Below are positions 1 through 64,000 of a stretch of 64,000 nt of DNA, in pieces; the first letter of the stretch is position 1, and every line of letters begins with the position of its first letter. The position numbers and the translations under genes were made by a program. Below the pieces are notes generated by a model. It worked only from the letters and a program-made list of their open reading frames with translations, searched no databases and was not told where the DNA came from. The DNA comes from Bryobacteraceae bacterium (GTDB lineage: Bacteria; Acidobacteriota; Terriglobia; Bryobacterales; Bryobacteraceae): contig JASHNT010000064.1 of assembly GCA_030041495.1 (NCBI GenBank), forward strand, positions 1 through 64,000, read 5' to 3'.

Positions 1-86
1 GCCGAGACCGCTGCTCCTTCCAACAAATGGCGCCTCAGGATGGCGACCTTCTCTTCTGCGGTGTAGTGCTTGCGTTGCTTCTTCAT
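1..86 (-). CDS. Partial transposase N-terminus (IS3-type OrfA-like), cut by window edge
   Basis: Reading the reverse strand from an ATG at 86 gives an open frame that begins MKKQRKHYTAEEKVAILRRH and continues in frame to the window edge. The basic start followed by a helix-turn-helix opening of the form YTAEEKVAILRRHLLEG is typical of OrfA proteins of IS3-family elements, which bind the element ends. Only about 28 codons are visible, so the rest of the element and its intactness cannot be judged. A small inverted repeat, CCGTTA-TCT-TAACGG, lies just upstream at 96-110. Confidence 0.65.
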   Translation of the reverse strand, partial: MKKQRKHYTAEEKVAILRRHLLEGAAVS

Positions 87-187
87 GCGTTCTCTCCGTT
101 ATCTTAACGGCGGAACGCTCTCTCCATTTCCAGCTGAGGCGGAACAGGCCTCCCATTTTGATTCGATTAGGTTGCTGTGGATTGCTC

Positions 188-838
188 ATGATTTGTGGTC
201 TAGCGTTATTCACCGCACTGCTAATCTGGTCTGGTGTTAGCGCTGGATGTGATCGACTATTCGCCGAGATCCAGAACGCGCCATCGGCGTCTCCATCTAC
301 AACCGCACCCTCGGTTCCGGTAACTGCCCTCGTTATGCAATGCGAAGTCAGTTATTTCCCGATAGCCGTATTCCCTAGCGGAGAGATAACGATACTACTT
401 TTGAACGACAATCCTCGCAGTATCACTCAGCAGAACCACGAAGACCACATATTTCACTGGCCACCAAGAGAACTGACCACGATCCCCAAGGACGACGCAG
501 GCCTGATCTCTAAGTGCGCCATAGCTAGCCTGAACCAAGCGCTTGAAGAGGTATCTATCCCGTTGGATGTCGTTGCTGGAAACAGTAACAAACGGATAAC
601 GTACACACTTAAGTTCCCATTGCTAGGTTCGCAACCCGTTGTTATTTATTTTGTCAATCAATGCCCAGCCACAGCCTCAGTGGTCATGCCAAACATGGCA
701 AACGCCAAATTATTAGATACCGAAGATCCACAAGATGTCCCACTGCGCGGCGCGCCGCCGAGTTCTATCGGTAAGATCATGTTCGGAACTATGTTTCCGT
801 CGAAAGCAAAATGGTCTGACCGTCCAGATTGCAGTTAA
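188..838 (+). CDS. Orphan secreted or membrane-anchored protein, unknown function
   Basis: I do not recognise this protein. A TTG at 158 is possible, but the ATG at 188 gives a cleaner start with the hydrophobic stretch MICGLALFTALLIWSGVSAG, a signal peptide or single membrane anchor. The remaining roughly 190 residues look like an exported soluble domain with three or four cysteines and no motif I can name. The base composition is visibly poorer in G+C than the rest of the window, and the gene sits between a broken IS3-type transposase and an IS1595-type transposase. Recent acquisition is therefore plausible. No strong ribosome binding site is seen before either start. Confidence 0.5.
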   Translation: MICGLALFTALLIWSGVSAGCDRLFAEIQNAPSASPSTTAPSVPVTALVMQCEVSYFPIAVFPSGEITILLLNDNPRSITQQNHEDHIFHWPPRELTTIPKDDAGLISKCAIASLNQALEEVSIPLDVVAGNSNKRITYTLKFPLLGSQPVVIYFVNQCPATASVVMPNMANAKLLDTEDPQDVPLRGAPPSSIGKIMFGTMFPSKAKWSDRPDCS

Positions 839-984
839 CTCTTAGATTGTCTACGCAACGGAGGAGCCTTGATTACTTGCTTAAGCACCTTTTGGAAGTT
901 GCGCCACCCTGGCGGTTTCTTGCGCTTTGTTGGCTTTGCGTTTTCCTCTATCTTCTCGCTCTCGTTCGCGCGGGGTTCTGACAT
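835..984 (-). CDS. Small basic protein coupled to IS1595 transposase
   Basis: The ATG at 984-982 shares one base with the transposase stop codon (TGATG), so translation is probably coupled to the transposase. The 49-residue product starts MSEPRANESEKIEENAKPTK and ends in a basic segment with GWRNFQKVLKQVIKAPP. Small genes with a short 'F..L...L..P' element directly behind IS1595-type transposases are, from memory, a recurring arrangement; their function is not known to me. It has no transmembrane segment. It also overlaps the end of the orphan gene on the other strand by four bases. Confidence 0.5.
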   Translation of the reverse strand: MSEPRANESEKIEENAKPTKRKKPPGWRNFQKVLKQVIKAPPLRRQSKS

Positions 985-1922
985 CACCCCACCTCCTGAC
1001 TGGTTAGCGTCTTCCAAGCAAGGCGCTTCCCGGAAACCGAGCAGAGCACCTTGTGAAAGCGCTCCTGATCCGTGGCCTTCCGCTCGTTGTAACGGAATGA
1101 TTGTTCGTCAAGGTACCTGAAGAGATGAAACGGTTCGATACTCACATACGTGCCCTTGATCGCCCGCTTCAACAGGCTCCAGAAGTTTTCGAGCCGGTTC
1201 GTGTGGACTGTGCCATCGACATACTTCTCAGCGTGGTCCACGACCTTGTGGACGTAGCCCTGAAGGCCCGTGTACGACTCCAAGGCGTCCGTGTTAAGTT
1301 CCGAGCCAAACTCCACGTTCTTGCGGATGACATCGCGAATCTCGTGACGGCGTCGCGTCGCCAGTATCTTGGTGCGGACTTCGCCAGTCTCGCGCTCAAG
1401 CAACCCGAACACAACCGTCTTGCCCTTCTCGCTCCGTCCGTGGATTTTCTCGGCCACTTTGTTGGAGTGCATGTTCCGTGCCTTGCCACCGATGAAGGTT
1501 TCATCGGCTTCGACCGTGCCGGTCATTTTGTTGATGCTTCCTGTGTGCATCGCGTAACGGATGCGATGGAGCATGAACCATGCGGTTCGCTGCATTACGC
1601 CAAGGTCCTTGGCGACTTCGTAACTGCTGATGCCATTTTTGCAGTTCCCAACCATCCACATGGCGGTAAGCCACTTGTCCAGTGGCACGGCGCTGTCCTC
1701 AAAAATCGTCCCGACCTTGACGGAGAATTGCTTCCGGCAAGCAAGGCACGTCCACATGAGACGCGTCTTCAGGAAGGACAGCCGTTTGCCTTGGCAGCGG
1801 GGGCATTCCGGGCCGTTTGGCCACTTCGCCGCCGCCACGGTTTCAAGACACACCATCGGGTCCGAAAAGTACCGGATGGCTTCCATCAAACCACTCTTAG
1901 CGTTGAAGTTAACCGATTCCAT
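984..1922 (-). CDS. IS1595-family (ISXO2-like) transposase
   Basis: A 312-residue DDE-type transposase. Residues about 36-65 form a zinc ribbon with CPRC and CLAC pairs. The ISXO2-like catalytic domain follows, with the acidic residues visible in VEADETFIGG, in NTDALESY and late in the protein near HTNRLENFWSLLKRAIKG. Length and domain order are those of the IS1595 family and there is no frameshift, so it may be active. The first ATG lies only 6 nt behind a good -10 box, so the message would be leaderless; Met13 (base 1886) is an alternative start. A small gene follows in the same transcript. No terminal inverted repeats could be fixed by eye. Confidence 0.9.
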   Translation of the reverse strand: MESVNFNAKSGLMEAIRYFSDPMVCLETVAAAKWPNGPECPRCQGKRLSFLKTRLMWTCLACRKQFSVKVGTIFEDSAVPLDKWLTAMWMVGNCKNGISSYEVAKDLGVMQRTAWFMLHRIRYAMHTGSINKMTGTVEADETFIGGKARNMHSNKVAEKIHGRSEKGKTVVFGLLERETGEVRTKILATRRRHEIRDVIRKNVEFGSELNTDALESYTGLQGYVHKVVDHAEKYVDGTVHTNRLENFWSLLKRAIKGTYVSIEPFHLFRYLDEQSFRYNERKATDQERFHKVLCSVSGKRLAWKTLTSQEVG

Positions 1923-1928
1923 ACTTCA

Positions 1929-1957
1929 AGGATAGCACCAACCTATTTGTGAGTCAA
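1929..1957 (-). promoter_or_regulatory. Sigma-70 type promoter of the IS1595 transposase
   Basis: On the reverse strand TTGACT (1957-1952) and TATCCT (1934-1929) are separated by exactly 17 bp, close to the consensus -35 and -10 boxes. The -10 box ends 6 nt before the ATG at 1922, so transcription would begin at or next to the start codon and give a leaderless message. Confidence 0.6.
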
Positions 1958-2078
1958 GTGATTTGTTGCCCTAATCTTGGCTAGCGTCGCACTCGATCGC
2001 AATTAGGTTGGATGAAGGATCTGTTTTAAGAGGAACCGCCGGTCGAAACAGCCTGGGCTTCTCTAATACAATTGCGGC

Positions 2079-2393
2079 ATGCAGCGGCGTTGCGAGCAAC
2101 GCTACTCCGTCTGGGAATCAGTGGTTCTCACGGTGCTTGGCGAGGAACGGGCATACTGGCCTGCGACGGTCGTGGATATCTCCCGTTCCGGCTACCGGCT
2201 ACTTTCGGGAGTGCAGCTCGAAGTCGGAACCGAAGTCATCGTCACTCTCCACTCGGTAATCATTTTCGGTTCCATCCGCCATTGCGAGCGCCACGACGAG
2301 GACTCCTTCACCGCCGGAGTCCAAATCTCCAAGGTCACTTCCGAAGAAGATCAACCATCCGATCTGGCGGCCGTCGAAGCGCTCGACGCCTGA
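2079..2393 (+). CDS. Single-domain PilZ protein (c-di-GMP binding)
   Basis: A 104-residue protein made of one PilZ domain. Both parts of the c-di-GMP binding signature are visible: RxxxR at R4-R8 (RCEQR) and D/NxSxxG at D33-G38 (DISRSG). It has no membrane segment or fused output domain, so it would act as a cytoplasmic c-di-GMP receptor that passes the signal on by protein contact. It lies between the IS1595 element and a destroyed cheB-like gene. A second PilZ domain occurs at the end of the EAL-HDOD protein at 5049-6632. No good Shine-Dalgarno sequence precedes the ATG. Confidence 0.8.
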   Translation: MQRRCEQRYSVWESVVLTVLGEERAYWPATVVDISRSGYRLLSGVQLEVGTEVIVTLHSVIIFGSIRHCERHDEDSFTAGVQISKVTSEEDQPSDLAAVEALDA

Positions 2394-2523
2394 TTCCGTC
2401 GCGGGCCCTTCGAGCCGCGCAGGCCTTCAAAAGCGCAGACTGCGGGAGACGCACCGCCGTGTGATAATCTTCGTTAGAAAGCGTGCCGCTCCATCGTCCT
2501 TATTTCGATGTGGCGTTGCATCC

Positions 2524-2798
2524 GTGAGTAAGAAGCCGTCCCGGTTGTGGTGGGGATCGGCGCGTCCGCCGGAGGTTTCGAAGCGTTCACCCAACTCCTC
2601 AGCACCCTGCCGGCCGACACCGGCATGGCGTTCGTGTTGGTGCAGCACCTGGAGCCCATCGACTATTTCGTCACGTCCCTGGCCCAGAGCCGGGGACCTC
2701 GCGCCGTCGGCGTGGTCCTTTCCGGCACGGCCTCCGACGGCCGCCGTGAAGCAAACTCCCTGTGCAACGGGTGCGCACCGCTTCAACAGGAGTTTTGA
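2524..2798 (+). pseudogene. Destroyed CheB-type methylesterase gene
   Basis: A GTG at 2524 opens the reading MSKKPS, and one base later in frame the protein continues PVVVGIGASAGGFEAF, the start of a CheB methylesterase domain. Adding a single C near 2540 would join the two. The frame continues through the CheB-like run to VLVQHLEP and then jumps directly to IDYFVTSLAQSRGPRAVGVV and LSGTASDG, which in intact proteins lie some 80 residues further on. So there is a frameshift plus an internal deletion, and the frame ends soon after at 2798. CheB domains remove methyl groups from chemoreceptors; many such proteins are CheB-CheR fusions. This copy cannot be functional. Confidence 0.75.
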
Positions 2799-3042
2799 CG
2801 CGATCCAAGGTCTGATGGAGGCGCAGTATAAACTCGCCAGTTCCTCGGCCCAGAGCCAACCGGGCGCCTTTGCGAGGCTGTGGCAAGACTGTCGCGTCTG
2901 CTTCGACGCCATGGACAAGTCCGGGACGCGATGAGTGGTCACGCCCTGGTTCCTCGTCCTCCGCGTGCGGCAGCCCCTGCCCCCGCGGCGCTGGCCGCTG
3001 GCTCCTGAAGCACCAGTCACCTGACCGCTTTCAGCGGCGTCT
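2799..3042. other. Non-coding remnant DNA downstream of the cheB pseudogene
   Basis: Open frames run through this stretch on both strands but none has a recognisable motif or start signal. It is probably decayed DNA from the broken cheB-like gene. I see no RNA gene or repeat in it. Confidence 0.4.
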
Positions 3043-3411
3043 TCACTTGGCCCGTTTGAAGTCGAGTTCCTGCGGACCCCTGCCACCGCCGCCTTCGCGA
3101 GTGGCGGTCAGCTTCAGATCGTCGCCGCTCAGCATGCCCGAATAGGAAGTCGTGACATTTCCGTTTCGTCCCTGACGGGTCACCTTGAAGCTCACGTTGG
3201 AGCCATCGATTTTCCCTTCCGCAATGTCGGTGGCGCCACCGCGTCCCGCGTCCAGGCTCCCGGTGAGCGTCGTGCCGCTGGACTTGAGCGTCAGCGTCTG
3301 GGTCTGAGTGCCGTTTCTTCCCTGGACTTCCGCTGTCCACTTGCCATCGACCGACGCCGCCAGACAGGTGACCGCACTAACGACCGTGAGGAACAGAAAA
3401 CCATATTTCAT
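3043..3411 (-). CDS. Small secreted Gly-rich beta protein, unknown function
   Basis: A 122-residue protein with a clear signal peptide (MKYGFLFLTVVSAVTCLAAS). The mature part is a set of short alternating strands: DGKWTAEV, TQTLTLKSSGTTLTGSLD, GKIDGSNVSFKV and SYSGMLSGDDLKLT, followed by a Gly-rich GGGGRG stretch. Proteins of this build are common in acidobacterial genomes and look like small lipocalin-like or beta-sandwich proteins of the periplasm, but no function is known to me. It stands alone. Confidence 0.75.
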   Translation of the reverse strand: MKYGFLFLTVVSAVTCLAASVDGKWTAEVQGRNGTQTQTLTLKSSGTTLTGSLDAGRGGATDIAEGKIDGSNVSFKVTRQGRNGNVTTSYSGMLSGDDLKLTATREGGGGRGPQELDFKRAK

Positions 3412-3627
3412 CGTTTGATCTCCTTAGCCGAAAAACGCTACTTGGCATTATCCCCGCTGGTTTCGCCGCACAAAATCCAGCCGGAACAGTAGGGGGCGTG
3501 GGATTGCGGCCTTGAAGAGCCTGGTGACGACCGTCGCGGCGATGGTCTTTAAGCCGACAGATGGTCTTTAAGCCGCTTGCTCACGGGAGCCGGCGGGCGT
3601 ATGATCTTTCGCAGTAAGGAGGATGCC

Positions 3628-3966
3628 ATGCCGAAATTTCTCATTGAAGCCTCTTATTCCCCCGAAGGACTGCGCGGGCTGGCCCATGATCGTGCTTCCG
3701 GGCGTGAAGCTGCGATCAAGGATGCTCTGGCCGGAGTTGGCGGCAAGCTGGAGGGCGTGTATTTCGCACTGGGCGAAGCCGATGTCTACGCGCTGTGCGA
3801 TTGCCCTGACCATGTCACTGCGGCGGCGCTGTCACTCGCCGTATCAGCAACGGGCCTGGTTAAGACGCGGACAATCTCTCTGCTGACCGTCGCGGAGACG
3901 GACAAGGCGCTCGCCATGAAGCTCAGCTATCGAGCGCCAGGCGGCTCGAAGGCCGCAAAAGCATAG
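3628..3966 (+). CDS. GYD-domain protein
   Basis: The ATG at 3628 is chosen because an ideal AAGGAGG lies at 3616-3622; an upstream in-frame ATG has no such site. The 112-residue product begins MPKFLIEASYSPEGLRGL and matches the GYD family, small ferredoxin-like alpha/beta proteins of about 100 residues that often assemble as oligomers. The typical run of GKLEGVYFALGEADVYAL is present. Biochemical role is not established for the family. No operon partner is evident. Confidence 0.8.
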   Translation: MPKFLIEASYSPEGLRGLAHDRASGREAAIKDALAGVGGKLEGVYFALGEADVYALCDCPDHVTAAALSLAVSATGLVKTRTISLLTVAETDKALAMKLSYRAPGGSKAAKA

Positions 3967-3979
3967 GGGGGCGATTAGT

Positions 3980-4162
3980 TTAAGAGGCCAGCAGATGCTG
4001 AGTGATGGCAACGGCCAGGGCAATCGCGGCTGAAGTGAGGAGATATCCCCAGTGAGCCGCTTGCTTCTCGTCGGCCTCAGTGAACCGGTACAAACAGGCA
4101 TTGCAGAAGGCAACCGTCTTCGGCGATGTGCTCTTGCATTCGGGGCAAGTCCTAACCTTCAT
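3980..4162 (-). CDS. Small zinc-ribbon membrane protein
   Basis: A 60-residue protein. Residues 6-23 carry two cysteine pairs (CPEC and CNAC) that form a zinc ribbon, and residues about 38-58 form one membrane helix (WGYLLTSAAIALAVAITQHLL). The zinc ribbon would face the cytoplasm. It is convergent with the GYD gene, whose stop is 13 bases away. Function unknown; zinc-ribbon plus one helix proteins are usually accessory membrane proteins. Confidence 0.7.
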   Translation of the reverse strand: MKVRTCPECKSTSPKTVAFCNACLYRFTEADEKQAAHWGYLLTSAAIALAVAITQHLLAS

Positions 4163-4256
4163 GGCTACATTATTCCACCTACCCCAGACGCAGCCATGAG
4201 ACTAGGGGTGGGTTTTCCACTTAGAACCCCGGTCCCAAGCGGATGGTACCGAAAGT

Positions 4257-4664
4257 TTATCTTTTGATGTTCGTGCTGCGGTCGCACACCGAGCGAAGAC
4301 TGTCCAAAAACGAAGCGCCCATTCCGGCCAATTTCTGTTCCAGCCGCGCAGTGCAATCGCAATTCTCGCAGGCCCAGGGCTCGGAGCCGTTGTGGTCGCG
4401 GCATTGGCGGCGGTCATGCGCGTCCTGCACCCGGATCAGGTCGAAATATTCCTCCCAGTACGGGCGCTCCTCCTGAAGAGGAGACGGGCAGTAACACACC
4501 TCGACCCAGCGGGCTGTGGCGTCTTCACCGAGGCGGGCCTCGCGCATGTTGCGAAGGTATTCGCCCTCCGCCACGGAACCCCGGCCCAGGCTGCGACCTT
4601 GAATCGCGGCGAGCAAGGCCCGCTCACGGCCGGGCTTCATGCGGGCGCGGACCAGGTAGCGCAT
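4257..4664 (-). CDS. Conserved Cys-rich cytoplasmic protein, unknown function
   Basis: A 135-residue soluble protein starting MRYLVRARMKPGRERALLAA, which resembles a small ferredoxin-like or ABM-type fold. Five cysteines are visible (one in VCYCPSPL, others in RRQCRDH and ACENCDCTARLEQ); the closely spaced C-x2-C-x-C suggests a metal site. I recognise the general sequence as a conserved hypothetical of acidobacteria but know no function. It is a single-gene unit. Confidence 0.6.
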   Translation of the reverse strand: MRYLVRARMKPGRERALLAAIQGRSLGRGSVAEGEYLRNMREARLGEDATARWVEVCYCPSPLQEERPYWEEYFDLIRVQDAHDRRQCRDHNGSEPWACENCDCTARLEQKLAGMGASFLDSLRSVCDRSTNIKR

Positions 4665-4742
4665 GGCGAACCCATTTTAGCGCTCCCCGGTTGTGCCGGA
4701 ACGGCCAGTGTCGCAGACCTGGGCGAGGGTCCCCGATTTGCC

Positions 4743-4880
4743 TTAGGTTGGGTTAGAGGATGAAGAGGAGGCTTCGCAACCTTCGTGGTCGTAAAGAAAC
4801 GTGAAGAAGGCGGCGAGACCGGTTAGTCCAAAAGCTGCCGAGAACGTAATCAGCTCTTCGAGTAGTTTGCACATCCGCAT
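4743..4880 (-). CDS. 45-residue membrane miniprotein
   Basis: Too short for usual gene finders. The ATG at 4880 has AAAAGGAG ten bases upstream (4891-4898 region), a good ribosome binding site. The product starts MRMCKLLEELITFSAAFG, continues with a hydrophobic run LTGLAAFFTFLY (about residues 11-30, one membrane helix) and ends in a Cys/Glu patch and a serine run before a TAA. The longer overlapping frame at 4753-4953 has no such features. Function unknown. Confidence 0.5.
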   Translation of the reverse strand: MRMCKLLEELITFSAAFGLTGLAAFFTFLYDHEGCEASSSSSNPT

Positions 4881-5048
4881 AATCGAGTTGCTCCTTTTCT
4901 AGGCCTTTCGGAGTATTGCATCGGCGTGATCCTAAAAACTCTCCATGGCCCAAAAAACCTTAAAACCATGCATGGCATTGATATTAAAGGAAAAACAATT
5001 CCAAGGGTAGTGTTTTTTTCGACCCATAACCGTGGCCGCGGCCAAAGG

Positions 5049-6632
5049 TCAGGAACCTACGCACACGTCGGCCGAGACTTTTCGTTTCCCTAAAGGCTCA
5101 CGCCAGCCGTTACCATTGCCAAAATCGACGCCGATCACGTATTTGCCGCGGACAAAGTTACAGTAACGGACGATTCCGCGGCCGCCGATGTGCAGTTTGG
5201 AATCGCGGCATACAACCGTAGCTCGCACGGGCACCTTGTCCGCAAGGCAGATTTGCATGCCCGTTTCAGAGATATTTTGAAGTTTTGCCATGGAGCTGCG
5301 CGATTGCCCGCTTCCATCATCCCACTCGATCGACAACGTTCCCGTTAGCAGATAACGGCGTTTTGAGCGGGTATCTTTCTTTCGATGGGTGCTTCCGATT
5401 ACCTGGGAAGTCCAGAACGTGGATTCCGCATAGGAATGTCCCACATCTTCGGGGTTGATGTTCAATCGCGCCAAGCCGTCCATGACCGCTTCCCACGCTC
5501 CGGCCTCGTAGTCCCGGACCAGGCGGTAGACCGTGCGCAACGGATCGATGGCCGTGTCGCGCTCCAGCAGCACATCTACAAGCGGGACGCTCAAGCCCAC
5601 CAGGGTCAACGCATCTTGAAGCGGCAGGTCGAGCATGGCGTCGAGATGGGAAAAAAGACCGACCAGAAAGGCTGAGCCGTTCGCGGAAGCTGCGCTCAAT
5701 GCCGACACGCGGTCACAGAATTGAGCTCGCACAAGCGCGCTAACGGTTAATTCGCTAGCCTTGTCCAAAGCCAAGATCGGGAGAGCTGCCACGGCCGCCC
5801 ACTGGCGCAGGCCGGACAATCCCAACAAGACAACTGCGTGGTCAATCGACTCGATCCCCTTCCGGCGGTTGAACCACGCGGAGTTTACATAACGAAGAAG
5901 CTTGAAACTGAATCCGACATCGCTCTTGATCAGGGCAGCGGTTTTTTTGCAATCGATTTCAGGCTCGCTTATGTAGCGAAGCAATTGAAGGCAGGTCAAC
6001 TTGGTTGGGGGAATGTCACGGCCTGTTATGATTTCCGGCTTCTCAAAAAAATGCCCCTGGAACAAGTCGTAGCCGGCCTCGCGAACCCACTCATACTCTT
6101 CGCGGGTTTCAACCTTTTCCGCGAGCATCAGGCATTCGCCGGGAAAGGTGCGGCGCAGAACGGATTGCTGGACGCGTCGTGATGTTGCGCGGACATCGAT
6201 CTTGATGATCCGGGCGAAAGGAAGCAGCGCTTCGGCGGAGCTGCCCGGCGCGAAGTCGTCGAGTGCAATTGTGAACCCGCTTTCGTGAAGCTTTCGACAC
6301 GCGGCGATCACGGTTTCGCCGACTTCGGTTGTCTCTAAGACCTCTATTACGACTTTGTCGGGCGAGAAGCTCCCGTAAAGGCTGTCGATCAAGAGCGTAT
6401 GATCGAGATTTATGAAAGCGCGCCTTCCACAAAGGACCTTCTCCGCGCCGATGGAGATAAGCGTGTTCGCGACAACCTGTTTTGTAGCTTCCGTTCCGTC
6501 GCCGCCCGGAAAACTGGTCTGGTCCTTTGCGGAGCGATACAGCAACTCATAGCCGTAGACTTCCTTCCGGCGATCGAAGATGGGCTGGCGGGCGACAAAC
6601 GTATCCACCCACGATATTTCGACGGGAACCAT
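5049..6632 (-). CDS. EAL-HDOD signalling protein with C-terminal PilZ domain
   Basis: A 527-residue cytoplasmic protein in three parts. Residues about 9-205 are an EAL domain: the EAL motif itself is altered to EVL, but the DDF (ALDDFAPG), the lysine strand IKIDV, the AEKVET loop and the QGHFF glutamine are kept, so hydrolysis of c-di-GMP is uncertain. Residues about 208-400 are an HDOD domain, as in YuxH/CdgJ-type proteins. Residues about 425-515 are a PilZ domain with RSKRR and NISETG. EAL-HDOD proteins usually affect motility; the added PilZ domain would let c-di-GMP bind and control it. Single gene, start chosen at the first ATG because the conserved FVARQPIFD follows at once. Confidence 0.85.
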   Translation of the reverse strand: MVPVEISWVDTFVARQPIFDRRKEVYGYELLYRSAKDQTSFPGGDGTEATKQVVANTLISIGAEKVLCGRRAFINLDHTLLIDSLYGSFSPDKVVIEVLETTEVGETVIAACRKLHESGFTIALDDFAPGSSAEALLPFARIIKIDVRATSRRVQQSVLRRTFPGECLMLAEKVETREEYEWVREAGYDLFQGHFFEKPEIITGRDIPPTKLTCLQLLRYISEPEIDCKKTAALIKSDVGFSFKLLRYVNSAWFNRRKGIESIDHAVVLLGLSGLRQWAAVAALPILALDKASELTVSALVRAQFCDRVSALSAASANGSAFLVGLFSHLDAMLDLPLQDALTLVGLSVPLVDVLLERDTAIDPLRTVYRLVRDYEAGAWEAVMDGLARLNINPEDVGHSYAESTFWTSQVIGSTHRKKDTRSKRRYLLTGTLSIEWDDGSGQSRSSMAKLQNISETGMQICLADKVPVRATVVCRDSKLHIGGRGIVRYCNFVRGKYVIGVDFGNGNGWREPLGKRKVSADVCVGS

Positions 6633-6905
6633 CGGGAACTGCGTAAAGGCTTTGCATTAGAACTCCAGAGCGCGGACGTACCAGCGCTTGCACGTGACCG
6701 TGCCGCTAGGTTTTGCCCAGGCCCCCCAGTACAATCCGTACTTTCGTCGGATTGAGCCGCGTCTCAAGCCGCCCTTAAGATCCATCGTGAGAGCGGCGGT
6801 GTTGGCCTGCGTGGTTCCGGGCCGGTCAGCCGGAGCCGGCGCGAAGCCGCGCCGCCCTCTCACCAGTTGCAGAAAGCAGGCGAACGTCCAAGTTGTCCAG
6901 CAGGG

Positions 6906-7001
6906 CTAACGCCGGGTGGGTGAACGATTTCCCGTTGCCACATAAGCAATGCTTGCGGCGACGAACACGAGTCCAAATGCAAGTGTCCCGATGTAGAGCA
7001 T
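6906..7001 (-). CDS. 31-residue membrane miniprotein
   Basis: The ATG at 7001 is preceded by GAGAGGAA about eight bases upstream and follows the SnoaL-like gene by only 18 bases, so the two are probably co-transcribed. The product MLYIGTLAFGLVFVAASIAY continues for eleven polar and basic residues to TAG: a single membrane helix with a short positively charged cytoplasmic tail. Function unknown. Confidence 0.45.
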   Translation of the reverse strand: MLYIGTLAFGLVFVAASIAYVATGNRSPTRR

Positions 7002-7019
7002 GGCAAGTTCCTCTCGCGC

Positions 7020-7454
7020 TTAAGCTGACGTTGCCCGAGGAAGCGAAATCGCCCCGAGCTGCTGAAGCAGAGAGGCATTGTCGGCGTACAGCCTGCCGCG
7101 GATGGCTTTGCCGTCGCGCAACTCGACCACATTGCAGGCTCGCCAGCTAACGCGCCGGTTCGTCGGGGCGATTCCTAAATAGCTTCCTTGGTGAGTAGCC
7201 GTGATCCGGATGCGGCTGACCACATGGTTTCCGGAAGCGATGATCTCTTCAGGTTCGAGGTGTACATCGGGAAATGCGCCGAGGACCATGTCGAGCATGC
7301 GTCGCACGCCCGCTGGTCCGCGGACCGGGTCGGGCATGATTTCGGATTCTCCAACGTAGGATTCGTCGATTCGTTGCAGGTAGCGGTCAAGATCGCGGGC
7401 GTTCAGGAGCGCGATCTGTTGTTCGGCGAGGCGAATATTTTCCTGTTCGGACAT
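7020..7454 (-). CDS. SnoaL-like (NTF2-fold) protein
   Basis: A 144-residue NTF2-fold protein of the SnoaL-like ester cyclase/polyketide cyclase group. The N-terminal helix (ENIRLAEQQIALLNARDLDRYLQRIDESYV), the central GPAGVRRMLDMVLGAFPDVHLEPEEI and the late VVELRDGKAIRGRLYAD are characteristic. Members range from cyclases to dehydratases and binding proteins, so no substrate is claimed. A 31-residue membrane protein follows closely on the same strand. The ATG has GGAG eight bases upstream (AAAGGAGTCCCTGCC). Confidence 0.7.
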   Translation of the reverse strand: MSEQENIRLAEQQIALLNARDLDRYLQRIDESYVGESEIMPDPVRGPAGVRRMLDMVLGAFPDVHLEPEEIIASGNHVVSRIRITATHQGSYLGIAPTNRRVSWRACNVVELRDGKAIRGRLYADNASLLQQLGAISLPRATSA

Positions 7455-7552
7455 GGCAGGGACTCCTTTCGCGGACGGGGTTGACGAGCGGACGCAAGTA
7501 TACTCCCGGCGCGGCTACGCAACAAGGGACCTCAACTCCTCACCTCAGCGCC

Positions 7553-8551
7553 TCATTTCCGTTGCCAAAAAATGGTCGATCTGACGCCGGCCAACTTGAA
7601 CTCAATTCGCACCGTCGCCTTGCGCGATGCGACTGCTTCGCTGGGCAATGCCGGCGGGAAACGCCACGCCCGCACCGCGTTCACCGCCTGCTGGGTCAAA
7701 CCCGCTCCGGATGCGCCATCAAGTCCCAGCGTGACCGTCGGATTCCGCGGGACTCCAGTTTGATCCACGATCACATCAATCCACACCACGCCTTCGATGC
7801 CCGCATTCCTGGCTGCACCGGTGTACTCGGGTTGCGGCTGGGTTACATTCTCGACGATAGGTTGTGGACGCGGCGTGCCCGGAGACGATGGAGACAAAAC
7901 GGAACCGAGTTGCGCGGCTAGCGTTGAACCCCATATCAGCGCGACCTCGCAGGAAGTCTTGATCGGCTCTCCATTTCGCATGCCCGGATGGAAACGCCAA
8001 TTTCTCACCAGCGCGGCGGCTTCGGGACCCCATATGTTGGCGGATTCGTCCACCACGCTAAAGTTACCTGGCTCGCCCTGCTCGCCGATATCGAAGGCGA
8101 TAGTCGCGTAGGCCGCCCGCTTGATCGCGGATAGAATCCTGGCTTCCTCATAGGCGGCGACGGTCAGCCCCGCTCCCGGCGGGTAATTGGCGCTGGCAAA
8201 GGTGGGCCGCGATGCGCCCGGCGGCGCCTTAAATGTGATCCGCACCAAATGCCAACGCGGTCCTGTGGAAGGAAGCGTGAAGTCAATCGGAAACACCGAC
8301 CTCACACCCGGAGGGTAGCTATCGGGCAGGCGCACCTGCCGCAGCGCCTCAATCGCTTGCTCATCCAGACCGAGACCCAATGGCTGCACGATGGAAAAAT
8401 CGGCCAGAGTTCCGTCTGGGGAGATGACCGCCGAGACGACTACGCGGCCTTCCAGGCCGGCGGTCTTCGCTTCGTCGGAATACTGGGGTTGGACTCCCTG
8501 CGCGAGGGCAACGCCGCTCAACAGGACCAAAACCGCTACAGGTCCGCGCAT
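7553..8551 (-). CDS. Secreted protein with two TonB C-terminal-type domains
   Basis: The start is taken at the ATG at 8551 because it yields a signal peptide (MRGPVAVLVLLSGVALAQG); the frame extends 35 codons further upstream without sense. Of 332 residues, about 20-110 (YSDEAKTAGLEGRVVVSAVISPDGTL and following) and about 240-330 (YTGAARNAGIEGVVWIDVIVDQTG) each look like the TonB C-terminal fold, with a related segment between. Unlike true TonB there is no N-terminal membrane anchor plus proline-rich stalk, so it is probably a periplasmic or outer-membrane-associated protein rather than the energy transducer. Such multi-TonB_C proteins are frequent in acidobacteria. Confidence 0.7.
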   Translation of the reverse strand: MRGPVAVLVLLSGVALAQGVQPQYSDEAKTAGLEGRVVVSAVISPDGTLADFSIVQPLGLGLDEQAIEALRQVRLPDSYPPGVRSVFPIDFTLPSTGPRWHLVRITFKAPPGASRPTFASANYPPGAGLTVAAYEEARILSAIKRAAYATIAFDIGEQGEPGNFSVVDESANIWGPEAAALVRNWRFHPGMRNGEPIKTSCEVALIWGSTLAAQLGSVLSPSSPGTPRPQPIVENVTQPQPEYTGAARNAGIEGVVWIDVIVDQTGVPRNPTVTLGLDGASGAGLTQQAVNAVRAWRFPPALPSEAVASRKATVRIEFKLAGVRSTIFWQRK

Positions 8552-8603
8552 GGCCGAAGTATAGCGCAGCCTCACAACGGTGTCAGGGCCGCGAGCGAGA
8601 CAG

Positions 8604-8873
8604 TCAGTTCCCGGCCGGTACCGAGAGAGCCGCCCATCGTCGTGACCGCTGGGCAACGTACCGGCTGATATCTTCGTCCTTTGCCGGCGGCTTCACGGGT
8701 CGAACGCTGGAGGACTGTGCGGCAATTGTCGCATCGCCGCCTTGCCGTTCCCGAAGAAGACGGACTTCGGTGGCTAGCGCCAGGTTGTCCCGCTTCACCA
8801 GATAACAGATCAACGACAGGCTGGTGACTCCGGTGATCCCAATGACGTTCAGTAGCAGTTGGAGCACGTCCAT
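8604..8873 (-). CDS. Small single-span membrane protein
   Basis: From the ATG at 8873 the product has 89 residues: a membrane helix at about 4-26 (LQLLLNVIGITGVTSLSLICYLV), a short charged segment that may be coiled coil (LATEVRLLRERQGGD) and a basic C-terminus. A GTG at 8906 would add eleven residues; neither start has a clear ribosome binding site. Function unknown. It is followed on the same strand by the TonB-domain gene. Confidence 0.5.
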   Translation of the reverse strand: MDVLQLLLNVIGITGVTSLSLICYLVKRDNLALATEVRLLRERQGGDATIAAQSSSVRPVKPPAKDEDISRYVAQRSRRWAALSVPAGN

Positions 8874-9001
8874 GCGCTTAATTCTAGGGAGGTCCTCGTT
8901 GTTCACATATAGACTGCTGGTGCAATTTTAGGGTTGGTACGAATGCGCCAATCGTTAGTACCCGAGGGCCTGGTCTTATGGGCTAGACGCTTGGGGGAAG
9001 T

Positions 9002-9076
<75 letters not shown>

Positions 9077-9170
9077 TTAGCTGTGCCGATACTTCAAGCC
9101 GAATACTTCATGGATACCACATCCACGCTGCGCGAGGCCAGGCGCGCGTTGAACGGAAGGCTCGGCAGAT

Positions 9171-9692
9171 TCACTTCTGGGAAATCGAGGGACCCGGCTT
9201 GTTACTGGTCGAGTTGTTACCGGTTGTGCCGGGGGGCAAGCCGCTGCCGGAAGATCCTCGCCCGCGCCCTCGGCCGCCGCGGCCACCGCGGTTCGCGCGG
9301 GTGTTCTGCAAGCTGACCAATTGCTGCCACTGCTCCGCCGTCAGCACAGTGCGCATCGCCAGGCTCATGTGGGTGAGCTCCCGCGTCAAATTGTCGCGGG
9401 CGTTGGCGTACTGATCCACGGCCGCGTCGGCCTTCAGCTCATCGACCATGGGTTCGTTGAAAACTTCCTCCAGATTGCGGTCCGCGGCGATCACGGCCGA
9501 GCGCAGATCGCGCAGGCGGCCCACGTAGGCTTGCTGAATCTGATTCAACTGCTTGGTCTGCACCTCGGTGAGGTTGAGGCTGGTCACAGTCATGCGATTG
9601 TCCCACCAAGGGATCGCCGCCACGGATCCGCGCGGAATCTGCGCGAGCGCCGCGCCCGCCATCAACGCCAACGGCAAAAGGATCTTGCGCAT
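9171..9692 (-). CDS. Periplasmic LTxxQ (CpxP/Spy-like) protein
   Basis: Starting at the ATG at 9692 gives a signal peptide (MRKILLPLALMAGAALAQ). The mature protein is mostly helical with two LTxxQ motifs, LTEVQ at 41-45 and LTAEQ at 117-121, the hallmark of CpxP/Spy-like periplasmic stress proteins that bind misfolded proteins or metal. The last 45 residues are a Gly/Arg/Ser-rich tail. It is the third gene of a unit with an ECF sigma factor and a zinc anti-sigma factor (the anti-sigma gene ends 11 bases upstream), so it is probably a target or sensor of that envelope stress system. Confidence 0.75.
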   Translation of the reverse strand: MRKILLPLALMAGAALAQIPRGSVAAIPWWDNRMTVTSLNLTEVQTKQLNQIQQAYVGRLRDLRSAVIAADRNLEEVFNEPMVDELKADAAVDQYANARDNLTRELTHMSLAMRTVLTAEQWQQLVSLQNTRANRGGRGGRGRGRGSSGSGLPPGTTGNNSTSNKPGPSISQK

Positions 9693-9702
9693 TGCCCGGC
9701 TG

Positions 9703-10170
9703 CTACTGCCCTCCGGCTCCCTCCGGATCGTCCTCAAACAATTCGTGAATCGGCGCGTCCGCGCTGGGCTCAACCGACTGCTCCATGGAATACAAATCCG
9801 AGAACAATTGTTCGTTGTCGCTCAGCTCCACGCGGGCGGCGGGAGCAACCGCGCGAGGAGAGCGCACCTGCGCGTGCGGCATGAGCACCAGACTGACGGC
9901 CAGGATAGCCGCGCCCGCTACCGCCGGGGCCCAGCGCACGTACGACGCGGCTGCGTGATCCAGCCGCGCATAGATGGCGCGCCGCTGCGCCGCAAGAAAG
10001 GCGCTGGATGCGCACGCGCGTGTATGCGCCTCGGCCTCATGCCGGGCCTTGATCCGCACAAGAGCCTCGAAGCGAGCCGAGCATTCCGCGCATTCCTGGA
10101 GGTGTGCCTCGCCCGAGCCCACACCGTAAACCTGTTCGAGCAATTGGTTCTGGCTGAGATGCAGGTTCAT
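9703..10170 (-). CDS. Membrane anti-sigma factor with zinc motif
   Basis: A 155-residue protein whose start overlaps the end of the sigma factor gene by four bases (ATGA), the usual arrangement for a cognate pair. H23-x3-C27-x2-C30 (HLQECAEC) is the zinc-associated anti-sigma signature; the N-terminal part would hold the sigma factor in the cytoplasm. One membrane helix lies at about 78-98 (VRWAPAVAGAAILAVSLVLM). The periplasmic part of about 55 residues is acidic and of unknown role. Release of the sigma factor probably needs a signal acting on this region or on the zinc site. Confidence 0.8.
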   Translation of the reverse strand: MNLHLSQNQLLEQVYGVGSGEAHLQECAECSARFEALVRIKARHEAEAHTRACASSAFLAAQRRAIYARLDHAAASYVRWAPAVAGAAILAVSLVLMPHAQVRSPRAVAPAARVELSDNEQLFSDLYSMEQSVEPSADAPIHELFEDDPEGAGGQ

Positions 10171-10757
10171 CTTGCCCCCTCGTACAAGTCCCGCAGTTCT
10201 TCGCGCAATTTGGAAACCGCCCGAAACATGTGCGCTTTCACGGTGCCCACGTCCAGACCTAAGAGCTGGCCAATCTCCTCCAGACTGAGGTCGTCGTAAT
10301 GCCGCAGCGTGAACACCGCGCGTTGGCGGGCGGAGAGCCGCTCCAGCGCGAGTTCCAGCCGCGAAGAAATCTGCCCGGCGAAATAGCGATCCTCGGCCTC
10401 AGGGGCCGTGGATTGAATAAGCGCCAACATGGCGCTGCTCTCCGGCGCCGCGGGCTTCCTTCGCCAGAATTGCCACTTGCGGGAGCGGAGCCGGTCCAGG
10501 CAGGAATTCACCGCGATGCGCGTCAGCCAGCGCGCCGGGTCCTCCAGTTGCCGCGCGTCCTGTTTGCGTAACGCCTGGTAGGCCTTCAGAAACGTGTCCT
10601 GCGTGGCGGAGTCCGCTTCGTCGGTGTCCTGAAGAAGCCGCAGGCATAGCGCAAACACGCGCCTCTGCTCGGAGGCCATCCACGTGTTGAAGTCGGAGAC
10701 GCCGAAACCCGCCGTCGCCGGGACGGCATTCGGAAGGCGCACCGCGAGTTGCTCCAT
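10167..10757 (-). CDS. ECF-family RNA polymerase sigma factor
   Basis: The ATG at 10757 (196 residues) is preferred over a TTG twelve bases upstream. Region 2 is seen at about residues 27-95 (VFALCLRLLQDTDEADSATQDTFLKAY, then PARWLTRIAVNSCLDRLRSRK) and region 4 at about 140-190 (LSARQRAVFTLRHYDDLSLEEIGQLLG followed by VGTVKAHMFRAVSKLR). This is an RpoE-like extracytoplasmic function sigma factor that directs RNA polymerase to stress promoters. It is followed, overlapping, by its anti-sigma factor and then by an LTxxQ protein. A candidate self-controlled promoter lies directly upstream. Confidence 0.9.
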   Translation of the reverse strand: MEQLAVRLPNAVPATAGFGVSDFNTWMASEQRRVFALCLRLLQDTDEADSATQDTFLKAYQALRKQDARQLEDPARWLTRIAVNSCLDRLRSRKWQFWRRKPAAPESSAMLALIQSTAPEAEDRYFAGQISSRLELALERLSARQRAVFTLRHYDDLSLEEIGQLLGLDVGTVKAHMFRAVSKLREELRDLYEGAR

Positions 10758-10769
10758 CACATGCTTCAA

Positions 10770-10796
10770 GACGACTTTATTCTATAACGGTTTACA
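10770..10796 (-). promoter_or_regulatory. Candidate ECF-type autoregulated promoter
   Basis: On the reverse strand TGTAAAC (10796-10790) and CGTC (10773-10770) are spaced by 16 bp, resembling the -35 and -10 elements read by RpoE-like ECF sigma factors. The expected transcription start falls a few bases before the ATG at 10757, so the sigma factor would drive its own operon. Confidence 0.4.
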
Positions 10797-10849
10797 CCCG
10801 TCGAATGGGAGGGGGGGCGGCGCCTGAGGGCTTGAGAATGAGGCCAGGG

Positions 10850-11467
10850 CTACTGGGCGCCGAAAGCCACGACGCGCGCCGGAACCAGCGGGGCTTTATC
10901 GCGCGCGGGCTTGGGCGCAGAGGGTGCGTCAAATTCATCCAGCATTTTGGAGATCGGCAAACGTCCTTCAGCGATCGAAATGGGAGAGCGGCCGTCCGGT
11001 ACCGTGGCCGGGAGCCGGCTTTCGCCCGCGCCGATACTGCCGGTGGTAAAAACGGACTGCGAGGGCAACTGATCTAAGTCGTGCCCTTCTTCCACCACCA
11101 TTTCATGTTCGATCCAATTGGAGAGCGGGATGTTGCGGAAGAACAGGCGTTCCTGCATGACCATGCTCTTTTTCATCGAGCTGCTGGTGCGGCTTTCGCG
11201 CGCGTAGCTACGCTCCTCCACGCGGAACTCCTGCATGAAGTCGTCCATCGCCAGTCGCTTGGTGCTTTCTTCCGCGGCCTTGATGCGCTCCTCCATGGTC
11301 ACTTTCTGCGAAGTGATGGTGGCACGAGCCTCGGCCAGCGATTCCCTCTCCCGGGCCAGAGCCACTTCCATCTTGGCCTGCATGATGTAATACGAGAGCA
11401 GCGCGCTGCCGCCTGCCACAAACACGGGCAGGAATAGCCATATCAATGAGTCCAGGTGCATCGGCAT
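10850..11467 (-). CDS. Membrane-anchored coiled-coil protein, unknown function
   Basis: A 205-residue protein with an N-terminal membrane helix at about 7-30 (LIWLFLPVFVAGGSALLSYYI), a long charged helical segment (about 33-95, e.g. ALARERESLAEARATI) that should form a coiled coil, and a proline-rich, poorly ordered C-terminal part. The build suggests a cytoplasmic coiled coil tethered to the inner membrane. I do not recognise a family. It stands alone upstream of the ECF unit. Confidence 0.6.
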   Translation of the reverse strand: MPMHLDSLIWLFLPVFVAGGSALLSYYIMQAKMEVALARERESLAEARATITSQKVTMEERIKAAEESTKRLAMDDFMQEFRVEERSYARESRTSSSMKKSMVMQERLFFRNIPLSNWIEHEMVVEEGHDLDQLPSQSVFTTGSIGAGESRLPATVPDGRSPISIAEGRLPISKMLDEFDAPSAPKPARDKAPLVPARVVAFGAQ

Positions 11468-11537
11468 ACCCTACTGCGAATCTATCGTCAGGGCATGGGA
11501 AGAAAGTTAGGGTATTAGGGGAAAAACCGGAGTGGTA

Positions 11538-11948
11538 TTAGTTCGAGTCCGCTGGCACGCGGCGAACTGCCTTGATGGAAGAAGTGTGCACGATGCCGTG
11601 GTCGGGTGGCAGGAACACCATCTTCATTCCCCTACCGAGGTATCGCCATTGGAGCTCCCCGGCTTGGTTCAGCGAGCCTTGAACCTGTAAGGCTGTCGGC
11701 TCCGGGCAATACTTGGGGTGCCCGGAGAGTAAGGCGTTTCCTTCGCCCTTATTTTCCAGGCGGTAGGTCGTATGTGCCGTTTCAACCTCGATCACTGCGC
11801 CAATTGGCAGCTCTTCCAGATTTATGCCCTCAGCTTCGCGAGTTTGGGGCAACCTATTGATTCCACTAATGACTCCGGCACTGGAGTCTGCTCGCCCGCT
11901 AGAAGACCCGCCTGAGGAATGGATGAGGGGATTACTGCTGCTATGCAT
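11538..11948 (-). CDS. Small cytoplasmic protein, unknown function
   Basis: The ATG at 11948 has AGGAGG about six bases upstream (within GAGAGGAGGAGATCAA), which decides the start over a much longer frame. The 136-residue product has a Ser/Gly-rich N-terminus and a folded C-terminal part (INLEELPIGAVIEVETAHTTYRLEN and following) of alternating strands ending in a basic VRRVP. I know no family for it. It is divergent from the antiporter gene, with about 170 bp between the starts. Confidence 0.65.
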   Translation of the reverse strand: MHSSSNPLIHSSGGSSSGRADSSAGVISGINRLPQTREAEGINLEELPIGAVIEVETAHTTYRLENKGEGNALLSGHPKYCPEPTALQVQGSLNQAGELQWRYLGRGMKMVFLPPDHGIVHTSSIKAVRRVPADSN

Positions 11949-12118
11949 TTGATCTCCTCCTCTCGCCTCGATTCGAGCACTTCGAATGCCATTGTCGCCG
12001 CCGGCTCTTTCCTGAGCGCTGCGTCCCAGTTTAAAGCAACTTTCAGCGAATTGCTCGGTTCGGCTTCGGGCTTCAAGACATCCGCCGTTCATTGTATGAT
12101 CGCGGGAATGGAATCGCG

Positions 12119-13357
12119 ATGCCGGAGCTGAAGTTGCTTTTGCTGCAGGCCGTGGCGATTCTAGCCGCGACACGGCTGGCGGCCGCATTTTTTCGACGCA
12201 TCCACCAGCCAGCGGTTGTGGGTGAAATGGCAGCCGGAATCCTACTGGGGCCTTCGGTGCTGGGACGAATCTCTCCGGCGGCGATGAATCAACTCTTCCC
12301 CGTGGCCGGATTGGGACCGCTCTACGCAGCCAGCCAACTGGGCCTGGTGCTGTTCATGTTTCTGATGGGGCTCGATATCCGGCCTGCGCTCCTGCGCCGA
12401 ACCGCGAAACCGGTCCTCGGCACGAGTCTTGCCGGCATCGTTGTGCCGTTTGTGGGCGGCGCGTGGCTGGCTTGGGGCCTCGATCCACAAAGCGCCGGCG
12501 GAGCGTCGCGGGTGGGATTTGCCTTATTTGTCGGCACGGCCATGGCGGTGACGGCGTTTCCGGTGCTGGCCCGCATCCTGGCCGAACGCAAAACGCTGCA
12601 GCCGAACGTGGCGATGTTCGCGATGTCCTGCGCCGCCGTCAACGACGTTGCGGCCTGGTGCTTGCTTGCGGTCGCGACCGTGATTGCCCGACCCGGCGCG
12701 GAGTATGCGCCTCTGGCGATCCGCTTTGCCGCTCTGGCGGCGTACTGCCTGGCGATGGTGTTTCTGATTCGCCCTCTCTTGCGCCGGCTGTTTCCCTCCG
12801 ACGAGACGCCCGCGCTGGGCCGGTTCGGAACGGCCATGATCTTCGTACTGGCTTCGGCCTGGGCGACGGAGGCGCTTTCGGTGCATGCCTTGTTCGGGGC
12901 ATTCCTGGCCGGCGTGGTCATGCCCAAGGGCGGGAGGCTGGAATCGGTATTTCGCGAGCGCCTGGAAACAGTGACCCTGTCGGTATTCGTTCCGCTGTTC
13001 TTCGCCTACACGGGCCTGCGCACCCGCATCGACCTTCTCAGCAACAGCGACGCGTGGCGATCGTGTGGGCTGATTCTTGTGGTAGCGGTCGGCAGCAAGT
13101 TCCTGGTTAGTGCGGTTAGCTCCCGGACGTTGGGCATGGCTTGGCGCGAGTCGGCGATCATCGGCGTGCTGATGAACACGCGGGGCCTGGTGGAACTGGT
13201 GGTGCTGAACGCCGGGCTCGACCTGCACATACTGACCCAGGCGGTGTTCTCAATGCTGGTGCTGATGGCGTTGGTAACGACGGTGATGACCGCTCCACTT
13301 CTGGACTGGTTAGACTCCCGATCTTCGCTAAAGGTGGAGCGGGGTCTATCCTGGTAG
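12119..13357 (+). CDS. Kef/NapA-type cation:proton antiporter (CPA2)
   Basis: From the ATG at 12119 the product has 412 residues and about 12 membrane helices. The family signatures are present: QPAVVGEMAAGILLGPSVLG in the second helix, LFMFLMGLDI, TAMAVTAFPVLARIL, the ion site region CAAVNDVAAW (ND instead of the DD of electrogenic members) and LMNTRGLVELVVLNAG. No cytoplasmic TrkA-N nucleotide-binding domain follows, so it is the membrane unit only. It would exchange K+ or Na+ for protons across the inner membrane. mtnA starts three bases behind its stop codon. Confidence 0.85.
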   Translation: MPELKLLLLQAVAILAATRLAAAFFRRIHQPAVVGEMAAGILLGPSVLGRISPAAMNQLFPVAGLGPLYAASQLGLVLFMFLMGLDIRPALLRRTAKPVLGTSLAGIVVPFVGGAWLAWGLDPQSAGGASRVGFALFVGTAMAVTAFPVLARILAERKTLQPNVAMFAMSCAAVNDVAAWCLLAVATVIARPGAEYAPLAIRFAALAAYCLAMVFLIRPLLRRLFPSDETPALGRFGTAMIFVLASAWATEALSVHALFGAFLAGVVMPKGGRLESVFRERLETVTLSVFVPLFFAYTGLRTRIDLLSNSDAWRSCGLILVVAVGSKFLVSAVSSRTLGMAWRESAIIGVLMNTRGLVELVVLNAGLDLHILTQAVFSMLVLMALVTTVMTAPLLDWLDSRSSLKVERGLSW

Positions 13358-13360
13358 TTC

Positions 13361-14368
13361 ATGGTTGAAACCATTCAATGGACCGAAGCCGGTGTGGTGA
13401 TGATCGATCAGACGCGCCTGCCTCGCGAACAAGTTTTTGTCACCTGCCGGAGTTACCAGGAAGTGGCGGAAGCCATTCGCTCGATGGTCATTCGCGGAGC
13501 CCCGGCGATCGGCGTCGCGGCCGCGATGGGCGTGGCGCTGGGCGTACAAGAAGGAGTGGATCTGGAGACAGTGTGCGCGACCCTCGCTGAGACGCGGCCG
13601 ACGGCAGTGAATCTGTTCTGGGCGATCGACCGAATGCGGCGCTTACGCGCTTCCCTTAATGGGTTGACGCATTCCGAGCTGGTGGACCGGATCATCGCGG
13701 AGGCGCAGAGAATCCGCGAGGAGGACATCGGCATCTGCCGCGCCATCGGGAAAAACGGAGCGCCGCTGGTGCCCGACCACAAGACCGTGCTGACGCATTG
13801 CAACGCGGGCGCTCTGGCGACCGCCGGCTATGGAACGGCTCTGGGCGTGATCCGCGCGGCGGCGGAATCCGGCAAGCACATCGATGTTTTCGCCGACGAG
13901 ACGCGTCCGTTTCTGCAAGGCTCGCGCCTGACCGCCTGGGAGCTGCAACAGGACGGGATTCCGACCACCATCATCACCGATAACATGGCCGGGCATTTCT
14001 TGCGCTCCGGGCGCATCGGATGCGTGGTGGTGGGAGCCGACCGCATCGCGGCCAACGGCGACGTCGCGAACAAGATCGGCACATATTCGGTCGCGGTGCT
14101 GGCGAAAGAAAATGGCGTGCCGTTCTACGTGGCCGCGCCGGTGTCCACCTTCGATCTGAGCCTTCCTTCCGGCGACGCGATTCCGATCGAGCAGCGCTCA
14201 GCGGCCGAAGTTACGCACGTCTTCGGCGTGCCCATCGCACCCGAGAATATCGCGGTGGCCAACCCGGCGTTCGACGTGACGCCGGCGCGTTACGTCTCAG
14301 CGATCATTTGCGAGCGCGGAGTGGCTGGTCCGCCGTATGAGGAATCGCTCAAAAACATGTTACGTTGA
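13361..14368 (+). CDS. mtnA: S-methyl-5-thioribose-1-phosphate isomerase
   Basis: A 335-residue member of the eIF2B-like family. MtnA converts methylthioribose 1-phosphate to methylthioribulose 1-phosphate in methionine salvage. The substrate loop RGAPAIG (about 45-51), catalytic Cys147 in [12 protein letters not shown] and catalytic Asp227 in [10 protein letters not shown] are all in place, and the [24 protein letters not shown] run is diagnostic. It begins three bases after the antiporter gene, so the two are co-transcribed, although no functional link is obvious. No other salvage gene is nearby. Confidence 0.95.
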
Positions 14369-14374
14369 TTCCTT

Positions 14375-14887
14375 ATGCGTCGTTTTTTATTCACTTTTCT
14401 GTTAGTGTCCCTAGCGGCTTCCGGACAAGCGCTGTCCGGCCGGCGCGCGCCCAGTTTCTCGCTGCCGGATTCCAACCAGGTACAGCACGATATTCTCGAC
14501 TATCGCGGCAAGTGGCTGGTGCTGACCTGGACCACCAGCATCAACTGCATCCGCTGCGGGCCTTTGGCAAAGGCTCTGGAGCCTCTTCAGAGGCAGGTCG
14601 CCGTGCTGAACGTGATGATCAGCCCGCCGGAGACCGCGGTCACGGCCACGCGCTTCTCCGCCGAAAACAAGATCACTTCGCCGGTCCTCTTCGATCAGAG
14701 TCAGGTCGCGATCGGATACTTCAAGGCCACGCCCCGCAACTCACGGATCGATACGCCGCACGCATTCATCATCAACCCGGAAGGGAGAATCGTGGATGAT
14801 TGGCCGGACGGCCGGGTGGGCACGATCCTAGCGGCCAAGGGCGGCGTCGCCGCAGCGCTACAGGCGTTGATGTCCGCGAAGAAATAA
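14375..14887 (+). CDS. Exported thioredoxin-fold (redoxin) protein
   Basis: A 170-residue protein with a signal peptide (MRRFLFTFLLVSLAASGQAL) and a thioredoxin-like domain of the AhpC/TSA or TlpA type: GRRAPSFSLPDSN, then KWLVLTWTTSINCIRCGPLAKALE with a C-x2-C pair, and the cis-proline region near TPHAFIINPEGRI. It should act in the periplasm as a thiol-disulfide exchange protein; the partner is unknown. It follows mtnA by six bases. Confidence 0.75.
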   Translation: MRRFLFTFLLVSLAASGQALSGRRAPSFSLPDSNQVQHDILDYRGKWLVLTWTTSINCIRCGPLAKALEPLQRQVAVLNVMISPPETAVTATRFSAENKITSPVLFDQSQVAIGYFKATPRNSRIDTPHAFIINPEGRIVDDWPDGRVGTILAAKGGVAAALQALMSAKK

Positions 14888-14955
14888 ACTCTAGACGGCA
14901 ACCAAAAGGCGTGGAAGCGCCTAATGGGAAAGCCTTACTCTGCCGATAAGAACTC

Positions 14956-16590
14956 GTGCAGACAGGTCAATTGTCGCCCGAGTTGGCGGACGCCGCCGAT
15001 GTACTGAGCGACCAGCTACGGGTGCACTTGCAGCGCTTGGCGGTTCTGCTGGAGCCGCACACTCAAAAGATCGAGCGCAAGTTCCTCAACCGCTTGCGGG
15101 CCCTGGGCTTCGAGCCTAAACAGCGGATGGCTCTTTCGGCCATCACTCCCGGCGCCGCTGCCACCATCCTGGCCAAAGGGCAGCCCGCTCTCGAGTTTAT
15201 TGAACAAGTGGAGTACAACGGCCGCCGTCTGGCCAAGCTGAACCTGCCTCCCAGCGCGATTCTAGAGGCTCTGGAAGAGTACGACCTGGTGCTCACACCC
15301 ACGCTGCAGGCTCTGCTGCCGGAAGAGGACGCCAATTTCCGCTGGGTTCGCGAGCAGCTTCACTTCTGCGTGATCCTTACGCTCAACAACGCCTACTATC
15401 AAGTGCGCGAGGCCGAAACACAAGCCTTCTATGAACTGTTCCGCATCGAGATGGAGGCGGCCAACCTGGAGGACCTGCTGCGCCGCTTCACCGAATCCCT
15501 GGTGCATGTCTGCCGCGCCAGCGCGGGCCGCTTGTACATGCTGAACGAGGACTCGACGGAGTGGGTGCTGAAAGCGGCCTCGCCGAAACTCGAGCCGTTC
15601 ACCGCGCCGAATCATCCGGGGCTGATCAAGAAGCTCTCGAAACAGCGTTTTTTGAACGGCAACGGCCACACAAATGGCAACGGTAATTCTCACGGCAATG
15701 GCAACAGCCAGGCGAGCGGCGTGATCCTGGACCAATCCTGGCAGGACCGCTTCGAGAGCTGCTGGTCCATTCCGCTGGCGGCCAACGGACGCACCGCCGG
15801 CGTCATGCAGTTCGGTTTTTCGAAGAGTTATGAATGGCTCCCGCGAGAGCAGGAACTGCTGGCCGCAGCCGCCGAACGCTGCCTGATGGCCGCGGAGAAG
15901 CAACGCCTGATGGAGGATCTGGCGCAGCGCGAAGAGCAGGTGCGGCGGTTGGCCGAGCACATGTTGCACGTGGAGGAAATCGAGCGCCGGCGCATCAGCC
16001 GTGAGCTGCATGACGAAGCCGGCCAGAGCTTGCTGTGCATCCGCCTACAGATGGAGCTGATCGAACAGGAGCTGCCCGAAACGGCCGGCGGCCGAGCGAA
16101 GCTGCGCGAGGCTCGCGATTTGACGGAGCGCACCATTCTGGAGATGCGGCGGTTGATCGCCGCCTTGAGCCCCGCGGTGCTGGAGCAACTGGGACTGGGA
16201 GCAGCCTTGCGGCAACTGGTGAACCGCTTCCAGCGCCTGCATCCCTGCCGTGTCCGCCTCCAGCTATCGAAAATGGGGGCCTTACCGCAGCAAATCGAGA
16301 TTATCACCTATCGCTTGGTGCAAGAATGCTTTAACAACATCGGGAAACACTCCGGGGCGACCCACGTAAATATTTCCCTAACCTCCGCCGATGGATGGTT
16401 AAAGCTTGCCGTGGAGGACAATGGCGTGGGCTTTCGCGTCGAGGAGGCCCTGGCTAAGCGGGACTCCTTCGGAATGTCCGGTATGCGCGAACGTGTAGCA
16501 CTATTGGGCGGCAAGTTCTATGTGGAGAGCAGGATGGAAGGCCCTAAACGGGGTGCAAAGATTTCCATAGAACTGCCGATAGCCAAGTAG
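14956..16590 (+). CDS. NarL-type sensor histidine kinase with GAF domain
   Basis: A 544-residue cytoplasmic kinase with a GTG start. Residues 1-160 are an all-helical domain with some likeness to globin-type sensor domains (weak). Residues about 175-320 form a GAF domain interrupted by an Asn/Gly-rich insertion at 234-251. The dimerisation/phosphoacceptor domain has the HisKA_3 box RRRISRELHDEAGQ with phosphoacceptor His352, and the HATPase domain shows QECFNNIGKHSGATH, VEDNGVGF and GMSGMRERVALLGG. No membrane helix is present, so the signal is cytoplasmic. Its partner is the LuxR-type response regulator 77 bases downstream. Confidence 0.85.
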   Translation: MQTGQLSPELADAADVLSDQLRVHLQRLAVLLEPHTQKIERKFLNRLRALGFEPKQRMALSAITPGAAATILAKGQPALEFIEQVEYNGRRLAKLNLPPSAILEALEEYDLVLTPTLQALLPEEDANFRWVREQLHFCVILTLNNAYYQVREAETQAFYELFRIEMEAANLEDLLRRFTESLVHVCRASAGRLYMLNEDSTEWVLKAASPKLEPFTAPNHPGLIKKLSKQRFLNGNGHTNGNGNSHGNGNSQASGVILDQSWQDRFESCWSIPLAANGRTAGVMQFGFSKSYEWLPREQELLAAAAERCLMAAEKQRLMEDLAQREEQVRRLAEHMLHVEEIERRRISRELHDEAGQSLLCIRLQMELIEQELPETAGGRAKLREARDLTERTILEMRRLIAALSPAVLEQLGLGAALRQLVNRFQRLHPCRVRLQLSKMGALPQQIEIITYRLVQECFNNIGKHSGATHVNISLTSADGWLKLAVEDNGVGFRVEEALAKRDSFGMSGMRERVALLGGKFYVESRMEGPKRGAKISIELPIAK

Positions 16591-16667
16591 GACGCGTAGT
16601 AAACGAGCTTAGGAAACGGCTAGTGAGACGGGCTTAAAGAGCTTAAGAAGAAGGTCGGCAAACACAT

Positions 16668-17333
16668 ATGGCCAAAATCAGAATCATGCTGGCGGATGAC
16701 CACACGCTGTTCCGCCAAGGTATCCGCACGCTGATCTCAGCCGAAACGGACATGGAGGTGATCGGAGAGGCCTCCAACGGCGGCGACGCCGTCGACAAGG
16801 CGAACGAGGTCCGCCCGGACGTCGTGCTCATGGACATCGGCATGCCCGGTCTCAGCAGCTTTGAGGCGACGCGGCAGATCAAAAAGAACCGGCCGGAAAC
16901 GAAGGTTCTGTTTCTCACCATGTACGATGACGAAGATTACCTGGTGGAGGGCATGGAAGTGGGCGCTAGCGGCTACGTGCTGAAGGATAGCCCGAGCCAG
17001 CAACTGGTGGCCGCGGTTCGCGACGTGTGCCGCGGCGGCAGCTATCTCAGCCCGCGCATGCTGAGCCAACTGGTGGATGATTTCCGCAGCCGCATCAAGT
17101 CTGCTAACCGCTTGCCGCGCTTTGCGACGCTTACCACTCGCGAGCGGGAAGTTCTGAAGATGCTGGCCGAAGGCAACTCGGTCAAGGAAATCGCCTGCGA
17201 CCTGAACCTGAGCGTGAAAACCGTGGAAGCGCACAAGTTCAACTTGATGCGCAAACTGGACATCCACAACAAAGCGCAACTGGTGCAGTACGCGATTCAG
17301 AAGAAGATCATCAAGATCCCGAATCTGGTCTAA
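16668..17333 (+). CDS. NarL/LuxR-type response regulator
   Basis: A 221-residue two-domain regulator. The receiver domain (1-120) has the acidic pair D10-D11, phosphoacceptor Asp56 in VVLMDIGMPG, and Lys in YVLKDS. The output domain (about 150-215) is a LuxR helix-turn-helix with LTTREREVLKMLAEGNSVKEIA and SVKTVEAHKFNLMRKL. It is the natural partner of the histidine kinase just upstream; phosphorylation would promote dimer binding to DNA. The target genes are unknown. Confidence 0.9.
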   Translation: MAKIRIMLADDHTLFRQGIRTLISAETDMEVIGEASNGGDAVDKANEVRPDVVLMDIGMPGLSSFEATRQIKKNRPETKVLFLTMYDDEDYLVEGMEVGASGYVLKDSPSQQLVAAVRDVCRGGSYLSPRMLSQLVDDFRSRIKSANRLPRFATLTTREREVLKMLAEGNSVKEIACDLNLSVKTVEAHKFNLMRKLDIHNKAQLVQYAIQKKIIKIPNLV

Positions 17334-17355
17334 GACAGCAGTCAGATCCCGGATT

Positions 17356-17379
17356 CCGGCGTCGAGGCCTCGACGTCGG
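17356..17379. terminator. Palindrome between convergent genes, possible two-way terminator
   Basis: The 16-bp perfect palindrome CGTCGAGGCCTCGACG (17360-17375) extends to 24 nt with one G-U pair. It lies between the stops of two convergent genes. There is no U-rich tail, so termination is only a suggestion. Confidence 0.3.
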
Positions 17380-17383
17380 TGCC

Positions 17384-17782
17384 TCAGCGCCGAGGAACGT
17401 TAAACAGCATTCCCGCCAGGGCGAGCAGCAGGAACAGGTAGTAGTGGGGCGATCCGGACGCCAGCCGCAGTAATACTCCCGTCACACCAGCCGCTTGGCA
17501 CAATACCAGAGGAACAATCTCGGAGAGCCACCTCATGAACCCGCTGCCAGCGGCGTCAGCTTGCGCGCGCAGCAGGCGCCGCGCGGGGATCGAGAGCAGC
17601 ACGTAGGCCGCCGCAAGAATCATCAGCACGCGTTCCACGTTCGCGTTGTTCGCCGCCCCGGCGGGCTTGACCAGCAGGGCTACAGCCAAGTAGAGTCCGA
17701 TGGCCGCCGCCAGCACGGACCACACCAACCAGCTCCTGCGATAGCGGCGATCAGCTACGGACCGATCCTCCCTGACCGTCAT
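17384..17782 (-). CDS. Four-helix integral membrane protein, unknown function
   Basis: A 132-residue protein with a basic N-terminus and about four membrane helices (around residues 18-39, 51-66, 85-106 and 111-128). No charged residues are conserved within helices that would point to transport. I do not recognise a family. It lies between the response regulator and the carbonic anhydrase gene and seems to be transcribed alone. Confidence 0.6.
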   Translation of the reverse strand: MTVREDRSVADRRYRRSWLVWSVLAAAIGLYLAVALLVKPAGAANNANVERVLMILAAAYVLLSIPARRLLRAQADAAGSGFMRWLSEIVPLVLCQAAGVTGVLLRLASGSPHYYLFLLLALAGMLFNVPRR

Positions 17783-17894
17783 GGCCGCCAGCTTAGCACG
17801 GAGCCTCGCCGCAAAGGGCGCGCGGGCGCCTCAATTCGGTTAAATAACCTGCCCGCGCGCTTAGTTCACCCGCGGCGGGTTTTGCGGCGGTTAC

Positions 17895-18521
17895 TTAGTT
17901 TACAAGGCTCGCCAGAATTCGCTCGCCGTCAGCTCCGTCTAACACGGTCCACTTGCGCGCGGATTCCTCGTAATAGAGGACGTCCAGGCGGCCGATATCG
18001 AACCACATGCCGTGCAGGCGCAGGCCGCGCGCGGCGATGGCGCGTTGAACGCTGGGGTAGCCCCTCAGATGCTCGATCTGCAGCAGAACGTTGCGGCGCG
18101 AGGCTTCGGCCGGATCGCAGCCCGCCGGTTCGTTGTGAGCGGCAATCCCCAGCCAGGTCTTGAGCGGACTGTCCGGGAGCGAGTCGCGACCCTGGCACAA
18201 CGCTGCGATCGCGCCGCAGTTGCTGTGGCCGCACACAATGATGTCGCGGACGCTCAGCGTATCCACAGCGTAATCGACCGCCGTCGCGGAGCTGGTTCCC
18301 CCGGGATGGCCAAAGGGAGGAATCAGGTTGCCGATGTTGCGCAACACGAATAAATCCCCCGGATCGCTGGAGGCGAATACGTTCACCGCCATGCGGCTGT
18401 CGGAACAGGCGATGAACAGCGCGTCCGGCTTTTGCCCCAAAGCCAGCTTGGCAAAGGTAGGCGCGAGGGCCGCACGCTTGGTCTCGCGGAAGTGGAGGAT
18501 GCCTCGAATCAGTTTTTTCAT
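17895..18521 (-). CDS. Beta-class carbonic anhydrase
   Basis: A 208-residue enzyme that interconverts CO2 and bicarbonate. All zinc and catalytic residues of the beta class are visible: Cys39, Asp41 and Arg43 in ACSDSR, and His99 and Cys102 in GHSNCGA. The RNIGNLIPP and ATAVDYAVDTL runs are standard. Its start overlaps the last bases of the hicB-like frame (ATGA at 18518-18521), suggesting a shared transcript. Cytoplasmic. Confidence 0.95.
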   Translation of the reverse strand: MKKLIRGILHFRETKRAALAPTFAKLALGQKPDALFIACSDSRMAVNVFASSDPGDLFVLRNIGNLIPPFGHPGGTSSATAVDYAVDTLSVRDIIVCGHSNCGAIAALCQGRDSLPDSPLKTWLGIAAHNEPAGCDPAEASRRNVLLQIEHLRGYPSVQRAIAARGLRLHGMWFDIGRLDVLYYEESARKWTVLDGADGERILASLVN

Positions 18522-18871
18522 CGGACTCTTCTCATTGGACCACGCAACGGCGCTTCAGAATCAGCCGCGAATCCACGCGAATAGCAGCGACGCGTTCGAC
18601 TCAGAGTCCTCTGCAGCCAGCACATTCCCGACGTCGCCGCCGGGGCGGCTTCGGCATGCACTTCGACGGCCGTGGTGAGGATTTCACGGCTCAGCGCACC
18701 CGCGCGTTCATCCTCGCTCAGGGTTTCGAGGAAGAGCTCGATCGCCTCGCGGATGTTGGCCAGAGCTTCTTCGACGGTCCGGCCCTCCGATTGGCAACCC
18801 TTCAATTCAGGGCACCAGGCGTAGCAGCCGTGCTCGTCCTGCTCGATCACGACACTGACCTTGCCCGCCAT
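18518..18871 (-). CDS. HicB-family antitoxin with an aberrant C-terminal tail
   Basis: Residues 1-72 are a standard HicB partial RNase-H-like fold: MAGKVSVVIEQDEHGCYAWC, PELKGCQSEGRTVEEALANI and EAIELFLETL, ending TTAVEVHAEA. Normal HicB proteins of this short type stop about here; this frame reads on for some 40 basic residues without family likeness. In another frame an ATG inside the codons for VHAEA starts MPKPPRRRRRECAGCRG and stops after 18 codons; that resembles the opening of HicA toxins (MPK.PR). The toxin gene may thus have been deleted, leaving antitoxin fused to junk and reading into the carbonic anhydrase gene. The tail reading is inference. Confidence 0.7.
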   Translation of the reverse strand: MAGKVSVVIEQDEHGCYAWCPELKGCQSEGRTVEEALANIREAIELFLETLSEDERAGALSREILTTAVEVHAEAAPAATSGMCWLQRTLSRTRRCYSRGFAADSEAPLRGPMRRVR

Positions 18872-18945
18872 TCGGCTCCATTCTACTTACCTCGCGTCGG
18901 GTGGTCAGCCTCACGGTACAGCGCCGTACAACCTCTCGCCACCAA

Positions 18946-19923
18946 ATGGATCATGCTTTAAGCATGCGCGCACAGGTGGCTGCCTTTACACCGCTCCGGG
19001 TGCCGTGGCCGCACGGAGCCCAGTTGATCGCACCAAATGTTGAGGTAGTCGCGAAGCCTGATTTCGATGAGACGGATTGGGCCTTCTGGAACTTGCGCCC
19101 GCGCGAGCAGAAGGAAGTGCCGAACAGAGAGCACTGGCTGACGGCTGTGGCGGGCTATGATCCTCGCGACCCGGAAGGTACGCTTGATAAGCTCGCTCAC
19201 AGGGTGCGTTGGGCCACGGTCGGCCTGCAATTGTGGTGCCCGATCGGATGGGACGGCATCACGCTTCTGTGCGAGTCCACACAGGACGGACGCCATCGGG
19301 TCGAACGCGTGTTTTTTGACGAGCCTTACGGCGGGACCAACTGGTCCAGAATCGTCAATCACGGGAATCTCGATCCGGCAGAGTTGCGCATCCTTGTTGA
19401 AGGCACTGTCTCGGCCTTGGAGTCAGGCAAACCGCGGGTTGTCAATCCATTCCAGTTCCTCGAGATTGGATTACAGACCGCGGCGAACCACCCGAGAGCA
19501 GCCGCCTTGCTCTGGATAGCCGGACTAGACGGACTCCTTGCCGCTGAGAGCAGAGACCTGTTTGGAGCACGACTCACTCGGCTTCTCGGCGAAGATGCCT
19601 TTGTTCTTCCGGAGGACCTGGCTGGGAGACGGCCAAAGCTCCGCGTAAGCGACGTGGCCGGAAAGATATTTGAATGGCGTGGTCTCATCGCCCATGGAAA
19701 AGCTCTTCTAGAGAAATACACTCGGCCCATTCCGTTCGATCTCGGGGGCCCTCACGAACTTTCGCACCTACCCCTAGCACAGTGGACGGAGGATCTTCTT
19801 GTGGTTGAGAGTTCGCTTTTTGTCCTGATCGCGGCGCTCAAGAAGGTCATCGCCGAGGGGAAGCTCGGTGTAATGGCGGACGTCAGGCGCTGGAAAGGGT
19901 GGCTGGACGAGCGCCCCGCGTGA
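18946..19923 (+). CDS. HEPN-like protein, putative RNase or defence-related
   Basis: An approximately 325-residue soluble protein. The N-terminal part is unknown to me. The C-terminal third is helical and looks like an Apea-type HEPN domain: PRAAALLWIAGLDGLL, RLTRLLG, then KIFEWRGLIAHGKALL, which carries the R-x4-H motif (R260/H265 counted from the GTG at 18901) typical of HEPN RNases. Start is uncertain: the GTG at 18901, the ATG at 18946 and the ATG at 18964 are all possible, and none has a good ribosome binding site. It is divergent from the hicB-like gene. HEPN proteins often take part in toxin-antitoxin or phage-defence systems, but no nucleotidyltransferase partner is present here. Confidence 0.55.
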   Translation: MDHALSMRAQVAAFTPLRVPWPHGAQLIAPNVEVVAKPDFDETDWAFWNLRPREQKEVPNREHWLTAVAGYDPRDPEGTLDKLAHRVRWATVGLQLWCPIGWDGITLLCESTQDGRHRVERVFFDEPYGGTNWSRIVNHGNLDPAELRILVEGTVSALESGKPRVVNPFQFLEIGLQTAANHPRAAALLWIAGLDGLLAAESRDLFGARLTRLLGEDAFVLPEDLAGRRPKLRVSDVAGKIFEWRGLIAHGKALLEKYTRPIPFDLGGPHELSHLPLAQWTEDLLVVESSLFVLIAALKKVIAEGKLGVMADVRRWKGWLDERPA

Positions 19924-19980
19924 GGCGTGCCGCGAACGCCACACCGTTCTCCCGAATCTGGTTTATCCTAAAGCCGGGCT

Positions 19981-21681
19981 ATGAAGAAATTCGTTCTAGG
20001 CTTCATCATTGGCATCCTCTTCGTCGGATTGCTCGGCGTGATTCTGGTTTTCGCGGTGATGCGCATGGGCGGAAGGACACCGGCGGTCGCGTCGAATTCC
20101 GCGCTGGTGCTGCATCTGGAGGGCGACGTGCCGGAGCAGGCTCCGGTGGATGTCTCGCTGCCCTTTATCGAGGAAGAGCCGCCGCTCACCGTATCCGATT
20201 ACTGGCGTGTGTTGCAGCAGGCCGCGACCGACAGCCGCATCAAGGCTCTGGTGCTGGAGCCGCGAGATCTCAGCGCCGGATGGGCAAAGCTGGAAGAACT
20301 GCGCGCCGACGTCGTCGCGTTCAAGAAATCGGGCAAACCGGTGTACGCGTATCTCAAAGGCGGAGGTACGCACGAATACTATCTGGCTACCGCGGCTGAC
20401 AGCATCTACATGTCCCCGGAAGACGAGCTCGACGTGAAGGGGCTGCGGGCGGAGCTAATGTTTCTGAAGGGCACCCTGGACAAACTCGGCGTCTCGATGG
20501 AGTTCGAGCACGTCGGCAAATACAAGGACTACCCGGACCAGTTCACGGCCACGGGGCCGTCGCGGGAAACGCTCGAGTATGTCAACCAGATTTTGGATCA
20601 ATACTATGGCGATCTGATCGACGTTATGGCTCAGGGCCGCAAGAAAACCCCGGATGCGATTCGCGCGCTCATTGACCAGGGTCCTTTCGTCGGCCAGGAG
20701 GCGCTGAAGGACGGGTTGGTGGACGCGCTGCTGTTCGAAGACGAGATGTACGACAAAGCCGGAAATCCGAATAAGATCAGCGGCCATTCCTACGACAAAG
20801 CTACCGCCGGCGCGGAGCGCGGCAGGCGCATCGCGCTGGTGACCGAAGAGGGCGACATTACGCGCGGCGAGGAATCGACCGACGGGATTTCCGAAGATGG
20901 GATCGCCTCCGGGGAAGCGATCCGCACCATGCGCGAAGTGGAGCAGGATTCGTCCATCCAAGGGGTGATCCTGCGCATCGATTCGCCCGGCGGCGACGGC
21001 ATCGCCTCCGACGACATCCTGCATGAAGCCAGACGCCTCAGCCAGAAGAAGCCGATGGTGATCTCGATGTCCGATGACGCGGCTTCCGGCGGCTACTTCA
21101 TCGCCATGACCGGCGATCCGGTGGTGGCTTACCCGAATACGCTCACCGGGTCCATCGGTGTGTTCTACGGCAAGGTCGACTTGTCGGAGCTGTACAAGAA
21201 GATCGGTTTCAAGAAGGAATTGCTGTCACGCGGCAAATACGCGGACATCGACTCGGAAGCGCAGCCCCTGACCCCGGATGAGCGCGCCAAGCTGCGCACG
21301 GAAATCGAGGGATTTTATCGCGGCTTCGTCCAGCGCGTGGCAGATGGACGCAAGCGGAGCTACGATCAGATCGAGCCGCTGGCGCAAGGGCGGGTATGGC
21401 TCGGCTCGCAGGCCAAGCAGAACGGATTGATCGATGACATCGGCGGGCTGGATGAAGCCGTCGCGCTGGTCAAGCAACGGGCCAAAATCGGAGCTTCCGA
21501 GAAGGTCGTGCTGGTCCAGTATCCGCCGCGGCGCACTTTGTACGATCTGCTATTCGGGAGCCGATCCGGCGATTCAGAAATGGAGTCCGAGCTGCGTGCA
21601 GTCTTGGGGAACGTTCCGCTACGGTTGCTGGCTAAAGGCGGGGTGATGCGGCTGATGCCCTTCACGCTGACCATCAAGTAA
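19981..21681 (+). CDS. sppA: Signal peptide peptidase SppA, long (67K) type
   Basis: A 566-residue serine protease anchored by one helix (about 4-27). It is the double-domain form like the Escherichia coli enzyme. The catalytic serine is Ser369 in DDAASGGYFIAM, and the general-base lysine is Lys182 in HVGKYKD in the N-terminal half. SppA degrades leftover signal peptides on the outer face of the cytoplasmic membrane. The gene stands alone and its stop codon is part of a hairpin shared with the convergent gene downstream. Confidence 0.92.
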   Translation: MKKFVLGFIIGILFVGLLGVILVFAVMRMGGRTPAVASNSALVLHLEGDVPEQAPVDVSLPFIEEEPPLTVSDYWRVLQQAATDSRIKALVLEPRDLSAGWAKLEELRADVVAFKKSGKPVYAYLKGGGTHEYYLATAADSIYMSPEDELDVKGLRAELMFLKGTLDKLGVSMEFEHVGKYKDYPDQFTATGPSRETLEYVNQILDQYYGDLIDVMAQGRKKTPDAIRALIDQGPFVGQEALKDGLVDALLFEDEMYDKAGNPNKISGHSYDKATAGAERGRRIALVTEEGDITRGEESTDGISEDGIASGEAIRTMREVEQDSSIQGVILRIDSPGGDGIASDDILHEARRLSQKKPMVISMSDDAASGGYFIAMTGDPVVAYPNTLTGSIGVFYGKVDLSELYKKIGFKKELLSRGKYADIDSEAQPLTPDERAKLRTEIEGFYRGFVQRVADGRKRSYDQIEPLAQGRVWLGSQAKQNGLIDDIGGLDEAVALVKQRAKIGASEKVVLVQYPPRRTLYDLLFGSRSGDSEMESELRAVLGNVPLRLLAKGGVMRLMPFTLTIK

Positions 21682-21704
21682 CTCGCGTCACGTTGACGCG
21701 AGTT
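21680..21704. terminator. Perfect hairpin covering two convergent stop codons
   Basis: AACTCGCGTCA (21680-21690) and TGACGCGAGTT (21694-21704) are exact inverted copies around a 3-nt CGT loop. The structure contains most of the sppA stop codon on one strand and two bases of the stop codon of the 21703-22128 gene on the other. It probably ends transcription from both sides. Confidence 0.6.
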
Positions 21705-22128
21705 AAGTAACAGGCCGCGCGGCGGGAGCCGGCGAGGAAGCAGAGGGCGCGGAAGCAGTCTTTGGCCGGAGACCGCTCCACTCCTCGCAGACAAGGATTG
21801 AGTTGGCGGGATTCTTGGGCGAATATTTGAGATGCGTCACGCCGACCAGCCTTTCCGGCTCCTCCGGCAGGAACTCGCGCAAGGCGCTCACGTCTTGCGA
21901 GGCGCTGTATTCGACGCCATGCACCGAATAGGTGTAGTAGAAAAAGCCGCCGCTGGCCTCGGTGATCAGGGCGTCGCCCAGCCGGCCCACTTGATTCACG
22001 TGCTGGCGGCGGCGGCGCTCGCGCTTTTCCGGACTGCGCTGCGACACGCGTAGCGCGATCCAGACACCCAGAGCGATCAGGGCGGCGGCCATTACGGCAA
22101 GCAGGACAAGCTGGCTGCTGGGCTGCAT
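21703..22128 (-). CDS. Single-span membrane protein, DUF3592-like
   Basis: A 141-residue protein with one N-terminal helix (about 7-28, LVLLAVMAAALIALGVWIAL), a strongly basic stretch (KRERRRRQH) and a small beta domain (GGFFYYTYSVHGVEYSASQDVS, then VTHLKYSPKNPANSIL). The pattern 'Y.V.G..Y......' with a late 'Y.P.NP' is like DUF3592 proteins, whose role is unknown. The tail is Ala/Pro/Ser-rich and probably disordered. Convergent with sppA. Confidence 0.6.
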   Translation of the reverse strand: MQPSSQLVLLAVMAAALIALGVWIALRVSQRSPEKRERRRRQHVNQVGRLGDALITEASGGFFYYTYSVHGVEYSASQDVSALREFLPEEPERLVGVTHLKYSPKNPANSILVCEEWSGLRPKTASAPSASSPAPAARPVT

Positions 22129-22268
22129 CCCATGCAGGTTACCCTATCGGATGCCGTTCCCGCTACCGCCTCAGGGCGTTACTTCGTTAGGGGGGGTAGT
22201 GACTCCGTCCACCATACCCTACCGCGACGCAAGGAAGAACCGAATGAAAGTGTCAACTCCAATTCGGG

Positions 22269-22274
22269 TATAAT
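22269..22274 (+). promoter_or_regulatory. Perfect TATAAT -10 box before the glycosyltransferase gene
   Basis: TATAAT at 22269-22274 lies 30 bases before the first ATG of the glycosyltransferase frame. The matching -35 position (GAAAGT at 22246-22251) is poor, so this promoter may need an activator. Confidence 0.4.
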
Positions 22275-22303
22275 AAGTAGATCGCGTTTGGCCCGCGTCA
22301 ACA

Positions 22304-23923
22304 ATGCTTTACAGCGCCTCAACTGCAACGCTGTTTGCATCCAACCGGCTCAGTCTAACGGCTGGTCGAATGCTGGACGCCCTTTCCGACGATACCTTCA
22401 AGGGCGTGCATCGCCTGATGCCGTTCGATTGGGCGATGCTGATCCCGTACTTTACGGTTCTCATCATCCTGTCGATCTACGGCCTGCATCGCTATGCGAT
22501 GATCCGCGGGTATTCCAAGCACCACGGCAAATTCACGGGCGAGCCTCCCAGCCGATTCGCGGCCCTGCCGCGAATCACCATCCAACTTCCGATCTACAAC
22601 GAGCGTTACGTGGTCGAGCGGCTGCTGGAGGAAACCTCCAAGATCGATTACCCCCGGGAGCTGCTCGAAATTCAGGTATTGGACGATTCCACCGACGATA
22701 CGCATCCTTTCACCCGCGCGCTGGTGGAAGATTATCGCGAAGCTGGCCTGCCGATCGAATATATCCACCGCACCAATCGCCATGGCTTCAAGGCCGGCGC
22801 CCTGGAGAACGGATTGAAGACGGCGACCGGAGAACTGGTGGCCATTTTCGACGCCGACTTCGTTCCGCCGCGTGACTTCCTGATGCGCACGGTGCATTAT
22901 TTCGCGGAGTCCAACGTCGGCATGGTGCAGACGCGCTGGGGCTACCTGAACCGCCACCAGAGCGTGCTGACGGAGGTCCAGTCGATGCTGCTGGACGGGC
23001 ACTTCGTGCTGGAGCATGTGGCTCGCGCGGGCAACGGATTGTTCTTCAACTTCAACGGAACCGCCGGCGTTCTGCGGAGGAAGATGATCGAAGACGCGGG
23101 AGGCTGGCAGCACGACACGCTGACCGAAGATTCCGACTTGAGCTATCGCGCGCAGTTGAAGGGCTGGAGGTTCGTATACGCGCCCTCGATCGAATGCCTG
23201 TCGGAGTTGCCGGAAGAAACCTACGGCTTCCAAGTGCAGCAATCGCGCTGGGCCAAGGGTCTGACCCAGGTGGCCATCAAGCTGCTGCCGTCGATTTTGA
23301 GAGCCAAACTTCCTCTGCGCGTGAAAGCCGAAGCGATTTTCCACCTTACGCCTAACATCTCCTACCCGCTGATGATCGTGATGAGCGTGATGATGCTGCC
23401 GGTGATGATCGTGCGCTACTACATGGGCTGGTTCGAGATGCTGCTGATCGATTTCCCGCTGATCATCGCATCGTTCGTTTCCGTCGCCGCGTTTTATCTG
23501 GCGGCGCAGCGCGCCCTGTTCCCCGAGACCTGGAAGCGGTCGTTCTTTTTCCTGCCGGCCCTGCTGGCGGCGGGCGTGGCGCTGACCATCATCAATTCGC
23601 GCGCCGTGTTCGAGGCGCTGATCGGATACAAAACCGAATTCGCGCGCACAGCGAAGTACGGCGCGCAGAAGCTCCGAAGCCGCGATGCGAAGTATCGCCG
23701 CCGCAGCGGCTGGCTGCCCTACGCCGAGCTGCTGGCGGGGGCTTGCTTCACCGCCATCACCGTCTACGCCATCAACTCTTACAACTACCTGGCAGTGCCC
23801 TTTCTACTGCTGTTTGTCGGCGGATACTTCTGGGCCGGGTTCACGACGCTGTGGCAGGAGTATCAAAGTAAGCTCGCCTTCGAGCGCGCTCGCGAGCTGG
23901 CGGCGGATCAAGTCAAGGCCTAG
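22304..23923 (+). CDS. Cellulose-synthase-like GT2 membrane glycosyltransferase
   Basis: A 539-residue inner-membrane processive-type family 2 glycosyltransferase. The catalytic domain is cytoplasmic: ITIQLPIYNE opens it, LDDSTDD is the nucleotide-sugar Asp, IFDADFVPP the DxD, LTEDSDLSYR the catalytic base, and FQVQQSRWAKG the QxxRW motif. One helix precedes (about 44-62) and four or five follow. The best-known relatives are CsLA-type glucomannan synthases and bacterial beta-glycan synthases; substrate cannot be told. Start could also be the ATG at 22370 or 22418; none has a good ribosome binding site. No BcsB or PilZ partner is adjacent. Confidence 0.85.
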   Translation: MLYSASTATLFASNRLSLTAGRMLDALSDDTFKGVHRLMPFDWAMLIPYFTVLIILSIYGLHRYAMIRGYSKHHGKFTGEPPSRFAALPRITIQLPIYNERYVVERLLEETSKIDYPRELLEIQVLDDSTDDTHPFTRALVEDYREAGLPIEYIHRTNRHGFKAGALENGLKTATGELVAIFDADFVPPRDFLMRTVHYFAESNVGMVQTRWGYLNRHQSVLTEVQSMLLDGHFVLEHVARAGNGLFFNFNGTAGVLRRKMIEDAGGWQHDTLTEDSDLSYRAQLKGWRFVYAPSIECLSELPEETYGFQVQQSRWAKGLTQVAIKLLPSILRAKLPLRVKAEAIFHLTPNISYPLMIVMSVMMLPVMIVRYYMGWFEMLLIDFPLIIASFVSVAAFYLAAQRALFPETWKRSFFFLPALLAAGVALTIINSRAVFEALIGYKTEFARTAKYGAQKLRSRDAKYRRRSGWLPYAELLAGACFTAITVYAINSYNYLAVPFLLLFVGGYFWAGFTTLWQEYQSKLAFERARELAADQVKA

Positions 23924-23929
23924 TTATCG

Positions 23930-25483
23930 TTAGTGCGCTCCCGCTGCCGGCCCTCGGCCGTCCTTGGGCCGCCGCATGATCAGCGTCAAGGGGATCATCA
24001 GAACAAACGCGATGGTCAGTACTTGAAACACGTCGACAAAAGCGCGCATCGCGGCTTCGCGCTCCACCATTCCGAAGATCGACGCGTAGGCCTGCTGATC
24101 CGACAGCCCAGGGCCCGATCCGGTCGATAGATACAGCGACCGGAGTGAGCCGAACCACTGTGCGGCAGGGGTGCTCCCGTTCGACACATGCTCGCCCAGA
24201 ATCGAAGTGTATTTCTGCTGGTAGCGGGTGTTCATCAGCGTGACCACGGCGATTCCCACGCTGCCGCCGAGGTTGCGCATCAGGTTGAACAAGCTGGTGG
24301 CATTGCCCATGGCTTCGCGCGGCACGGGGTTCATGGAGATGGTGGTCAAGGGAACGAACACCATGCTCAATCCAAACCCCTGTATCGCTTGCGGCCAGAA
24401 CAGGTCCCAGAAACCGACATTGAGATTCAACTGCGACAGTTGCCAGGTGGAGAGAGCTCCCAGAAAGAGGCCGACGGCCAGAATCTTGCGCGCATCGAAG
24501 CGTCCCACGATCATTCCAATCAGAGGCATGCCGATCATGGAGCCCAACCCTCTTGGGGCCATGGTTAGACCTGTCGCCATGGCCGGGTAGCCGAGCAGAG
24601 TCTGCAGCCAAATGGGAATCACCACGATGCTGCCGTACAGCACAAATCCCAATACGGTCATCAGAAAAACCCCCGCCGAATAACTGCGTATCAGGAAGAC
24701 TTTCAAATTGACCACCGGATGTTCCGCCACGAGCTCACGAACCAGGAACGCGATGGCGAACGTCACGGAGGTGACAATGAGAATGGTGATGAAGTGCGAG
24801 CTGAACCAGTCCAGCTCTTCGCCCTTGTCGAAGGCGATTTGCAAGGCTCCGATCCACACCGTCAGCATTCCGATGCCCCAGTAGTCGATGGAGGCTTTCG
24901 CGCGTTTGATGTAGGGCGGATCGAACACGAACATCTGCACCATGAGGATCGAAAGCAGGCCCACCGGCAGATTGATGTAGAACACCCAGCGCCAGCTATA
25001 GCTGTCGGTGAGCCAGCCGCCCAGGACAGGCCCTAGCACCGGCGCCACGACAATACCTAGTCCCCAAAAGCCCATCGCCTTGCCGCGCGATTCCGGCGGG
25101 AAAGACTCCAGCAGCACCGCTTGCGAGAGCGGCTGCAGCGCTCCTCCGCACGCTCCCTGGGTCAAGCGGAAGAGGATCAGCAGGGGAAGACTCGGAGCCG
25201 CTCCGCACAGAAACGAAGACAGAGTGAACCCCATCACTGAAAATAGAAGCAGGCGCTTGCGTCCGAAGTAGTTGGACAGCCACCCGGTGATCGGGAGAAT
25301 GATCGCGTTCGCCACCAGATAGGAGGTCAACACCCAGGTGACTTCGTCGATCGTGGCTGAGAGATTGCCGGCGATATGGGGCAAAGACACGTTGACCACG
25401 GTGGTATCCAGCACCTCCATGAAGGTGCAGAACATCACCGAGATGGCGATGATCCAGGGGTTGACGTGGCGGTGTTCGGACAT
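23930..25483 (-). CDS. DHA2-family (EmrB/QacA) drug:proton antiporter
   Basis: The ATG at 25483 is chosen because the conserved opening WIIAISVMFCTFMEVLDTTVV follows; the frame extends 55 codons upstream without family likeness. The 517-residue product has about 14 membrane helices, with the motif-1 loop GWLSNYFGRKRLLL, RLTQGACGGALQPLSQA and the motif-C region GLGIVVAPVLGPVLGGWL. This is an inner-membrane exporter of toxic compounds driven by protons. EmrB proteins usually work with an EmrA adaptor and a TolC; no adaptor gene lies next to it, though two TolC genes are about 6 kb away. Its start is close to the divergent AAA+ regulator gene. Confidence 0.9.
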   Translation of the reverse strand: MSEHRHVNPWIIAISVMFCTFMEVLDTTVVNVSLPHIAGNLSATIDEVTWVLTSYLVANAIILPITGWLSNYFGRKRLLLFSVMGFTLSSFLCGAAPSLPLLILFRLTQGACGGALQPLSQAVLLESFPPESRGKAMGFWGLGIVVAPVLGPVLGGWLTDSYSWRWVFYINLPVGLLSILMVQMFVFDPPYIKRAKASIDYWGIGMLTVWIGALQIAFDKGEELDWFSSHFITILIVTSVTFAIAFLVRELVAEHPVVNLKVFLIRSYSAGVFLMTVLGFVLYGSIVVIPIWLQTLLGYPAMATGLTMAPRGLGSMIGMPLIGMIVGRFDARKILAVGLFLGALSTWQLSQLNLNVGFWDLFWPQAIQGFGLSMVFVPLTTISMNPVPREAMGNATSLFNLMRNLGGSVGIAVVTLMNTRYQQKYTSILGEHVSNGSTPAAQWFGSLRSLYLSTGSGPGLSDQQAYASIFGMVEREAAMRAFVDVFQVLTIAFVLMIPLTLIMRRPKDGRGPAAGAH

Positions 25484-25681
25484 TGCGGGCAGGTTCGGGA
25501 GCGATCTATCCCAGGATAGCGAACTCCCCAAGGCCGTAAGCTGTGGAAGCAGGGATATGACCGGCTCAAAGGTGCAAATCCGCAGTATTGCCAGGGCCCC
25601 TGCGCAGAAACCGCGCGCAATCGTGGGGCCAGTGCCAAAATATTGCACCTAAATTTCGCCTGCTCTAGAATGAGACCGCTC

Positions 25682-27232
25682 ATGGGTAGTGACGAACCGG
25701 CTGGACCCGTTCTTGAACACTTGGTTTTTAAGGTAGCTCAGGGCCTTGCCCAGGAAAGCGAGCCGCGCTTCTTCGAATCATTGGTACGCAATTTGGCGCG
25801 GGCGCTCCCGGCGGATTTTGTTTTCGCCGGCGCTTTGGAGCCGGAGGAGAATCGGATCGTAGCTCTCGCCTCCTTTGGAAACGGCGAAGCAGCGCCGCAC
25901 GACTTCGATCTCGCCGACACTCCATTTCGGACCGCCACGCCGGAACGTGTGGAGACGGTCTCGTGCCCCACTGGCGCGGCCGAACAATTCCCCAACGATC
26001 CCATCTTGCGCACCGTGCCCGGTGACGGCTATGTTGCCGCACCGCTGATGGACTCCTCCGGAAACCTGCTCGGCGTGCTCAGCGCGGTGACCCGCCACCG
26101 CCTGGAGGATCCGAAGGTGGCCGAGGAAGTCGTGCGTATTTTTTCGGGGCTTGCGGCAAGGCAGTTGGAAATCGTCAAGCAGATTCGATTGCTGGAGCGC
26201 CAGAACGCGGAGTTCCGGCGTGCCACCGAAGAAGGAATCGGCTCGAAATCGCACCTGGAGCGCGACGTCGCCTATCTGCGTGACGAGATCCGTATGGCGT
26301 ACACGCCGGGCATCGGAAACAGCCCGGAGTTCCGCGCCTTGTTGAACAACATCCGCCGCGTTGCGGCCACTTCTGGAATCGTCCTGATTCAGGGCGAGAC
26401 CGGATCCGGCAAGGAGCTGGCGGCTCGAGCCATTCACAATCAGAGCCCGCGCCGCAGCCGCCCGCTGGTAAAGCTGGACTGCGTGGCGACGCCTCCGGAG
26501 GCTCTGGAAGTCGAGTTGTTTGGCGGGTTGCGGGATCCACGCTCGGACGCCGCTCCGCGCATCGGGCGCCTGGATTTCGCCGACGGCGGAACGCTGCTCA
26601 TCGACGAAGTGGGCGCGCTGCCTTTGGACATCCAGGCCAAACTGCTGCGCGTGATCCAGCAACGCGAGTTCCGGCCGCTGGGTTTTCCCCATACAACCAA
26701 AGTTGATGTTCGCCTGCTGATGACCACCAACCGCGACCTGGAGCAGGCGGTCAAGGAGCAGCGCTTCCGCGCGGACTTACATCAGCGCCTGCTGACGGAC
26801 TCCGTGCATGTGCCTCCGTTGCGGCGCCGGCGCCAGGATATTCCTCTTCTGGTGGAGCGTGTTCTGCACATCCTGGAACGGCGGCTAAGCCGAGCCGGCC
26901 TGCGCGCGTCCGAACGGATGATGAGCCAGATGATGACTTATAACTGGCCCGGCAACATCCGCGAACTGGAGCAGCTTTTGTCGCGAGCCGCGCTTCAAGG
27001 GGACACGGAGCTGGATTTGCCGGTCCATGCAACCGCCTCCGAGGCGCCGGAGCCGGTTACGCTGCAGGAGGCCGAACGCAAGCACGTCTTGCAGACGCTG
27101 GCCATGTGCAATTGGGTGATTGAAGGTCCGCGAGGGGCGGCCACGGCGCTGAGCATTCCGCCCAGCACCCTACGCTCGCTGATGAAGCGATTGCAGATCC
27201 AGCGCGCCAACAAGCCCAGCGGGGCTCAGTAA
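25682..27232 (+). CDS. NtrC-like AAA+ regulator (GAF, AAA+, Fis) lacking the GAFTGA loop
   Basis: Taken from the ATG at 25682 (516 residues). Residues about 15-160 form a GAF domain, followed by a coiled linker. The AAA+ domain has Walker A GETGSGKE (about 238-245) and Walker B GGTLLIDEVG (about 302-311), and the arginine region RFRADLHQRL. Where activators of sigma-54 carry GHExGAFTGA directly after ELFG, this protein reads ELFGGLRDPRSDAAPRIGR: the loop that touches sigma-54 is replaced. The Fis-type helix-turn-helix (RGAATALSIPPSTLRSLMKRL) is intact. It may therefore control sigma-70 promoters, as TyrR does, or be inactive as an activator. It is divergent from the DHA2 transporter gene and could control it. 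Confidence 0.85.
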   Translation: MGSDEPAGPVLEHLVFKVAQGLAQESEPRFFESLVRNLARALPADFVFAGALEPEENRIVALASFGNGEAAPHDFDLADTPFRTATPERVETVSCPTGAAEQFPNDPILRTVPGDGYVAAPLMDSSGNLLGVLSAVTRHRLEDPKVAEEVVRIFSGLAARQLEIVKQIRLLERQNAEFRRATEEGIGSKSHLERDVAYLRDEIRMAYTPGIGNSPEFRALLNNIRRVAATSGIVLIQGETGSGKELAARAIHNQSPRRSRPLVKLDCVATPPEALEVELFGGLRDPRSDAAPRIGRLDFADGGTLLIDEVGALPLDIQAKLLRVIQQREFRPLGFPHTTKVDVRLLMTTNRDLEQAVKEQRFRADLHQRLLTDSVHVPPLRRRRQDIPLLVERVLHILERRLSRAGLRASERMMSQMMTYNWPGNIRELEQLLSRAALQGDTELDLPVHATASEAPEPVTLQEAERKHVLQTLAMCNWVIEGPRGAATALSIPPSTLRSLMKRLQIQRANKPSGAQ

Positions 27233-27321
27233 CGGCCCGCTAAGCCCGCAGCGGGCGAGCTCCGTGTGCGGCAGGCTCGAAAGGGTTGAGGGCGCCGCAG
27301 CAGCCCTTGCGGGCGTCCCTT

Positions 27322-29295
27322 CTAGTGGACGGTGACGGTCTGGTCGCCGTCGATGTAGGCCAGGTAGATGGTCCCTGCTGGAGCAGCGACGGTATCGGTG
27401 GACTTCGGCTTACCGTTGACGCTGGAATCGACGGAGTGATCCGCGCCCTTGGTCGGCTCCGCCCGCACTTGCAGCTTGCGGTCCGCAGCCTCGACCTGAA
27501 GCAGCTTGTAGGTCATGCTCTTGCCGCCGATGCCGAAGGCGCCCTTCTTCTTCTCATCCACGACGGCGCCGGTAACGATGGCTCCCTTGGCGATCGCAAC
27601 CTTGTCGCCCAGCACCAGAAAGTCGGACAGCACCTTGAAGCGCACCGAATCGTCTTTCTTGGCGCTAGCCGGAAGGTCTTCGGCCAAGGCGATGGGAAAC
27701 CCGGTTCCGTCGGCAATGGTTACGGCGATTCCACTGGGTTTGGCCGGAGTCTTGGGAGCGGTGCTGGCAGGCGCGGGAGCCGGTTGCGGCCCAGCGGCCT
27801 GCGCGGCAGGCGGTTGTTGCGAGAGCGGCGCGGGAGATGAGGGAGGAGCAGGCGCCAGCGGACTGGGCGCCTGCGCGTTTGAAGGTGCGGCAGGCTGCGT
27901 TTGCGGAGTCTGCTTGGGCGTGGAATGGGCTGGGGTGGGCGTAAGCGCGGAGGCCTGCGCCAGAGCTTTCCGGGGGTCGCGCATCACTTCGATAAGGTTT
28001 TCGGGGACCCTCGCCTTGGACAGGCGGATCAACTCCGATGGAACCAGCACGAATTTAGTGGATTTAGACGCGCGGATCTGCGCGATGATCTCGTTCACCG
28101 GCACCTTGGCATCGACCATCTGGATGACGTCGTCGTTGCTCATGGGCTCGTCGGGATTCGGCGCCGGCGGCGCGGGGCTGGCGGGAGGCTGAGGCTCGGG
28201 AGGCGCGGGGGGCTCGGCTGGCGCGGCCGCTTGCTCGGCTACCGCGGCGGACTGCCGGTGATGGTGGGTCCACCAGACGCTTCCCCCGGCGATGAGAGCC
28301 AAAACCAAAGCGCCGCTGAGGACCCCGATAAGCACCGGCCCTCGGCCGGCTTTGTCCGTCCCGGCAACGGTCTTCCCGGTTTGCACGCCGCTAACAGAAA
28401 GGCGCGAGCGGTACAACGCTCCCGAGTCCGATTCGTGTTTGAGCGCCGAGAGCGCCATGAACACGTCGTGCATGGTTTGCCAGCGGCCGTCGGGCTGCTT
28501 GCGGAGGCAGCGCTGAATCACCATCTCAAGCTGGGGCGGAGCGTCAGGAGCGAACTCGGCGACCGGCCGGGGCTCATCCCGCAGAATGGCGGAAAGCGTG
28601 GTCAAGGCGGAATCGCCTTCGAAGGCTCGCACGCCAGTCACCATTTCATACAGAACCACGCCGAACGAGAAGATGTCACTGCGGGTGTCGACCTTTTTAC
28701 CCTGCGCCTGCTCCGGCGACATGTAGCTGACCGTGCCGATGATGGAGCCTTCTACAGTCAAAGGCGCATCGGCGATGGTCTGTGTGACGTCTGTGGGCGA
28801 ACTCACGGTCGTGATGGGGCCGCGGTCAGTAAGCTTGGCCAAGCCGAAATCCAAAATCTTGACCAATCCCGAATCCGTCACCATCACGTTGGCCGGCTTC
28901 AGGTCGCGATGCACGATGCCGGAGGCATGCGCCGCTTGCAGCGCATCTGCAATCTGCACGGCGTACTTCAACACTTGCGCGGCGCGCAGGCCACCCTTAG
29001 GGATCAGATCCACCAGGGTCTTGCCGGCGACATACTCCATCACCATGAACTCGGTGTTGCCCTCGGAGACAATGTCGTGAATGGTGATGATATTGGGATG
29101 ATTCAGCGCAGAGGCCGCCTGCGCTTCCTGGATGAAGCGCCGTCTGCGCTCCGGGTCTCCGGCCGCCGCGGTGGTCAGCACCTTGATCGCCACAAAGCGG
29201 TTGAGGCGCGTGTCCAGCGCCTTGTGAATGTCACCCATGCCCCCCGCGCCGAGTTTTTCCAGGAACTGATATTGGAGAACGGTACGGCCAACCAT
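27322..29295 (-). CDS. Transmembrane Ser/Thr protein kinase (PknB-like)
   Basis: A 657-residue kinase. The kinase domain (about 10-280) is complete: glycine loop GAGGMGDI, Lys38 in VAIKVL, catalytic HRDLKPAN (129-136), DFG (149-151) and SPE in place of APE. One membrane helix lies at about 320-342. Outside it is a roughly 310-residue region with long Pro/Ala-rich stretches that frame a helical segment (NDDVIQMVDAKVPVNEIIAQI) and a C-terminal beta domain (about 545-655). Acidobacteria are rich in such kinases. No PASTA repeats are present, so cell-wall muropeptides are not the obvious signal. It is convergent with the AAA+ regulator. Confidence 0.9.
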   Translation of the reverse strand: MVGRTVLQYQFLEKLGAGGMGDIHKALDTRLNRFVAIKVLTTAAAGDPERRRRFIQEAQAASALNHPNIITIHDIVSEGNTEFMVMEYVAGKTLVDLIPKGGLRAAQVLKYAVQIADALQAAHASGIVHRDLKPANVMVTDSGLVKILDFGLAKLTDRGPITTVSSPTDVTQTIADAPLTVEGSIIGTVSYMSPEQAQGKKVDTRSDIFSFGVVLYEMVTGVRAFEGDSALTTLSAILRDEPRPVAEFAPDAPPQLEMVIQRCLRKQPDGRWQTMHDVFMALSALKHESDSGALYRSRLSVSGVQTGKTVAGTDKAGRGPVLIGVLSGALVLALIAGGSVWWTHHHRQSAAVAEQAAAPAEPPAPPEPQPPASPAPPAPNPDEPMSNDDVIQMVDAKVPVNEIIAQIRASKSTKFVLVPSELIRLSKARVPENLIEVMRDPRKALAQASALTPTPAHSTPKQTPQTQPAAPSNAQAPSPLAPAPPSSPAPLSQQPPAAQAAGPQPAPAPASTAPKTPAKPSGIAVTIADGTGFPIALAEDLPASAKKDDSVRFKVLSDFLVLGDKVAIAKGAIVTGAVVDEKKKGAFGIGGKSMTYKLLQVEAADRKLQVRAEPTKGADHSVDSSVNGKPKSTDTVAAPAGTIYLAYIDGDQTVTVH

Positions 29296-29370
29296 AAGGG
29301 AGCTTTAAGCCGAGGGCTTTCTTAGTGTGTCACAACTCGCCGGCTCTGTCACATCCAGCGGCCAGCGGCT

Positions 29371-30351
29371 CTAACGGAATACCCAGCGCACGCCGGCCAT
29401 GGGCCCTTTGATGGTTCCCAGGAAATACTGGTCGGAGCGCTTCGAGGTCTTGAAATGGAACATTTTGTATCCGGCGAAAATCTCGATATGCCCGAGGCGT
29501 CCCACGACGTTAGCCTCAAGATCTCCGATGTCGGCGTGCTGCGGCAACGCGAAACCCCAGGCGCGGCCTTCGATGAACAAATGTTTGGAAGGAATGTATT
29601 CGCCGGCGACGCCGAAGTCGGGATAGAAAATCTGCTTGTTGCCAGTGCCGGGCGTGAAGTTGGGGTTGGTGTTGAGCGGGGAATCCAGCACCGCGTCCAC
29701 GCGGGTGTAGTTGAAGCCGTACAAGGTGCGGAAGCGGAACTTGGAGTCTTCCGGCGGACTCGGCCAAGTCAGATAATTCCAGGTTAGATTCGCGTTGCGC
29801 ACGCGGTACGTGTTGGACATCAAAGTATTTGGCCCGTAGGCGACCCCGAATATGTCCAGCGCGACGGGCGTGATGTAGCCGCCGCTGCCGTCGGCCTGAA
29901 AATAGCTGAGCTCGAGATGATTGAATTTCCCGGCCGGCATCGAAACCATTCCGGCCGGGGATATCGAGGAAAAGTTCGGCAACGGCAGCGTCGGGCCCAC
30001 AGCAGCCTCGTAGTTGATGCCCGTTGCAGTGTTGGTATAAGTCTGGACACCGGGGTGCAAGACTGTCGATCCCGACGTCTTCCAAAAGTATGCAGTGACC
30101 GGTTCGCCATTGTCGGGATCGTCGGGGGAGATTTCGGGCGGTGCGGCAGTAGGCGCCGGAGTCTGCTGCGGGGTCGGCTCCGTGGGCGGCGGAATCTGCG
30201 CCGGCGGCTGGGGTTGTTGCTGGCCGAAAAGCGCGGCGGTGAAGCCGAGGTATAGATAGCACACGAGGCACAGGCTCGCGGCGCGAGGAAGATCCAGTTT
30301 GTTTCGCAACTTAGAGGATAAGCTGGCGCCGTGGCATGGTTCAAGCGGCAT
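29371..30351 (-). CDS. Outer-membrane beta-barrel-like protein, unknown function
   Basis: A 326-residue exported protein. A hydrophobic signal region lies at about 24-43, after an unusually long leader; next come a Pro/Gln-rich low-complexity stretch (residues 45-75) and a C-terminal part built of alternating strands (for example RFRTLYGFNYTRVDAVL, HLFIEGRAWGF, HIEIFAGYKMFHFKTSK, MAGVRWVFR). The aromatic ends fit a small outer-membrane barrel, although the last residue is Arg rather than Phe. Function unknown. Confidence 0.6.
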   Translation of the reverse strand: MPLEPCHGASLSSKLRNKLDLPRAASLCLVCYLYLGFTAALFGQQQPQPPAQIPPPTEPTPQQTPAPTAAPPEISPDDPDNGEPVTAYFWKTSGSTVLHPGVQTYTNTATGINYEAAVGPTLPLPNFSSISPAGMVSMPAGKFNHLELSYFQADGSGGYITPVALDIFGVAYGPNTLMSNTYRVRNANLTWNYLTWPSPPEDSKFRFRTLYGFNYTRVDAVLDSPLNTNPNFTPGTGNKQIFYPDFGVAGEYIPSKHLFIEGRAWGFALPQHADIGDLEANVVGRLGHIEIFAGYKMFHFKTSKRSDQYFLGTIKGPMAGVRWVFR

Positions 30352-30375
30352 TAGATGGTCCCGGGCCGTAACGGC

Positions 30376-31155
30376 CTAGATAGTCTTCGTGGAGCCCCCG
30401 TCCATATCGATCAGCGAACCCTGCAAAAAGCGGCCTTCCGGGCCCACGATGAACGCGGCCAGAGCCGCGATATCGGCGGGTTCGCCAACGCGGGTGATGT
30501 TTTCTTCTTCGACGTAACGCTGCTCGGCTTGGGATACATCGATTTTACGTTCCGCGGCGAATCCCTCCAAGCGCCTTTGAAAGCGAGCCGTGCGCACGGT
30601 GCCGGGGCTGATCGCGTTGACCTGGACGTGGTCGCGCAAGCCGGCCTCAGCCATGGCCTTGGTGAAGGAGAGCATCGCGGCGTTGACGGAACCTCCAATA
30701 GTGAACTGTCTGCCCGGCGTCCGTCCCCCGATACCGGAGATGAACAGGAGCGAGCCCGCGGACCGTTTTAAGTGCGGCCACGCCGCGCGGGTCAGCCGTA
30801 CGGAGCCGAAGAATTTGAGCGCGAATCCATCGGCCCAATCGTCTTCCGTGAGGGCTCCGAATTCGCCGCGCTTGGTGGCCCCGGCGTTATTTACGACGAT
30901 ATCGATCCCTCCGAACCGGCTCACGGCGAATTCGGCCAACGCAGCGGGATTGCGGGGCTCGCGCAGATCCAGAGCGATGGCCGCGGCGGAGCCGCCAGCG
31001 GCTTCGATTTCCGCGACAGCCTCCGCCAGCGTGTTGCGGTCGCGCGCGCACAACACGGCATTCGCGCCTTCCGTCGCGAGGCGGAGCGCAATAGCGCGTC
31101 CGATGCCCTTGCTGGAGCCGGTAACGATGGCGGTCTTGTCCGCGAGTCGCGTCAT
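30376..31155 (-). CDS. SDR-family protein lacking the catalytic Tyr and Lys
   Basis: A 259-residue short-chain dehydrogenase/reductase fold. The nucleotide site TGSSKGIG (12-19), DLR (63-65) and NNAGA (89-93) are intact, and Ser140 is kept. The YxxxK segment, however, reads GGSVN (154-158), so both the catalytic Tyr and Lys are missing while the flanking NAAMLSFTKAMA aligns well. A subgroup of SDR proteins with a 'GNAA' or 'VNAA' version is known; their chemistry is unclear. It may bind NAD(P) without the usual reaction. Followed on the same strand, after a short gap, by the outer-membrane gene. Confidence 0.85.
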   Translation of the reverse strand: MTRLADKTAIVTGSSKGIGRAIALRLATEGANAVLCARDRNTLAEAVAEIEAAGGSAAAIALDLREPRNPAALAEFAVSRFGGIDIVVNNAGATKRGEFGALTEDDWADGFALKFFGSVRLTRAAWPHLKRSAGSLLFISGIGGRTPGRQFTIGGSVNAAMLSFTKAMAEAGLRDHVQVNAISPGTVRTARFQRRLEGFAAERKIDVSQAEQRYVEEENITRVGEPADIAALAAFIVGPEGRFLQGSLIDMDGGSTKTI

Positions 31156-31179
31156 CTTGAAAAGTGTAATGCGCCGCGG

Positions 31180-33027
31180 CTACTGCACGACGCCTTTGAT
31201 GGCGTCGTCCAAGTCGATGTGGTTTTTGTCGAGCGTGACGCCCATGGCCTGTTCCAGAGTGACTTTGGCTTTGGCATAGGTGTCCTTGGCCTGCACCTCC
31301 GCCAGTTGCGCCGCGAACAGGTCGCGCTCCACCAGGATCACGTTGTAGGAAGTAGAGAGGCCAGAGGCGAGCTTCTTCTGCTCAGCCTCGGTCTGCTGTT
31401 GCGCAAGGATGACCGCCTCATGCGCGGCTCGCACCTGTTGCTTGCCTTGGCGCAAGGCAATCAGTGCATTCTGCACGTCGATTTCGACCTGGCTTTGGCT
31501 GCGCACGCTGGTGTCCTTCATCTGGCGCAGCTCCAGCCGGGAGCGGATGTCGTCGGCCTGCGCCTGGCGGTTGCGCACCGGGAAGCCGATGGTGAGACCG
31601 ATGGCAAACTGCGGGTACTTGAAGCTCACGTTGTCATAGAATGACGTGCCGAAGAAATCGTACAGGCCGGCGGTGTTCAGCAAGGCGAACGAATTCACAG
31701 TGGGCAGCAGAGCGTTCTTGAGAAATGGCATCACATCTTGCTCGCTCTTGATATTTCCTTGCGCGATGGCGATTTCCGGCCGGTTTTTCTCAGCGATGGA
31801 GACCGAGGGATCGAGGGCGGGAATTTGATCGGCCTCCACATCCGGAAACTTGTCGACGGTGTCGATGCTGGCGGAGGCCAGCGGCTCATCCAGGTTTTCG
31901 CTGATCATGCTCTTCAGATTCAACTCGGCATACTGGAGATTGGTCTGCGCGATCACCAGATCTCTCTGGCTGGAGGCCAACTGCGATTGCGCGTTGAGAA
32001 CGTCCAGATTCGCCATGACGCCGGCCTGGAAGGCTTTCTGGTTGTTGTTGTAAAGTTGCTGCGACACATTCACGGCCTGCTCCGCCGTGCGCACGGATTC
32101 CTGCGCGCTGATCAGGTCCCAATAGGCGTCCTGCGCGGCGGCAATGGAGGCGATGAGCTGCTGGCGGAAGCTCTGGCGCTCGATCCCCTGTTCGTTTTGC
32201 GCGACCTCGACCAGGGCGCGATTCACTTTGTAGCCGAATCCGTTGAGCATCTGCTGGCTGACGGTGGCGGTGAAGCCAGGCGTATAGGCGGGATCGAACA
32301 GCAGGTGCAATTGTGTCGATCCCTGGCGCTGGACGCCGTAGGAAGCGGTGATGCTGGTGCCGGAGGGAAACGCCTGCGTGTAACTGAACGTGGCGGCTTC
32401 GGTGTTAGTCGTCACCTTGGGAATTCCGGCGATCACCAGAGTATTCAGGGGACTCTCCGTTCGGTCCACGCTGAAGCTCACGCGAAAGGTCGGGTCGAAG
32501 GTACCCGAGGGGCTGATGAACACGGAACTCGCCGAGCCGGTGATGCCGCCCGCGTTGGAGGCGCCACCTCCGCTGCCGCCCGCGGTGCCCAGAATGCTGC
32601 CCCCTTCGGCTCCGGCGAAGACCACGCTAGGGATGGTGCTCTGATCGACGCCGCGCGGGGAGGCGCCGGAGCGGGCCCGCAGCAAGTCGGTCTTGGCTTC
32701 GGGAATGTAGTATCGCGCCGCAGCAACGGTCAAGTTGTTCTGGACCACCAGGGCGACTACTTGCGCCATCGACAAACGGATTTTGCCGTCATGGACCTCC
32801 AGTAAATCGTTGGGCGCGTTGGCCAGCACGCCCTCTGCAACCGGGCGATTATGATAAGGGTCCCAGATTTTCGGGAAAACGGGAGCTGCCTTGGAAAAAT
32901 CCGGAGTTGCCGGAACAGCCATGGGGGCTTGCTGCGCGGGAAGGGTCAGTCCGCATGTCACCAGCAGCAGCCACGCCGTGCAGATCGCCCTCATGTTGAC
33001 TCTACTTGATCGCATGGCTGCTCTCAC
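31180..33027 (-). CDS. TolC-family outer-membrane factor, copy 2
   Basis: A roughly 610-residue TolC-like protein of two helical repeats (QEQGIERQSFRQQLIASIAAAQDAYWDLISAQE and a later similar part starting near EIAIAQGNIKSEQD). A signal peptide (MRAICTAWLLLVTCGLTLPAQ) begins at the ATG at 32994; a GTG at 33027 overlaps the stop of the upstream copy (GTGA), and an ATG at 33015 is also possible. TolC proteins form trimer channels through the outer membrane and periplasm for efflux pumps or type I secretion. It is about 150-200 residues longer than classical TolC, mostly from a Gly/Ala-rich insertion (about 130-170). No pump gene is in the operon. Confidence 0.85.
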   Translation of the reverse strand: MRAAMRSSRVNMRAICTAWLLLVTCGLTLPAQQAPMAVPATPDFSKAAPVFPKIWDPYHNRPVAEGVLANAPNDLLEVHDGKIRLSMAQVVALVVQNNLTVAAARYYIPEAKTDLLRARSGASPRGVDQSTIPSVVFAGAEGGSILGTAGGSGGGASNAGGITGSASSVFISPSGTFDPTFRVSFSVDRTESPLNTLVIAGIPKVTTNTEAATFSYTQAFPSGTSITASYGVQRQGSTQLHLLFDPAYTPGFTATVSQQMLNGFGYKVNRALVEVAQNEQGIERQSFRQQLIASIAAAQDAYWDLISAQESVRTAEQAVNVSQQLYNNNQKAFQAGVMANLDVLNAQSQLASSQRDLVIAQTNLQYAELNLKSMISENLDEPLASASIDTVDKFPDVEADQIPALDPSVSIAEKNRPEIAIAQGNIKSEQDVMPFLKNALLPTVNSFALLNTAGLYDFFGTSFYDNVSFKYPQFAIGLTIGFPVRNRQAQADDIRSRLELRQMKDTSVRSQSQVEIDVQNALIALRQGKQQVRAAHEAVILAQQQTEAEQKKLASGLSTSYNVILVERDLFAAQLAEVQAKDTYAKAKVTLEQAMGVTLDKNHIDLDDAIKGVVQ

Positions 33028-34985
33028 TGGGCGTGATTGGCCGCTGGAGCCGGGCCCCCTTTATAGGGTGGCGAGGGCATATCCGTCACGTTTCCGCTCA
33101 AAGCATCCTCCAGCCGGATCCCATTCTTGTCCAGCGTGGTTCCCGTGGCTTGATCCATCGCGACCAGGGCGTTGGCGTAGGCGCCTTGAACCTGTACCGC
33201 GGTGTATTGCGACGACACCAGGTCGCGTTCTTTGAGAATCACGTTGTAGGCGGTGGAGAGACCCACGCGCAGCTTCTCTTGTTCCGCGTCGCGCGACTGC
33301 TGCGCCAGGCGCACCGCCTCGCGCGCGGCCTCCACCTGCACGCGGCCCTGAATCAGGCCGATGCGCGCCTGCTGCACTTGAAGATTGATCTGATTGCGAG
33401 TGCTCTGTTCGCTGATTTGTAGCTGGTTGCGCTCCAATTGCGAACGGATGTTATCCGCTTGCGCAGAGCGGTTGCGGATGGCCGCACCGAAGCTCAATCC
33501 CACGGACTCCTCCGGGAACGTTCCCCCTAGGCTCTGCTGTAGCGATATCAAAGCACCCCCGGCGCTGATACCGGCGGCGCTGCCGTACGGCGTAATGCTC
33601 CCCTTCGACCCGGAGCTGGCGTACAGGCCGAACGCCGCAAGCGACGGCATCAAATTATTCCTTGCGTAACCGATGGCGATATTTTGATTCTTGAGATTGT
33701 TATCGGCTTCCTTCAACTCCGGCCGATTGGATGTCGCGGTTGCCAGGGCGGTCTTCAGCTCCGGCAGGTCCGATTCGCGCGGTTCCGGCAGCAGGTCCGT
33801 CACCACGATTTCAGCGGCATCCAGGTCCGGATCATCCCGCTTGCTCAGCAACTGCTTCAGCGTGGTTTCCTGCTGCTGGAGGTTGGTCTGCGCCACCAGC
33901 AAGTCGCGCTGGCTGGCGGCCAGTTGGGACTCCGCGGTGGTCACATCCAAACGAGACATGACGCCGGCCTCTTCCTGCTTCTTGGTCTCGTCCACCAGCC
34001 GCTGCACGGCGGCCAGCGACTCGGTCGCCACCTGAACGTTCAACTGGTACGCGGCCAAGCCGTAGTAGGCATCCTCCAACTGCGCCACGCTTGTGATCAC
34101 CTGCTGCTTGAAGACCTGATCCGCGGTCGCGACGTTGTTGCGCGCGACGTAGATAAAACGCATCTCGGCCGGCCGGCCGAATCCAGCCAACAGCGGCTGG
34201 TTGAAGCCGATGGAGAGGCGCGAGGTGATGTCCGGGTTGTAGATCAAGTTTTCCTGCGTCGTGTTCTGGCGCAGCGTGCTCATCGAAACCGAGTAGCTGG
34301 CCCCGGTTGTAAACATCTGGGCATAAGACAAGGAGTAGGCAAGCGCGGAACTGGTGGTGGTCGGAATGCCGGAGACGACCACCGAGTTCAAGGGACTGGT
34401 GACGTGATCGTAGCTGGTGGCAAAACTGACGGTCGGGTCAAAGGCTCCGGCCGGTCCGATCGAGACAGCTCCGCCGCCGCCGGTGATACCGCCGGCGTTG
34501 CCGGTGCCGCCGGTGCCGCCGCCGTTGGTCACGCCCGCTCCGATGGCGCCGGAGTTCAGTTCGCTGGGATAGAGCGCGCCGGTGAAGCCGCGCGCGGCTT
34601 GGCCCGACTTGGTGCGAAGAATGTCGGTTTGCGCAAACGGCACCACGTAGCGCTGTACCACGATGTCCAAATTATTTTCAAGCGTGAGCGCGAGGGCGTC
34701 GCGGAGGGACAACTCGAGCCTTCCTTCATGAATGAGGCTCTTGAGGCGCGGAGAGTTGGTCAGCACTGGAGTCGAAAGCGACCACTGCGTGTAAGGATTC
34801 CAGAGACGGGGTGTCCACTCTTTGGGACCCTTAGCAATTGCGTCCAGAAAGCCCTTTTGAAAACCCGCGTTCGTGTCGACGTTCGAGGAGCCGGCGCCGG
34901 GAGTAGGAGGGGCGGAGGGGACCTGGGCGAGCACCGCGCCCGCGCCCAGCAGAATGAAGGAGCACACGTATACTGCACGAATCAT
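33024..34985 (-). CDS. TolC-family outer-membrane factor, copy 1
   Basis: A 653-residue TolC-like protein with signal peptide MIRAVYVCSFILLGAGAVLAQ. It has the same layout as the downstream copy: N-terminal strand with NPYTQW, a Gly-rich insertion (about 165-185, GGGTGGTGNAGGITGGGG), and two long helical repeats. The two copies are clearly paralogous over their whole length, including SLRDALALTLENNLDIVVQRY versus LSMAQVVALVVQNNLTVAAARY. Their coding ends overlap by four bases, so they are translated together and may form a mixed or alternative outer-membrane channel. Divergent from the GT39-like gene. Confidence 0.85.
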   Translation of the reverse strand: MIRAVYVCSFILLGAGAVLAQVPSAPPTPGAGSSNVDTNAGFQKGFLDAIAKGPKEWTPRLWNPYTQWSLSTPVLTNSPRLKSLIHEGRLELSLRDALALTLENNLDIVVQRYVVPFAQTDILRTKSGQAARGFTGALYPSELNSGAIGAGVTNGGGTGGTGNAGGITGGGGAVSIGPAGAFDPTVSFATSYDHVTSPLNSVVVSGIPTTTSSALAYSLSYAQMFTTGASYSVSMSTLRQNTTQENLIYNPDITSRLSIGFNQPLLAGFGRPAEMRFIYVARNNVATADQVFKQQVITSVAQLEDAYYGLAAYQLNVQVATESLAAVQRLVDETKKQEEAGVMSRLDVTTAESQLAASQRDLLVAQTNLQQQETTLKQLLSKRDDPDLDAAEIVVTDLLPEPRESDLPELKTALATATSNRPELKEADNNLKNQNIAIGYARNNLMPSLAAFGLYASSGSKGSITPYGSAAGISAGGALISLQQSLGGTFPEESVGLSFGAAIRNRSAQADNIRSQLERNQLQISEQSTRNQINLQVQQARIGLIQGRVQVEAAREAVRLAQQSRDAEQEKLRVGLSTAYNVILKERDLVSSQYTAVQVQGAYANALVAMDQATGTTLDKNGIRLEDALSGNVTDMPSPPYKGGPAPAANHAQ

Positions 34986-35084
34986 ATCGAATCATTTTAC
35001 CGGTAATCGAACGATTGTGCGACTGCTGAAGGACGCAGGGCCGGCTATGCCGCATGGCTCGGGCGTGAGGTAGGCTCAAAAAAG

Positions 35085-36623
35085 GTGCGTGGAACATTGC
35101 GGCTGCGGGAACGTCTCGGCTCGACCGGCGTGCTGAGCGTGGTGCTTGCGTTGTGCGTGGTGCGGCTATGGGTGATGCCGCTGCCCTCCAGTTTCTGGGT
35201 CGACGAGATGGTGAGCGCGTTTGTGATCCATTTCGGCGCTTCGCATCCCTCCCTTGCGGTCGCGCCGCAAGTCACCGAAACCATCTACTACTGGCTGCCG
35301 CGCGCGGCGGAATCGATCTTCGGATTTTCCGAGGTAGTGTACCGCGTGCCCTCGCTGATCGTGCTGGGAATCGCGCTGTGGCTGATCGCGAGGCTAGCGT
35401 CGCGGCTGATTAATCCGCGAGCCGGCTGGTTTGCCGCGTTCGCGTGTCTGGCTCTGAAAGGATTCGACTACCAGGCCTCCGATGCCCGCCCTTACGCCCT
35501 GGGAACCTGCGTCGCCGCGGCGAGTTTGTATTTTCTGGTGCGCTGGATGGACCACGCGCACTGGCCGGATGCGCTGCTGTTCACGCTGTTCGCAGCTTTG
35601 CTGTGGCGCGTGCATCTGGTCTTCTGGCCGTTCTATGCGGTCTACGCGCTGTACGTGGCGGCGCGCTTGTTCCGTGGCGAAACCCCGGTCCATTGGAAGC
35701 AAGTCGCCGCGATCGGTGCCCTGTTGGCTGCCTTCCTGATCCCGGTCGCAACCGAGGCCCTGCGGTTGGCTCGCGACGCGCAGGCACACGTGGTCACGGA
35801 TCCTCCGCAGGTTCGCGACCTACGCCGGACGCTCAAGTTTCTGTTGCTGGCGCAGTGCGGCGGCGGGGCGCTGATCGCGAGCCTGATGTTCGGCTGGCGC
35901 AAGGAATCCCGCCCATCGCTCCCGGCGTTTTCCTCGTGGATCCTGATTCTGGGCTGGTGGCTGTGCCATCCTCTCACGCTATTCGCGTATTCCAAGCTTA
36001 CGGGAAACAGCCTGTTCGTCGATCGCTATCTCTCTTTGGCTTTGCCGGGCGCCGCGCTGACGGCGACAATCGCGGCCGCGCTGTTCCTGCCGGAAGCTTG
36101 GTGGCGGCCCAGCGCGGCGGTCTTGGGCGCCTGCGTTCTGGCGGCCCTGGGGCAGTGGCTCGAGGTTTGGCCAGTGCATCACAACTCGAACTGGCGCGAC
36201 GCTGCCCGCACCGTCAACGAATGGACTCTGGACGCCTCGACGCCGGTGCTGCTTCCCAGCCCTTTCGTGGAAGCGAAGTTTCCGGTGTGGCGTCCCGATT
36301 ATCCGCTCCCGGGATTTCTCTACTCCTACCTGCCGGTTTACAAGCTAATTGGCAAACCGTATCTCCTGCCCTTCCAGCGGTCTCCGGAAAGCGAGCATTA
36401 TGCCGCGACTTTAGCGGCAAAGCTGGCGAAATATCCGCGCTTTTTTATTTATGGCGGGGATCGAAATGTGTTTACGTGGCGTAATTTCTTCGCGTCGAGG
36501 CCGGAATTGAAGGGCTGGGGCAACCGGACTTCCCGAAGGTTCGGGGACGTGGCCGTGGAGATCTTCGAGAACCCCGACTTCGACGGCCATCCCAACGCTC
36601 TTGCCCGCGCCAGCCACCGCTAG
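35085..36623 (+). CDS. GT39/ArnT-like polytopic membrane glycosyltransferase
   Basis: A 512-residue protein with a GTG start and about 10-12 membrane helices. The early first periplasmic loop has the acidic pair in SFWVDEM, as in the D-E of PMT/ArnT-type (GT-C) glycosyltransferases that use polyprenyl-phosphate sugars. The pattern ARPYALGTCVAAASLYFLVRW, with 'DARPY', is common in acidobacterial members of this group. The C-terminal part is a periplasmic domain. Substrate unknown. It ends seven bases before the stop of the convergent mutL gene. Confidence 0.75.
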   Translation: MRGTLRLRERLGSTGVLSVVLALCVVRLWVMPLPSSFWVDEMVSAFVIHFGASHPSLAVAPQVTETIYYWLPRAAESIFGFSEVVYRVPSLIVLGIALWLIARLASRLINPRAGWFAAFACLALKGFDYQASDARPYALGTCVAAASLYFLVRWMDHAHWPDALLFTLFAALLWRVHLVFWPFYAVYALYVAARLFRGETPVHWKQVAAIGALLAAFLIPVATEALRLARDAQAHVVTDPPQVRDLRRTLKFLLLAQCGGGALIASLMFGWRKESRPSLPAFSSWILILGWWLCHPLTLFAYSKLTGNSLFVDRYLSLALPGAALTATIAAALFLPEAWWRPSAAVLGACVLAALGQWLEVWPVHHNSNWRDAARTVNEWTLDASTPVLLPSPFVEAKFPVWRPDYPLPGFLYSYLPVYKLIGKPYLLPFQRSPESEHYAATLAAKLAKYPRFFIYGGDRNVFTWRNFFASRPELKGWGNRTSRRFGDVAVEIFENPDFDGHPNALARASHR

Positions 36624-36630
36624 AAATCCC

Positions 36631-38628
36631 TCATATGCGGTGGAAACTTTTGAGGATGTCGCGGGTGGAGTAGCGCAGAGCAATGGGCCGGCCGTGCGGG
36701 CAGCTCATGGGGCAGGAGGTCGCGGCCAGGGCGCGCAGGAGCCAAGAGATTTTCTCCGGCTCGAGCCGGGTATTGATCTTGATCGCCGCACGGCAGGCGA
36801 TAGACGCTGCCATGGCCCGGCGGAGATCTTCAACCGACGTTTTGCGTAATTCCTGTTCGGAAATTTCGAGAAGTTCAAACAGAACTCGCTCAATATCGGA
36901 GGAATTCAATCCCGCCGGCGCGGATTTTACGGCGATGGTGCGGTTTCCGAAAGGTTCGCTTTCAAATCCCAGCCCCTCCAGTTCTGCCGCGATGCGGGCG
37001 TACTCGATTTGCTGCGCCGCCGTGAGGCCGATCACGGCAGGAATCAACAAACGCTGGGATTCGGCCGAGCCCCGGGCGCGGGCCGCGAGGACCTGCTCGA
37101 ACAGAATCCGTTCGTGCGCTACGTGCTGATCGATAATCCACAGGCCGTCGCGCCCGGCGGCGACGATGAAGCTGTCATGGATCTGGCCGAGCGGCCGCAG
37201 GTCGCGCAGAGCATCGAGATTCGCGGGCTCCGGCAGCGCGCCGTCAGCCAGGAAGGGGCCATGCGTGTCGGGAACCGCCAGCCTCGGCGCCGCGGCCTCG
37301 GCGTAAGGCGTCTCGGAGTAAGACGCTCTGGAGGAAACCGGCTCGCGGTGCAGCAGATCCGTGAACTCGAAGCGCGGAACGGGAGAAGCCGGCCGGTGTA
37401 AAGTGAACTCCGGCAGCGTCTCGGCCGCGGTCTGCGCCTCCGGCGCGGACAGCGACGGCGGAACGGTCATCGAAGCCGAAATGCCCATGTTCTCCATGCG
37501 CTGGCTGAACTCGGAATAGGGCAGAGCCGCCGCTGGCTGCGCGGGGGAGCGCAGCGGAACACCCGTGGGTTGCGAAGCCAAAGATGGAACCGGCCGCTGG
37601 GCCATGAGCGCCTCGCGAATGGTGTCGCGCACTAGGTCGTGCACCAGGGAGCCGTGCCGAAAGCGAACCTCGGTCTTGGAAGGGTGCACGTTCACGTCGA
37701 CTTCTTCCGCGTCGCAATCGAGGAACAGCAAAGCGAAGGGGAAACACGCGGGCGGGATCAGGTTGTGATAAGCGGCGGTGATGGCGTGCAACAGCAGCCG
37801 GTCGCGGATCAGGCGGCCATTCACGAACAGGTAAACCGAATTGCGATTCAGCTTTTGCACCTGCGGCCCGCTGACAAAGCCGCGGAGGCGGAAGCGCCGC
37901 ATCCCCGCAGCCTCGTCCGGCTCCGGCGGCATGGCCAACTCGCGCGAGCGTTCGCCCAGATCGATCAGGTCCTCGAGGACGGCGCTGCCGAACACCTGAA
38001 ATACCCGCTCGCGGAGTGACGCCACAGGCGTCACATCCAGGAGTTCCGCGTTGTTGTGGCGCAGCGAAAAGGATTTACCGGGATGCGCCAGACTGTAATG
38101 CGTCACCAGCGAGGCGACGTGCGCGATTTCGGTTTGCTCCGAGCGCAGGAATTTCTTGCGGGCCGGAACATTGTAGAACAGGTCGCGGACGGTGATGGTG
38201 GTGCCTTGCGCCAACGCGGCTTCGTCGCAGCGCAGCAACCGCCCGCCGTTGATCTCCACGGCCGTGCCCACCTGGTCTTCCCGGGTACGGGTTTCGAGCA
38301 GCAGGCGCGAGACCGAGGCGATGGACGGCAAAGCTTCTCCGCGAAAACCCAGGGTAGCGATGGAGAGGAGATCCTTAACGTCGGAGAGCTTGCTGGTGGC
38401 GTGGCGCTCGAAGGCCAGCAGAGCGTCGTCGCGCATCATTCCCGAGCCGTTGTCGGCGAGGCGGATCAGCCGGCGGCCGCCGGCCTCGACTTCGAGACGG
38501 AACTCGGTCGCGCCGGCGTCGAGCGAATTTTCGAGAAGCTCCTTGACGACGCTGGCAGGGCGCTCTACCACTTCGCCGGCGGCGATTTTGTTGGCGACAT
38601 TGTCGGAGAGAATGCGGATGCGGCCCAT
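36631..38628 (-). CDS. mutL: DNA mismatch repair protein MutL
   Basis: A 665-residue protein. The N-terminal GHKL ATPase (1-330) has NKIAAGEVVERPASVVKEL, the ATP-lid motifs DNGSGM and TLGFRGEAL, and the GTTITVRDLFYNVPARKKF run. The C-terminal domain keeps the endonuclease signature DQHVAHERILFE (a form of DQHA-x2-E-x4-E) and CPHGRP, so this is the nicking type found in bacteria without MutH. The middle is a proline-rich linker. MutL couples mismatch recognition by MutS to strand removal. mutS is not in this window. A Uma2-family gene precedes it. Confidence 0.95.
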   Translation of the reverse strand: MGRIRILSDNVANKIAAGEVVERPASVVKELLENSLDAGATEFRLEVEAGGRRLIRLADNGSGMMRDDALLAFERHATSKLSDVKDLLSIATLGFRGEALPSIASVSRLLLETRTREDQVGTAVEINGGRLLRCDEAALAQGTTITVRDLFYNVPARKKFLRSEQTEIAHVASLVTHYSLAHPGKSFSLRHNNAELLDVTPVASLRERVFQVFGSAVLEDLIDLGERSRELAMPPEPDEAAGMRRFRLRGFVSGPQVQKLNRNSVYLFVNGRLIRDRLLLHAITAAYHNLIPPACFPFALLFLDCDAEEVDVNVHPSKTEVRFRHGSLVHDLVRDTIREALMAQRPVPSLASQPTGVPLRSPAQPAAALPYSEFSQRMENMGISASMTVPPSLSAPEAQTAAETLPEFTLHRPASPVPRFEFTDLLHREPVSSRASYSETPYAEAAAPRLAVPDTHGPFLADGALPEPANLDALRDLRPLGQIHDSFIVAAGRDGLWIIDQHVAHERILFEQVLAARARGSAESQRLLIPAVIGLTAAQQIEYARIAAELEGLGFESEPFGNRTIAVKSAPAGLNSSDIERVLFELLEISEQELRKTSVEDLRRAMAASIACRAAIKINTRLEPEKISWLLRALAATSCPMSCPHGRPIALRYSTRDILKSFHRI

Positions 38629-38643
38629 CGTGGAGTAATGGGC

Positions 38644-39177
38644 TTAGGCGAAAATCTCGTCGACGGCGAGGCTGCCGCCGAAGCAGAGTGGGATCTGTTG
38701 GCCAGAGGAGCAGGTCACGGAGTGACCGTCAGGTGTCGAGACGTCGACCTGGCGCGCGTCCGGATCGACAAGCCAAAATTGCGGCGGGCCTGTTTCAAGG
38801 CACAGTTTTCTTTTGTCACGCATTTCTGCCGCTGTATTGGAGGGAGAAAGGACCTCGATCACCAGATCCGGAGAGCCGGTGAAGATGCCCTCTGGCGGAA
38901 TCGCATCCCAGCGGCCCTTGGGGAGGTAAACCGCGTCGGCCACCCAATATTCCCGTTCGCCCAGGGGGCGAAAACCGAATTCCATGCTGGTTTCGCCTGC
39001 ATCGCCGGCGGCGCGCTCCAGAAGGCGTAGCGGCCGGCGCTGGATACGATGGTGTCTGTGTTTTGGCGGAGGCACGAAAATGACTTCACCGTGGTGCAGC
39101 TCATAATGGCCGCCGGGATGGTTGGGGAGCTTGGCGAACTCCTCGAAGGTCATTAGCTGGCTGGTTGTCGTGGCCAC
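38644..39177 (-). CDS. Uma2-family PD-(D/E)XK nuclease-like protein
   Basis: A 177-residue protein with a GTG start and AGGAG seven bases upstream. MTFEEFAKLPNHPGGHYEL at the N-terminus and the core VADAVYL ... DLVIEVLSPSNTAAEMRDKRKLCLE are the Uma2 (DUF820) signature; the Asp, Glu and Lys of the PD-(D/E)XK site are all present. The family is scattered through cyanobacteria and acidobacteria, often linked to mobile elements, but its role is not known. It lies between rho and mutL on the same strand. Confidence 0.85.
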   Translation of the reverse strand: MATTTSQLMTFEEFAKLPNHPGGHYELHHGEVIFVPPPKHRHHRIQRRPLRLLERAAGDAGETSMEFGFRPLGEREYWVADAVYLPKGRWDAIPPEGIFTGSPDLVIEVLSPSNTAAEMRDKRKLCLETGPPQFWLVDPDARQVDVSTPDGHSVTCSSGQQIPLCFGGSLAVDEIFA

Positions 39178-39211
39178 GGAGAACTCCTGCCTCGATTGTA
39201 CAGCGCGCGAT

Positions 39212-40932
<1,721 letters not shown>

Positions 40933-40936
<4 letters not shown>

Positions 40937-41520
40937 CTGTTCTTGGTTTTCGAGATTGCTTGCCAAATTTCCCTCACTCCCCGGCCGGTAATGGCCGAGC
41001 ACTCCAATAACTGGCCCGCGTATCCATCCCGCAGGGCTTGTCTACTCCGATGCTGCTCTCTCTGCGATCCGAGCTTGTCACATTTCGTCACGGCCACCAT
41101 GTAGGGCCGTTGGTGGGCTTCCAGCCATTCGCGCAACTCCAGATCCTGATCCATCCATCCGCGCCGCGCGTCGATCAAAACCACCGCCAGCGCCAGAGTA
41201 TGGCGGCCCACCAGATAGCTCTCGATCAAATCCTTCCATTGCCGCTTAATTTCCGGCCGGACGCGGGCGTATCCATAGCCGGGCAAGTCGACGAAGCGGT
41301 AGCCGCCGTCGACCTGATAGAAATTGATCAACTGCGTACAGCCTGGCCGCGAACTGACCCTGGCCAACTCCGCCTTCGGCCCGGCGCCTCCCGATCCGAT
41401 CAGCGCGTTCAACAGGCTGGACTTCCCGACGTTGCTGCGGCCGAGGAACGCGATCTCGGGCTCCGCAGCGGGCGGAAATTGATCCGGCCGGGCTGCACTT
41501 ATTATAAACCGCGCCGACAT
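40933..41520 (-). CDS. engB: Ribosome biogenesis GTPase EngB (YsxC/YihA)
   Basis: A 195-residue TRAFAC GTPase required for large ribosomal subunit assembly in several bacteria. G1 is [10 protein letters not shown]2 the RPGCTQ region, G3 DLPGYGYA, G4 TKCD and G5 CSA. The length and the N-terminal [23 protein letters not shown] are standard. It is the first gene of a pair with rho, whose start overlaps its stop by four bases. Confidence 0.95.
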
Positions 41521-41620
41521 GTGTGGGAATGTGAGGCAAGCTCAAAAATGGCCTAACTTACTTTGCCGCGGACGCCGTGGGGAACCCGGGCTGGAAAAAC
41601 CTCTTCGTGTGACGATCGAA

Positions 41621-44071
41621 TTACTGAGTAACTTTTTCCTCGCGGCTCCGCGCCACGATCTCCGCAGCCGTCAGCATGCCGGAGAGAGGGGCCATTTCCA
41701 GGTCCCGCTCCAGCGCGATCTTCAACACTTCGTCCATGGAATTGACGAAGTGCAACTTCATTTCGTTGCGGATGTTCTCCGGAATATCCGGAAGATCCTT
41801 CTCATTGTCCGTGGGCAGGACTACTTCGAAGATGCCCTGGCGGTGGGCCGCCAGAAGCTTTTCCTTCAGCCCACCGATGGGCAGCACGCGGCCTCGCACG
41901 GTGATTTCTCCGGTCATGGCGATGTCGGCGCGCACCGGGATGCTGGTCAGCGCGCTGGTGATGCTGGTGGCAATGGTGATGCCGGCCGAGGGTCCGTCCT
42001 TGGGAATCGCGCCCTCAGGAACGTGCAGGTGAATGTCCAGGTGCCGGTAGAAATCGCGGGGCAGTCCCATGTGGTGGGAGCGGCTGCGCACGTAGCTCAT
42101 GGCCGCCTGCGCCGATTCCTGCATCACGTCGCCGAGCTTGCCGGTGGTGGTCAGCCTTCCGCGGCCTTCCATGATTGCGGCCTCGGTGGTCAGAATTGAG
42201 CCGCCGACTTCGGTCCAAGCCAAACCCACCGTCGCGCCGACTTCGTTCCTGCGGTCGGTGAGCTGCTCGCGGAATTTTTGCGGTCCCAGCAGCTCGCCCA
42301 CCTTGGCGGCGGTGATGACGGCTTTGTCGATTTTCTTCGCAACCGGCTTTTCCCCGCCCTTTTCCGGGGCCGGCGATTGTGCGTTCACCACGGCGCGCGC
42401 GACCTTGCGGCACACGTTGCCGATCTCGCGCTCCAGGTTGCGCACGCCCGCTTCGCGAGTGTAGTGCTGGGTCAGCTCCTGGATGCCTTCGTCGGGGAAT
42501 TCGATCTCCCCACTGTTGACGCCGGTTTCCTTGGTCTGCTTCGGCACCAGGAAGCGCTTGGCGATCTCCATTTTTTCGAGCTCAGTATAGCCGGAGAGCC
42601 GGATCACTTCCATGCGGTCCTGCAAGGCCGGCGGAATGGTGTGCAGTACGTTAGCCGTGGCGATGAAAAACACCTGGCTGAGATCGTATTCGACGTCCAG
42701 GTAGTGGTCCATGAACATGTAGTTCTGCTCCGGATCGAGGACTTCCAAAAGAGCCGCCGACGGATCGCCGCGGAAGTCAGTGGACATCTTGTCGATTTCA
42801 TCCAGCATGAACACCGGGTTGCGCACGCCAGCCTTCTTCATCATCTGCAGGATCTGGCCGGGAAGAGCGCCGATGTAGGTGCGGCGATGGCCACGGACTT
42901 CGGCTTCGTCGCGAACTCCGCCGAGGGACAGGCGCACGAACTTGCGGCCGGTGGCCTTGGCGATCGACATGCCCAGCGAAGTTTTGCCCACGCCCGGAGG
43001 GCCGACAAAGCATAGAATCGAGCCTTTGGGATCTTTAACCAGGCGGCGCACGGCCAGAAATTCGAGAATGCGCTCCTTAATCTTCTCCAAGCCGTAGTGG
43101 TCGCTTTCGAGTACCGACTGGGCGTGCGGCAGATCGCGGATTTCTTTGGATTTTTTCTTCCACGGCACGGCCAGCAGCCAGTCCAGGTAGTTGCGCGACA
43201 CGGTGGATTCGGCCGACATGGGCGGCATCTGCTCCAGCCGCTTCAACTCCGCCATGGCCTTTTCCTGGGCGTCCTTGGTCATGCCGGCGGATTCGATTTT
43301 CTTTTTGAGCTCGTCGAATTCGCTCTTTTCGCCGCGGCCCAGCTCTTTTTGGATGGCCTTGATCTTCTCGTTGAGGTAGTACTCTTTTTGAGCCTTGTCG
43401 ATCTGGCGTTTCACGCGGCCCTGAATGCTGCGGTCGACGTTGAGTTTTTCGATCTCGACGTCCAGCATTTCCGCGACGCGGGTCAAACGGTCGATGGGGT
43501 CGAAGATTTCGAGCAGCTCCTGCTTCTCTTCAAGCGCCAGTTGCAGATTGGCGCCCACGGTGTCGGCGAGCTTGCCGGGATCGTCGGGGCGAATCGCCGC
43601 GACCATCGAATCGTAATTGACGTTCTGGCTGATCTTGACGTACTGCTCGAACAGGCTGGTGACGCGCGAGGTGAGGGCATCGAGCTGCGGGCCCTGCTCC
43701 ACGCGGAAGCTTGTGGTCTTGATGGTGGCGCGGAAGAAGCCCTCCTCCTCGCTCACGGAAAGAATTTTGCCGCGCTCCATTCCCTCGACCAGCACCTTGA
43801 TGTTGCCGTCGGACTGTTTGACGCTCTGAACGATCTTGGCGACGGTGCCGACCGAAAAGATCTCGTCGGGACGCGGCTCATCCACGCTGGCGTCGTGCTG
43901 CGCGGCGAGGAAAATGCACCGGTCGCCGTGCTCCAACGCCTCTTCGAGCGCGCGGACGCTCGATTCCCGCCCGACCACAAAGGGGGTCATCATGTGCGGG
44001 AAGATGACCACTTCCCGGATGGGCATCATCGGCAAACGCCGCGTTTCGGTCTTGTCTTTGGAACTGAGCAT
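41621..44071 (-). CDS. lon: ATP-dependent protease Lon
   Basis: An 816-residue Lon protease with the full domain set: N-terminal substrate domain (from [17 protein letters not shown]), AAA+ domain with Walker [28 protein letters not shown] and FMLDEIDKM, and the Ser-Lys protease domain with Ser695 in [10 protein letters not shown] and Lys738 in [12 protein letters not shown]. It forms a cytoplasmic hexamer that degrades misfolded and regulatory proteins. A Lys/Pro/Glu-rich insertion of about 15 residues ([15 protein letters not shown]) lies before the protease domain. clpX lies directly upstream on the same strand, with 96 bases between. Confidence 0.97.
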
Positions 44072-44167
44072 GGTAATTAAAAAAGAACGAACCCTGGCGG
44101 GACTTAGACGAATAGCACTTGCTGAAATCCGGGCGGCATGTTCCAGCGCAAGCCTGGCCCGGCGCTA

Positions 44168-45445
44168 CTACCCCGCCTTTTCCAGCAAGGCCATGTTGAT
44201 CTTCTGGGTCATGACCATTTCCTTGGTGACCAGAAACTCGCGAACCTTCTTGTAAGAGGGGAGGTAATACATCAGGTCCAACATCAAGTCTTCCAGGATC
44301 ATGCGCAGACCGCGCGCGCCTACTTTGCGCTCCATGGCGAGTTGCGCAATGGCTTCCAGCGCGTCATCACTAAACTTCAGTCTAACATTCTCGAACTCGA
44401 ACAGCTTCTGATACTGGCGGATGATGGCGTTCTTGGGCTTGCTCAGGATCTGCACCAGAGCTTCCTTGCTCAAATCCTCCAGCACCGCGACCACCGGGAG
44501 GCGCCCGATAAACTCGGGAATAAAGCCGCCCTTAATGAGATCGACGGGTTGCACCTGTTCCAGTAGCCCCAAGTCGCGGCGGCCGGAGCTACCCGGACGC
44601 CGGCTGGCCTCCCGGGCGGCTTCTTCCGGGTTCGAAAACCCAATGGTCCGCGTGCCCACCCGGCGCGAGATGGTCTTTTCAAGACCAATAAATGCCCCGC
44701 CGCAGATGAACAGGATGTTGGTGGTATCGACCGGCGTGAACTCCTGGTGCGGATGCTTGCGCCCGCCCTGCGGGGGCACGTTGGCGATGGTTCCCTCCAG
44801 GATCTTGAGCAGGGCCTGCTGGACGCCTTCACCCGACACGTCACGCGTGATGGATGGGTTTTCGTCCTTGCGCCCGATCTTATCGATCTCATCTATATAG
44901 ATGATGCCCTGTTGGCAGCGCTGCACGTCCCAATCGGCGTTTTGGAGCAGGCGCAGGATAATATTTTCGACATCTTCGCCGACGTAGCCAGCCTCAGTCA
45001 AAGTGGTGGCATCGACGATGGCGAAGGGCACGTCCAGGATGCGGGCCAGCGTCTGGGCCAGCAGAGTCTTGCCGGTGCCGGTGGGACCAATCAGCAGGAT
45101 GTTGGATTTGGAAAGCTCGACCTCCCCGCTGCGAGCCTTGTTCATTTGGATGCGCTTGTAGTGGTTGTAGACAGCGACCGCCAGCTTCTTCTTGGTAGCT
45201 TCCTGGCCGATCACGTATTGATCCAGGTACTCTTTTAGCTCCAATGGCTTAGGGAGCTTGTGCGGGGCACCGTACTGCTGCTCATGCCGGTCGTCTTCAA
45301 GGATCGAGTTGCAGACGGCAATGCATTCATCGCAAATATAGGCGCGAGGGTAGTCTGAGGGGGAGGAGATCAGCTTTCCAACAACGTCTTGGCTCTTATG
45401 ACAGAAGGAACAACGTAACGAATCGTCGGCGCCAGCACGCTTCAC
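44168..45445 (-). CDS. clpX: ATP-dependent unfoldase ClpX
   Basis: A 425-residue AAA+ unfoldase with a GTG start and AGGAG seven bases upstream. The N-terminal zinc domain has C12, C15, C38 and C41 (CSFC and CDEC); Walker A is GPTGTGKT, Walker B YIDEIDKI, and the sensor and pore regions are standard. The ClpP-binding loop region with IGF is seen at TIGFSN. ClpX normally feeds ClpP. Neither clpP nor tig is directly upstream as in most bacteria; lon follows instead, so this is an unlinked arrangement. Confidence 0.96.
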
Positions 45446-45833
45446 CGGGATCTCCTGATCAGCATAAAAGTATACAGGACATTTCGATTATAGCCGAGTT
45501 CTAGGTTTTGCACCACGCGGCTCTCGCCTAAAGGTACTACCCGGGGGTCCAGCAGAGACATGGCCTGAGACCGGAGATCAACGGGAGATGCGGGACGGGC
45601 TGTGAAATTTGATCCCGCTTAGCGAGGCACTTCTCAAAGGACGAGCGCGCGGATTCTCCCGCGCCTACCGATATTTTCGTGCGCGCCGCTGACGCCGTCC
45701 ATTTGACTATGGCGCCGTTGACTTGCGGCATAGGGATTCGGAGAACAGGAGGTCTGGGCGAACGGCCGGCATACGCTCGCGGCGGCGGCCCACTTTGGGC
45801 TCACGGGCCGCTCGGTTTAGACGGGCGACGGTC
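45446..45833. other. 388-bp non-coding stretch upstream of clpX
   Basis: Apart from a candidate clpX promoter at 45487-45492 on the reverse strand (TATAAT) I see no RNA gene or repeat here. Short open frames exist on both strands but have no start signals or family likeness. In most bacteria tig and clpP would occupy the position upstream of clpX; no trace of them is visible. Confidence 0.4.
45487..45492 (-). promoter_or_regulatory. Candidate -10 box (TATAAT) for clpX
   Basis: Reverse-strand TATAAT at 45492-45487, about 40 bases before the GTG start codon of clpX. The -35 position is weak (GGTGCA or TGGTGC with 16 or 17 bp spacing). Confidence 0.4.
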
Positions 45834-46760
45834 TCAGGCCGGCGGTAGCACCACCACCCGATTGCGGCCCTGGTTCTTGGCCATGTAGAGAGCATTATCG
45901 GCCACGCGAATCAGGTTCTCGGCTTGCGCGGGAACTCCGGGACGCCAACTGGTGCCTCCGAAGCTGCCGGTGACCAGGTGCCGTGCGTCGTTGATCAGCA
46001 TCGGCTCATTGGCCAGAGCCGCGCGCATCCGTTCACCCTGGCTGGCGGTGCAACTTTCGTCGCAGCCGGGCAGGATGATGAGGAACTCTTCTCCTCCGTA
46101 GCGGCCGATGGAATCATAGGGCCGCATGGAAGCGAGCATCCTGCGGGAGAACTCGCGCAGCACGGCGTCGCCGGCGAAGTGACCGAAGGTGTCGTTGACG
46201 TTCTTGAAACGGTCCAAATCCGCCAGCACCACCCCGACTTGCCGGTTCTCACGCGCCGCGCGGGTAAGCTCACGCTGCAGGATGTCGAGAATGGAGGAGC
46301 GGTTCCACAGCCGGGTCAGAAAATCCTTGGTGGCCTGTTCACGCAGTTCCTCACGGGCCGCCAGGAGCTCGCGCTGCAGGTCGATAATGCGGGTTCCAGC
46401 GCGCAGCCGCACCTTGAGCTCATGTTGATCGAAAGGCTTGGTCAAATAGTCGTCCGCGCCGGATTCCAACCCTTCGATCAAGTCCTCCCGTTGGCTCTTG
46501 GAGCTGAGCAGCAATAGGTAGGTATATGCCGCCGAGGGAGATCCCTTGGAATGCTCGCGCAGCCGTTTGCAGACTTCGGGCCCGGTGAGACCCGGCATCA
46601 CCCAATCCAGGATGGCAATCCGCGGCGCGTCATCTTGTTTCAACGCGTTCCAGGCTTCCAGCCCGTCGCAGGCCACCACGACCTCATAGCCCCACTTGCG
46701 GAGCGTGGCGTCCAGCAGGTGCCGCGAAACTATACTGTCGTCGGCGATTAGGATTCGCAT
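45834..46760 (-). CDS. PleD-like response regulator diguanylate cyclase (REC-GGDEF)
   Basis: Start taken at the ATG at 46760; a TTG 15 bases upstream is possible. The receiver domain has the acidic pair ADDS, phosphoacceptor Asp in ILDWVMPG (52 by this start) and the Lys in YLTKPF. A coiled linker leads to the GGDEF domain, with DLDRFKNVNDTFGH, active-site GGEEF and an I-site RPYD placed five residues before it. The enzyme should make c-di-GMP on phosphorylation and be inhibited by its product. The kinase partner is not adjacent. It fits with PilZ and EAL proteins elsewhere in the window. Confidence 0.92.
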   Translation of the reverse strand: MRILIADDSIVSRHLLDATLRKWGYEVVVACDGLEAWNALKQDDAPRIAILDWVMPGLTGPEVCKRLREHSKGSPSAAYTYLLLLSSKSQREDLIEGLESGADDYLTKPFDQHELKVRLRAGTRIIDLQRELLAAREELREQATKDFLTRLWNRSSILDILQRELTRAARENRQVGVVLADLDRFKNVNDTFGHFAGDAVLREFSRRMLASMRPYDSIGRYGGEEFLIILPGCDESCTASQGERMRAALANEPMLINDARHLVTGSFGGTSWRPGVPAQAENLIRVADNALYMAKNQGRNRVVVLPPA

Positions 46761-46848
46761 GGGAGACGCAACCAATTCCCCGGTATCCTTTCAAGGTACC
46801 TTATTCTCTTTACTTATCGCTTAGATACCGAAAGACTTGATAGCGAGG

Positions 46849-47781
46849 TTAACGCGGGGCGGATTGGAGGGGTAAGTAAGCCGCCCCGTAAAGCCCAGCC
46901 TGGTTACCGAGTTGCGCGGGTTCGATGCGCGTGGGAGCCGAGCCCAAAGTGGCCCGGTAGGTGAAGCTGCGACGCTCAACTTCGGCCAGCAACGACGGCG
47001 CAAAGAACTTCCACGCCGGGAGCGGCCCGCCGCTTAACAGGTAGAGCGGGAAATTGAAGATATTGATCAGGCTGGCGATGACGATGCCCAGCGATTCGCC
47101 CATGGCGCCGAAGATGGCGAGAGCCCGATCATCGCCGGCCTCGGCAAAATCGAACACGTCCTGGGAGCTCAGATTGTCGCCCAGCTTCATCAGCCGCGCC
47201 ATGGCGCCAATAGCGGTGGCGGAGGCGTGCTTTTCCACGCAACCGCGGTTGCCACACCCGCACGGGTAGCCATTGGGAGACACAGTGATGTGACCCAGTT
47301 CTCCGGCCATGCCCTGCGCGCCATGGAGAACTCGTCCGCCGGCGATAATGCCGCCGCCGATTCCAGTGCCGAGAGTGAGCAGCACCAGATCCTCGACGTC
47401 GCGCCCCGCGCCCATCCAAGACTCGCCCATAGCGGCCGCATTGGCGTCGTTCTCCAGAATCACCTTGGTGCCCAGACTTTTTTCGATGCGGTCACGCATG
47501 GGATAGCCGTTGAAGCCCGGGTTTTGAGCCCATCCGGCGATGACTCCGGTGTCCATGCGGATGAATCCCGGTACGCCGATGCCGACACCCGCCAGCTCCG
47601 CCGCGCCTAGCCGCGTTTCGAGCGCCTGAATCGAAGCGACCATGTCGGCGACCACGGCATCCGGTCCGGCCTGGATGGGCGTACTGCCGGCGATTTTATC
47701 CAACATCTTTCCGTCCTCGGTGATCGCCGCGGCGCGCAGGTTGGTGCCGCCCATGTCCACGCCAATCGAATATCGACCCAT
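46849..47781 (-). CDS. ROK-family sugar kinase, probable glucokinase
   Basis: A 310-residue ROK protein. The ATP-binding DMGGTNLRAAA, the substrate region ENDANAAAMGE, the phosphate loop LTLGTGIGGGII, and the zinc motif around ELGHITVSPNGYPCGCGNRGCVE with several Cys and one His are all present. There is no N-terminal DNA-binding domain, so it is an enzyme, not a NagC-type repressor. Glucose is the usual substrate of such proteins, but N-acetyl sugars cannot be excluded. Cytoplasmic, single gene. Confidence 0.88.
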   Translation of the reverse strand: MGRYSIGVDMGGTNLRAAAITEDGKMLDKIAGSTPIQAGPDAVVADMVASIQALETRLGAAELAGVGIGVPGFIRMDTGVIAGWAQNPGFNGYPMRDRIEKSLGTKVILENDANAAAMGESWMGAGRDVEDLVLLTLGTGIGGGIIAGGRVLHGAQGMAGELGHITVSPNGYPCGCGNRGCVEKHASATAIGAMARLMKLGDNLSSQDVFDFAEAGDDRALAIFGAMGESLGIVIASLINIFNFPLYLLSGGPLPAWKFFAPSLLAEVERRSFTYRATLGSAPTRIEPAQLGNQAGLYGAAYLPLQSAPR

Positions 47782-47912
47782 GCCGAGAGCAGGATAGCAG
47801 GTTCACATGGCCGCCGAGTGACGCCAAGTAACTTGTGTAATCCTTCGAACATCTCTACTATTGACTGTGCTAGTAATCGGCAGAAGTGCCGATAATACTG
47901 TCAGGAGACCGT

Positions 47913-48554
47913 ATGGAAACCTTGGGCAACCGAAGATTCGTCGAGGTTCCCGGGACCAGAACCCACGAGTTGCCGCCCTTGCTGGTACGCATGAGTCCGG
48001 ACGTGAAGCGGCTGGACAAAGTCATGAACATGGCCAGCAATCTTGTGGAGCAGGAGGACATGATCCCCGTTGCATCTGTCGATCCGCCCGGAGAACACTG
48101 GGAAGCCGTACAGATGGAGCTGGATCGCCGCCGGATGGACCTGGCGGTGAACCTGGTGGAGCAGTACGTGAAGTTAGTCGAGCACTGGCAATGGGGCGAC
48201 AGCATCCTGGAATGGATCCGCCAATGCGAGATTACCTTCGGAGCCCGGCTGGAATTGCGCAATCTGTTGAGCGCGGATATATGGCCGCACGCCGGCCGTT
48301 CGAGTTTCGTGCTGCTCCTGGAAGATAAGGCCGTCAAGACCGGCGGAGTTGCGCTCGAAAAAGCCGTCGGGATGCGGTTGACCTTCCGCCAGCCGCCCCC
48401 GCTCAAATGCTTCTCCGACCAGTTTTTGATCTACCTGAACTCGCCAGTAGCCAACTCGGCGTATCGGACCTGGGCCGGAATGAGCAAGGCTCCGGTCAGT
48501 TCCCTTCCGCCGGAGCGGTTTCACTTCGACGTGGTGAACATGAGCCTCGACTAG
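47913..48554 (+). CDS. Soluble protein of unknown function
   Basis: The ATG at 47913 has a clear CAGGAGACC before it and decides the start over an upstream ATG. The 213-residue product has no membrane helix or known motif. It holds a helical centre (MELDRRRMDLAVNLVEQYVKLVEHW) and a more beta-rich C-terminus. I do not recognise a family. Two inverted repeats (TACTA-N10-TAGTA at 47856-47875 and CGGCA-GAAG-TGCCG at 47878-47891) lie upstream and could be operator sites. Confidence 0.6.
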   Translation: METLGNRRFVEVPGTRTHELPPLLVRMSPDVKRLDKVMNMASNLVEQEDMIPVASVDPPGEHWEAVQMELDRRRMDLAVNLVEQYVKLVEHWQWGDSILEWIRQCEITFGARLELRNLLSADIWPHAGRSSFVLLLEDKAVKTGGVALEKAVGMRLTFRQPPPLKCFSDQFLIYLNSPVANSAYRTWAGMSKAPVSSLPPERFHFDVVNMSLD

Positions 48555-48624
48555 AGGTTCGCCGCGTTGATCTCCTGGTCGCTGTAACCACACGCACAAA
48601 TACCGGTATATTCAGGCAGCCGTC

Positions 48625-48653
48625 TTGTAGTCGATGATCGACTGGAGTATGCT
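48625..48653 (+). promoter_or_regulatory. PadR gene promoter with palindromic operator in the spacer
   Basis: TTGTAG (48625-48630) and TATGCT (48648-48653) are 17 bp apart. The spacer is occupied by a perfect 15-bp palindrome AGTCGAT-G-ATCGACT (48629-48643). The start codon of padR follows the -10 box by only 6 nt, so the message would be leaderless. A regulator bound to the palindrome would block RNA polymerase directly, which fits PadR self-control. Confidence 0.55.
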
Positions 48654-48659
48654 ACCAGC

Positions 48660-49010
48660 ATGCCACGACGCGAATCGCCCTTGCAAAGCGAGATGCTGCA
48701 GGGAACTCTCGACATGTTGATCCTCCAGACGCTGGTACTGGGCCCGGCGCACGGGCACACCATCGCGCACGCCATCGAAAGGGGCTCCGAGGAGGTGCTG
48801 CAGATTGAGCATGGGTCGCTCTACCCTGCCCTCCATCGCTTGGAAGACCGCGGCTGGATCGCGTCGTTTTGGGGAACTTCGGAGAACAATCGCAAGGCTC
48901 GGTATTACCGATTGACGCCGGCGGGGCGCAAGCAGTTGACGGCGCAGACCGCGCGCTGGGAAGAAGTAGTGCGGGCGATCGGAAGGATTCTCAAGCCGGC
49001 GGCCGAGTAG
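48660..49010 (+). CDS. PadR-family transcriptional regulator
   Basis: A 116-residue winged-helix repressor: [20 protein letters not shown], then [19 protein letters not shown] and [18 protein letters not shown]. Such PadR proteins of acidobacteria typically precede ADOP permeases. It is the first gene of a three-gene unit with two ADOP permeases and probably represses that unit through the palindrome between its own promoter boxes. Effectors of PadR proteins are small aromatic or drug-like molecules; this one's effector is unknown. Confidence 0.9.
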
Positions 49011-49100
49011 GCTACGCCTACCTTCGGTAGCCGCGGCGAGCTGGGGAAATTGGCGGCGCGGAGCTGCGCGGTTCGATGAGTTTCGTGGGAGCAGGTCGGG
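49011..49100 (+). repeat. Duplicated leader, copy 1 (before first ADOP permease)
   Basis: This 90-bp intergenic leader resembles the leader of the second permease (51708-51800). The shared parts are GAGTAGGCT at the preceding stop codon, GCCGCGGCGA, GCTGCGCGGTTCG, TTCCGTGGGAG-like and GGGATGAGCTGGCGAAG across the start codon. The permease genes were therefore duplicated together with their leader. Confidence 0.6.
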
Positions 49101-51707
49101 ATGAGCTGGCGAAGATATTTCCGTCGGGCGAAGTGGGATCGCGAACGGCGCGAGGAGCTGGAGGCGTACGTCCAGATGGAGAGCGAGCACAACCTCGCGC
49201 GGGGCATGAGTGACTCTGACGCGCGGGCGGCGGCGCAAAGGAAGCTGGGCAACGGCACTCAGATACGAGAGGAGATTTACCGCATGAACACGATCGCGTG
49301 GTTCGACGCGCTGTGCCGCGATATTCGCTATGCGCTGCGGGGGCTGCGGCGCAATCCCACGTTCACGCTGGTCGCGGTGCTCACGCTGGCGCTGGGCATC
49401 GGCGCGAGTACGGCGATCTTCACGGTAGTCAACGGCGTGCTGCTGCGGCCGCTCTCTTATCCGCAGCCGCGGAGATTGGTGCGGCTGTGGGAGACGCTGC
49501 CCAAACGCTCGATTTACCGCAATGTGATCAACGCCTGGAATTTTCTGGACTGGCAGTCGAGGGCGCAGGCGTTCGAAGGCATGGCTGCGATTACCACTTC
49601 TCAAACCATTAATCTGAGCGGCGGCGGCGAGCCGGTGGCGGTGGATGGCGCAGCGGTCACCACCAACTTCTTCGACATTTTAGGAGTCCGTCCGGAGATT
49701 GGGCGGACGTTCACGGCCGAGGAGGGAATTCTGGGGCGCGGCCAAGTGGCGATTCTGAGCCATGAACTGTGGCAGCGGCGCTTTGGCGGAGACCGGGGCG
49801 TCATCGGAAGAAAACTGACTTTGAATGGAGGCCCGGTGTCGGTGATCGGCGTGATGCCGGCGGGCTTCTCGTTTCCCAAAGTTCCGGCCGGGATCTGGCT
49901 GTCGCTGCCAATCGATCATTCCCCGCTCTGGGAAGGAGGAAGGTTCCTGGCGGCAGTGGCGCGGCTTAAGCCGGGAGTGACGGTGGGACAAGCCGATGCC
50001 GACTTGAAGCGGGTTGCGGCTCAATTATCGAAGGAACGTCCGGGCTTCGACCAGGGCTGGAGCGCGGAAGCAGCGCCGATGCTCGCAGATACAACCGGAG
50101 ACGTGCGCACGGCGCTGCTGGTTCTGCTGGGAGCGGTGGGATTTCTACTGTTGATCGCTTGCTCCAACGTGGCGAATTTGTTTTTGATGCGCGGCGCGGA
50201 GCGATACCGCGAGATTTCTTTGCGCGAGGCTCTGGGCGCCTCGCGGCGGCGCATCTTCAGCCACTTGCTGACGGAGAGCCTGATGATTTGCGTGCTGGCC
50301 GGGACGCTCGGACTGGGCTTGGGGGAGTGGGGATTGAAGGCGGTGCTCGCGCTGTTGCCGCAATCTGTGGCGCTGCCGCGCAGTGAATCAATCGTGCTGG
50401 ATTCGCGAGTGCTGGCATGCACCCTGGCGCTGTGCGTACTGACGACGCTGATCTTTGGGCTGGTCCCGTTAATCCGCGCGGGACGGAGCGAGTTGCAGCA
50501 GAGCTTGCGCGTTCGTTCTCGTGCGGCGAGCAAAGGCATTCGCCGCGCGTTCGTCTGCGTTCAAGTGGCGATGGCGCTGGTGCTGTCGGTGGGCGCGGGC
50601 TTGATGGCGCGGAGTTTCGCGAGGCTGGCGGCGGTGAATCCGGGCTTCGACACGGAGCGCGTGGTGGCGATGAGCCTCTCGCCGGCGGGACGATATCCCA
50701 ACGCGCAAGCCGTGGCTGGCTACTTCGAGCGAATTGTTTCCGAAGTGAGAAGCGCTCCCGGAGTCGAATCGGCCAGCACAATTCAGTTTCTGGCGATGGA
50801 GAGCGAATCGCGATCCTGTTTTACGCCGCCCACGGACGGTCCGCTTCCGCCGGTCAGCGTCCAACCGAGTGCAATGTTCTCGGTGATCGGTCCGGACTAC
50901 TTCAAGACGATGGGAATACCGGTCGAGCGCGGGCGCGAATTCGACGGACATGACGGGCTGGGCTCGCCAACGGTGATCGTGGTCAATGCGGCTTTCGCCA
51001 AGAAGTTTTATCCGGGCGAGAACGTGGTGGGAAAGAAGCTGATGATCTGCTGGACGTCAAATCTGCCGAATCCGGCGGAGATTGTGGGGGTCGCGGGCGA
51101 TGCGCGGCACCAGAGCATGGCGGATGCACCGGAGCCGACGATCTTCGTCGCCAATTTACAAGCACCCACCTTTGGAAACTTGATTGTACGGGTCAAGGGC
51201 GACCCTGCACAAATCGAACGGGCGGCCGTGGCCGCGATTCACAAGGTCAACCCGGATCAAGCCGTAGCGAAAATCCGCACGCTTAAAGAAGTCGTGGACG
51301 ATTCAGTCGCGCGGCCCAGGTTCCAATCCGCGCTGATGCTGGTTTTTGCAGGCGTAGCGTTGTTGCTGGCCTCGATTGGAGTTTACGGCGTCGCGTCGTA
51401 TTCGGTGGCGCAACGCACCAATGAAATCGGAATCCGCGTGGCCATTGGCGCCTCGCGAGGCGATATCGCCAAGCTGATTCTGCGGGAGGGCGCGCTGATG
51501 TGCGGGATCGGCGCGATTGCGGGCCTGGCCGCGGCGCTCGGGCTGACGCGATTTCTGGCATCGTTGCTGTATGAGATCAGCCCGTCCGATCCTTCGACGC
51601 TGGCGACGGTTTGCGGGGTGCTGATCGCGTCCGCGGCGATTGCGATCGCGCTGCCGGTGCGGAGGGCTACGCGAGTAGATCCGATGACAGCGCTCCGTTA
51701 TGAGTAG
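49101..51707 (+). CDS. ADOP-family ABC permease, copy 1 (MacB/FtsX fold)
   Basis: An 868-residue inner-membrane protein of the acidobacterial duplicated orphan permease family. Residues 1-60 are the short helical N-domain typical of the family (REELEAYVQMESEHNLARGM, AQRKLGN). Then two MacB_PCD-FtsX modules follow: the first from DIRYALRGLRRNPTFTLVAVL, the second from RRAFVCVQVAMALVLSVGAGL, ending RRATRVDPMTALRYE. Together about eight membrane helices and two periplasmic domains. Such proteins look like MacB without its ATPase, and no ATPase gene is adjacent ('orphan'). They probably act in efflux or lipoprotein or peptide handling, but function is unproven. Confidence 0.9.
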   Translation: MSWRRYFRRAKWDRERREELEAYVQMESEHNLARGMSDSDARAAAQRKLGNGTQIREEIYRMNTIAWFDALCRDIRYALRGLRRNPTFTLVAVLTLALGIGASTAIFTVVNGVLLRPLSYPQPRRLVRLWETLPKRSIYRNVINAWNFLDWQSRAQAFEGMAAITTSQTINLSGGGEPVAVDGAAVTTNFFDILGVRPEIGRTFTAEEGILGRGQVAILSHELWQRRFGGDRGVIGRKLTLNGGPVSVIGVMPAGFSFPKVPAGIWLSLPIDHSPLWEGGRFLAAVARLKPGVTVGQADADLKRVAAQLSKERPGFDQGWSAEAAPMLADTTGDVRTALLVLLGAVGFLLLIACSNVANLFLMRGAERYREISLREALGASRRRIFSHLLTESLMICVLAGTLGLGLGEWGLKAVLALLPQSVALPRSESIVLDSRVLACTLALCVLTTLIFGLVPLIRAGRSELQQSLRVRSRAASKGIRRAFVCVQVAMALVLSVGAGLMARSFARLAAVNPGFDTERVVAMSLSPAGRYPNAQAVAGYFERIVSEVRSAPGVESASTIQFLAMESESRSCFTPPTDGPLPPVSVQPSAMFSVIGPDYFKTMGIPVERGREFDGHDGLGSPTVIVVNAAFAKKFYPGENVVGKKLMICWTSNLPNPAEIVGVAGDARHQSMADAPEPTIFVANLQAPTFGNLIVRVKGDPAQIERAAVAAIHKVNPDQAVAKIRTLKEVVDDSVARPRFQSALMLVFAGVALLLASIGVYGVASYSVAQRTNEIGIRVAIGASRGDIAKLILREGALMCGIGAIAGLAAALGLTRFLASLLYEISPSDPSTLATVCGVLIASAAIAIALPVRRATRVDPMTALRYE

Positions 51708-51800
51708 GCTCCACCTAGTTTCGCAGCCGCGGCGACTTGTGGAAGCCAGCAGCCTCGGGCTGCGCGGTTCGGTTACCGAGTTCCGTGGGAGTGAGCCGGG
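51708..51800 (+). repeat. Duplicated leader, copy 2 (before second ADOP permease)
   Basis: Second copy of the leader described at 49011-49100; the two can be aligned from the preceding stop codon to the start codon, with substitutions throughout. Confidence 0.6.
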
Positions 51801-54485
51801 ATGAGCTGGCGAAGGTATTTTAAGCGGACGAAATGGGATCGCGAACGGCGCGAAGAGCTGGAGGCGTACCTGCAGACGGAGACCGAAGACAATATCGCGC
51901 GAGGCATGAGCGAATCCGACGCCCGGGCTGCGGCGCGAAGAAAGCTCGGCAACAGTACGCTCATTCGAGAGGAGATTTACCGCATGAACACGATCGCCTG
52001 GTTCGACACTCTCAGCCGCGATGTTCGCTATGCGCTGCGCGGCCTGCGGCGGAATCCGACGTTTACCTGCGTTACGCTGCTGACGCTGGCGTTGGGGATC
52101 GGCGCGAACACGGCGGTATTCAGTGTAGTGGACAGCGTGCTGTTGAAGCCGCTGAATTATCCCCAGCCGCAGGAATTGGTGGCCGTGCGGCAGTCTGCTC
52201 CGGGTGCGGCGGGTCTGGCGAGCTTTTCCAACGGGCTGCCGCTTTCGGCGTCCATGTATTTCACGTATGCGGAGCAGAACAAGACGTTTCAGGCGCTGGG
52301 GGCGTGGTACCCCGGTAACGCCGTGGTGACGGACGGCTCTCATCCGGAACGGGTTCGTGCGATTGCCGTGACCGGCGGCGTGCTCGAAAGCCTTGCCGTA
52401 AGACCTCTGTTGGGACGCTGGCTTTCCGCCGCCGACCAGAAAGTTCTGCCCGAAACCGTGATGCTCAGCTATAGCTATTGGCAGCGGCACTACGGCGGAG
52501 ATCGCTCCGTCACCGGCCGCACGATTTCCGTGGGTTCCCGCAGTCTTGACATCGCGGGCGTAATGCCGCCAGGCTTCCGCGTGGTAGACACGGACTTCGA
52601 TTTGTTGATTCCCGCGGGCTTCGATCGGTCCAAGCTCAGCCTGCCCGGCTTCTTCCTGAATAGCGTGGCCCGGCTGAAGCCCGGTGTCAAAATCGAGGAA
52701 GCTGACGCGGACATTGCACGGCTGATCCCGGTCTGGATGCGCTCCTGGCCCTATCCCTACGATTACCGGATCTACGAAACCTGGCGCATCACGCCCACGC
52801 TGCGCCCCTTAAAGCAGGACCTCACCGGCAACATCGGCAACGTACTTTGGATTGTCATGGGGACCATCGGGCTGGTGATGATGATTGCTTGCGCCAACGT
52901 GGCGAATTTGCTGCTGGTGCGGGCCGAAGCGCGCCAACAGGAACTCTCCGTAAGGTCGGCTTTGGGCGCGGGATGGGGAACGATCGTGCGCGAGCTGATG
53001 GCGGAAAGCTTAGTGCTGGCCTTGATTGGGGGTGTGACCGGAATCGGACTCGCGTATGAGGGCTTGCGCTGGCTGGTGGCGGCGGGCCCCGCGAACCTGC
53101 CGCGGTTGAATGAGATCTCTCTGGATGGACGCGCCCTCGTTTTCAGCCTGGCGATTTCGATCGCCTCTGGCGTCTTATTCGGCTTGATTCCGGCGCTCAA
53201 GCAGGCGAGGCCGCGAATCGCCCTGGGCGGACGCACCTTCAGCGCCGGCCGGGAACGTAATCGGGCGCGCAATGTGCTGGTGGTGGCGCAGGTCTCCATG
53301 GCTCTGGTACTGATGGTCAGCGCCGGCCTCATGATCCGCACCTTCGCCGCGCTGCGAACCATCGATCCCGGCTTCACCAACCCGGACCAGCTTCAGACCG
53401 TGCGGGTGCCGCTCCCGGCGTATGTTGTGCCTATGAATCAACCGGAGCGGGCCGTCCGAATGCAAAAGGAAATCGCCGACAAGCTGGCAGCGATTCCAGG
53501 AGTCAGCTCCGCTGGGTTCGCCGCGACTGTGCCGCTCGAAGGCACGCCGCCAAACTGGGACGCTGTCTTTGCCGAAGGCCACAGCTACCCGCCGGGCGAG
53601 GTCCCACCTCTGAGGTATTTCCAGTACGTTTCTCCCGGGCTGCTGCAAACTCTCGGGACGCGATTGGCCGTCGGCCGCGACTTCACCTGGGCCGAGATCT
53701 TCAATCAAAGGCGGGTCGCCATGCTGTCCGAGAACCTGGCGCGTGAGTTTTGGGGCTCGGCCAGCGCGGCCATCGGCAAACACCTGGTGGGAGCACCCGG
53801 CGCGCCGGCGTTCCCGTCCGGAACGCCTGGCTTCGAAATCGTCGGGGTGGTCGAGAACGTGCACTCAAACGGCGTCGATCAGGCAGCGCCGGCGACGGTA
53901 TATTGGCCTCCGCTGTCCAATACCGCCCAGGGAGGCGCTACGCGGGACTCGATCTTTGTCGTGCGAAGCAGCCTTGCGGGAGAGGAGGGTTTGCTTCGCG
54001 AGATCCGTCAAGCCATTTCCTCGGTGAACCCAGGCCTACCCATCGCCACGATGCGTACCATGCGGGATATCTACAGCCGGTCCATGGCGCGGACATCGTT
54101 CACTCTGGCGATGCTGGCGATCGCGGGTGCGATGGCGTTGGTGCTGGGGATCATCGGGATTTACGGCGTAATTGCGTACGCGGTTTCGCAGAGGCGGCGC
54201 GAGATCGGAATCCGGCTGGCGCTGGGCGCGCAGCAGGGAACCATCCAGCGCACATTTGTGAGAAGCGCTCTGGCGCTGGCGGGAATCGGCATGGCGATCG
54301 GGTTAGGCGCGGCCATGGTGTTGACGCGGCTGATGAAGTCGCTGCTGTTCGGGATCAGCCCGCTGGATCCGCTGACGTATCTGACTGTGCCGATGGTTTT
54401 GGCCGTGGCGGCGGCGCTGGCCAGTTACTTGCCGGCGCGACGGGCCGCGGCGGTGGATCCGGTGGAAGCTTTACACGCCGAATAG
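51801..54485 (+). CDS. ADOP-family ABC permease, copy 2
   Basis: An 894-residue paralogue of the first permease. The N-domain is nearly the same (MSWRRYFKRTKWDRERREEL, SDARAAARRKLGNSTLIREE) and so are the first helix region (RYALRGLRRNPTF) and the C-terminal FtsX part (RRAAAVDPVEALHAE). The two periplasmic domains differ strongly, which suggests separate ligands or partners. It ends 61 bases before the MoxR-type gene. ADOP pairs often diverge in just this way. Confidence 0.9.
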   Translation: MSWRRYFKRTKWDRERREELEAYLQTETEDNIARGMSESDARAAARRKLGNSTLIREEIYRMNTIAWFDTLSRDVRYALRGLRRNPTFTCVTLLTLALGIGANTAVFSVVDSVLLKPLNYPQPQELVAVRQSAPGAAGLASFSNGLPLSASMYFTYAEQNKTFQALGAWYPGNAVVTDGSHPERVRAIAVTGGVLESLAVRPLLGRWLSAADQKVLPETVMLSYSYWQRHYGGDRSVTGRTISVGSRSLDIAGVMPPGFRVVDTDFDLLIPAGFDRSKLSLPGFFLNSVARLKPGVKIEEADADIARLIPVWMRSWPYPYDYRIYETWRITPTLRPLKQDLTGNIGNVLWIVMGTIGLVMMIACANVANLLLVRAEARQQELSVRSALGAGWGTIVRELMAESLVLALIGGVTGIGLAYEGLRWLVAAGPANLPRLNEISLDGRALVFSLAISIASGVLFGLIPALKQARPRIALGGRTFSAGRERNRARNVLVVAQVSMALVLMVSAGLMIRTFAALRTIDPGFTNPDQLQTVRVPLPAYVVPMNQPERAVRMQKEIADKLAAIPGVSSAGFAATVPLEGTPPNWDAVFAEGHSYPPGEVPPLRYFQYVSPGLLQTLGTRLAVGRDFTWAEIFNQRRVAMLSENLAREFWGSASAAIGKHLVGAPGAPAFPSGTPGFEIVGVVENVHSNGVDQAAPATVYWPPLSNTAQGGATRDSIFVVRSSLAGEEGLLREIRQAISSVNPGLPIATMRTMRDIYSRSMARTSFTLAMLAIAGAMALVLGIIGIYGVIAYAVSQRRREIGIRLALGAQQGTIQRTFVRSALALAGIGMAIGLGAAMVLTRLMKSLLFGISPLDPLTYLTVPMVLAVAAALASYLPARRAAAVDPVEALHAE

Positions 54486-54549
54486 GCAAACCCTCGTATC
54501 TGGGGTCATTTTTTCGGGCATTGAAGGATTTTCGATATCATGACAGTTG

Positions 54550-55515
54550 ATGCTCCACCGGAACGCCGTGGACGGCTCCTTTTCGCTAGCCCGGCTGTCT
54601 GAAATCGAAGCGGTACTTGGGCAAGCGATCCGCGGGAAACCGGATGTGATCCGGCTGTCGCTGGCGTGTCTGCTGGCGCGCGGGCATCTGCTGATCGAGG
54701 ACGTGCCCGGAGTGGGCAAGACCACTTTGGCCCAGGCTCTGGCCCGTAGCGTGGACGCAAGCTTCCATCGCATCCAGTTCACCTCCGACATGCTGCCCAG
54801 CGACGTGGTCGGGGTCACCATCTACAACGCGCACACGCAGGAGTTCGAGTTCAAACAAGGTCCCATCTTCACCAAATTCCTGCTGGCGGACGAAATTAAT
54901 CGCGCGACGCCGAAGACGCAATCGGCCTTGCTCGAAGCCATGAACGAATTGCAGGTAACGGTGGATGGCCGCTCGTATCCTCTGCCGCAACCCTTCATGG
55001 TGATCGCGACTCAGAACCCGGTGGAGCACCACGGGACCTATCCGCTCCCGGAATCGCAGCTCGACCGCTTTCTGATGCGCATCCGGATCGGGTATCCGGA
55101 CCAGGCCTCGGAGCGGGAGATCGTGCGGCGGCCCCTGGCTCAGACCAGCGAAATTGTGCGGCCGGCGATTGAAGCCTCCGAGCTAGCCGCTCTGCAGGAG
55201 GCAGTCAGCCAGGTGACGGTGGACGGAGCGATCCTCGATTACATGCTGGCGATCGTGGAGCGAACGCGCTCCAATGAATCGCTGGCGATGGGCGTGAGTC
55301 CTCGTGGCGCGCAGATGCTGTATCGCGCGACGCAGGCTCTGGCGGCGGTCGAAGGCCGCGACTTCGCGACGCCGGACGACGTGAAGCGGCTGGCGCTGCC
55401 CGTGTTCGCGCATCGTGTGTCCGTGAACTCGCGGATGATCCTGGCGCAGAAGCCAGCCGAAGCGGCCGAGCGGGTGCTGACCGAAATCCTCACCATGGTA
55501 GATGTTCCGTTGTAG
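54550..55515 (+). CDS. MoxR-type AAA+ ATPase
   Basis: A 321-residue AAA+ protein (AAA_3 and lid domain). Walker A is EDVPGVGKTTLAQ, Walker B LLADEINRATPKTQSALLEAM, sensor 1 VIATQNPVEHHGTYPLPESQLDRF. MoxR proteins act as chaperones that help assemble or activate partner proteins with VWA or DUF58 domains. Here no DUF58, VWA or transglutaminase gene follows, which is unusual. The next gene is ychF 18 bases downstream. The ATG at 54550 is used; a TTG one codon upstream is also in frame. Confidence 0.9.
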   Translation: MLHRNAVDGSFSLARLSEIEAVLGQAIRGKPDVIRLSLACLLARGHLLIEDVPGVGKTTLAQALARSVDASFHRIQFTSDMLPSDVVGVTIYNAHTQEFEFKQGPIFTKFLLADEINRATPKTQSALLEAMNELQVTVDGRSYPLPQPFMVIATQNPVEHHGTYPLPESQLDRFLMRIRIGYPDQASEREIVRRPLAQTSEIVRPAIEASELAALQEAVSQVTVDGAILDYMLAIVERTRSNESLAMGVSPRGAQMLYRATQALAAVEGRDFATPDDVKRLALPVFAHRVSVNSRMILAQKPAEAAERVLTEILTMVDVPL

Positions 55516-55533
55516 GACCTTCCTGAATCCAAA

Positions 55534-56607
55534 ATGAAAACTGCCATTATCGGACTGCCCATGGTGGGCAAGACCAGTCTGTTCACGATCCTGACGGGTG
55601 TGCATGAAGCCGCGCGGGTGGGCTCGCTCGAGGCGCGCGTGGGAGTCGCCAAGGTTCCCGATGCGCGGCTGGACGCGCTGGCGCAACTGTTCAACCCACC
55701 GAAGATCACGCACGCCACGGTCGAGTACCTGGACTTTCCTTCCATTTCCAAGGAGGCGCTGCGCGACCCGAGCTACCTGGCGAGCTTGCGTGTAGTGGAC
55801 GCGTTGGCGCACGTGTTGCGCGTGTTCGAGAGCGATACGGTGCCGCATGAGAAGAGCTCGGTAGATCCGGGGCGCGATTTGGAAGACGTGGACACGGAGC
55901 TGATCCTGAGCGATCTAGTGGTAATCGAGAAGCGCATGGAACGCCTGGACAAGGATCGCAAGAAGGTGAAGAATCCGGAGCTCGACCTGGAATTCGCGCT
56001 GCTGGAACAACTAAAAGCGGAGCTGGAAGGGAACCGGCCTTTGCGCGGGCTGGAGTTCAGCGAGGCGGATGAGAAGCGCATTCGGGGGTTCCAGTTTCTT
56101 TCGCAAAAGCCTCTGCTATGTGTGCTGAACCTGGGCGAGAACGACGCCGGGCGCATGCGTGAAATCGAGGAGCAGTTCCGGGGAAAGCATCTTGCCGGCC
56201 GAGCCCATACCGGCGCCACGGCCATCTGCGGAAAAATCGAAGCCGAGCTGGCGGACCTTTCGCCGGAAGACGCCAAAGAGTACATGGCCAGCTACGGGCT
56301 GACCGAATCGGGGCTGGAGCGCATGATTTCGGCGACCTATGCCGTGCTGGGGCTGATGAGCTTCCTGACGGCTGGCGAAACCGAGGTCCGCGCCTGGACT
56401 ATCCCGATCAACAGCACCGCGGTCAAAGCCGCGGGCGCGATCCATAGCGACTTCGAGAAGAAACTCATCCGCGCCGAAACGGTGAACTGGAAGACGCTCA
56501 TCGATCTGGGCGGATATCCGGGCGTGCGCGACAAGGGCTTGCTGCGGTTGGAGGGAAAAGACTACATCGTCAAGGACGGCGACGTGCTGGTGATCCGGCA
56601 CGGCTAG
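55534..56607 (+). CDS. ychF: Obg-family GTPase/ATPase YchF
   Basis: A 357-residue member of the YchF family of ribosome-associated nucleotidases. The P-loop reads GLPMVGKTSLF rather than the common GxPNVGKST, G3 is absent as DxxG but the region EYLDFPSIS fits, and the altered G4 reads NLGEN, as in YchF proteins that prefer ATP. The C-terminal TGS-like domain with LISLGGY... is represented by GGYPGVRDKGLLRLEGKDYIVKDGD and VRAWTIPINSTAVKAAGAIHSDFEKKLIRAE. It is translated after MoxR with a short gap and overlaps the convergent gene by four bases. Confidence 0.85.
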   Translation: MKTAIIGLPMVGKTSLFTILTGVHEAARVGSLEARVGVAKVPDARLDALAQLFNPPKITHATVEYLDFPSISKEALRDPSYLASLRVVDALAHVLRVFESDTVPHEKSSVDPGRDLEDVDTELILSDLVVIEKRMERLDKDRKKVKNPELDLEFALLEQLKAELEGNRPLRGLEFSEADEKRIRGFQFLSQKPLLCVLNLGENDAGRMREIEEQFRGKHLAGRAHTGATAICGKIEAELADLSPEDAKEYMASYGLTESGLERMISATYAVLGLMSFLTAGETEVRAWTIPINSTAVKAAGAIHSDFEKKLIRAETVNWKTLIDLGGYPGVRDKGLLRLEGKDYIVKDGDVLVIRHG

Positions 56608-57497
56608 GTGCTGCGCGAATCGCGTTCGCGGGCGGCGTTGAATTCGCAGCCGAACAGGTTGATGACCGCGAGCACGTACATCCATACCAGCAGGGCGAGC
56701 CCCGCGCCAACGCCTCCATACAGCACGTTGTAGTTCACCAGGTGGCGCACGTACCACGCGAAACCCATTGTGGCGAGCAACCAAAGCGCCGTGGCCAGCA
56801 GGGCTCCCGGCAGCACCGTCGCGAACGTCAGCTTGCGATTCGCGCCCAACAGGTACACCACGGCGGTGATCAGAACTACCGTGGCGAAGGCAATCGCGTA
56901 ACGCAGTGTCACACCTGCAAGCGAAACCCATCCTGTCAGCTCGGCTCCCTGTGGCATTAGCTTCAAGCCGGCGATGGCGGCGCGCTCGGCCCGTTGGCCG
57001 AAAACGATTAAGGCGGACGCTCCCCACAACGGGAGCACCGTCGTAAAAACCAGCAGGACCGCGATCCCACGCTCGTGAAGGAACTGACGTTTCTCGGTGA
57101 TTTGGTACGTGGCGTCGAAACCCTCCATGAGACTGACCATTGCGCCGGAGGCCGCGAAGGCCGCCAGCACGATCGCGCCTACCAGCAGCGATTTCGGCCT
57201 TTGGCCGTGCACAAAAAACAGATCGCGCACGACATCCTCTGTCCCTGGCGGCACCACTTCATAAAGAAAGGACACGATGGTGTGCGCCACGGACTCCGAC
57301 TTGACTTGCACCAGGATCGCCGCCACCGACGTAAGCACGGGAAAAAAGGAGAGCAGCGCGGAGTACGCGGTTCCCTTGGCGATGCCGAAGCAATTGTGTA
57401 GAAACGCTCCATGCACGGCCGCGCGGAGCTGGCGCCAGAGGCGAATCCAGTGGCTTTCCTCCATCAGGTGCAGTCGGAAGTGCGCATGCGCGACCAT
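56604..57497 (-). CDS. YihY/BrkB-family inner-membrane protein
   Basis: An approximately 297-residue protein with about six membrane helices. The conserved AKGTAYSALLSFFPVLTSVAAIL, GAMVSLMEGFDATYQI and GAGLALLVWMYVLAVINLFGCEFNAA are the YihY (formerly 'RNase BN') signature. Role in transport or lipid handling is unsettled; it is not a nuclease. The start is either the ATG at 57497 or a GTG three codons upstream. Divergent from the lysine operon. Confidence 0.85.
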   Translation of the reverse strand: MVAHAHFRLHLMEESHWIRLWRQLRAAVHGAFLHNCFGIAKGTAYSALLSFFPVLTSVAAILVQVKSESVAHTIVSFLYEVVPPGTEDVVRDLFFVHGQRPKSLLVGAIVLAAFAASGAMVSLMEGFDATYQITEKRQFLHERGIAVLLVFTTVLPLWGASALIVFGQRAERAAIAGLKLMPQGAELTGWVSLAGVTLRYAIAFATVVLITAVVYLLGANRKLTFATVLPGALLATALWLLATMGFAWYVRHLVNYNVLYGGVGAGLALLVWMYVLAVINLFGCEFNAARERDSRST

Positions 57498-57579
57498 CGA
57501 TGTCACAACTTGTCAGCCACTTCCATTATGTCGTGCGGCCGGCGGTAATTTGGCGCACTCGTGCTATTCTGGAGGAGTT

Positions 57580-57761
57580 CTGGTAGAGGAGCGAGGGCCA
57601 TGAGTAGCCCGGCGCGCGGTTCCGGCAAGCGCGGAGCGCTGGGAGAAAGGGGTATCCTCGCCGAAACCGGCGCGCGGCTTGCTGAGCGACCGGTTGGTGG
57701 AGACGGTTAACACCTTTTCACTGTCACTCGATTCTTGGTGGATTGAGTGGAGCGCTATCGG
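57580..57761 (+). ncRNA. Lysine riboswitch (L box) aptamer
   Basis: Several conserved L-box elements are present in order: P1 strand CTGGTAG (57580-57586) pairing with CTATCGG (57755-57761, two wobble pairs), AGAGGAGCG with ATGAGTAG, GAGAAAGGGG, CGCCGAA, and CACTGTC with GAGTGGAGCGCTATC. These match in order the pattern of known lysine riboswitches (AGAGGxGCG, GAAAGGxG, CGCCGAAG, CTGTC...GAGxGCTATC). The genes downstream make lysine and diaminopimelate, as expected for its ligand. On binding lysine it would lower expression of the operon. Confidence 0.88.
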
Positions 57762-57837
57762 GAAGCTTCGGCCCTCCCTGGCTGTCCTTACTAAGGACTG
57801 CGCTCCTCGTTCTCTTCCAGTAATATTGCGATGGCGT
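57762..57837 (+). promoter_or_regulatory. Expression platform of the lysine riboswitch
   Basis: The stretch between aptamer and start codon contains a hairpin GTCCTT-ACT-AAGGAC region (57784-57798) and CGCTCCTC (57801-57808), which is exactly complementary to GAGGAGCG inside the aptamer (57586-57593). These could form alternative structures. No U tract follows, so control of translation or Rho-dependent termination is more likely than an intrinsic terminator. Confidence 0.5.
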
Positions 57838-58845
57838 ATGAAGGTTTTTGAGCTGACACGCACGCTGGTGGACATCGATTCGGTCACACCGAACGAGGAG
57901 CAGGTCGGGGTATATCTGGCCGAGCATCTCTCGGCTCTTGCGAGTCGCACCGGCGGACGCGTGGAGCGAATCGAAGTGGAGCCGCACCGCTACAACGTAC
58001 TGGCGGCGTGGGGTCAGCCGGTGGTGACATTTTCGACGCACATGGACACGGTGCCTCCCTTTTTCGCGTCGTGCGAAGACGATGAGTGGATCTGGGGACG
58101 CGGCGCCTGCGATACCAAGGGCATCATCGCGTCTATGATCTGCGCGATCGAAGGTCTGCTGGCCGAGGGCACGCGCGGGCTGGCACTGCTGCTGGTGGTA
58201 GGCGAGGAGCGCAATAGCGCAGGGGCTCTAGCGGCGGCTCGCGACCATCGCGGCAGCCGGTTCCTCATCAATGGCGAGCCGACGGAGAACAGGCTGGCGC
58301 TGGGCTCGAAGGGCGCGCTGAGGTTCGAAATCACGGCCAAGGGACGGATGGCGCATTCCGCGTATCCGCATCTCGGCGAATCGGCGATCGAGAAATTACT
58401 CGACGTTCTGGAACGGGTACGGCGCATTCCTCTGGCTCGCGATCCGGTGCTGGGTGCGAGCACGCTCAACATCGGCTTAATTCAAGGCGGGCGCGCGCCG
58501 AATGTGATTCCCGATCACGCCTCGGCAGAGATCTTCGTCCGGCTGGTGGATTCCGGCGATTCCTTCCGCACGGCGATAGCGCAGACGGCTGAAGGTTTGG
58601 CTGACGCGCAGGAAGTGTTGTGCATCCCGGCGGTGCACCTGGGAGCTCTAGACGGGTTCAAAACCAGCGTGGTCTCCTTCACCACCGATATTCCGGCGTT
58701 TGGCGGCGCGTGGGGAGAGCCGTTTTTGATCGGTCCCGGCAGCATTCATTTTGCCCACACCGATGAAGAGCGCGTGCCGAAGGCCGAACTAATCGAGGCG
58801 ATCGAAATTTATAAGAATTTAGCGAGGCAATTGATTAAAAAATGA
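57838..58845 (+). CDS. dapE: M20-family peptidase, probable succinyl-diaminopimelate desuccinylase
   Basis: The ATG at 57838 is used; the open frame further upstream is riboswitch sequence. The 335-residue enzyme has the M20 zinc-site motifs [32 protein letters not shown] and [10 protein letters not shown], and a lid dimerisation domain between. M20 proteins include ArgE, DapE and carboxypeptidase G2; I choose DapE because it heads an operon of lysine-pathway genes with a lysine riboswitch, and dapD makes the succinylated precursor. Its sequence alone does not separate DapE from ArgE-like or LysK proteins. The asd start overlaps its stop (ATGA). Confidence 0.75.
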
Positions 58846-59909
58846 GCAATGAACGGATTCCGGTTGGGATTCTGGGCGCCACGGGAATGGTTGGCCAGGA
58901 GTTTGTTAGCTTTTTGCGCGACCACCCCTGGTTCGATTTGACCTGGCTCGGCGCAAGCGACCGCTCGGCCGGCAAGCCGTATCACGAGGCGACCGTGTGG
59001 AGACTGGGCGGTGAGACTCCGGCCTACGTGCGCGACATCGTGGTTTCGGAGTCCAAACCGGCGCATGGAACAAAGCACGCGCTCAAACTGGTGTTCTCGG
59101 CGATGGACGCGTCCGTGGCGACTGAAATCGAGCAGGCGTTCGCTTCCGCGGGGCACATTATCGTTTCCAATTCACGGAACCATCGCATGGACCCGGATGT
59201 CCCGCTGCTGGTGCCGGAGATCAACGCGGATCATCTGAAGCTCATTGATGTTCAACAGAAGCAGCGCGGCTGGAAGGGGCAGATTGTCACCAATCCGAAC
59301 TGTTCCACCGTCGTGCTGGTGATGGCTCTGGCGGCGTTGAAGCCGTTCGGCATCAAGCGCGTGATCGTGACCACCATGCAGGCGATCTCCGGCGCTGGGT
59401 ATCCCGGCGTCGCTTCCATGGACATCAATGCCAACGTGGTTCCGTTTATCGGCGGCGAGGAAGAGAAAATGCAGCAGGAAACGCAGAAAATCCTGGGCGA
59501 TTTTACCGGCGCAGCGATCGAGCCGCTGGCGGCCAAGGTGAGCGCGCACTGCAATCGCGTGCCGGTGGTGGACGGGCACACGATTACGGTTTCGGTGGAG
59601 CTGGAAAAGAAGCCATCGGAATCCGAGGTTCTGGCTGCGTGGCGAGCCTGGCGCGGGGAGCCGCAGCGCAAGGGACTGCCGAGCGCTCCGCCGTGCCCGG
59701 TGATCTACGTGCACGAAAAAGACCGTCCACAGCCGCGTAGAGATGTCGAGCGGGAAAACGGAATGGCCGTGTTTGTGGGGCGCTTGCGCAAATGCCCGGT
59801 GCTGGATTACAAGTTCGTCGCGCTGGGCCACAACACGGTGCGCGGGGCGGCGGGCGCCGCCGTGCTGAATGCGGAGGTCATGAAAGCCGAGGGGTATCTC
59901 GACCGATGA
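58842..59909 (+). CDS. asd: Aspartate-semialdehyde dehydrogenase
   Basis: A 355-residue enzyme that reduces aspartyl phosphate to aspartate semialdehyde with [14 protein letters not shown] at 11-19 is the nucleotide site, Cys154 in TNPNCSTVV is the nucleophile and AHCNRVPV holds the catalytic-site His/Arg region. It belongs to the archaeal/fungal-type branch ([13 protein letters not shown]). It overlaps dapE by four bases and lysC by four bases, so the three are strongly coupled. Confidence 0.93.
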
Positions 59910-61255
59910 TCGTGATGAAGTTCGGCGGCACGTCCGTTGAATCCGCGGAAGCGATCCGGCGTGTGGCGGGCATCGTGCGGGAGCGGCTGGCGCAGCGACC
60001 TGTTGTCGTCGTCTCGGCGATGGGTAAGACCACGAACAAGCTGCTTGAGATCGCCAACATGGCGGTTGGAGGCGACGCCAGGACGAGTGTGCTTGGCATC
60101 TTGGGAGTGCTGCGGGACTTTCACCTGGAGCAAGCCGCGGCATTGGGCATTGAGGATAGCCTCAACAAGGTGCCATTCGGGATCACGGCCACGTTCAAGG
60201 AGCTGAAGCAACTCATTGAGGCTCTAGTGGTGATGCGGGAGTTGACGCCTCGCCTGATCGACACGATCTCCGCATACGGCGAACGACTCTCGAGCCTAGT
60301 CGTTTCGGCAGCATTCAATCGGCTTGGCGTGCCATCCCTTCATTTCGATGCTCGCAGTGTGATCAAGACCGATGCTCGTCACACGCAGGCGGCGCCGTTA
60401 CTTAAGGAAACATACGAGCAGCTTCGGATTAGCGTCCCATCAGTGGTCCAGAGCGGCTCAGTCCCTGTGATGGGTGGATTTATCGGGTCGACGCTCGACG
60501 GAGTCACCACGACGCTGGGCCGCGGAGGGTCGGATTATTCGGCGTCGATTGTCGGAGCCGGCATCGGCGCGGAAGAAATTCAAATCTGGACGGACGTCGA
60601 CGGCATGCTGACGGCTGACCCGACCATTCTTCCCGGCGGTCATCGCGTGGAGACGTGCTCCTTCGCCGAGGCTGCGGAATTGGCGTATTTCGGCGCGAAG
60701 GTGCTGCATCCAGCCACGGTTCTTCCGGCGATCGAAAAGAATATCCCGGTACGGATTCTCAATTCGCGCCGGCCGGAGGTCGCAGGCACGCTGATCGTTT
60801 CCAACCCACCTCCATCAGACAAGCCGATCTGTTCCATCGCGTGCAAGCGCAACATCACGCTGGTCAATATCGTGAGTTCGCGCATGCTGATGACGCACGG
60901 TTTTTTGCGCCGTATCTTTGAAGTGTTCGACCGGCACCAGACCTCGGTCGACATGCTGGCGACGTCGGAAGTCAGCGTGTCGTTGACCGTGGACAACACA
61001 CGCGCGCTGGACGCGATTCGCAGCGAGATTGAAAGCTTCGCAGAGATGACGGCTGAAAAAGATCACGCGATTGTGTGCCTGGTGGGCGAAAACATTCGCG
61101 GCTGCCCGCAAGTTTCGGCGCGCGTGTTCTCGGCGCTCGGCGGCACCAAGACGCGCATGGTTTCGCAAGGGGCATCGCAGCTCAACATCAGCCTGGTAGT
61201 GGCTGCCGCAGACCTGGTGCGCGCGGTAGAATCGCTCCACAGTGAGTTTTTTTAG
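59906..61255 (+). CDS. lysC: Aspartate kinase
   Basis: The ATG at 59906 overlaps the asd stop (ATGA); the frame runs further upstream inside asd without likeness. The 449-residue enzyme phosphorylates aspartate. The opening [20 protein letters not shown], the aspartate site GRGGSDYSAS, ELAYFGAKVLHP and two C-terminal ACT domains (about 310-449) are all present. The ACT domains allow feedback by lysine or threonine, adding control to the riboswitch. It belongs to the LysC/AKIII-like, single-function type. Confidence 0.95.
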   Translation: MIVMKFGGTSVESAEAIRRVAGIVRERLAQRPVVVVSAMGKTTNKLLEIANMAVGGDARTSVLGILGVLRDFHLEQAAALGIEDSLNKVPFGITATFKELKQLIEALVVMRELTPRLIDTISAYGERLSSLVVSAAFNRLGVPSLHFDARSVIKTDARHTQAAPLLKETYEQLRISVPSVVQSGSVPVMGGFIGSTLDGVTTTLGRGGSDYSASIVGAGIGAEEIQIWTDVDGMLTADPTILPGGHRVETCSFAEAAELAYFGAKVLHPATVLPAIEKNIPVRILNSRRPEVAGTLIVSNPPPSDKPICSIACKRNITLVNIVSSRMLMTHGFLRRIFEVFDRHQTSVDMLATSEVSVSLTVDNTRALDAIRSEIESFAEMTAEKDHAIVCLVGENIRGCPQVSARVFSALGGTKTRMVSQGASQLNISLVVAAADLVRAVESLHSEFF

Positions 61256-61270
61256 GCGGGAGTTCTTCAC

Positions 61271-61945
61271 TTGAAACTGGCTATTGTCGGGTACGGAAAG
61301 ATGGGACGCCTCATCGAACAGCTTGCGCCGGAGTACGGGTTCATAGTTCACGCCAAACTCGATTTGAATGACGACTTGCGCAAAGCCGGTGGCGCGGAGG
61401 TCGCGGTGGAATTTACCGCGCCGGGCGCGGTCGCGCGCAATGTGGAGACTCTCGCGGCGCTGGGAGTGCCGGTGGTGGTGGGCACTACGGGCTGGCCGGA
61501 ACAGATGGAACGGGTGCGCGCCGCCTCACAACGGTACCGCATCGGCGTGGTGTGGAGTCCGAATTTTTCGATCGGCGTGAACGTTTTTATTCGCGTGGTG
61601 AGGGAAGCGGCGAGACTACTCGAAAGCGAGCCACAATACGGCGCATGGGCGTGGGAAATTCACCATCACACCAAGAAGGACGCGCCTTCAGGAACGCTGT
61701 TGAAGCTGGTGGATGAAATGGAGGCGGCCGGGTATTCGCATCCGATTGACACCAGCGCAAATCGCGCCGGGGCGCATCCGGGCACGCATGAAATCGGCTT
61801 CGATTCCAGCGCGGACACCATCACGCTGCGGCATACGGCCCGGTCGCGCGAAGGTTTTGCGCGGGGCGCATTGAAAGCCGCGCAGTGGGTTCCCGGCAAG
61901 TTCGGAGTGTTCAAGTTCGAAGACGTTTTGTTCGGCAAGGAGTAG
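61271..61945 (+). CDS. dapB: 4-hydroxy-tetrahydrodipicolinate reductase
   Basis: A 224-residue enzyme with a TTG start and GGGAG about nine bases upstream. It has the Rossmann opening KLAIVGYGKMGRLI, GTTGW in the cofactor domain, and the substrate motif EIHHHTKKDAPSGT with the catalytic His and Lys. It is somewhat shorter than typical DapB proteins of 240-270 residues, a feature of some lineages. It reduces the DapA product using NAD(P)H. Confidence 0.93.
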   Translation: MKLAIVGYGKMGRLIEQLAPEYGFIVHAKLDLNDDLRKAGGAEVAVEFTAPGAVARNVETLAALGVPVVVGTTGWPEQMERVRAASQRYRIGVVWSPNFSIGVNVFIRVVREAARLLESEPQYGAWAWEIHHHTKKDAPSGTLLKLVDEMEAAGYSHPIDTSANRAGAHPGTHEIGFDSSADTITLRHTARSREGFARGALKAAQWVPGKFGVFKFEDVLFGKE

Positions 61946-61951
61946 AGACTT

Positions 61952-62854
61952 ATGTTCACGGGTTGCGGTACTGCGTTAGTTACTCCATTCCGTAGCGACG
62001 GCTCGCTGGATGAAGCGGCGCTGCGTAAGTTGGTCCGGCGGCAGATCGAAGCCGGCATCACTTTTCTTGCTCCGTGCGGGACCACGGGCGAAAGTCCGAC
62101 GTTGAAGCGCGCGGAGCATCTGCGTGTGGTGGAGATCACGCTGGAAGAAGCCAAGGGCAAAGTTCCGGTAGCGGCAGGAGCCGGAGGGTACAACACGGCG
62201 GAGGTGATCGAGCTGGCGCAGGAGCTGCTCAAGTTGGGCGCCGACGGCCTGCTTTCCGTGACGCCGTACTACAACAAGCCTACGCAGGAGGGTGTGTACC
62301 AGCACTACAAAGCGATTGCGAAGGCGGTGCCGCTGCCGGTCATCGTCTACAGCGTGCAGGGCCGCACGGGCTGCAACGTGGAGTCGGCGACAATGAAGCG
62401 CCTGGCGGAGATCGATAACATCGTGGCCATCAAAGAAGCCTCCGGCAACATCGGGCAGATGGCGCAGATGGCGCACCAGCTTCCGGAGCGCATCAATATT
62501 TTGTGCGGCGACGATGCGATCACCATTCCGCTGATTTCGCTCGGCGGGCGCGGGGTGATTTCAGTGGTATCGAATCAGGTTCCGGCGGAGATGACGCACC
62601 TCGCGCGGCTCGCGCTCGCGGGTGATTTCGCGGGAGCGCGCGCGATGCAACGGAAATGGCTGCCGCTGATGGAAGTGAATTTCGTCGAGTCGAATCCGAT
62701 TCCGGTCAAGGCGGCGATGGCGATCATGGGACTGCTGGAGCCGGTGTGGCGCTTGCCGCTGGTGCCTCCATCAGAAGCCAATCGCGCGAAGATCGAGGCG
62801 GTGCTGAAGGCCTGCGGCCTTCTCGCCGGGGCGCGGAGCACGCATGCAGACTGA
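61952..62854 (+). CDS. dapA: 4-hydroxy-tetrahydrodipicolinate synthase
   Basis: A 300-residue TIM-barrel aldolase. The Schiff-base Lys161 is in VAIKEASG, Tyr133 in VIVYSVQGRTG, and Thr44-Thr45 in CGTTGES, all at the positions usual for this family. It condenses pyruvate with aspartate semialdehyde, the first committed step to diaminopimelate. It starts six bases after dapB and overlaps dapD by 11 bases. Confidence 0.95.
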   Translation: MFTGCGTALVTPFRSDGSLDEAALRKLVRRQIEAGITFLAPCGTTGESPTLKRAEHLRVVEITLEEAKGKVPVAAGAGGYNTAEVIELAQELLKLGADGLLSVTPYYNKPTQEGVYQHYKAIAKAVPLPVIVYSVQGRTGCNVESATMKRLAEIDNIVAIKEASGNIGQMAQMAHQLPERINILCGDDAITIPLISLGGRGVISVVSNQVPAEMTHLARLALAGDFAGARAMQRKWLPLMEVNFVESNPIPVKAAMAIMGLLEPVWRLPLVPPSEANRAKIEAVLKACGLLAGARSTHAD

Positions 62855-63680
62855 GATCGAGCAGTTGTTCGAGAAGAAAGCGGGCACATTTACCGAACAG
62901 GATTTCGAGCTTTTTGCGCAATTTAAAGCCGCGCTGAACGCAGGCAAAGTGCGCTCCGCGGAGCCGGATGCCTCGGCGCGCAGCGGATGGCGCGTGAACA
63001 CCTGGGTAAAGAAAGGAATCCTGGCCGGATTGCGCATGGGGACGATGGTCAGCATGTCGCCCGATCCGATGCGGCTTCCGATGTTCGACAAGTCGACGTT
63101 CCCCACCAAACGCTTGGGGCCGGGCGACGGAGTCCGGATGGTGCCGGGAGGGTCGAGCGTCCGCGACGGCTGCTTTATCGGCAAAGGCGTGATCTGTATG
63201 CCTCCGATGTACATCAACGCAGGGAGTTGGGTGGGCGACAGTACGGTGGTCGATTCGCATGCGCTGATCGGGAGCTGCGCGCAGATCGGGGACAACTGCC
63301 ACATCTCGGCCGCGGCGCAGATTGGCGGCGTGCTGGAGCCGGTGGGGCTGCTGCCGGTGATTGTCGAAGACGAAGCCGTGGTCGGCGGCAACTGCGGAGT
63401 GTACGAAGGCACGGTGGTGAAGCGGCGCGCAGTGCTGGGCAGTGGAACGATTCTCACTCGCTCGACTCCGGTTTACGATATCGTCCGCGGCAAGGTGTAT
63501 CGCGCCACGGATGACGAGCCGCTGGTGATTCCGGAAGAGGCAGTGGTCGTCGCGGGCTCGCGCGCGATCTCGCATGGACCGGGGAAGGACTGGGGGATCT
63601 CGCTATACACGCCGGTGATCGTGAAGTATCGTGACAGCAAGACGGACTCGAGGGTGCAGTTGGAGGACTTCTTGCGCTGA
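62844..63680 (+). CDS. dapD: Tetrahydrodipicolinate N-succinyltransferase
   Basis: A 278-residue left-handed beta-helix acyltransferase with hexapeptide repeats (VRDGCFIGKGVICMPPMYINAGSWVGDSTVVDSHA shows several). The N-terminal helical part begins MQTEIEQLFEKKAGTF. DapD transfers succinyl from succinyl-CoA to tetrahydrodipicolinate, so this organism uses the succinylase route to diaminopimelate and needs DapE. It overlaps dapA by 11 bases and its stop shares one base with the start of a small membrane gene. Confidence 0.95.
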   Translation: MQTEIEQLFEKKAGTFTEQDFELFAQFKAALNAGKVRSAEPDASARSGWRVNTWVKKGILAGLRMGTMVSMSPDPMRLPMFDKSTFPTKRLGPGDGVRMVPGGSSVRDGCFIGKGVICMPPMYINAGSWVGDSTVVDSHALIGSCAQIGDNCHISAAAQIGGVLEPVGLLPVIVEDEAVVGGNCGVYEGTVVKRRAVLGSGTILTRSTPVYDIVRGKVYRATDDEPLVIPEEAVVVAGSRAISHGPGKDWGISLYTPVIVKYRDSKTDSRVQLEDFLR

Positions 63681-63784
63681 TGCGAGTCACTCCTATCTTT
63701 GCCGCGATTCTCACCGACGTGCAGTTCTGGGTGCCGCTAGCGGTGCTGGCCGGCGGCATCGCGCTGCTGGCGATTTTGAAGTGA
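63680..63784 (+). CDS. 34-residue membrane miniprotein coupled to dapD
   Basis: The start codon uses the last base of the dapD stop (TGATG). The product MRVTPIFAAILTDVQFWVPL continues with LAVLAGGIALLAILK to TGA: one membrane helix of about 20 residues with a basic end. Its stop overlaps the GTG start of the next gene (GTGA). The tight coupling on both sides argues that it is a real gene, probably a partner of the permease that follows. I know no family. Confidence 0.55.
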   Translation: MRVTPIFAAILTDVQFWVPLAVLAGGIALLAILK

Positions 63785-64000
63785 GCTCGGCGCGCGCACT
63801 GCACCGGCTAGGAGTGGCCTGCGGGCTTGCCGCCGGAGCTTGGCTGGGCATGGCGAACGCTCCGGCGAAGTTGGTCAGCGCCGGTTTCTCTCCGTACCTG
63901 ATTTCGCTGGGGATGGTGGCCGGCGTGTTTGTCGCGCGCTGGACCGTGCCGCCGCTGGTCAAGGGCAGCGCTTATGTGTGGCGTGATCTTGCCGAAAAAC
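63781..64000 (+). CDS. Partial multi-span membrane protein, permease-like (cut by window edge)
   Basis: Begins with a GTG at 63781 overlapping the stop of the miniprotein gene (GTGA) and runs open to the window edge. The 73 visible codons give SSARALHRLGVACGLAAGAW, LGMANAPAKLVSAGFSPYLI, SLGMVAGVFVARW and following. This is like the start of ureide-permease or glucose/ribose-porter (DMT superfamily) proteins with about ten helices. In the lysine operon it could move a pathway compound; this is inference. Confidence 0.55.
   Translation, partial: MSSARALHRLGVACGLAAGAWLGMANAPAKLVSAGFSPYLISLGMVAGVFVARWTVPPLVKGSAYVWRDLAEK

Follow-up and report, generated by a model that had tools for sequence, protein, structure and literature searches.

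Background

The closest described relative of the locus studied here is the lysine riboswitch, or L-box (Rfam RF00168). Our locus shares with that family a full-length aptamer, the conserved core and aspartate/DAP pathway genes downstream, and it differs in its expression platform, which has neither a terminator nor a Shine-Dalgarno (SD) match of 4 nt. For the riboswitch of E. coli lysC, effects on the initiation of translation, on cleavage by RNase E and on Rho-dependent termination have been reported (PMC11162775, which cites Ghosh et al. 2024 for the modulation of Rho), hence Rho control of a lysine riboswitch is not new as such. The missing SD match also sets our locus apart from lysC, and its output is here a prediction from sequence. 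As described in PMC5234074, Rho is recruited in E. coli thiC to a rut site, rich in C and poor in G, whose accessibility is set by the ligand. Our locus may resemble this TPP riboswitch in its C-rich, G-poor leader, for which ligand-dependent access is predicted; ligand and aptamer are different, and Rho has been demonstrated for thiC whereas we infer it here. Covariation between aptamer and platform has been derived for terminator-bearing lysine riboswitches, with an overlap that extends into the aptamer, as in E. coli lysC (PMC13273304); the string "Acidobacteri" is absent from the text of that paper.

Within the same phylum, Candidatus Solibacter usitatus is tabulated with a lysine riboswitch before asd-lysC (PMC5584792, Table 1). 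The pathway is the same and so is the order asd then lysC; our locus has an M20 gene before asd and an operon that continues to dapD, whereas the table gives asd-lysC alone. An acidobacterial lysine riboswitch as such is already known, and the present one is a further example. The riboswitch itself was to be expected; the value of the locus lies in the same aptamer being joined to clearly different platforms within one phylum, and relatives that have the same operon but no riboswitch make a further useful comparison.

Aptamer and promoter

The window, by which we mean the whole stretch of 64,000 nt that was analysed, holds the following elements ahead of the operon:

57562..57570, plus strand: extended -10-like element TGC TATTCT, a loose pattern shared with relatives
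57576..57765, plus strand: lysine riboswitch aptamer (L-box, RF00168), from the Rfam match and a 22-sequence alignment
57766..57837, plus strand: pyrimidine-rich expression platform without an SD match of 4 nt and without a U-tract terminator

A sequence-only reading of this DNA had proposed a lysine riboswitch at 57580-57837, a span that corresponds to aptamer plus platform and ends just before the start codon at 57838, and had suggested a search with the Rfam covariance model. This search bears the proposal out, as RF00168 matches 57576-57765 (+) over model positions 1-182, its full length, with 88 bits against a gathering cut-off of 30 bits (E 9.7e-22 over the window). The match is full-length and is the sole one at E 0.001 in the 6.1 Mb genome assembly, hence the aptamer is a secure member of the family; it is of the ordinary type, and L-lysine is its predicted ligand. 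The L-box core elements pointed out earlier, which surround the five-helix junction, are present in the window as TAGAGG.GCG, GCCGAA, CTGTCA and TGGAGCGCTA, and are conserved across the 22 aligned sequences. The earlier count of seven P1 pairs was about right; a fold with the Rfam aptamer pairs enforced gives nine, three of them G-U, between 57578-57586 and 57755-57763.

The aptamer begins 6 nt 3' of the extended -10-like box and ends 72 nt 5' of the DapE-like M20 gene. A putative transcription start would lie near 57577. Upstream of the aptamer P1 strand TAnnnT occurs within the final 32 nt at 68 of 70 loci and TGnTAnnnT at 45 of 70, and TTGA[CT] is found in the 60 nt upstream of the aptamer at 24 of 70; it should be noted that these are loose patterns and that the counts stand without a shuffled control. 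A consensus sigma-70 scan of the window reported no promoter. The first fold had a long arm starting at 57566; it was dropped because 57566-57576 coincides with or adjoins the -10-like box and is unlikely to be transcribed.

The operon and its gene products

Downstream of the platform lie seven co-directional genes, M20, asd, lysC, dapB, dapA, dapD and a transporter, which overlap one another or are separated by short gaps:

57838..58845, plus strand: M20 peptidase-family deacylase, probably DapE, 335 aa (PF01546 and PF07687 above cut-off)
58842..59909, plus strand: asd, aspartate-semialdehyde dehydrogenase of the asd_EA type (TIGR00978, 452.6 bits, cut-off 301.2)
59906..61255, plus strand: lysC, lysine-sensitive aspartokinase III type (NF006570, 479.4 bits, cut-off 455)
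61271..61945, plus strand: dapB, short, 224 aa (TIGR00036, 127.4 bits, cut-off 122)
61952..62854, plus strand: dapA (TIGR00674, 334 bits, cut-off 206.15)
62844..63680, plus strand: dapD, tetrahydrodipicolinate N-succinyltransferase (NF008808, 275 bits, cut-off 204)
63631..64000, plus strand, continuing to window-equivalent 65049: sugar-transport/EamA-like transporter (PF06800, 45.7 bits; PF00892, 32.3 bits)

The seventh gene ends at window-equivalent 65049 and the gene after it is on the minus strand, so of the eight-gene DAP/lysine operon proposed earlier the pathway content stands and the number becomes seven. The genes lysA, dapF and argJ are on other contigs of the genome.

The first gene had been called an M20 peptidase and taken for DapE rather than ArgE. 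The M20 assignment is confirmed by both Pfam matches. Among the 25 NCBIfam models listed of 37 matched there is none whose cut-off the protein reaches, and this holds for DapE and ArgE too; its best relatives among them are DapE/ArgE, the best DapE model being NF006365 with 137.5 bits against 289. Related solved structures include chains named DapE and others named acetylornithine deacetylase. Since the genome encodes an ArgJ that passes its cut-off (365 against 298 bits), arginine synthesis needs no separate ArgE, and this together with dapD in the operon favours DapE. The operon gene is therefore probably DapE rather than ArgE, as claimed, although a score below the DapE cut-off leaves the claim unproven. 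PF01546 has eight matches at E 0.001 in the genome, the operon gene included and two of the others under cut-off, hence a second DapE elsewhere is possible. DapD, of the succinylase branch, falls under the cut-off of the narrower TIGR00965 dapD model (156 against 375).

Some observations concern single slots of the operon. At the asd position 8 of 71 scored relatives (L033-L040) hold a gene 29-32% identical to the asd_EA of the window, this identity being the sole basis on which the divergent form was counted; by eye the copy at L035 11005-12039 resembles the asd_B type, and it looks like an in-place replacement among close relatives. The transporter (ORF at L002 7132-8550, start codon uncertain, PF06800 and PF00892 both above cut-off) overlaps the end of dapD and may be an amino-acid transporter controlled by lysine. 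With this gene as query, tblastn (plus-strand matches only, low-complexity filter on) gave no plus-strand match at E 1e-6 in the 80 named loci, many of whose contigs end early. In L035 a 180-aa ORF with a CxxCH motif (15785-16327) lies 3' of dapD, in the position of the window's transporter.

The aptamer sits upstream of the lysine biosynthesis genes M20-asd-lysC-dapB-dapA-dapD. What the operon encodes and the RF00168 match, with the direction taken from known lysine riboswitches, make it very probable that the mRNA begins with a lysine riboswitch acting in cis, which represses the DAP/lysine operon when lysine is abundant. For our best explanation as a whole we put the probability at roughly 0.85; the Rho step proposed below is graded separately.

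Occurrence and absence among relatives

The riboswitch was found in 33 of 61 related genomes: 21 of 23 in the genus and 31 of 37 in the family (own genome included in both), and outside the family in 1 of 2 genomes of f2, 0 of 18 of f3 and 1 of 4 of other families, in a survey whose filters were able to lose weak matches. In a phylum sample of 396 genomes 43 match at E 0.001, 42 of them above cut-off (own included), and the matches fall in 17 of 210 genera. A literature search found no paper pairing a lysine riboswitch with Bryobacter. The taxonomic novelty hinted at in the sequence-only reading, which named Firmicutes, gamma-proteobacteria and Thermotogae as the best-known hosts, is weakened by these 42 genomes and by the tabulated Solibacter case.

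The M20 gene lies directly 3' of the riboswitch at 29 of 30 loci, and in the remaining one the contig ends. The best 80 of 569 named M20 relatives are mostly titled as Bryobacteraceae, Bryobacterales, Solibacter or Acidobacteria metagenome-assembled genomes, by which the host is probably a bryobacteraceous acidobacterium, and 64 of these 80 have the aptamer in the 900 nt (less on short contigs) 5' of M20. A covariance model built here and run on 24 loci recovered 8 of 8 weaker riboswitches and 0 of 16 at the riboswitch-less loci. One of the latter, L073, has just 67 nt of upstream sequence and was excluded from the count of losses, leaving 15.

A quick M20 tree places 10 of these 15 loci in a single clade (SH-aLRT 99) and needs 4 changes to account for all of them, against 14.0 when the labels are shuffled. 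By eye, several of them have a TATCCT-like box directly 5' of a short C/U-rich leader and ATG; loci with a -10-like box adjoining the leader include L044, L046, L047, L060, L061, L066 and L080. It looks as if the riboswitch was lost between promoter and start codon in these relatives, a presumed direction of change. The L044 record is titled Arcobacter sp., yet its M20 falls among Bryobacteraceae in the tree, and it is probably a mislabelled bin.

Composition of the expression platform

The platform of the window has 24 C, 16 G, 23 T and 9 A among its 72 nt, and holds a hairpin at 57781-57801 and the segment CGCTCCTC at 57801-57808 (inverted repeats I5-I7). For comparison we used 73 distinct platforms, which remained of 93 records once 15 duplicates and 5 lacking the end motif had been removed, and 667 control ORF leaders, in each of which the first ATG of the ORF was taken as start codon. 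The mean pyrimidine fraction is 0.66 in the platforms and 0.48 in the controls. Pyrimidine tracts of at least 12 nt, one purine allowed, occur in 52 of the 73 platforms against 9.9% of the control leaders (9-18% of those with an upstream gap above 100 nt). C exceeds G in 72 of 72 platforms, by at least 0.15 in 62% of the 73.

SD sequences were scored as matches of at least 4 nt to TAAGGAGGTGA at -20..-5. The window locus (L001) has no such match, and 62 of the 73 platforms likewise have none; the 11 with a match compare with 47.5% of all control leaders and 32-37% of those with an upstream gap above 100 nt. No start codon stands in L024 and L110 where they align with the M20 start of the window, which makes the SD test unreliable for these two. 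Sequestration of an SD sequence was accordingly rejected as the output of the switch.

As a comparison inside the genus, TPP riboswitches were looked for and found in 0 of 26 genomes. At cobalamin riboswitch loci of the same genus a hairpin of the form ACGTYTCGA-GGG-ACGT, carrying a G-rich SD-like segment close 5' of the ATG, is present in 10 of 18 cases, that of our own genome included. The cobalamin leaders of relatives, taken as 60 nt including coding sequence, have a pyrimidine tract of at least 12 nt in 37% of 30 and a C-over-G excess of at least 0.15 in 0 of 30.

We suggest the following model. Binding of lysine would close P1 and the aptamer core, the platform would then be unable to pair with the purine-rich aptamer strands, and its C/U-rich, G-poor, SD-less tract would be single-stranded. 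Rho would load on the exposed tract and stop transcription before or within the first gene. With no lysine bound the tract would pair with the aptamer (in the relatives preferentially with the strand GGATGGAGCGC around J5/1), which would exclude Rho and allow expression of the operon. That lysine exposes the leader to Rho and so ends transcription is a tentative proposal, to which we give somewhat less than even odds. A rho gene above cut-off lies in the same window at 39218-40450 (-). It sits in a 609-aa open frame against a model of 415 positions, which may be an N-terminal extension or just upstream open frame.

Several features speak against Rho. The C-over-G excess in the window (24 against 16 of 72) is modest, some platforms have just 26 nt, which is short for a standalone rut site, and the statistics of 3' and 5' pairing given below are weak and come from non-independent relatives. 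Cobalamin leaders of relatives, too, carry long pyrimidine tracts more often than the control leaders, though without the C-over-G excess. A main point against Rho is the pyrimidine-rich stretch beside the ATG in riboswitch-less relatives. At -45..-15 the pyrimidine fraction is 0.70 with a riboswitch against 0.54 in the 15 riboswitch-less loci, and in the last 15 nt before the ATG the two are alike (0.56 and 0.60). Given this similar stretch, part of the pyrimidine tract may serve translation.

Predicted folding and the remaining modes of control

Full folds were computed for 69 loci with 40 shuffled platforms each; the set is the 73 less L094, which has a long platform, and 3 loci without the 5' motif. 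The stretch after the aptamer, folded alone, served as a stand-in for the lysine-bound state, in a folding model without tertiary or ligand energy. In this stand-in the platform becomes more open at 66 of 69 loci (0.34 to 0.52).

The best-surviving alternative to Rho is translational control of an SD-less start, in which the lysine-bound fold would bar the 30S subunit or ribosomal protein S1 from the C/U-rich site and mRNA decay would follow. The lack of an SD match of at least 4 nt at 62 of 73 loci is compatible with such a start, as are the pyrimidines just before the ATG of riboswitch-less relatives. In the window itself the AUG is less open in the stand-in, 0.26 against 0.43, and in the constrained fold, 0.49 against 0.61. 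Over the 69 loci, however, the region -20..+10 is more open at 54 and the AUG is unchanged on average (0.56 to 0.57), which is the opposite of occlusion; hence we regard this reading as rather unlikely.

Another alternative concerns the stem. The sequence-only reading had noted that CGCTCCTC is exactly complementary to GAGGAGCG in the aptamer, and had seen in this a switch between two structures. In the absence of lysine CGCTCCTC would pair with the P1/J1-2/P2 strand, extended by AGGGCC/GGCCCT around the hairpin at 57781-57801. As this concerns the stem only, it is compatible with Rho or with translational control. The 8-nt complement is indeed exact (57586-57593 with 57801-57808), the pairing is part of the minimum free energy fold predicted for the leader in the window, and only 1 of 40 shuffled platforms of this locus pairs as strongly on the 5' side, the 3'-side pairing of the window being 0. 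As evidence for a switch it does not hold up: of 2000 dinucleotide-shuffled platforms, 20% contain an aptamer complement of equal length (8.4% if the aptamer's first 30 nt are considered), a rival 7-nt complement joins 57800-57806 to the 3' side of the aptamer at 57749-57755, and the pairing is unconserved. Across the 69 loci 5'-strand pairing is not above shuffles: the mean is 8.2 pairs with real and 9.6 with shuffled platforms, a difference of the wrong sign (p 0.013), and 2 loci are at or below 0.05, the window one of them. We therefore rejected the complement as a conserved switch, and consider its use in the window unlikely.

Pairing with the 3' strand is above shuffles, with 7.3 against 5.4 pairs, 11 of 69 loci and a Wilcoxon p of 0.009. 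By duplex energy 10 of 72 loci are found for the 3' side and 6 of 69 for the 5' side (p 0.09), and these energies cannot separate the two because C/U-rich platforms pair with any G/A-rich strand. In the unliganded model P1 is absent with real platforms and hardly forms with shuffled ones, so base composition alone gives the predicted switch.

Lysine-dependent cleavage of the exposed leader by an RNase E-type enzyme has its precedent in the accounts of E. coli lysC in PMC5234074 and PMC11162775, and the leader is predicted to be more open in the bound-state stand-in; the leader is nevertheless C/U-rich, and we find this explanation improbable.

Terminators and the variety of platforms

Intrinsic transcription termination as in B. 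subtilis lysC, although used by lysine riboswitches of the acidobacterial families f27 (4 of 4), f76 (3 of 3) and f65 (1 of 1), 8 of 8 together, can be set aside as highly improbable in our locus, since the scan of the window platform gave none and a terminator is present in only 3 of the 73 platforms and absent in 70 (6 of 73 with one by another rule). These counts come from a rule widened to longer loops and one mismatch after it had missed 3 of 8 visible hairpins (L162, L164 and L167); it was applied to 210 nt in the other families, and in the 73 to the platform with a further 33 nt. By the same rule f91 has 1 of 1, with a weak tail, and f29 has 1 of 11; the other-family counts cover 20 of 45 matches.

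As most relatives have no terminator, no SD and no hidden AUG, what is left is Rho, an SD-independent translational mechanism or RNase cleavage. The expression platform may be a variant, as it looks unlike the textbook forms. That the Bryobacteraceae have a platform of their own, without terminator and SD and with a C/U-rich leader exposed to Rho as the main or only output, is a possibility we would still bet against. If it were true, the same aptamer would occur within one phylum with three or more platforms, namely intrinsic terminators, a short platform of SD type and a Rho-exposed C/U-rich leader. If the Rho step were true, it would give an example from outside E. coli of Rho control over a lysine riboswitch, with Rho acting independently of any SD-based translational switch.

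In L094 the M20 gene begins about 400 nt beyond the end of the aptamer, with an apparent small extra ORF and a strong hairpin with a T-rich tail. In family f29 (L171, L172, L175, L176 and L178) the lysine riboswitch is followed, by eye, by a short platform and then a frame like the M20 N-terminus, and several f29 platforms have, again by eye, a GAGG shortly 5' of the ATG.
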